IMG/VR virus record: IMGVR_UViG_3300031746_000163
Location: 1 to 24,805 of that record
Length of the DNA: 24,805 nt
Direction: 5' to 3' (one strand)
Source: a virus
Shown: positions 1-24,805 of the stretch, piece after piece
How the letters are laid out: the number at the start of each line of letters is the position of its first letter
Position numbering within the stretch: position 1 is the first letter of the stretch
Made by a program: the position numbers and the translations under genes
Notes under the pieces: generated by a model
Databases searched by the model: none
Told to the model about the DNA's origin: nothing
Seen by the model: the letters and a program-made list of their open reading frames with translations, nothing else

Positions 1-1440
1 ATAGATAGGTCCATTAAGCTTCATCTCTCTGATGGCTTGAGGAAAGAGCTTGGCTTGGGTTAAAGGACCGGTACCACTCACATCTAACCAGAACATATTC
101 GTAAACATGTTACGAGCATGAGTGGCAGGTGACAGAACAACCTTTCCATACTTCCACATTCCTAGAAGTTTCTTGTAGCCTTTCTCTAACTCACTTTTCT
201 CCCGTATTAATGAATTGAGATCTTCAGCTACAGCAGGGTCAGCATACTTGCCAGACATAGCTCCCAGTTTAGGGGTAACAGGCATCTTAACCCATCCCTT
301 CGCTAATCCTTGAGCTTCATCAGGCGTAACCAGATTAGGCATTTCCGACACCTGCCTAAACATCTTTCCTTTCTCCACAGCTTGATTGAGCTGCAGTAGC
401 CCCTTAGACGTAGGATAACCAGCTTCTAGGATTTCTCCATAAGCTTCCCTAACATCTTGAGGTATATCGGTTCTCTTCTTTAAGCGGTCGATGTTCATCC
501 GCAGGGGCTTCTTAGTTCCCATCTGAGGAGTTTCTAAACCAAGTTCCTTGGTCTTATACATCCTAGGAAGGTAGGTATTGACGTTTGCGGTAAATGTTTT
601 CTCATCCAGCATCCCCAAATCTACAAGATCTTTACCGAGTCGTTTAAACTCTCCACGAGCTGCATCAGCTGCAAGCTTTTGCTCTGACGTTAGATCCTTA
701 GCAAAAAATCCTTTCTCTCCCTTCAAGTATCCAGCGATCTTACGCTGTACATCGGCAGGGTATTCCATGATGGTCTTAGAGATCGTACCTACTTTCTCTG
801 TACCAACACGCATATTAATTTGAGCTTGTTCCGCAGCTTCGATATACTCAGGGGATTGGCCAAAGCGATAGGTAAACGCTTTCTTGAGAGTAGGAAGATT
901 CTTGTCTGTCCATTCCCCCACTTTAGCCAATGCTTTAACTCCGCCAGGAGTTTTAGCTGCCATTCCAGCTCCTTTGAGTAAGCCGGAACCAATTAACACC
1001 TCTGGACTAATGAAGTCTGGAGCCATCTCCGCAATGATCTCAGCCGCCAGTTTAGGAGCAGTACCCAGTAGATCACCACCAGCTTTCTCCACAATGGGAG
1101 GTTGGGCTGTTTGATTCTTGTTAGCAATTTCAAAGGTAGGATTTGCAGGTTGATTTATAAACGTGGTAGGGTCTAGATTAGGCTCCGGTATCATGTCGAC
1201 CAGTTTCTTTAATCCTTCTCTAGACTTCTCGGCTGGAATATGCGCGGCTCTCCATAGCTCACTAAAGGACCGTTTAGGAGTAGTCCGATCCTGATCTTCA
1301 GGGAGTTGACTACCTGTGCCAGGAGTTAGTACCTTGAAGTTTAGTTGTGTCTCTTCAGGTGCTCCTTCCGGTTTCAGGGACAAGTCAGTAAAGTGAAGTT
1401 TAGTCTCCTCTTTACCGACAACTTTGAAGTTTAGTGCCAC
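1..1440 (-). CDS. Large internal virion (ejection) protein, partial, LPD-like
   Basis: The reading frame is open from a GTG at 1440 to the window edge, giving 480 residues with no stop; the C-terminus is missing. The GTG follows an AGAGGT ribosome binding site and lies 6 nt after the stop of the upstream gene. The first ~100 residues are polar and low in complexity. A helical body follows, with a YLPRMY motif near residue 290 and a WKYGKVVLSPATHARNMF motif near 430-448. This pairing (a 'PR' motif, then 'K...L.SP.....RN') is what I recall from large polyvalent or internal virion proteins of podoviruses, which are packaged and ejected with the DNA. It is last in a run of four such proteins. The family is inferred, not proven. 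A metalloprotease or lytic domain could lie in the unseen part. Confidence 0.7.
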   Translation of the reverse strand, partial: MALNFKVVGKEETKLHFTDLSLKPEGAPEETQLNFKVLTPGTGSQLPEDQDRTTPKRSFSELWRAAHIPAEKSREGLKKLVDMIPEPNLDPTTFINQPANPTFEIANKNQTAQPPIVEKAGGDLLGTAPKLAAEIIAEMAPDFISPEVLIGSGLLKGAGMAAKTPGGVKALAKVGEWTDKNLPTLKKAFTYRFGQSPEYIEAAEQAQINMRVGTEKVGTISKTIMEYPADVQRKIAGYLKGEKGFFAKDLTSEQKLAADAARGEFKRLGKDLVDLGMLDEKTFTANVNTYLPRMYKTKELGLETPQMGTKKPLRMNIDRLKKRTDIPQDVREAYGEILEAGYPTSKGLLQLNQAVEKGKMFRQVSEMPNLVTPDEAQGLAKGWVKMPVTPKLGAMSGKYADPAVAEDLNSLIREKSELEKGYKKLLGMWKYGKVVLSPATHARNMFTNMFWLDVSGTGPLTQAKLFPQAIREMKLNGPIY

Positions 1441-1446
1441 GTGAGT

Positions 1447-2268
1447 TTACCTCTTGGGTGAACGATCGAACAGTTTAAACCCCTTACTTAGATACTCCTC
1501 TCTATTCTGTTCCCATTCTAACGGAGTTACTTCAGCTTTAGTTTTACCATCCGGCATTACGAGAGTAAGTTTCTTCTTATCTCTAATCTGTTTCATCTCT
1601 TCAAATCGCTGGAGTGCATCAGCTTTAACTTTAGGTAAGAAACTCTCATCCGTCATTTCGCCATACTTATTAGCAGCTTTAGCATTATCTAACGCTTCTT
1701 GAGTAGCCTTCTGATATAGGTCGAGATCGGTAACTGGTTTCTCTGGTTTAGGAGTTTCCGGTTTACCTGATCGCAAAAAGTTAGCTTGTTCATTATACAG
1801 GCCGGTACGAGCTGTGTCAAGAGCAGTAATTGGTTCCGGTTCTCTAAACATAGCCTTCGCTTGTTCTTTAGCAAACTCATCTCCATACAAGCCAGCAAAC
1901 TCAGCTTTGAGTCTGTTCTTGTATTCTGGAGTGATGCCCATAGCAGGAGCCTGTGTCATACCAGGAACCATACTACTACCGGCTGGAACCATACCACCTG
2001 TTGGTCCATACTCTGGTGATTGGAGTGTAGATAAGAAAGCTTTCTTAGCTTCTTTCTGCTGTCGTTGAGCTGACATCTTCACGCCCTGTTGCACCAATCC
2101 TGCAGCCATTTGAATAGTCTGCAATACTTCTTGATGCTTCTGGTTGTTGGCCTGCTGCTGTTGCTGTTTAGCCTGATATTCTTGCATAGCCTTTTGCTGG
2201 TATGCTTGAATAATAGCTGCCGTAGGCACCTGCCCTTGAAAGTCGTATTTCTGTGGGGTGTAAGCCAT
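1447..2268 (-). CDS. Glutamine-rich helical protein, probable internal virion protein
   Basis: This is a 273-residue protein starting MAYTPQKYDF. I chose ATG 2268 over ATG 2274: the GGAGG site directly abuts the 2274 ATG but lies 7 nt from the 2268 one. Residues ~15-85 are very rich in Gln, Lys and Ala and should form a long amphipathic helix or coiled coil. A Met/Pro/Gly linker follows, then charged helical segments and a basic C-terminus. No enzyme motif is visible. It sits between two other presumed ejection proteins, 12 nt after one and 6 nt before the next. The composition resembles the mid-sized ejection proteins (T7 gp15 or P22 gp7/gp20 class), but no specific homology can be claimed from sequence alone. 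Confidence 0.72.
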   Translation of the reverse strand: MAYTPQKYDFQGQVPTAAIIQAYQQKAMQEYQAKQQQQQANNQKHQEVLQTIQMAAGLVQQGVKMSAQRQQKEAKKAFLSTLQSPEYGPTGGMVPAGSSMVPGMTQAPAMGITPEYKNRLKAEFAGLYGDEFAKEQAKAMFREPEPITALDTARTGLYNEQANFLRSGKPETPKPEKPVTDLDLYQKATQEALDNAKAANKYGEMTDESFLPKVKADALQRFEEMKQIRDKKKLTLVMPDGKTKAEVTPLEWEQNREEYLSKGFKLFDRSPKR

Positions 2269-2280
2269 ATACATTCCTCC

Positions 2281-3369
2281 TTACGCTTTACCAGCGACGG
2301 AACTACCCAAACTCGCCACTGATATTCCAGTCTGTAGATCTTGTGCTCCACCCTTACTGTTTCCAGCATACGGAGTAATGGGAGTAACTGCTTGACCTAG
2401 TTCTTTAGAAGCCTGCATCTGACGCGCCCAATCTTCAAGAGAGAAGCCACGACTCATAGCACCTTCTCGGCCTTTAAGGTATTGATCGGTGATACCAGTC
2501 AAACCCTCAGCTCCACCGTATTGATCCTGAATAGACTGAAGAGCAATTTGTTCGTTTACTCCTGCAGCCATCTTGGACCGTTCCGTTGAGAGTCTATCTC
2601 CAAGAGCGGAGCTTCTTAGTAATCCTCGTGTGTTCAGGTCTTCAAGATAAGCGGGCATCTGATCGTTAAACTGTCTGTCCATTTGAGAGTTAAGAGTCTC
2701 AGCTAAAGATCTCCGAGCATTCTCTTTCATGGACTGTTGTTGATTCCATAGATCCATTTGAGTTTGTCTAGCTCTTTCTGTTTCATCCAGGATCTTCGTC
2801 ATATCTACACCACCCTGACCACTCACATCAAGGTTCCCCATATCAGGTCGAACCGTGGGAGCAGTGATGTCATTACCAGGATTATAGATATCCACAGGAG
2901 GCTGCGTTACAGGCGCAGGTTGTTGAGGAGGAATAACGGGCATAGGACCTTGCGGCGTATGAATTACCTGAGGAAGTGAAGGTTCGATACTCACCGGAGG
3001 CTGTGTACCTGGAGGAGTGTATGGAGTGGGAGCACTAGGATTATTGGGATCTGTTGGAAGATACGGATTAAGTATCTCGTCCAGATTACCACCAGCTTTA
3101 TCCTTTTCCTGTTGCTGGCGACTTGCGTCATCCCTAGCAGCTTGTTCAGCAGCAGCTCGCCCTTTAGCTGAATAACCCGCAGCACCACCCGCTAGTCCAC
3201 CTAAGGTTGCCATGTTGGCGGTATTCGCTAAAGCTCCTGTCAAGCCAGGAATTTTTGAAAGAGCAGCACCACCAAGTGCTCCGCCAGCAAGTCCGATCAA
3301 GGGACGTTTCCAATTATTGACAAAATTTGCTATCCCACTTCCTTTCCATTGTTTACTGAGCTTACTCAT
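2281..3369 (-). CDS. Gly/Ala-zipper and proline-rich protein, probable ejection protein
   Basis: This is a 362-residue protein with a strong AGGAGG site 6 nt before its ATG. Residues ~24-66 form a Gly/Ala-rich hydrophobic stretch (motifs such as GLAGGALGGAAL and GGLAGGAAG) typical of glycine-zipper membrane-inserting segments. Residues ~100-175 are a proline-rich, probably extended linker with many Pro, Gln and Thr. Residues ~188-340 are charged and helical. This layout of membrane-seeking N-terminus, flexible linker and helical C-terminus fits small ejection proteins such as T7 gp14, which insert into the host envelope during DNA delivery. The match is one of architecture and position only. 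The Gly/Ala stretch could instead be a structural hinge. Confidence 0.72.
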   Translation of the reverse strand: MSKLSKQWKGSGIANFVNNWKRPLIGLAGGALGGAALSKIPGLTGALANTANMATLGGLAGGAAGYSAKGRAAAEQAARDDASRQQQEKDKAGGNLDEILNPYLPTDPNNPSAPTPYTPPGTQPPVSIEPSLPQVIHTPQGPMPVIPPQQPAPVTQPPVDIYNPGNDITAPTVRPDMGNLDVSGQGGVDMTKILDETERARQTQMDLWNQQQSMKENARRSLAETLNSQMDRQFNDQMPAYLEDLNTRGLLRSSALGDRLSTERSKMAAGVNEQIALQSIQDQYGGAEGLTGITDQYLKGREGAMSRGFSLEDWARQMQASKELGQAVTPITPYAGNSKGGAQDLQTGISVASLGSSVAGKA

Positions 3370-3383
3370 ACTATCCTCCTAAT

Positions 3384-4814
3384 TTATCGCCACAACGACT
3401 GTGTGCTCGTAGTGGTCGATCCTGCCCCAGCCTTCCCTGTAAAAGGTGAAGCGGTTTGGTTGGCTGTACTACCAAATGGTTGTGGTACACTGCTCACTAA
3501 TCCTGAGTTCCGTTGCCCTGTATCCCCTGCCATGTTATTGTTTAATCCAAACGAAGCCTTGGACGGAGTACCTAACATCTTGATATAGTCATCTAAGCTA
3601 TTCTTAACCCCTCCCAAAAGGTCTAGGGATTTAGTTTCAAAATCTTTACTCCAGGCCGTCGATGTGGGGGCGGGAACTAGAGAACTAGGTGAAACAGGCG
3701 CAGGATTCTGCGATACCATTTCTTTAGCGTAATCACTAGCTGTGGGGACAGCTGGAGTGACAGCTGTGGGAATCTCAGTTTGTGCTGGTTTTGCACTGGC
3801 CGCTACAGTAGTCTGAGGCGGTTGTGGCCCGTACTGCTTCATAAGGTCACCCCACGAATCTTTAGGCTCCATCCCCTTTAAAATTGCATCTTTTACGACT
3901 GGAGACAAGTCTGGATTATCCATGATGGCTTGGCGATCAGAATCCGTCTTCTGGTCTGGATTCATCAATGAGGACCGGAGATCTTGAAACTGAGTTTTCA
4001 AACCCCCATAATAATCATCTTGATACTGAGAGCCTAGTCTACTCTGAGCATTCTTATATGCCTGCTCCATATACATGGAAGCACCAGTTGTATCATTGTC
4101 GTTACTAAAAGTCTTATACTGCTTATAGAGATCGGGATTAGCTCGTTGTAAGTATTGGTCGATGGAACTGCTGTTGTATCTATCCCGCGATGCGAGGTTC
4201 TTCAGGTACTTATCAGTAGGTGAGGCATTGGCTGCTCCAGCCCAATCGTTCAGACTCATTCCACTTCCCTTCTGTTCGACAGAGTAGCCAGGAGCAATCT
4301 CTCCAGAGACTACTCCTTCGTTAATCTTCGCGTCTATCTGATCCCAAATACTCTTCTGCCATTTATCAGCGGCTGAGTAGTCTTCATCAGCCATACCTAA
4401 AGCAATGCGCGGATCTAACGCTCCTGAAAGCGTTGTTCCATAAATAGAAGACTGGTTCTTAGTGGGGTCATAACCAAAGGCGTAGGACTGTTGGCCTGTT
4501 CCACCTGGATTCTTAACAGAATAACTTCCTGTAGTCGGATTATACTCCACACCCTGTTCGCGATTCAGCATAACAGAATTGCTGGTAGGTTCCCAGTCAA
4601 CTCCCAGTTCGTCTCTCATTCGCATGAGTTGGTTATACGACTCTTGTTGTGGAGTTAAGGAGGCCTTAGGTGTTAAAGCAGACTGTGCAGAACTCGCGGG
4701 AACTCTCATTCCCTGAGCCTGCTCATACTTAGATACTAATGCCTGATCTCCTTTAGCCCTCGCTGCAAGGATCAGTTCATTGTACTTATTATCGTCTGCT
4801 AACGTATAGGCCAT
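3384..4814 (-). CDS. Probable internal virion protein, function unknown
   Basis: This is a 476-residue protein whose ATG overlaps the stop of the upstream GNAT-like gene by 1 nt (TAATG), with AAGGAT as ribosome binding site. The N-terminal ~35 residues are helical (NKYNELILAARAKGDQAL). The middle is rich in Tyr, Asp, Gln and Asn, including a segment around the GGTGQQSYAFGYDPTKN motif. Residues ~330-400 are a Pro/Ala/Thr/Ser linker, and the C-terminus is polar and low in complexity (GAGSTTTSTQSLWR). There are no cysteines or obvious catalytic motifs. The position, first of four adjacent proteins downstream of the tail fibre, suggests an ejection or virion-internal role. A tail-associated accessory protein is an alternative. 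Confidence 0.7.
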   Translation of the reverse strand: MAYTLADDNKYNELILAARAKGDQALVSKYEQAQGMRVPASSAQSALTPKASLTPQQESYNQLMRMRDELGVDWEPTSNSVMLNREQGVEYNPTTGSYSVKNPGGTGQQSYAFGYDPTKNQSSIYGTTLSGALDPRIALGMADEDYSAADKWQKSIWDQIDAKINEGVVSGEIAPGYSVEQKGSGMSLNDWAGAANASPTDKYLKNLASRDRYNSSSIDQYLQRANPDLYKQYKTFSNDNDTTGASMYMEQAYKNAQSRLGSQYQDDYYGGLKTQFQDLRSSLMNPDQKTDSDRQAIMDNPDLSPVVKDAILKGMEPKDSWGDLMKQYGPQPPQTTVAASAKPAQTEIPTAVTPAVPTASDYAKEMVSQNPAPVSPSSLVPAPTSTAWSKDFETKSLDLLGGVKNSLDDYIKMLGTPSKASFGLNNNMAGDTGQRNSGLVSSVPQPFGSTANQTASPFTGKAGAGSTTTSTQSLWR

Positions 4815-5278
4815 TAAATATCCTTTTTAATTAGAGTGACATACTCATGAAATCCCTGTCCCAAGAATCTTAAATACGACTTTACATTTCTACTAGCCGG
4901 AATCAAGATGTGCTTACACATATACTGCTGTGCTGTATCTTGCATTTGCTGCCACCAAATCTTCACCTGCTTATTGCCTCTGAGGGACGGATGTACCCAT
5001 GCTTGTGAAATAGTATAGGTAAGTTGGTCGTCTACATCAACGCAAATGTGAGCAAGATAATAAGCCATAACGTCTGTTCCGTCATCAGCCATCCAAAACT
5101 GCTGTTTATCTGAAGTATCAAAAATGATACTTTGAGCAATTGACTTTAAAGACTGATTATACATCCCTTCAATGTTTACGTTCGTAACTCTACTATCAAC
5201 TATGAATCTTTTAACCGCGTCTTCTATTGCCCCCTTACGAAGGTAATTGGGCATCGATTTGACTTTCTTTAACTCCAT
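4814..5278 (-). CDS. GNAT-like N-acetyltransferase
   Basis: This is a 154-residue protein with a GNAT-like layout. Residues 60-80 give a beta pair (FWMADDGTDVMAYYLAHICV), and residues 92-106 give a motif A-like strand and acetyl-CoA loop (QAWVHPSLRGNKQV, compare the usual R/Q-x-x-G-x-A). Residues 128-143 contain a motif B-like segment (ASRNVKSYLRFLGQGF). The loop is degenerate, so catalysis is not certain. The ATG at 5278 has a clear GGGGAGG site 8 nt upstream, although this makes it overlap the upstream gene by 44 nt in another frame. It also overlaps the next gene by 1 nt, so all three are translationally linked. GNAT-like proteins next to tail genes occur in other phages; the substrate is unknown. 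Confidence 0.75.
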   Translation of the reverse strand: MELKKVKSMPNYLRKGAIEDAVKRFIVDSRVTNVNIEGMYNQSLKSIAQSIIFDTSDKQQFWMADDGTDVMAYYLAHICVDVDDQLTYTISQAWVHPSLRGNKQVKIWWQQMQDTAQQYMCKHILIPASRNVKSYLRFLGQGFHEYVTLIKKDI

Positions 5279-5549
5279 CTTGTAACCTCCCCAGGCTAAC
5301 AGCTTCTTCAGTTTGAACTCTATTTTTGTATGTAGGATGAGCGAACAGCGCAGCTACTTTGAGATGTTCCTTTGTGGGGATCATATCAAGATCTTCTGCT
5401 TTAGCAAGTTCTTCATACTGCTTCGCTGCTCGTTTACGGCAGTTGGCTATCTTGCCATCAATAGCCCCATCAATCCAGGCTTTGATATCGAGAAGATCGT
5501 TATGTAAGATCTGAGCTTCTTCATCTGTGATTATTCGTGTATATTCCAT
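5235..5549 (-). CDS. Conserved small phage protein (ITDEE/WIDGAIDGKIANCRKR type)
   Basis: This is a 104-residue, charged, mostly helical protein. The segment IKAWIDGAIDGKIANCRKR (residues ~22-41) matches a pattern I recall from small proteins encoded near tail fibre genes in many unrelated phages ('W...A..GKI.NC.KR'), whose role is not established. It starts at an ATG preceded by GGGGAATTT, 9 nt after the end of the fibre gene, and its last 44 nt overlap the GNAT-like gene. No signal peptide or membrane segment is seen. It may act in late virion assembly or as a host-takeover factor, but nothing in the sequence decides this. Confidence 0.75.
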   Translation of the reverse strand: MEYTRIITDEEAQILHNDLLDIKAWIDGAIDGKIANCRKRAAKQYEELAKAEDLDMIPTKEHLKVAALFAHPTYKNRVQTEEAVSLGRLQDGVKESQIDAQLPS

Positions 5550-5558
5550 AAATTCCCC

Positions 5559-8500
5559 TTAGTTAATCAAACTACCCGAAAACATGGTGTATCCGGCTAC
5601 GGCGCTCTGATCTACGGTTTTAGTTGATCCACCTAACTCGATGGCAACAGTTGCGGTATCATTCGCATCCATATCAGCAATACAACTTAGAACCAAAGAC
5701 ATGTCATCCTGTGCCTGTAAATATGCGTAGTCTGCCTTGTATGTCCGATTAGAAGTTACTATATGAAGTGTCCGGTATGAGTGGGTTACTAAGATGTGTG
5801 CTAATAAAATACTGGCGTGAAGAGCGTAACGGCCTGTAACTGGGGCTGTAAAGGTATTTGAAGCAAAGTTAGCTCCTTGGTCGTATATTTCTGTGGGCCA
5901 TGCGACAGTATACACTGTTCCGTCACCAGTAACATCGTTTGCTCCTGCTGCATTTGTAACAAGAAAACTTGGTTGAGTGGGCTGAACAACTGTACCGCCT
6001 AAACTGGACAATCCTCCTGCAACGTACAAAGAGTGATTTAGGGTGCTTCCAGCAGTTGGGGTTTCAATGTATAGCCCATAGTTATTCGTTATCGCCCCAC
6101 CAGATACATATGGATTATAGATGTATAGCCCATAGTTATTCGTTATGGTCATTCCTCTAACATCTTTGTTCGCAAGAATACTAGCTGCCGCATTAAGTGT
6201 TCCTGTAGCTCCACTGGTTATTGACACAGACGCATATAAACCGGCAACAGGATAGGTCGCAGTCCAGTTGGCAGTATTTGCAGCAGGGATATTGGTTTCT
6301 CCAATCACTGCAATTGCACCAGTGGGAGAGGCAGTTCCACCAATTTGTTGAAAATGAGGGTAAGCTATAATAGCCTCATATACATTAGTGTCAGTAATTG
6401 GAGTGGTGGAACTTACTATTAAACTGTAATGATCCGTCGCAACGGTTCCTCCGCCAATATTCGTAATTCCTGTGAACGTCTTTACCCCACCAATCGTCTG
6501 TGTTCCTTCTGTCATTACAAAAGAAGCAGAAGCTCCAGCCTCAGGGATTGTGTAGGTTCTTGTAGAGGCCAAGGCTGCATGAGCAGCTATAGCAACACTA
6601 ATATTCTGAGCATTCTGGACATAAACATCATCTACAGCAGCAGCTGTTGCTGGATACAAAGCCAGTGTGCCAGCTACGCCTGAAGCAACAGACCCTGATC
6701 CTGGAGAGGCCCAAGACAGTACACCACTACCGTCTGTTTGCAGTACTTCGTTAGCTCCACCGTCGTTAACTGGCAAGGTTAAGGTATAGGATGTAACAGC
6801 AGCCGGTAAAGCGAGTGTAACTGTATTAGTGGTATCATCTGTCAAGATGATATTCTTGGTAGCCTTTAGCGTTAAGTCTCCCGCTAGGGTGGTCGCACCT
6901 GCTTCTAGAGTTCCAGTTGTTTTAAAATTTGTAGTACGTCCCGTTGCTCCTGACACCCAGTATTGGGCATGGTCATCGTCGGTTAATCCAGTAAGAGCGC
7001 CGTGGTCGGAAGCGGAAGCCGTTGTTCCTAACGTCTGGGATGTTCTAAAGTCAGTCGCTGACTGAAAAGTAGGTGTCCCGTCATTCTTATAAGTAATCTT
7101 GTAAATCAATTTCACTTCTGCGTCAACAAGAGTACCTAAGGACGGAAGAGGTGCCACTGCTGCAGCGTTGGCTGTGGTATACTCAGCTGTACCCACCACG
7201 ACAAAGATAGGTTCAGCAGAAAGATTAGATGCGTATACAAAGTAGTTAACGTACTTGTTAGCTGCAGCTGTAGAAAGAGTGGTGCCGGTATTAAATCTAA
7301 GGTTGCCTGTGGTAATCTTATATGGAGTTGTGGATGCAGCATCCCATTGCCACTCATCACTTCCGTTATGGTAGAGAACTTTACAGGTAGTCATGGCTGT
7401 ACCTGGATATGCCATAGGACTGTCAGAACTCAGCACGTGTTCTATATCTTCATCGTAGAATTCTCCAGCCGTAATGGAGAAAGTTGTATCTCCAAAAGTA
7501 CCGGTTAATCCAGTATAGTACCTAGCACCCACTGTTTCATGAAGATACTCGTGCATCCACTGATCTCGTCCCATCCAATGTCTTTCATCAGCAAGAAGAC
7601 CTTTGTTAGTGGTGGTGTTCCAGTAGACGGTGGCAACTAGGCACTTGTCAAAGCCTGGAGCCGTTATAGCATAGTTTAACTGGGGAACACCTAGAGGAGC
7701 TGTTATCCAGAACCAATACAGACCGGAGGCTTCAGCAAGACCGGCATCAAAAGCTTTAGTTAGAGTGCTGATTGTGTAGTTTGTCCCACTCAACCAAATA
7801 GTCTTATTTGTACACGTTAAACTAAGAGTAGCTGTACCGTCATTAAAACTTAATGCGGTATCGGTTCTATTAGGAAATCCGGTGTAGTGAGCCGTGGCTA
7901 CCACCGCAGCATTAGCTGATGGCGACATCCATGAGGTGGTACCAGAACCGTCTGTCTGTAATACTTGTCCAGCCCCACCATTATCAACCGGCAGAGTGAG
8001 CGTATACGAACCTGTAATTCCCCCTGGGTTAGCTATAGTGATATTTCCGCCCCCACTCTCCAATATGAAGTAACGTCCTGCCCTACTATCTTGGGCAACT
8101 GCAAAATCGGGACCACTGAATGCTCCCGCAAACACACCGGCGGTGGCAAATCTGATATCGGCACCAGTACTGTACAGACCTGTGTTAGCAGCTGACGGGG
8201 CTTGATAGATTACAATTTCGGGAGTGGCAGCCGATCCTGCGCTTAGTACCCTAACTCCTGCAAAATTAACTACTGATCCCGTAGCAATACTTTGAGGTAA
8301 ACTTAAAGTGGTATCTCCTGCGTTATATGTCACAGTAATCTGATTGGATGTTCCTAATAAACTAGCAACCGCAGGAACCCCCGTCGTACTCATGCGAACA
8401 TAAGCAGTAACTCCAGTGGCATTCGGAAGAGCTGTTACTGTATAGTCCGCCGCAAGATAGGGAAGACAAGCTGAGGTGGGACTAACTCCCGTAAGTTTCA

Positions 8501-8852
8501 ATCCGGCAAACTGTGGAGTATCTGCAGTCCTTACACTCTGTTCCCAGGAAAGAACTCCGCTATTTGTTGAGTGGAGTGATCCCACTCCTCCAGGTACTGC
8601 CGTCGGCCAAGTATAGGTCTGGTTAGCTGAGGCTACTCCAGATTGAATAGTGGTGTAGTAACCATTGGTGCTGTTGTAGAGAGTTAGAGCACCGTTGACG
8701 GAACCGCCCGTACCAATGTAAACGGCATCCCAAGTTGCTGTACCGGTATTAAACTCGTTAAACTTGGCAACAATAAAGTCCAAGTTCACCCTAACTTTTG
8801 AATTTAGAGCAAACCCAGTAGCCGGTAATGGAAACGGTATCGCTACAGACAT
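5559..8852 (-). CDS. Tail fibre protein with C1q-like C-terminal domain
   Basis: This is a 1097-residue Thr/Gly/Ala/Ser-rich beta protein, the largest gene in the window and the probable host-recognition fibre. The first ~30 residues (FALNSKVRVNLDFIVAKFNE) are the likely particle-attachment part. Two diverged repeats carry a 'TLTLPV..GG...VLQTDGSG...W' pattern. One phage-fibre motif reads SDHGALTGLTDDDHAQY. A late segment has two close copies of ITNNYGLYI, 18 residues apart. The last ~138 residues (about 960-1097) have the 'FTAPVTGRYALHAS' strand pattern of C1q/TNF-like trimeric heads, which often end receptor-binding fibres. The ATG overlaps the stop of the nozzle gene by 1 nt, and GGAGG gives the start. 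There is no chaperone gene directly downstream, so folding may be autonomous. Confidence 0.88.
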   Translation of the reverse strand: MSVAIPFPLPATGFALNSKVRVNLDFIVAKFNEFNTGTATWDAVYIGTGGSVNGALTLYNSTNGYYTTIQSGVASANQTYTWPTAVPGGVGSLHSTNSGVLSWEQSVRTADTPQFAGLKLTGVSPTSACLPYLAADYTVTALPNATGVTAYVRMSTTGVPAVASLLGTSNQITVTYNAGDTTLSLPQSIATGSVVNFAGVRVLSAGSAATPEIVIYQAPSAANTGLYSTGADIRFATAGVFAGAFSGPDFAVAQDSRAGRYFILESGGGNITIANPGGITGSYTLTLPVDNGGAGQVLQTDGSGTTSWMSPSANAAVVATAHYTGFPNRTDTALSFNDGTATLSLTCTNKTIWLSGTNYTISTLTKAFDAGLAEASGLYWFWITAPLGVPQLNYAITAPGFDKCLVATVYWNTTTNKGLLADERHWMGRDQWMHEYLHETVGARYYTGLTGTFGDTTFSITAGEFYDEDIEHVLSSDSPMAYPGTAMTTCKVLYHNGSDEWQWDAASTTPYKITTGNLRFNTGTTLSTAAANKYVNYFVYASNLSAEPIFVVVGTAEYTTANAAAVAPLPSLGTLVDAEVKLIYKITYKNDGTPTFQSATDFRTSQTLGTTASASDHGALTGLTDDDHAQYWVSGATGRTTNFKTTGTLEAGATTLAGDLTLKATKNIILTDDTTNTVTLALPAAVTSYTLTLPVNDGGANEVLQTDGSGVLSWASPGSGSVASGVAGTLALYPATAAAVDDVYVQNAQNISVAIAAHAALASTRTYTIPEAGASASFVMTEGTQTIGGVKTFTGITNIGGGTVATDHYSLIVSSTTPITDTNVYEAIIAYPHFQQIGGTASPTGAIAVIGETNIPAANTANWTATYPVAGLYASVSITSGATGTLNAAASILANKDVRGMTITNNYGLYIYNPYVSGGAITNNYGLYIETPTAGSTLNHSLYVAGGLSSLGGTVVQPTQPSFLVTNAAGANDVTGDGTVYTVAWPTEIYDQGANFASNTFTAPVTGRYALHASILLAHILVTHSYRTLHIVTSNRTYKADYAYLQAQDDMSLVLSCIADMDANDTATVAIELGGSTKTVDQSAVAGYTMFSGSLIN
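6067..6146 (-). repeat. 26-bp perfect direct repeat inside the tail fibre gene
   Basis: The copies lie at 6067-6092 and 6121-6146, identical over 26 bp and offset by 54 bp (18 codons). They encode two copies of ITNNYGLYI. The in-frame 18-residue period fits a duplicated beta-coil of a fibre shaft. Exact identity at the nucleotide level suggests a recent duplication or a recombination hotspot. Confidence 0.9.
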
Positions 8853-10612
8853 TAGTCCTCCGCCTGATTTTTCTGCCCGAATGACTTACCTGAGATTAAA
8901 ATACTCTGTATCTCGGTGTCTATTACAGCAGAAGACTGACTGATTTTAAATTCGAACGTGTTACCTCTTCCACTTAACACAGCAGACTTTTGACTGTACA
9001 CTTCGGTCGCAGTATTGACAGTTTGTGCAAGAGTTGTGGACGAACTGTCCGCAATCCCGTCATACCCATAGGCTAGTGTTATATTTCCAGAAACTTTAGG
9101 GGTGTACGTAATACCTAGTTTTCTAACCTGCGTAATCTTGTCGATATTATCTGGAGATATCCAACCACTCTTCCAGTAGCCTGTGATGGTACCTGGAGTT
9201 GCTTCAGAAGAATCTGCATACGTAGCTGTGGTATTAGGTGTATAGATCTTTCCGTCATAACCCCCAAGATATATGCTATGAAAGGCGTTCTCTCCCACCA
9301 CGTTCATCTTGAAACCAGTAGTACACCGTAACCAACACTTATTCTCTAAATCCCAGATAATAGCAAAACTGTTTGTGGTTGCAGCAGGAACCATCCAGAC
9401 TAACCAGTCAAAGTCTGCTCCTTTCTGTCTCACGCCCATGATATGTTGATAGTAGGTTGTTGGAATGCTGGCCCACAGGTTGTCGGCTTGTTTAGGATAA
9501 TCCTGGAGAGTTTCTCCGTTTGTTGAATACATACGTCCGTTAGACGCAATGAAATATACTGTGCCGTCCACGTTCACGGCAGCACCCTTGCCCACGCAGC
9601 CGATATTATCAAATAAAGAGTACACAGGAAATGGAGCACTAGAAATAACCATCTGGTATGTAGCTTCTTTCTTGAAAACTAGAACGTAGTTGGTTGATAT
9701 AACTTTGCAGCAGGTGATAGAAGAGTTATCTGCCAATGATCCAGCAACAGATGACCCACTTCCTGCACCAGTCCAATCCTCTCCATTCCCGATTATTGTC
9801 CAATAAACCGTTGCACCCATCCAACCAAGTATTCTATTATTGGCAGGGAAAGCACCGGCTAAAGCAACAGAGGGATTTCCGGTAAGAATAGCTGCAGTGC
9901 CGGTACCATTGTATTTCCAAGCAGCGTTTGGAGAAGCTGCAGGTCCACCGAAGCCATAGCACACATCATTAAAGGTAAAGATATCCCAATGGTTGTCCCC
10001 AGTAGTTACGGTTAGTGCTGCACTAATATCATCCATTATTCCATCATAGGATTCTGATTTATAGATCTTAGCTCCACAAACAGCCATTATCCAGTTATCT
10101 CCGTCAGCTTGGGTGTAGTCTCCTATTCCTTGAACGGCAGCACCTGAAGCCATAGCAGCTATAACTAGAGCTGTAGCCGTTACTGGAGCAGTTTGAGCTG
10201 TTCCACCCGTCCCGCTTATAGTGCAGGTAGCGAGAGCAATAGCAGCGGCAGAAGCATCGAATTTGGCTTTCACTTGAGTGGCTGTGGAGACTCCCGATTG
10301 GATCTGGATAGAGATCGCATTCCCAACTACAGTTACCACTTCTGATCCAGCAGTAGCTCCCGTAGTATACGCAATCGTAACAAGTTCTCCAGTCGCATTA
10401 GTAGCAACGGCTGAGTACGTTAAATCTTGGATTATTTTAACAGCTTTGCCGAAGGTAGAGTTGCCAAGTCTAGTACGCCAACCCTTACCGCCAGTCTTAA
10501 TAACGATATTATCAAGATCATAGGCTTGGTTAAGAGCTAAGCCTGTAGAGGGAAGATTACCTGCGTAACCACCCTTAAAATCAGATAGGACGAAGTATTT
10601 ACCGTTGTACAT
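8852..10612 (-). CDS. Tail nozzle / DNA stabilization protein (P22 gp10-like, T7 gp12-like)
   Basis: This is a 586-residue protein with repeated strand pairs typical of the beta-propeller nozzle of short-tailed phages. Recognisable segments include YTQADGDNWIMAVCGAKIYK (~167-185), DDNHWDIFTFNDVCYGFGG-like strands near 207-222, and NRILGWMGATVYWT. Further on come VYFIASNGRMYSTNG and IWDLENKCWLRC. This is what I recall from P22 gp10-type packaged-DNA stabilization proteins. Residues ~57-152 look like an inserted Ala/Thr/Val-rich beta domain, interrupting the segment that normally leads into the 'QADGD.W..A.CG' strand. The gene starts 2 nt after the adaptor gene, with GGAGG overlapping the adaptor's end. 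The adaptor-nozzle-fibre order supports the call and the podovirus assignment. Confidence 0.8.
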   Translation of the reverse strand: MYNGKYFVLSDFKGGYAGNLPSTGLALNQAYDLDNIVIKTGGKGWRTRLGNSTFGKAVKIIQDLTYSAVATNATGELVTIAYTTGATAGSEVVTVVGNAISIQIQSGVSTATQVKAKFDASAAAIALATCTISGTGGTAQTAPVTATALVIAAMASGAAVQGIGDYTQADGDNWIMAVCGAKIYKSESYDGIMDDISAALTVTTGDNHWDIFTFNDVCYGFGGPAASPNAAWKYNGTGTAAILTGNPSVALAGAFPANNRILGWMGATVYWTIIGNGEDWTGAGSGSSVAGSLADNSSITCCKVISTNYVLVFKKEATYQMVISSAPFPVYSLFDNIGCVGKGAAVNVDGTVYFIASNGRMYSTNGETLQDYPKQADNLWASIPTTYYQHIMGVRQKGADFDWLVWMVPAATTNSFAIIWDLENKCWLRCTTGFKMNVVGENAFHSIYLGGYDGKIYTPNTTATYADSSEATPGTITGYWKSGWISPDNIDKITQVRKLGITYTPKVSGNITLAYGYDGIADSSSTTLAQTVNTATEVYSQKSAVLSGRGNTFEFKISQSSAVIDTEIQSILISGKSFGQKNQAED

Positions 10613-10614
10613 AC

Positions 10615-11514
10615 TTACCTCCGAGGAAAGTCAGGTGGAAACTGTGCTCCATGCGGGGAAGAACCACCGCGTTTATCCCAGGGCATGATAACAGAATGCT
10701 TATCTGGAGTGGGTGACTGCTGTCTAACCATTTCGCTAACAATTTGACGAGCACGAGACTCTGCGCTGGACATACGGCTATCATCCATGTAAGGATGACC
10801 AAACATAGCCAAAGCAACAAAGACAATCCCCTGGTGCCATTTAGACGGCAACGTAGGAAGATCAGCATCTGCGCTTAATTCAGCAACAGCTTTATAGTAA
10901 CGATATTGGATGTTTTGTTTAGCGTCTGGGATGGGGATGAAACTGGCTCTCCAGTAATTGGTAGAGTCGTACCCAAGAAGAGTATAGGCTTCTGGAGTTC
11001 CTGTAACAGTGGGATCTGGGAAAGAAGCGTCTAGTTCACGAGGATCAACATAATAAAGCTTTCGGTCATCAATAGCTTCATACATATCAATGATGCGGTC
11101 AGCATCAGAAGCTAGGGAGTAATAAACCTTACGAATTGTGCAAGCACCAGAGGTGAGGTTAGTAGCTCCAACATAGCCTGGAGAAATAGTTAAGGCTGTA
11201 CCAGCTGCCGTATGGACTGTACACAAGTACCAATCATCAGTTGTAGCAAACTGAATCATGTAGTCATCTGCAAGAGATTGAGCAGGACCAGCAGAGAGAG
11301 TAACCGCTGTTCCAGCTGCATTAACGCTTGCCTTTAAAGTGGTAATATCAGCCACTGTTTGAATAGTCCCATTCTTAAGCATCCAGGGCCATTCTCGTAA
11401 ACCAGCTAAAAATTTGTAAGCTTCATTAATCCAGGCTTTGATTTTAGTGGCATCGTTCGTAGCGTTTAATCCTGTCTCTTCTGCCACTCTAGTGACCATG
11501 ATTGAAAATTGCAT
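10615..11514 (-). CDS. Head-tail adaptor (tail tubular / neck) protein
   Basis: This is a 299-residue protein. Residues ~22-46 (IKAWINEAYKFLAGLREWPW) match the N-terminal helical pattern of adaptor or neck proteins that bind the portal in short-tailed phages (P22 gp4 / T7 gp11 class). A beta-rich middle (~50-130) follows, then a 'YY.D.REL' segment and a helical part with LPSKWHQGIVFVALAMFGHP, which is common in this family. It lies directly before the nozzle gene, as in podoviruses. The ATG at 11514 has an AAAGGAG site 7 nt upstream, just below a strong hairpin (11535-11575), so expression of the adaptor-nozzle-fibre block may be set there. The exact family is inferred. Confidence 0.76.
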   Translation of the reverse strand: MQFSIMVTRVAEETGLNATNDATKIKAWINEAYKFLAGLREWPWMLKNGTIQTVADITTLKASVNAAGTAVTLSAGPAQSLADDYMIQFATTDDWYLCTVHTAAGTALTISPGYVGATNLTSGACTIRKVYYSLASDADRIIDMYEAIDDRKLYYVDPRELDASFPDPTVTGTPEAYTLLGYDSTNYWRASFIPIPDAKQNIQYRYYKAVAELSADADLPTLPSKWHQGIVFVALAMFGHPYMDDSRMSSAESRARQIVSEMVRQQSPTPDKHSVIMPWDKRGGSSPHGAQFPPDFPRR

Positions 11515-11534
11515 TTTAGTTCTCCTTTAAATCA

Positions 11535-11575
11535 CCAGGAAAGCCGGTAATTACATTAACTACCGGCAATCCTGG
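11535..11575 (-). promoter_or_regulatory. 41-nt near-perfect hairpin before the adaptor gene
   Basis: The inverted repeat has outer arms ccagga/tcctgg, a 2x2 A/A bulge, and inner arms gccggta/taccggc around an 11-nt loop that can pair further. No T-run follows it on the minus strand, so a classical intrinsic terminator is unlikely. It lies between the stop of the preceding gene (11587) and the adaptor ribosome binding site. An RNA processing site, mRNA stabilizer or factor-dependent terminator would fit. Confidence 0.7.
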
Positions 11576-11586
11576 GAACCCTTCGC

Positions 11587-12213
11587 CTAAGCTTGGGGGT
11601 TATTAACTATTTGAGCCTTCTTTGCAGCTTTTGCTTCACGTGCTTTTTTAAGTACTTCCACCCGTACTGCCTTCTGTTCAGGCGTTAAAACACGGGAGGG
11701 CTTCTCAGACGCAGCATTACCTGCGGGGGAGATCTGAGTCGCCACATCCCGATCAATCGGTTTAGGCAAGTCTATTGCTGGTATCAAGCTCTTCGGTTTT
11801 GGATTCGACCGAGGATCGCCTGGTTGAGCCGGATAGGGTACTCGTTTCGGAATAACCACATCTCTAGGCAATGTTCCTGCAATATACTGGTCAATAGCTT
11901 CAAGATGGCTACGACCTATCTCTCTCTTCGTATAAAACACAATCGAACCGTCCCCGTTTCGACTGACTTCAAGTCCTTCCAGCAGTTCCTCAACAAGCTC
12001 CCCTGATCTAACTGGAATGAGGGTACCATCAGCATACCCATCACGATCTACTCTTTGAACCATTTTAGGCACTTCATGATACAACAACCGTTTAGGAAGA
12101 TTCCTGACAATATACACCATGTCAATTCCTGAGTTGGTCATCTCTTTAATCATCACTTCTTCAATGTTACCTGTAATCATACTAATTAAGCTCCCCTTGT
12201 ACGCCATCCTCAT
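11587..12213 (-). CDS. Unknown phage protein with basic Ala/Lys-rich C-terminus
   Basis: This is a 208-residue protein that I do not recognise. The N-terminal ~120 residues look folded (IEEVMIKEMTNSGIDMVYIV, then VFYTKREIGRSHLEAIDQYI). Residues ~120-165 are proline-rich (VPYPAQPGDPRSNPKPKS), and the last ~35 form a basic helix (EVLKKAREAKAAKKAQ). The start is uncertain: ATG 12213 and ATG 12207 have no clear ribosome binding site, whereas ATG 12180 has GGGGAG about 10 nt upstream and would give 197 residues. The gene sits just before the adaptor block, separated from it by a hairpin. A head-completion or DNA-associated role is possible but unsupported. Confidence 0.7.
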   Translation of the reverse strand: MRMAYKGSLISMITGNIEEVMIKEMTNSGIDMVYIVRNLPKRLLYHEVPKMVQRVDRDGYADGTLIPVRSGELVEELLEGLEVSRNGDGSIVFYTKREIGRSHLEAIDQYIAGTLPRDVVIPKRVPYPAQPGDPRSNPKPKSLIPAIDLPKPIDRDVATQISPAGNAASEKPSRVLTPEQKAVRVEVLKKAREAKAAKKAQIVNNPQA

Positions 12214-12240
12214 ACTGCGGAGGGTGTGCGTTAAATCTTT

Positions 12241-12606
12241 TTATACATTTGATACGGTTAAATTAATTGGATCACTGCTTGTAGGAACGGGTAAAATACC
12301 TCCTCCAGCTTTAATAACTGTTACAACATTAGTTAACACAGTCGGAGTTATACTTGTATCATTTGTTAGTATATCCCCTATAGATGTAGCAGTGGTAGCA
12401 TTAGTGTTACCGCCTGTAGTTGTATCCCAACCAGCCACTCCACCATCTTCAGTGTAAGTAATACCGTTAATAGTGATTGACTTCCCTGCTAATGCGGAGT
12501 AGTCCACTACTGTGATAGTGATAGTATAGCCTACCGGACTGGTAGCGTTAGACGCAGTGTTATCTCCTGCAAATAGAGTAACTAAGGCTTTCTTAGATAC
12601 GCTCAT
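12241..12606 (-). CDS. Small beta-rich virion-type protein, Ig-like
   Basis: This is a 121-residue protein rich in Thr, Val, Ile and Gly, with a short basic N-terminus (MSVSKKALV). The rest alternates predicted beta strands (YTITITVVDYSALAG, SITINGITYTEDGG, TNVVTVIKAGGGI). There are no cysteines or catalytic residues. The 'I.INGITYTE....T....A.....I' pattern recalls small immunoglobulin-like or binding domains in phage structural proteins, but no named family can be claimed. It overlaps the upstream small gene by 14 nt, and its ribosome binding site is weak, so translation is probably coupled. The position in the late structural run suggests a decoration or fibre-accessory protein. Confidence 0.68.
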   Translation of the reverse strand: MSVSKKALVTLFAGDNTASNATSPVGYTITITVVDYSALAGKSITINGITYTEDGGVAGWDTTTGGNTNATTATSIGDILTNDTSITPTVLTNVVTVIKAGGGILPVPTSSDPINLTVSNV

Positions 12607-12868
12607 ATATTACCGTAACATAGGTGGTGTTTGTATCGACATCAACAAAGCAACCAGTAGGGAACAGAAGTCCACCTGGATAAGAACGAACAACAGCCTT
12701 ATTTATGGTTCCATCAATCTGGTCGAACTCTTGTCCACCAGTAGCAGCGAGTTTAAGCAAAACTGAAGCAGCAGTTCCACCTGACTTAACAATAACGGCG
12801 TAAACAACCGTAGGCTCTGTACTACTAACCAGTCCGTCTGCGGTAATTGTAGATGATCCAATACTCAT
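12593..12868 (-). CDS. Small conserved virion-type protein (SGGTAASV motif)
   Basis: This is a 91-residue, beta-rich protein with a good AAAGGAG site before ATG 12868. The segment VVYAVIVKSGGTAASVLLK (~21-39), followed by 'PGGLLFPTGCFVDVDTNTTYVTVIY' strands, has the pattern of small hypothetical proteins found among head and tail genes of many phages. These are about 90-110 residues long, with a 'GGT.A' turn and a terminal 'VTV.Y' strand. The role of that family is unknown to me; a trimeric capsid or fibre decoration is plausible. It lies 24 nt after the mini-gene and overlaps the next gene. Confidence 0.72.
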   Translation of the reverse strand: MSIGSSTITADGLVSSTEPTVVYAVIVKSGGTAASVLLKLAATGGQEFDQIDGTINKAVVRSYPGGLLFPTGCFVDVDTNTTYVTVIYERI

Positions 12869-12892
12869 AGTAATCTCCTTTACTTCAATTTA

Positions 12893-13003
12893 TCAATTTG
12901 CTTCAACTTCAAGATCTGATTTTTCTATCTTTTCCCAAAAGTCTTTCTTAGTGATCACTGGGGCATCTCCGATATGGCCGATGTCTAGTGTGGGAACTGC
13001 CAT
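12893..13003 (-). CDS. 36-residue mini-gene copying the glycosyltransferase C-terminus
   Basis: This short frame has a clean CAGGAG site 6 nt before its ATG and encodes MAVPTLDIGHIGDAPVITKK followed by 16 polar residues. The segment around GHIGDAPVITKK is identical to residues 209-220 of the upstream glycosyltransferase, and the similarity extends to the last residue of both. The DNA is also clearly similar (near 80% by eye over about 60 nt). It is therefore a duplicated C-terminal tail, placed 12 nt after the parent's stop and given its own start. It could be the remnant of a second glycosyltransferase copy or a stand-alone peptide that competes with or binds what the tail binds. It overlaps no other gene. 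Confidence 0.75.
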   Translation of the reverse strand: MAVPTLDIGHIGDAPVITKKDFWEKIEKSDLEVEAN

Positions 13004-13015
13004 ATAGTTCTCCTG

Positions 13016-13729
13016 TTATTTAATAGCGTCTACTTGCAATTTATTTGTTGCTAATTTCGCAATAAAGTTTTTCTTGGTAATCACTGGTGCATCTCCGATG
13101 TGACCTAACTCAAGATTAGGTGTGGCCCATAGTTCAAAGCCTAATTCCTGTGCATTCACGAAGAAATAGAAGTCTTCGGAACAAACTCCAGGGAGAAACT
13201 TAAACCAAGGTCTATCCATCGTCTCCAGTACTGATCTATGCACCAAAACACACCCAAATCCAGCAGCATGAACTTTAAAAGGCTCTTTCTTGTCGGGATC
13301 TGGGAAACAAAAAGCTCCTACGTACTTGTTAGTCTCAGCCCTTTGATTTTCCATACCAGAAAGACCTACATTCTCTGTTTGTTCTCCTCTACTCCACAAA
13401 ACAGGAAGATTTTCCCCTCTCCGTTGGTAGTAAACCCCTGTTACCATCTTAGCCTTCTTTTCTTCTGCTATTTTAAATAGTTCTGTAATGGTTTCTTTAG
13501 GAAAAGTCATGTCAGAATCAAACCACAAGATCCATTCTGTGTCTGAAGTTAAGAACGACTCTGTTAATCCGTTACGAGCATCGTCAATAAGCTGTCTGTG
13601 TGTCACTCCAATGTCTCGAATTTCTATTCCATTCATGGCAGCGTAGTTAACAGCAGCTAAAATTGTCTGAAATGTTTGTACGGGTACACTCTCTGCCACA
13701 GGAACTGCAATACTTACCTGTTTTTTCAT
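13016..13729 (-). CDS. GT-A type glycosyltransferase (family 2-like)
   Basis: This is a 237-residue protein with the pattern of small phage GT-A glycosyltransferases that transfer a sugar from a nucleotide-sugar donor. It has an N-terminal strand VSIAVPV (~5-11) and the metal-binding DxD motif WILWFDSDMTFP (D71, D73). The 'VTGVYYQRR' strand (~96-104) follows. A late acidic motif SEDFYFF (~184-190) and a GHIG motif (209-212), which usually supplies a metal or product ligand, complete the set. No membrane segment is seen, so it should be cytoplasmic. The ATG follows GGGGAGAG, which lies inside the end of the Cys-rich gene. The last ~30 residues are duplicated as the next gene. The acceptor may be a virion protein or host glycan. 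Confidence 0.87.
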   Translation of the reverse strand: MKKQVSIAVPVAESVPVQTFQTILAAVNYAAMNGIEIRDIGVTHRQLIDDARNGLTESFLTSDTEWILWFDSDMTFPKETITELFKIAEEKKAKMVTGVYYQRRGENLPVLWSRGEQTENVGLSGMENQRAETNKYVGAFCFPDPDKKEPFKVHAAGFGCVLVHRSVLETMDRPWFKFLPGVCSEDFYFFVNAQELGFELWATPNLELGHIGDAPVITKKNFIAKLATNKLQVDAIK

Positions 13730-13730
13730 C

Positions 13731-13916
13731 TTACTCTCCCCTTAAAGCCTGAACTAAGTATGAAGGATGCCACAAGATAAACCAGTACAACTCTAACCAA
13801 GAAAGACACACTGAGTTTATTCTCCTTCCTCCACATCTACACCGTCCAGTCCGACATACTATCCTTTGCTCTGTTAATCTGTGACACGCATCACACCTGT
13901 AAAATATAAGGTTCAT
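13731..13916 (-). CDS. Small Cys-rich (zinc-ribbon-like) protein
   Basis: This is a 61-residue protein with cysteines at 8, 11, 21, 26, 28 and 37. The CDAC and CRCGG elements suggest a zinc ribbon. An aromatic segment (SWLELYWFILWHPSYLV, ~39-55) could be a membrane-contacting or protein-binding helix. The ATG is 1 nt after the stop of the methyltransferase (TAGTATG), and the glycosyltransferase ATG follows its TAA by 1 nt, so all are probably made together. Similar tiny 'C..C...CGGRR' proteins occur near glycosyltransferase genes in other phages as far as I recall. The function is unknown; an adaptor for the modifying enzymes is a guess. Confidence 0.7.
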   Translation of the reverse strand: MNLIFYRCDACHRLTEQRIVCRTGRCRCGGRRINSVCLSWLELYWFILWHPSYLVQALRGE

Positions 13917-13917
13917 A

Positions 13918-14460
13918 CTATCTCCCCGTTTTTGTGAATAAAAATCTAGTTTCCATTGCTACGTTTCTTAAATGATAAACCATCCATTCGATTACAACTT
14001 TTGGCAGATACTTAAGGAGCTTAGACCCATATAAAACATGGAAAGGCTGAGCTATCTTAACGTTATCCTGAAAGTAACTACGGTGAAACGAAAGGTGATT
14101 AATTGTATTGATGTGGGTAAATGCCCCAAGTTGCAATGAACTTCCGTCTGCTGGAACCCACACTTCTATAGTTCCCCCTACTTTCAGTATTCTCCAAAGA
14201 TCCGTAAATGTCTTACCCCAGTTGGGTATGTGCTCTAAAACGTGATTCGCTAGAATACCATCAAAAGTCTCATCAGCAAATGGCAGAGGCAGTACTGTTA
14301 AATCATGAACAAGGTTTATGCCCTCTCCTTCATGACTATCTAAATTCACTACGTTAGTTGCTGGATAGTAGGACGTATCACAACCTACGTTTAAAACTTT
14401 CTTACCACCAAACTGGTGCTCTTTTGAGTACTTGTAATATGCTTGATATCCCCATTTCAC
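13918..14460 (-). CDS. SAM-dependent methyltransferase (second tandem copy)
   Basis: This is a class I methyltransferase, paralogous to the gene just upstream. Motif I is KKVLNVGCD (residues ~22-30 from the chosen start). An acidic residue after the second strand reads VVNLDSH, and the methyltransferase-11-type segment reads LPFADETFDGILANHVLEHI. A following strand reads GGTIEVWVP. I chose GTG 14460, 1 nt after the upstream stop (TAGTGTG). The frame is open to ATG 14508 (196 residues), but those extra residues only mirror the upstream gene's coding sequence. The protein is 180 residues, shorter than its paralogue at both ends. It probably methylates a sugar or related small molecule made by the neighbouring glycosyltransferases. 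Confidence 0.83.
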   Translation of the reverse strand: MKWGYQAYYKYSKEHQFGGKKVLNVGCDTSYYPATNVVNLDSHEGEGINLVHDLTVLPLPFADETFDGILANHVLEHIPNWGKTFTDLWRILKVGGTIEVWVPADGSSLQLGAFTHINTINHLSFHRSYFQDNVKIAQPFHVLYGSKLLKYLPKVVIEWMVYHLRNVAMETRFLFTKTGR

Positions 14461-14461
14461 A

Positions 14462-15136
14462 CTATTTACCCGCCTTTTTAAAGAAGTACCCTTCTTCCGA
14501 TATAACATTCCTGAGGTATGTTGCCATCCAAGTTAATGCCCAGTCAGGAGCAAACCAAATCCACCATTCCATCATTGGTCTACGACAAGAAACAACCAGC
14601 TCTACTTCTTGCAGTACGTCGGAATGCGCCACTACACCAACTGCGTCTAGATTAGTTCCTGGTCTACTAAATCCCTTTGTTCCAAAAAATGACTCTACGT
14701 TCATGTAATTAATATGATCTCGATAAACAAAAGCTCCGTCGCTAGCGACTGTAGGAACCCACACTTCTATATTTCCATTAGGAGCAGTAACTCTAGCTAG
14801 TTCCTTAAAACAATCCCACCATCCAGGGACATGCTCCAAGACATGGTTCGCAATTATCAAATCAAATGTATTGTCTGCAAAAGGCAGTGGTTTTGATAAG
14901 TCACACACAACGTTTACACCTTTTCCTGGATGTAAATCTGCATTCACAACATTGGGTGCTTTGTACGTACAGCCTCCGCATCCTACATTTAAAACCTTTT
15001 TTCCATTAAAAGTTGAATTTGGTGGATATTTAACATAAGTGCTAGATGGTACCGAATCATATCTACCTAACTTCCCACTCTTCTTCCACCCTTTATACGT
15101 CCTGAATTTCTCAGGAAAGCTGCTTAAGTAGCTCAT
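14462..15136 (-). CDS. SAM-dependent methyltransferase (first tandem copy)
   Basis: This is a 224-residue class I methyltransferase. Motif I is KKVLNVGCGGC (~46-56), the ribose-binding acid is in VVNADLH, and the methyltransferase-11-like core reads LPFADNTFDLIIANHVLEHV (~84-103). Then come an 'N.EVWVP' strand and a C-terminal region rich in Trp (MMEWWIWFAPDWALTWM) that may cap the substrate site. The ATG lies 26 nt inside the end of the glycosyltransferase gene and has GGGAGG 6 nt upstream, so the start is well supported. It shares most core residues with the next gene; the pair arose by tandem duplication. Likely substrates are a sugar, a glycan end or a lipid-linked sugar. DNA methylation is unlikely, as no DPPY/NPPY motif is seen. 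Confidence 0.85.
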   Translation of the reverse strand: MSYLSSFPEKFRTYKGWKKSGKLGRYDSVPSSTYVKYPPNSTFNGKKVLNVGCGGCTYKAPNVVNADLHPGKGVNVVCDLSKPLPFADNTFDLIIANHVLEHVPGWWDCFKELARVTAPNGNIEVWVPTVASDGAFVYRDHINYMNVESFFGTKGFSRPGTNLDAVGVVAHSDVLQEVELVVSCRRPMMEWWIWFAPDWALTWMATYLRNVISEEGYFFKKAGK

Positions 15137-16157
15137 TCCAAGCCTCCCCGACTTGATCCCATGTCATAACACCCGAAGGAGCGTTAGCTGAGATTGTTCT
15201 ATGTAAATCTTTATCTTTCTGAAGTATGCAGGCCTGTTTCGTAAACTCAACTGTCCAAGAGTGTAAATCATGGGGTTGCCATTTAGAGGTCAACATGCCC
15301 GTCTTTTTATGCTCGATAAACTCTGAGTTAGCTCCGATCCCACTTGCCACTACAGGACATCCACAAGCTCTAGCCTGAAGTAGTAGATTAGAGCAAATCT
15401 CTGGATACGAATTAGGCATCAAAAAGGCATATGCTTTACGCATTAGCGTAGCCATAACTTTCTGACTTGTAGGAGCGTACGTGTGAACTCCTACTTTCGA
15501 CAACATCTGCAAGAAATCTAACTGGTACTCTGAATCTTCTTTGCCGTGTAACTTCTGTGAGCTATACACTCTAAAATCTAAATCCAAATCATGTCGTTTT
15601 AATGTTAGATATGCCGGTTCTAAGGCAGCATGACCTTTGATTGGAGCTGATGCTGTAATAAACAGATGCTGGTTTCGATCCTCATACTTACCTGGGTAGT
15701 ACACTTCAGGATCAATCCCGTTTGGAATTATGGTAAACTTGTCTGGGTTTATCTCGTAAAAGTCAGCAAACGTATCTTTACAGTATTGGGATAAAGCAAC
15801 GATCTTATCTACTTGTTTAAATGACCCATCTTCTAAATACCGCGTATCCACAATATCATGTAACCACCAGATAATCTTTGATCCCTGTTGTTTACAGTAG
15901 TTAACGAAAGGTTCCTGTACAAGATTTCGGTTTAACACAGTGACATCCCACCGATCCAAAGCTGTTCCTGGCAGAACGTATGTAACCCCATTTACCACTT
16001 CAGCTACTTTATGACTGCTTGTTACAAAAACCTCATGACCTTTAGAAGCAAGGTATTCAGGTACTTTAGTAAGAGAAGTAAGAGTACCTCCAGTTGGTTT
16101 CTCATACAACTCTTTTGGATTGTGCCCTGGTGTTCCATCAACGAATAATACTTTCAT
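15111..16157 (-). CDS. GT-B glycosyltransferase (family 4-like)
   Basis: This is a 348-residue protein with the two-domain GT-B layout. The N-terminal Rossmann half starts MKVLFVDG and has a GGTLTSLTKVPEYLASKGHEV helix pattern. The linker reads FTIIPNGIDPEVYYPGKY (~143-160). The C-terminal donor-binding half has LMPNSYPEICSNLLLQARAC, then CPVVAS. Family 4 enzymes usually carry an E-x7-E motif; here the first Glu is present and the second is Gln, so activity or mechanism may differ. I chose ATG 16157, with GGGGAG 5 nt upstream; the upstream GTG 16163 abuts that site. It leads the sugar/modification island and follows a 69-nt leader with a hairpin. The acceptor is unknown. Confidence 0.88.
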   Translation of the reverse strand: MKVLFVDGTPGHNPKELYEKPTGGTLTSLTKVPEYLASKGHEVFVTSSHKVAEVVNGVTYVLPGTALDRWDVTVLNRNLVQEPFVNYCKQQGSKIIWWLHDIVDTRYLEDGSFKQVDKIVALSQYCKDTFADFYEINPDKFTIIPNGIDPEVYYPGKYEDRNQHLFITASAPIKGHAALEPAYLTLKRHDLDLDFRVYSSQKLHGKEDSEYQLDFLQMLSKVGVHTYAPTSQKVMATLMRKAYAFLMPNSYPEICSNLLLQARACGCPVVASGIGANSEFIEHKKTGMLTSKWQPHDLHSWTVEFTKQACILQKDKDLHRTISANAPSGVMTWDQVGEAWNELLKQLS

Positions 16158-16187
16158 TTTCACTCCCCAGTGAAGAATCTAAATTGT

Positions 16188-16211
16188 GGACGTTTTTTAA
16201 AGGAAACGCCC
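16188..16211 (-). promoter_or_regulatory. Hairpin in the leader of the glycosyltransferase island
   Basis: On the minus strand an 8-bp stem (GGGCGTTT with AAACGTCC, one G-U pair) closes an 8-nt loop. It lies between the stop of the small virion gene (16227) and the GT-B gene start (16157). No T-run follows, so termination is not assured. It may partly shield or separate expression of the modification island. Confidence 0.4.
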
Positions 16212-16226
16212 AAAACCGTTAAACTA

Positions 16227-16685
16227 TTACAGAGCGCGAATGAAGACTGGCTCTTTGACTGCAGTGCTGATCCCAGAAGCCATGACAGACATCGATGTCA
16301 CGAAGTTCCAAGGACAAGTAACTTCCGTTGTAACAAGGGAAGTGGCACTCGCTGGAACGTGGTTAACCAAGTGAACTGTCGAAGTAGCTGGCTTAAGTTG
16401 ATCACCAGTAGCTAACGACGTGGTAACTAACACGTAGCAAGAACCTTTTCCATACACCTGCACCAAGCCAACTCCATCGTCAACAATGTCAGCTTGCGGA
16501 ATACCCGCAAACATGAAGAATTGACCTGTTCTGGCTTTACTCACCGCGTAACCGTCGAGTCCGGCGGTCGCGTCCGCTGTGTCATAGAACACTGGGTAGA
16601 AGGCCGAAACCGTACCACCAGCAATGTTCTTGACAATGACGTACACCTTTTCTGCATGCTCTCTATTTAACTGTTGAAACAACAT
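16227..16685 (-). CDS. Small virion protein, candidate head decoration
   Basis: This is a 152-residue, beta-rich protein with few charges. It opens with a helix (LFQQLNREHAEKVYVIVKN) followed by strands (GGTVSAFYPVFYDTADATAG, GVGLVQVYGKGSCYVLVTTS). It ends with 'MASGISTAVKEPVFIRAL'. The pattern resembles small proteins encoded just after the major capsid gene in environmental podoviruses, but I cannot name a family. ATG 16685 has GGAGG 8 nt upstream. It lies after the two paralogous small genes and before the glycosyltransferase leader, so head decoration or stabilization is the best guess from position. Confidence 0.7.
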   Translation of the reverse strand: MLFQQLNREHAEKVYVIVKNIAGGTVSAFYPVFYDTADATAGLDGYAVSKARTGQFFMFAGIPQADIVDDGVGLVQVYGKGSCYVLVTTSLATGDQLKPATSTVHLVNHVPASATSLVTTEVTCPWNFVTSMSVMASGISTAVKEPVFIRAL

Positions 16686-16805
16686 ATGTTTATCCTCCGT
16701 AGTTTTTTCACTGACATTCGCTAATCGCGTATAAAAAGACGCAAAATGCGAACCGTTGATTCACTGACGAAGTATTCTCCCCACTACTTCCGTTGATTTA
16801 ACTAA
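16686..16805 (-). promoter_or_regulatory. Intergenic leader with paired repeats and two small hairpins
   Basis: This 120-bp gap is the longest in the window. It contains the 9-mer ccgttgatt twice (16753-16761 and 16790-16798) and ttcactgac twice (16707-16715 and 16760-16768). A perfect 6-bp hairpin gaagta/tacttc with a 10-nt loop lies at 16769-16790. A short hairpin CGCATTTTGCG (16740-16750) is followed on the minus strand by TCTTTTTAT, which looks like a weak intrinsic terminator. I see no convincing -35/-10 pair. It probably adjusts late transcript levels between decoration genes. Confidence 0.45.
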
Positions 16806-17066
16806 TTAGTAGTCGTAACTCAAGACCATCAAACGGCCTGTTTGAGTTGTTCCTGCTGTGAATGTGAATACTCCGGTAGCTGGGACATAACCGGAAATTT
16901 GGACATCATAGTCGTTATCTCCTGTTCCATTCCACCAATATGCACAAGCACTCTTTGGACCAACCCAAGTTTCACCAGATGTGGCTGCTTGAGCTACAAA
17001 CGTAGCTACTGTTAATTTTACATCTCCTAAGTTATGCTGCACGATTGTGTCTGGAGTTATAGCCAT
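16806..17066 (-). CDS. Small capsid-associated protein, tandem paralogue 2
   Basis: This is an 86-residue, beta-rich protein, clearly paralogous to the gene just upstream (17079-17336). Shared positions include the 'DTI..H..GD.KL.VATFV' N-terminus, 'TW.GPK', 'AYWW.G.GDN.YDVQ', and the terminal 'VL.YDY'. Such length and position, directly after the major capsid protein, suit a head decoration or capsid-stabilizing protein. It differs by lacking the Cys residues of its sister. The start has AGGAGG 7 nt upstream. A minor coat or fibre-base protein is the alternative. Confidence 0.75.
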   Translation of the reverse strand: MAITPDTIVQHNLGDVKLTVATFVAQAATSGETWVGPKSACAYWWNGTGDNDYDVQISGYVPATGVFTFTAGTTQTGRLMVLSYDY

Positions 17067-17078
17067 AAGGCATCCTCC

Positions 17079-17336
17079 TTAATAATCGTAGCAGAGAACG
17101 TAGAATTTCCCTGTCATCGAACCGGCTGAATCGAATAGGTATAACCCGTCAGTAACCGATGTTACTTGAACATCGTATGAGTTATCTCCAATTCCACACC
17201 ACCAATACGCGATAGGGGCTTTGGGACCTTGCCAGGTATCGTCGTTATCAATATCGTCCGTAACGAACGTGGCTACTAGTAGTTTAAGATCACCACAGCT
17301 ATGAGTCTCTATCGTATCCGCAACTTTTAAGGCCAT
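17079..17336 (-). CDS. Small capsid-associated protein, tandem paralogue 1
   Basis: This is an 85-residue protein immediately downstream of the major capsid gene (12-nt gap with AGGAGG). It has the same strand pattern as the next gene, with core AYWWCGIGDNSYDVQ at ~48-62 replaced by AYWWNGTGDNDYDVQ in the sister. It is slightly more acidic, with a DDIDNDD loop around residues 27-33. No known decoration protein fold can be confirmed by eye. The tandem pair with separate ribosome binding sites suggests either different lattice positions or tuned dosage on the capsid. Confidence 0.75.
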   Translation of the reverse strand: MALKVADTIETHSCGDLKLLVATFVTDDIDNDDTWQGPKAPIAYWWCGIGDNSYDVQVTSVTDGLYLFDSAGSMTGKFYVLCYDY

Positions 17337-17348
17337 AATACTACCTCC

Positions 17349-18302
17349 TTACGCACTGATCGTTGTGAGTTTACCAAGCCGACGCCGGTTGTTGGTAGCG
17401 AGTTCACAAGCCAAGATCAATTGAGCAACTTTGGCAGTTTGGTTCGCTGGTTTGACCCACTCGGTCATCTTCAGGTTGTTGTTCGAAGAAACATACAGCT
17501 GTAGGTGACGAGTATCCAAGAAGAACATAACGCCAGAAGTGGCATCATTGTCGAAGATAACCTTCGCATTCTTGAACGCTAACGCACCAAACGAAGCATC
17601 TGCACGATCATTCGAGTTGTAGCGCATCTGCGGAACTAACGACCCTTCATAATACCCATGAACAGTCGGGGTAGTGATGATGAGGTCCGTCTTTGCACCT
17701 TCGATGGTCAGAGCATTGTAGAGATACAACATGTCAGAACGCCCCTGAGCAGCAAAACTGCCAGAAACGTTGACATCTGACTGCCACCACGAATAAGACG
17801 TGGAGTTAATGTCTCCGATTGAACTTGTCGCATCAATGGTCGTAACCAATGATCCGATTTCATTTGAGGCTGGCGTAGAATCATAGAGCTGAGTATTAAT
17901 CAGATCCTTGAGTGACATCGTCGCCTGTTTAATCTTTTGGTCAACAATACTAAGAACAGCTGACGCTCCTTGGTTCTGGATATTCTCTTCACGGTTAGAA
18001 ACGGCAATAGAAACCGCAGCTTCTTTCCATTTGAACTGCGCCGTGGTGAAACCATCCTGGGGCGTTGTAACTAGCGGATCGTAGCCATCATAAAACTGAG
18101 CAGTGGTATTCGCACCATACATCAACGGGGTAACGATAGAAGCACCACCATCAAGAATTATCTGACCTTTTTCTTTGAGAATTGCTAACGTAGGGATATC
18201 ATCGAAAATAGCATCTTGGATATCTTTCCGACGATTCTCTAAGGTTGTGGCCAATAGGGTCGTTGTATACCCTGGGCCATGTGTAAACAGTGTATCTGCC
18301 AT
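17349..18302 (-). CDS. Major capsid protein (HK97-fold expected)
   Basis: This is a 317-residue protein at the canonical place, after portal and scaffold. It has the features of phage coat proteins. The N-terminal helix region reads TLENRRKDIQDAIFDDIPTL. Next comes 'GGASIVTPLMYGANTTAQFY' with a 'YDPL' segment, then a spine-helix-like region with FKWKEAAVSIAVSNREENIQ. C-terminal strands read 'KVIFDNDATSGVMFFLDTRHLQLYVSS', then 'WVKPANQTAKVAQLILACEL'. This last part is very typical of coat proteins from lambda-like and podovirus heads. There is no N-terminal delta-domain, and a separate scaffold gene precedes it. Its ribosome binding site lies in a hairpin loop (18306-18325), suggesting control of its high expression. 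Confidence 0.87.
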   Translation of the reverse strand: MADTLFTHGPGYTTTLLATTLENRRKDIQDAIFDDIPTLAILKEKGQIILDGGASIVTPLMYGANTTAQFYDGYDPLVTTPQDGFTTAQFKWKEAAVSIAVSNREENIQNQGASAVLSIVDQKIKQATMSLKDLINTQLYDSTPASNEIGSLVTTIDATSSIGDINSTSYSWWQSDVNVSGSFAAQGRSDMLYLYNALTIEGAKTDLIITTPTVHGYYEGSLVPQMRYNSNDRADASFGALAFKNAKVIFDNDATSGVMFFLDTRHLQLYVSSNNNLKMTEWVKPANQTAKVAQLILACELATNNRRRLGKLTTISA

Positions 18303-18305
18303 ATA

Positions 18306-18325
18306 ATTATCTCCTCTAAGATAAT
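18306..18325 (-). promoter_or_regulatory. Hairpin holding the capsid-gene ribosome binding site
   Basis: On the minus strand ATTATCT and AGATAAT form a perfect 7-bp stem around the loop TAGAGG. The core of the AGAGGAGA Shine-Dalgarno site of the capsid gene lies in the loop and the 3' arm. The ATG is 3 nt after the stem. The loop presentation could increase or gate ribosome access. Confidence 0.6.
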
Positions 18326-18348
18326 GAGTTAGAGAAGTGGCAAGAAGA

Positions 18349-19227
18349 TTACTTCTTGTTCTTCTTAACTCTTACGTCTACACGTTTACCCAACACAGCA
18401 TTTTCATAAGCGACTCTTGTAGCTTCGCTTTCATTCTCAACATAAATAACTTTAGGTTCCACTGAGCGAGAGGGTGAAGCGGAGGACGCTTGTTTCTTCT
18501 CAGCAACCTTTTTCTGAATCGAATTCTGAGCCTTCTCTAGGTACTGCTTCTCAAGTTGCTTTGCCATAGCGTAGGCTGGTTGCAACCCTTGACCTTTTGT
18601 CTCTGCTAGAGCCGTCTTCATTATTCGAGGGTCTATTTCCCAGAAATCCGGATGCTGTGTAGCAAACGCATCAATTTCTCGTTCGTGTTTGGAAACAGCT
18701 AACTCGCGTTCTAGATTGTTAATTTTTTGGATAGCCTGTTGAGCAATAGGGTTCAACATGGCCTGAAGGCGTGAATTCAAAAGACCTTCAAATTTCTTGG
18801 GGTTAGATTGAGCTTCCAAGAACTCCTCATCCGATAACTGCACCTGTGGCATCTCTGCTGGGGGTTGAGCAGCGGTTTGACCCTTCTGCTGTCTCCATTG
18901 GAGAAACTCATTGAACTCTGGATGATGTAACAACTGCTGAAACGCATCAGCTTCTTTTTTATATTGAGCTGCTTGTTGTGTAGCTTCGTGCATTTTGCGA
19001 ACAGCTGAACGTTCCTTCTCAGTCATGTCCGCTGACAGTGATTCTTCTACACCTTCATTACCCTTTTCTTGGGTGTCATGTGTGTCGCTTTCGCTGGGAA
19101 CTGGAGTTGTCTGCTCTTGTCCCGTAGATTCGACGTTTTGAGCCTCTTGGCTCTCCCCTGACACTATCCCCGTTGACTGAGTTTCAGTTTGAACGGATTG
19201 TGACTCTTGCGTCATTTCGTCTGACAT
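18349..19227 (-). CDS. Capsid scaffold / assembly protein
   Basis: This is a 292-residue protein that is acidic and low in complexity at its N-terminus (residues 1-75, Glu, Ser, Thr, Gln). It is helical from ~76 to ~240 (VRKMHEATQQAAQYKKEAD, LNPIAQQAIQKINNLEREL) and basic at the C-terminus (VRVKKNKK). The order portal, scaffold, coat and this charge layout match phage scaffolds, in which a basic C-terminal helix-turn binds the coat protein. No protease motif is visible, so whether it is removed by cleavage or exits intact is unknown. The ATG at 19227 has AGGAGA about 10 nt upstream. Confidence 0.82.
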   Translation of the reverse strand: MSDEMTQESQSVQTETQSTGIVSGESQEAQNVESTGQEQTTPVPSESDTHDTQEKGNEGVEESLSADMTEKERSAVRKMHEATQQAAQYKKEADAFQQLLHHPEFNEFLQWRQQKGQTAAQPPAEMPQVQLSDEEFLEAQSNPKKFEGLLNSRLQAMLNPIAQQAIQKINNLERELAVSKHEREIDAFATQHPDFWEIDPRIMKTALAETKGQGLQPAYAMAKQLEKQYLEKAQNSIQKKVAEKKQASSASPSRSVEPKVIYVENESEATRVAYENAVLGKRVDVRVKKNKK

Positions 19228-19278
19228 ATGATTATACTCTCCTGACTGGGTAAAGACTTAAAGCCTTGCCAGTTAAAT

Positions 19279-19599
19279 CTATTTACCAAAAAAGAATTTA
19301 CTCCTCTTGGTTTCATTCCTTGAACCGTGCTGATGTTCCGCACTGTTCGCTTGACGAAGGTTGAGCATCTTCATGATAGCTGCCTTCTCGCGCTTTGTAC
19401 TAAATGGTATTGGTTGCCCTGTTTTAGGACTGCACAGATTCTCATCTGTTTGAACACCGCCCTTTCCACCAAGATACACATCAGGTAACCAGACAGAGGG
19501 AACTCGCCCGCACTGGTCGCAGATCTCCCACTTCTTTCCGTCAGTATACCCTATCTGAACTCTCGCTGCGTAGGGATTATTACAACCTTCACAGATCAT
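19279..19599 (-). CDS. Small zinc-ribbon protein
   Basis: This is a 106-residue protein with cysteines at 3, 6, 27 and 30 (CEGC and CDQC), the spacing of a treble-clef or zinc-ribbon fold. A middle segment VWLPDVYLGGKGGVQT (~36-51) follows, and then a basic, partly disordered C-terminus (NETKRSKFFFGK). The ATG overlaps the portal stop by 1 nt (TAATG), so translation is coupled. Similar small Cys4 proteins sit between portal and scaffold in some environmental phages as I recall, without a settled role. Nucleic-acid or portal binding is a guess. Confidence 0.76.
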   Translation of the reverse strand: MICEGCNNPYAARVQIGYTDGKKWEICDQCGRVPSVWLPDVYLGGKGGVQTDENLCSPKTGQPIPFSTKREKAAIMKMLNLRQANSAEHQHGSRNETKRSKFFFGK

Positions 19600-21656
19600 T
19601 ATTTCGGTTCCGCTTTAGATTTAGGTGTCGCTGCTTGTTTCTTCTTCATCATGGCAATCTCTGCTTCGTTCTTAGCCTGAGCCATCTGTAGTTCATGGCG
19701 GGTTCTCATCTCTTCCATTTGAAGTTCGTGTTGCAACTTGATGGTTTCGAGTTGAGCTTCTAGTTCCGCACGTCTCTTTGCAATCATCATCTCATTCTGA
19801 GCTTCCATCTGTTCTGCTTGGACTTTACTCTGAGCTTCCGCTTCGATACCCTTGGACTCTTTCTGCATTTTAAGGAATTCAACAAGAACCTTGTTCTGTT
19901 TAGTCGCTGCATTCTCCGCATCCATCTGAGTTTCGGCAGCTTGTTTCGACAAGGCCAGTTGTTTCATTTCCATCTCACGTTCCTTACCCTCAGCCTTCTG
20001 AGCCATCTGCATCTGTTGTTCTTGGTCGAGGGCCATGATAAGTTCTTGTACGTCCATATTCTCGGCAATAAGTTTAGCCACAGTTCCCATAAACGGACCA
20101 CCTGGCATTGCCCCAGCTTTGGGACCGAGTTCGACTAATTGGAACAGCGTCTTCATAAGTTCGGACTTATCTAAGGGAGTAGAGGAGCCGGAAACAGGCT
20201 CTAAGTCAAACTCCCCTTCGATATCCTCAGCTGTAAATGTAAATCCTTCTTTATTGGTTACTGAGCTTTGGGATTGAGCAGATGCTCTCTCTTTAATAGC
20301 TCCCTGAAGTTCGGGTGAATCTTGTCCTACAATTCTAGCGTAGTAAGGAACCGTAACAAACTGTTGAAGAAGAGCAACTAACTTAGTCGCTATATCTTCT
20401 ACAAAATCTTCCACCAAGTCAACTTTCTCAGACCGACGATTAACAGCTCCCTCGCGCATCATGTTCAATTCACCGATGGTACGAGTAGAGGTCTTTTGGG
20501 TAGCTCCACGTTCTTGTGGAGATTGACCAGAGACATTGATTTGATCTTCTTTGATTCTTTCTTCGATAGCGTAAATATCAGTTTGAAGCGGAGGATAAGG
20601 CAACGCCATGATCTTGCTAGGATCTTCTGCCGTAGCAATAGTGCCGGTTATACCCTTCTTAATCTTCGCCATCTCGTCATCATTAATATTGTTTGGAGTT
20701 GTTATCAGCTGCCTGTTGTATCGCTTCAAATGATCCAGAGCCATCGAGCGTACTTTAATTAATTCCAAGACCTGGGGTTCGAACATGGCAACATCGGAAA
20801 TACCATAAGCCATGTCATTGCTGAAGTTGAACTTAAGCATACTGAACGGCAGCCCACGCATAGCCAACGGCCACTTCTTCTCTTCTAAATATTTCTCTAC
20901 GCCTTCAGTGATGGTACAGACCGTGCCGTTTTCCATATCCCAAACTTCATGCAACCGGACCTTGCCCTTATGTGACTCTCCGCCTTCTGACGGCATATCT
21001 TTCTCATCTTCAAAACTTGCACTTAAACCTTCAGTATTCTTATAACGCGGGTTGTTCTTAACTTCCTCAACATCCAACCAAACAGAATGAGCGACCCATT
21101 TGGAGTCATAAGGCGGGTCCATTGAGTCGTCGTTAAACGTGATATCTTCCCAATTCACGTGGTACGCGAAAATATCTTCTGATTCGATGGTATCAATGTA
21201 CCCACCCATCTCATCTTCAATACTTCCGAATTTTCCTGTATAGCCAAGTTTAAGCCAACTATGGCCAATTAAGAGAGCGTCAATAACACACTTCTTAACT
21301 TCTCGTTTAAGCTTCTTGTACTTCCAAATATAGTTGATGACTTCCTCAAGTACCTTAGCGGTATTAATAGAAGTTCGATTTTTAGGATTGACTTTAATGT
21401 GGGGATCTCTGATGTAGAGAGAGGGCAGTTCTGTCTTAACGTAGGCAAAAATTAAGTTAATAGGCATGATGTCGATATCAACATCGAATTCAAACGTGCC
21501 TTTATATTCGTTGATAAGCTCAGTCCACCGGTAGTCTTTCTTGACTTTATCACGGCGATCCTGGGCTTTCTTAATAGCAGAGAGTTTCGCTCTAACTGCT
21601 TCAGCTTCTTTAGCTGGGTCTTGTTCTTTCTCAGTTGGTTGTTCTTCGTAAGCCAT
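19599..21656 (-). CDS. Portal protein with coiled-coil C-terminus
   Basis: This is a 685-residue protein, near the size of large podovirus portals (P22 gp1 is 725). Residues ~63-92 contain the familiar 'N.IFAYVKTELPSLY.RDP.I.V.P' pattern near the N-terminus, and 129-139 read LIGHSWLKLGY. A wing/stem region lies around 300-420 (LDHLKRYNRQLITTPNN, 'TIGELNMMREGAVNRR'). The last ~150 residues are a Met/Gln/Glu/Ala-rich coiled coil that could build the barrel inside the head. It lies directly after the terminase, separated by 11 nt. Portals form a dodecamer at one capsid vertex and conduct DNA. The ATG has AGAGAGGG upstream. Confidence 0.9.
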   Translation of the reverse strand: MAYEEQPTEKEQDPAKEAEAVRAKLSAIKKAQDRRDKVKKDYRWTELINEYKGTFEFDVDIDIMPINLIFAYVKTELPSLYIRDPHIKVNPKNRTSINTAKVLEEVINYIWKYKKLKREVKKCVIDALLIGHSWLKLGYTGKFGSIEDEMGGYIDTIESEDIFAYHVNWEDITFNDDSMDPPYDSKWVAHSVWLDVEEVKNNPRYKNTEGLSASFEDEKDMPSEGGESHKGKVRLHEVWDMENGTVCTITEGVEKYLEEKKWPLAMRGLPFSMLKFNFSNDMAYGISDVAMFEPQVLELIKVRSMALDHLKRYNRQLITTPNNINDDEMAKIKKGITGTIATAEDPSKIMALPYPPLQTDIYAIEERIKEDQINVSGQSPQERGATQKTSTRTIGELNMMREGAVNRRSEKVDLVEDFVEDIATKLVALLQQFVTVPYYARIVGQDSPELQGAIKERASAQSQSSVTNKEGFTFTAEDIEGEFDLEPVSGSSTPLDKSELMKTLFQLVELGPKAGAMPGGPFMGTVAKLIAENMDVQELIMALDQEQQMQMAQKAEGKEREMEMKQLALSKQAAETQMDAENAATKQNKVLVEFLKMQKESKGIEAEAQSKVQAEQMEAQNEMMIAKRRAELEAQLETIKLQHELQMEEMRTRHELQMAQAKNEAEIAMMKKKQAATPKSKAEPK

Positions 21657-21667
21657 ATTACCCTCTC

Positions 21668-22516
21668 TTATAGTAGATCCCCGAATAGTTTGTTAATGCG
21701 ATCAGACTGTTTATGCTTAGGCGTTTGTTTCTTCCACCAGTTGAGTGATCCGTGGGGTGACGAATCTACACGAGCTTTGCTTAGTTCGCCAGAACGCCAG
21801 AATGGAACCTGATGAGCCAAAGCGTCTATGATGTCGTCATGAGTATTACGCGGGAACTGGATAAGCTGATACTCTAAATCTATTAATCCTTGTCGATGCT
21901 TGATTAGGCCGTTCGCATAGAAAGGCAGCATTCCTCGAATTCTCATGGCTTTTGTTTCTTTGGTGCTACGCCCTACTTCTTCTATCGTAAAGAAATCTTT
22001 ACGTTTAATCATCTCTTGCTTAAAGGCACTTACAAACACCAACTGAGATGAAGTAGTTTCCAACAAAATCTTTGATATATTATAAGTCTTTCTTAAAGTA
22101 AATACCTCATCTATCAGTTGAGGTGGAGACATCCGCTTCTGCATTGCTTCCATAACATAAATCATATTGCCAGGTAGGATCTTTGTGATAGCTATGCCGG
22201 TATAGTCGTTTACTGTGGATTGTCCTACAGCGGGATCGATTGACATGATTCCTGGGGTATTTGTCAGCTGGGTTGTTAAGTCGGGGGTAAAAGAGAACCT
22301 CTGTACCCACTCTTGTTTGAACTCAACAGACTCAGCGTCAATCGGGTCATTCATATACTGAGAAGTGAAGGAGTGCGCGCTCTTAGACTTTCTTAAGCAC
22401 TCTAGGCATTTAAGTTTCTCTTGATTCTTATGGTCAGTACAGTGAGCGCAGTACTTACCTGGAAAGATGATCTTGCCATTTTCAATGGCTTTTCTGATGT
22501 AAACACTAAGGGACAC
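21668..22516 (-). CDS. terL: Terminase large subunit, nuclease half (C-terminal piece)
   Basis: This is a 282-residue protein corresponding to the C-terminal half of a phage terminase large subunit. It opens at the usual post-ATPase linker (SVYIRKAIENGKIIFPGKY), followed by SQYMNDP. The RNase H-like nuclease shows three acidic sites: D94 in MSIDPAVGQ, E153 in KILLETTSSQL, and HDDIIDA (D227/D228/D231). An unusual four-Cys cluster (C23, C26, C37, C40) lies in the linker. The GTG start comes directly after the stop of a tiny gene and has no strong ribosome binding site, so translation is probably coupled. The ATPase half is a separate gene at the window's right end. Both are needed for cutting and packaging if they act together. 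Confidence 0.92.
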   Translation of the reverse strand: MSLSVYIRKAIENGKIIFPGKYCAHCTDHKNQEKLKCLECLRKSKSAHSFTSQYMNDPIDAESVEFKQEWVQRFSFTPDLTTQLTNTPGIMSIDPAVGQSTVNDYTGIAITKILPGNMIYVMEAMQKRMSPPQLIDEVFTLRKTYNISKILLETTSSQLVFVSAFKQEMIKRKDFFTIEEVGRSTKETKAMRIRGMLPFYANGLIKHRQGLIDLEYQLIQFPRNTHDDIIDALAHQVPFWRSGELSKARVDSSPHGSLNWWKKQTPKHKQSDRINKLFGDLL

Positions 22517-22657
22517 TTATTTCTTCTTTTTCTTCTTAGATCGTTTTCTTCGTAGTACATCATAAGCAATAGCAATAGCCTGATTTTGAGGTCTACCTGT
22601 AGCCATCAATTCAGCGATATTTCTACCCATATTCTTTTTACCTGACAATAACGGCAT
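22517..22657 (-). CDS. 46-residue basic phage protein (GRPQNQAIAIA motif)
   Basis: This short gene has AGGAG 6 nt before its ATG and its TAA directly abuts the GTG of the terminase nuclease half. It encodes 46 residues. The segment IAELMATGRPQNQAIAIAY is followed by a basic tail that ends in six consecutive lysines. A '.GRP.KQA.AIA' helix with a Lys-rich end is a pattern I recall in small phage proteins near terminase and portal genes, of unknown role. The charge suggests DNA or RNA binding. Its close stop/start junction may carry ribosomes into the nuclease half, which lacks its own good binding site. Confidence 0.8.
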   Translation of the reverse strand: MPLLSGKKNMGRNIAELMATGRPQNQAIAIAYDVLRRKRSKKKKKK

Positions 22658-22671
22658 ACTATTCTCCTAAA

Positions 22672-22914
22672 TTACTGCACCTTTCTAAAAACGGGCGGAA
22701 GGGGAGTTGGTTCTGGCGGTATTTTACTTTTTAACGACATAATAGTATTTAAATAATCATTTTTTAAAGCAGCAACGTCGTATTTTTCATTTACCTGTTT
22801 ATCACGAATATCATCCTGCATGTGAGACTGTCCAAATTTAGAATGCAGAATTTGGTAAACTAACTCTAATAAAGCGTCAGAATCAAGAGTATCGGGGGGA
22901 GGCTTAGATATCAT
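22672..22914 (-). CDS. Small unknown protein in the terminase cassette
   Basis: This is an 80-residue acidic/polar helical protein. I chose ATG 22914, with GGTGGG just upstream; GTG 22923 would add three residues. It overlaps the end of the previous gene by 11 nt. It starts with ISKPPPDTLDSDALLELVYQ, has a helical middle with HMQDDIRDKQVNEKYDVAAL, and ends in a proline-rich tail (PPEPTPLPPVF). I do not recognise a family. Codon composition is clearly AT-richer than in the flanking packaging genes, in common with the rest of the cassette. Confidence 0.72.
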   Translation of the reverse strand: MISKPPPDTLDSDALLELVYQILHSKFGQSHMQDDIRDKQVNEKYDVAALKNDYLNTIMSLKSKIPPEPTPLPPVFRKVQ

Positions 22915-23200
22915 CTGACCCACCAGACCAACATAAAACTTCCATTACTACACCGGCAGTGGGGGATTGTACATACACTTTAGAATTAGTTCGGATATTA
23001 TCGTCATAGTACAGATTTCCAGCTTTTAACGTAATGTAATTTGTTCCAGATTCATTAGCTACAAAAGCAAATTGAATAATAGCACTGGTTCGAGTTTGAA
23101 ACATGATTTTATGGCAATTCAAAGGCAAAGAAATTTCATACTCAGTATTAGCCTCTACTAAAGTACCGTTAATAGTTGTTGGTTTACCGGAATCTCGCAT
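22904..23200 (-). CDS. Small beta-rich virion-type protein in the terminase cassette
   Basis: This is a 98-residue beta-rich protein whose ATG lies 1 nt after the LamG gene stop. Segments such as CHKIMFQTRTSAIIQFAFV, GTNYITLKAGNLYYDDNI and 'VYVQSPTAGVVMEVLCWS' look like a small jelly-roll or beta-sandwich. I recall the pattern 'TYI.LKAGN.YYEDN....LYFQSP' from small proteins of environmental phages, of unproven function, probably particle-exposed. Its position right after the LamG gene suggests that the two act together. Confidence 0.74.
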   Translation of the reverse strand: MRDSGKPTTINGTLVEANTEYEISLPLNCHKIMFQTRTSAIIQFAFVANESGTNYITLKAGNLYYDDNIRTNSKVYVQSPTAGVVMEVLCWSGGSDDI

Positions 23201-23201
23201 A

Positions 23202-24386
23202 TTAGGGTACGATGTCCGTAAGAGTTTCAGCAGTAAATAGAGTAGATAAATAATCTACAGCGGCACGTTGAGTCGTAGTTCCAGTAAAATCTACAGAAAA
23301 CTGTATAAACTGACCCGTAAGTCCAAGGTTTTGACCAGCCGTTAGAGAAGAACCATAACTTCCCATAGCATTCGCATCATTAGATACACGACATTTTACA
23401 GTAACTGTAGTTCCAGAAGGAGTAGTTCGCATAAAATTAAACTCGTCCCAAAGTTGATTAACTCGTGCAGAATCTGCTATATTGGTAGTATAAGAAGCCG
23501 TTGTAGGATACGTGTTTTGAGTAAATAAAGGTGTTTCTGTTCCATCTCCAGAGTTATACCGAGAATCAACATTAGCCTGACTTAAAACAACGGTGTATAA
23601 ATTTACTTCATCTAATTGACCAATCCAACCCCACGCTGTATCTAAAATAGCTCCAACCCGAAAATTATTAGTTGCAGGAATAATAGATGTTTCAGCTAAA
23701 CCGTCGTATAAAACACTATTCGTTAATAATACTCCATCCAAATAAAATTTAACACCAGCATCGACACCTGACCCATCATAGGTTATAACAAGATGTTGAT
23801 AAGTACCTGGAGTAACGGTAGTAGTTGTATAAGTCTGAAGATAGTTTGTACCCCCACCATGTAAAATAAATCGTATGTAACCTTCTTGAATAGCTACAGA
23901 CCATCCTTTTCCATCACCTGAACTATAATTTCCTATTAATGATACATCATAACCAGCTGTTTGATTAAACCAGCATTCGACACTAAAAGGTTCGTTCCAT
24001 TCAAAACCTGCAACATCACCACCTTCCACGTAACAAGATGATTCAGCTTCTCCTGCGTTTGATAGTGCGTTATTCAGTTTTCCCGCAACCCACTGAGCTG
24101 GAGAATACCCTTCAGGAGTAACGAGTGTTCCTGGTCGATTATAATAGGCACTGTCGGCTGCTGTAGTACCTGTTGTTTCGTTTAAACGCCAGTTTAAATA
24201 AATTTCAGTACCAGAAACTAAAGTTGTTTTAGGAGCAATTTGAGCAGAACTTCCTGTTCCAACGACTTCTACGTCAGAACCAAGTGTTCCTTTATTCCAA
24301 TCAGTATCTGTTGTCCAGAGTAACCGATTAGATTTGGGAAAGTGGACATAAAGAGTATCGCTGCTTTGAACTAAATTAATTGGCAC
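23202..24386 (-). CDS. LamG-like (concanavalin A-like) domain protein
   Basis: This is a 394-residue protein whose residues ~63-284 form a LamG/concanavalin A-like jelly roll. It contains LNWRLNETTGTTAADSAYY, then FSVECWFNQ (~134-142), YQHLVITYDGSG, VKFYLDGVLL and IGQLDEVNLYTVVLSQANVD. The N-terminal ~60 and C-terminal ~110 residues are beta-rich and may attach it to the particle or oligomerize it. LamG domains bind glycans or proteins, so adhesion to the host surface or environment is likely. There is no signal peptide. It starts at GTG 24386; its AGGAGG site overlaps the stop of the terminase ATPase half. It is the main gene of the cassette that splits the terminase, with lower GC than its neighbours. 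Confidence 0.88.
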   Translation of the reverse strand: MPINLVQSSDTLYVHFPKSNRLLWTTDTDWNKGTLGSDVEVVGTGSSAQIAPKTTLVSGTEIYLNWRLNETTGTTAADSAYYNRPGTLVTPEGYSPAQWVAGKLNNALSNAGEAESSCYVEGGDVAGFEWNEPFSVECWFNQTAGYDVSLIGNYSSGDGKGWSVAIQEGYIRFILHGGGTNYLQTYTTTTVTPGTYQHLVITYDGSGVDAGVKFYLDGVLLTNSVLYDGLAETSIIPATNNFRVGAILDTAWGWIGQLDEVNLYTVVLSQANVDSRYNSGDGTETPLFTQNTYPTTASYTTNIADSARVNQLWDEFNFMRTTPSGTTVTVKCRVSNDANAMGSYGSSLTAGQNLGLTGQFIQFSVDFTGTTTQRAAVDYLSTLFTAETLTDIVP

Positions 24387-24395
24387 TCTAGCCTC

Positions 24396-24805
24396 CTAAG
24401 ATACAAGAAGTTCACGCCACTTCGCCCTTTCTTGCGGAGTGACAGGTTTACCATTTAAGCTTGTCATCTCATTCTCGATGAGATAACCATATAGATCACC
24501 CATAGCCCATCTTGTACCGATTATAATCTCTAAGCCACCTGGGTCTAGCAAGTCTAGACAGTTTTGGCGAAAGCGTATAATCTTTTGGATTTGCTCTGGA
24601 GTACCTATGTTGTTCTCTTCGACCAGGTCGTCATGTATGATAATGTCGAAGTGCATACCGGTTACCGCCTTCTCAACGCCTCCGGTTTTTATAGTGGGTT
24701 CTTTGACAGTGCCGATTGTCCTTTGTGAGATCGTAATCTCGTCTTCAGTAAATTTTGACCCTTTACTGTCGAATGGCCCAAATATGTCTGAGAGGGGGCT
24801 TTTAT
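24396..24805 (-). CDS. terL: Terminase large subunit, ATPase half (partial at the window edge)
   Basis: The frame is open from the window edge to a TAG at 24396, giving 135 residues; the Walker A part lies outside. Visible are SDIFGPFDSKGSKFTEDEIT, the 'KEPTIKTGGVEKAVTG' strand, and the Walker B motif HFDIIIHDDLVEENN. The coupling-type motif IIIGTRWAMGDLYGYL also appears. These are the classic ATPase-domain landmarks of phage large terminases. The protein stops at ERAKWRELLVS, exactly where the linker to the nuclease normally continues ('.VYIRKAIENGK'), and that linker begins the separate gene at 22516. The stop codon is part of the ribosome binding site (TAGGAGG) of the LamG gene. The motor half would have to associate with the nuclease half in trans. 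Confidence 0.92.
   Translation of the reverse strand, partial: KSPLSDIFGPFDSKGSKFTEDEITISQRTIGTVKEPTIKTGGVEKAVTGMHFDIIIHDDLVEENNIGTPEQIQKIIRFRQNCLDLLDPGGLEIIIGTRWAMGDLYGYLIENEMTSLNGKPVTPQERAKWRELLVS

Follow-up and report, generated by a model that had tools for sequence, protein, structure and literature searches.

Can a terminase large subunit (TerL) be encoded in two separate genes, an ATPase and a nuclease, with other genes lying between them? This question arises from a 24,805-base IMG/VR fragment, IMGVR_UViG_3300031746_000163, and the window analysed here is the whole of that record. On the minus strand, the end of an ATPase half is followed by open reading frames (ORFs) of 394, 98, 83 and 46 aa, a 282-aa nuclease half, and then portal, scaffold-like and capsid genes. 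The first-pass annotation reported the coordinates of the halves, a gap of 1,879 nt and four genes inside it, and an ORF reading of the window gives the same values. It also credited each half with its own start and stop, which two complete genes in relatives bear out, the ATPase half of the window itself being partial.

The ATPase half (24396..24803, minus strand) is open from 24803 to 24399, ends in ERAKWRELLVS and closes with a TAG stop at 24398-24396. Comparison with the closest relative, L002 (45 kb; halves 95% identical), indicates that the window holds residues 106-240 of a 240-aa protein, its last 135 residues, including Walker B (FDIIIHDD) and motif III (IGTRW). Walker A lies outside the window because the contig end cuts the gene. 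The full ATPase half of L002 contains PRGHLKS, FDIIIHDD and IGTRW, matches the terminase large subunit profile PHROG_38 at E 1.2e-31 and the PDB entries 4bij and 8dgc, and supplies the complete ATPase core of a TerL, with Walker A, Walker B and motif III.

The nuclease half (21668..22516, minus strand) runs for 282 aa from a GTG start at 22516 to a stop at 21668 and begins with MSLSVYIRKAIENGK. Its residues D94, E153, K189 and D228 are invariant among 69 relatives. An AF2 model built with 69 sequences (mean pLDDT 84) matches the terminases 8dgc, 3ezk and 3cpe; T4 gp17 and other terminase nucleases are, like 8dgc, among its best PDB matches. Matches to 8dgc, 3cpe and 3c6a, together with D94, E153 and D228, identify an RNase H-fold nuclease with acidic catalytic residues. 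The portal gene (P22_portal, phrog_156; 19599..21656, minus strand) stands directly downstream, as it does in close split members.

Within PHROG_38, the ATPase half of the window matches profile positions 376-466 (E 1.5e-16) and the nuclease half positions 503-713 (E 2.5e-36). No catalytic region is therefore lost at the break. The expectation that the joined halves would make one normal terminase holds for their order and for these regions, but not for the whole protein: the ATPase half has about 20 extra residues, and the nuclease half carries a CxxC...CxxC insertion. This zinc-ribbon-like CxxC-x10-CxxC element (C23, C26, C37 and C40; 22397..22450, minus strand) is invariant in the six close split members and missing from most others.

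The break does not lie where it was first placed, at the inter-domain linker; that linker had been set about one module too far downstream. The ATPase half aligns to residues 38-217 of the 586-aa T7-type terminase 8dgc, and the nuclease core aligns weakly to residues 352-538. The break falls just after ATPase motif III and one helix; the first strand of the lid/linker region comes next. In the AF2 model, a small separate module of about 75 residues precedes the first RNase H strand (89-94), whose end is the catalytic D94. By homology, this module (nuclease residues 1-75, motif FTSQYMNDP; 22292..22516, minus strand) would belong to the ATPase side in single-chain terminases, and the lid/linker region of T4 gp17 is part of the ATPase domain. 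The ATPase-nuclease hinge lies downstream of the break, so that the ATPase lid region is part of the nuclease protein.

The extra residues of the ATPase half form a 22-residue C-terminal tail, TSLNGKPVTPQERAKWRELLVS (24399..24464, minus strand). Counterparts occur in all 16 of the 16 split lineages, with 22 residues (33 in L049), mostly of the form S-x-N-G...W-R and then a stop. The tail is absent from 21 of 21 measurable intact relatives. In these, 3-8 residues, such as IIDNESEYYDISVRKVIE, link the profile-matched ATPase core to the first strand of the following module, and the nuclease protein of split members begins at the matching strand, SVYIRKAI. With the covalent bond lost, the tail appears to be the leading candidate for a contact in its place.

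Two ORFs instead of one ATPase-nuclease polypeptide, with the same break, are found in 16 distinct lineages, and all split members are metagenomic and uncultured. The IMG/VR relatives with both genes (L002, L003, L009, L010 and L013) share break and orientation, with the portal gene next in each. A genome-collection scan added L039, a deep relative (43% identity) on a Saprospiraceae MAG contig, which has the same break and genes of 63, 72 and 83 aa between the halves. The MAG bin holding L039 is all that suggests a Saprospiraceae host, and a 395-genome sample of the same host phylum gave only intact relatives besides L039. Further viral scans and alignments found the split at the same point in L040/L041, L042, L043, L044, L047, L049, L053, L125 and L126. 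L043 deserves light weight, since nuclease sequence occurs on both strands of this odd contig. In L189 a stop separates the two parts with no gap, and this locus was not counted as split. A further 126 fetched loci are intact, a figure that is not a genome count because the loci overlap.

This recurrence bears on whether the contig is an assembly chimera, in which an intact terminase gene was joined with reads from another phage. In favour of this, the window is a single contig, and cassette composition differs, with a GC3 of 0.19-0.31 against 0.44-0.45 in the halves. Against it, the same break and split-specific tail occur in 16 lineages, identical arrangements were recovered from two samples each for L040/L041 and for L165/L166, and split relatives without a cassette exist. 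A chimera can be given almost no weight. The first-pass annotation took intact relatives at the same point as a possible mark of misassembly; L035, L051 and L052 are such relatives, but given that independent contigs share the split, they are no sign of misassembly in this record.

The cassette was first thought to have split the gene. Its four genes, all on the minus strand, encode a 394-aa Laminin_G_3/concanavalin-like virion-type (LamG) protein (23202..24386; GC3 0.19), two proteins not assigned to a family, of 98 aa (22904..23200; homologues between the halves in L002, L003 and L010) and 83 aa (22672..22923; homologues in L002 and L010), and a 46-aa basic protein (phrog_2423; 22517..22657), whose TAA directly abuts the nuclease GTG. 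The 98-aa, 83-aa and 46-aa genes recur in some relatives, and the ATPase-adjacent genes vary: LamG in the window, genes of 57, 93, 187 and 131 aa in L002, and a 668-aa gene in L003. DNA similarity between the window and L002 ends two bases past the ATPase stop and returns at the start of the 98-aa gene, so that LamG occupies the place of unrelated L002 genes exactly between cistrons. In L004 and L005, LamG homologues stand among other virion-type genes. L013 has only genes of 61 and 78 aa between the halves, L049 has 11 nt from the ATPase stop to the nuclease ATG, and L009 has nothing at all. The split therefore exists without a cassette in L009 and L049 and with quite different cassettes elsewhere, and the idea that the cassette caused it is not supported. 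L009 is nested among cassette bearers in the tree and may thus have lost a cassette; whether or not it did, two genes persist without one. Domain and profile searches found no endonuclease, transposase or recombinase domain in the window cassette, which gives it none of these marks of mobile-element cargo. A look for repeats at its edges gave only weak, chance-like matches, and promoters and terminators showed no excess over shuffles.

The ATPase stop is embedded in TAGGAG, a ribosome-binding-like site for the next gene, in the window (as TAGGAGG, 24392..24398, minus strand) and likewise in L010 and L013. Whatever gene comes before the nuclease half, its stop codon is overlapped or abutted by the nuclease start in several members. 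In L009, the ATPase end GCG TCA TGA contains the beginning of the nuclease start ATG AGT CTA, which gives a four-base ATGA overlap (TCATGAG). Slippage or read-through at this junction was considered and set aside, as the overlap puts the two genes in different frames and no classical slippery heptamer was seen by eye.

RNA or protein splicing that restores one terminase protein, with the cassette as an intron or intein insert, is highly unlikely on this evidence, as the first-pass annotation had argued. Group I introns and inteins are known to insert into TerL genes, and L031 carries an intein-like insert, which is a reading by eye because Pfam found no intein family in it. However, the conserved tail of the ATPase half closes with a stop codon, many members have the nuclease start fused to the upstream stop (TAATG/ATGA), L009 and L049 have two frames without any insert, and the inserts show little or no homology from one lineage to the next. 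Rfam gave no match at E<=1 in 21600-24805, a search that an unrecognised RNA element could escape, and none at gathering score in 18 split loci; no self-splicing intron between exons was thus found. Neither half contains an intein-like stretch by alignment, and no intein sequence stands at the break.

Both halves are under purifying selection. With dN/dS at 0.04-0.10, the ATPase half resembles the portal and capsid genes, as does the nuclease half at 0.06-0.10; many pairs are synonymously saturated. A core gene normally does not survive an insertion, and the locus could then be a broken terminase in a phage that packages with another enzyme. The low dN/dS of both halves and the invariant catalytic residues speak against this. 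In L002, L010 and L042 (44-45 kb contigs), moreover, the two halves are the only PHROG_38 matches, and a PHROG_2 search of the same contigs returned none. An inactivated gene is accordingly scarcely credible.

The 16 tail-bearing lineages and three intact proteins (L035, L051 and L052) form a 100/100 clade, and in the free tree the three sit inside the split clade, so that re-fusion or several splits are possible. A tree with the 16 tail bearers as one clade is not rejected (p-AU 0.163), and a single split is therefore compatible, with or without re-fusion in the intact three. L155, L165 (the same as L166) and L178 make a separate 100/100 clade with nearly the same break but without this tail; 0.9-4.2 kb lies between their halves, and the L165/L166 arrangement is identical in its two samples.

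Taken together, this TerL is very probably a two-gene enzyme by nature, whose ATPase and lid/nuclease proteins come from one operon and assemble into two-chain motor subunits. The two-protein packaging motor of the first-pass annotation stands as far as the terminase is genuinely two genes, with a recurrent break and no splicing element; a two-chain motor is the simplest reading of this, and assembly is the putative part. The ATPase core (about 240 aa) and the lid-nuclease part (about 282 aa) would be made separately from one operon, and both chains would assemble on the portal. The tie to the portal is seen as gene synteny, and portal-based DNA translocation is putative. The tail and the lid module may form part of the interface between the bound chains, where the lid would complete the ATPase module in trans, and packaging would work without a covalent link between ATPase and nuclease. 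The cassette is secondary: its genes, mostly small or of virion type, are exchangeable and sit at a cistron boundary. About as likely as not is the fuller picture, in which a ring of two-chain subunits receives the lid in trans from the nuclease, the tail arose with the split, the covalent link is dispensable, and the boundary is a swap site for virion genes.

Alternatively, there may be no permanent heterodimer: the ATPase protein would package alone, and the nuclease protein would join only to cut at the start and end. Separate genes allow separate dosage and timing, and headful packaging requires cutting only at initiation and termination. This alternative, though likelier than the others, is unlikely, since the lid/linker on the nuclease chain would leave the ATPase chain short of part of its ATPase module, judging from T4- and T7-type terminases, and the tail resembles an added contact.

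In packaging models for T4, P74-26, HK97 and T7, a single hinged chain carries both ATPase and nuclease. A natural, long-lived split inside the ATPase module is a ready-made test of whether coupling needs the covalent link, and of whether the switch between translocation and cutting needs it. Annotation pipelines may report such genomes with a partial terminase. The ATPase-nuclease gene boundary is also of interest as a place of virion-gene exchange.

Among known systems, the closest are the single-chain T7/PsiM2/P22-like TerL proteins (PHROG_38, Pfam Terminase_6C, NF033889; 4bij, 8dgc), with which the split group shares family matches in the right order, conserved catalytic residues and portal synteny. 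Unlike them, it has two genes, an extra ATPase C-terminal tail and the lid region on the nuclease chain, and its close members add the CxxC...CxxC insertion. Half-size terminases are already in databases, since two families that carry the label 'terminase large subunit' match the halves: PHROG_4758, of 243 positions, covers the ATPase part, and PHROG_5573, of 250 positions, the nuclease part. A statement that these two families form a pair was not found, nor was any description of an intron-less two-gene TerL in the literature searched. Two phages were rejected as precedents: Roseobacter phage SIO1, whose gp4 and gp2 are annotated apart on opposite strands, because its relative ICBM1 has an intact terminase, and Streptomyces phage JXY1, whose two ORFs correspond to a single one in Manuel and FlowerPower, possibly through a frameshift.

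MW202554.1 (Podoviridae sp. ctLwi270) has two 'terminase large subunit' coding sequences, with the ATPase and nuclease parts separate and a 62-aa gene between them. Its break is different, past the QQMNNP lid motif and close to the true hinge; its ATPase ORF has an intein-like insert, and it lacks a tail of the split-lineage kind. This different break and the second split clade indicate that TerL was split more than once. Herpes simplex UL15 resembles the locus in having terminase halves with other viral genes between them, its exons being joined by mRNA splicing and its inner genes lying on the other strand. In Jug phages (PMC12363816) and Bastillevirinae (PMC11878797), fragmented TerL genes are rejoined by RNA splicing. 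These systems share terminase pieces with other DNA between them; in the present case the halves are finished genes, and the search for introns was negative.

Split terminases also occur in a separate second clade of relatives (L155, 1-5729; L165, 2179-5711, and L166; L178, 3168-5657), where the break falls at almost the same point without the S-x-N-G...WR tail that closes the ATPase half in 16 split lineages. The halves in this clade are 0.9-4.2 kb apart, and the genes between them are of virion type or unknown; one of those in L165 encodes 523 aa and matches ART-PolyVal weakly. Three relatives inside the tail-bearing split clade carry intact terminases (L035, L051 and L052), their halves connected without the tail, possibly through re-fusion of a split terminase.

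A single terminase with both an insert and a gene split is present in Podoviridae sp. ctLwi270 (MW202554.1, 4926-7463): a 551-aa ATPase ORF, with an intein-like insert precisely at the FACQQMNNP motif, is followed by a 62-aa gene and then a separate 229-aa nuclease gene. Pfam detected no intein family there.

The position of a ~60-aa gene (pattern RERI..LIEEIN...DRL.EL..DE) relative to the terminase halves appears to vary among relatives. It appears to lie upstream of the ATPase half in close relatives (L009, 4579-4752; L002, 6937-7155), but between the halves elsewhere (L039, 5508-5726; L044, 1324-1527; L053, 1761-1928). In the window, the neighbouring genes at 13918-14508 and 14462-15136 look like paralogues of one another; each matches both L002 copies.

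Within the lid region (residues 1-75, ahead of the RNase H part), the nuclease half of close members contains zinc-ribbon-like CxxC pairs (window 22397-22450; L010, 10767-11708; L049, 2493-3347), and the L010 version is enlarged, with additional cysteine pairs. Around the expected nuclease-half start in L125 (2529-2570), no obvious ATG, GTG or TTG is seen. In L043, a partial nuclease half stands at one contig end, while the other strand carries another nuclease ORF similar to it; this contig probably reflects mixed strains or an artefactual inversion. Streptomyces phage JXY1 (NC_048854.1, 20644-22618) has two ORFs annotated as terminase where a single gene is present in the related phages Manuel and FlowerPower, and a sequencing frameshift may explain the JXY1 arrangement.
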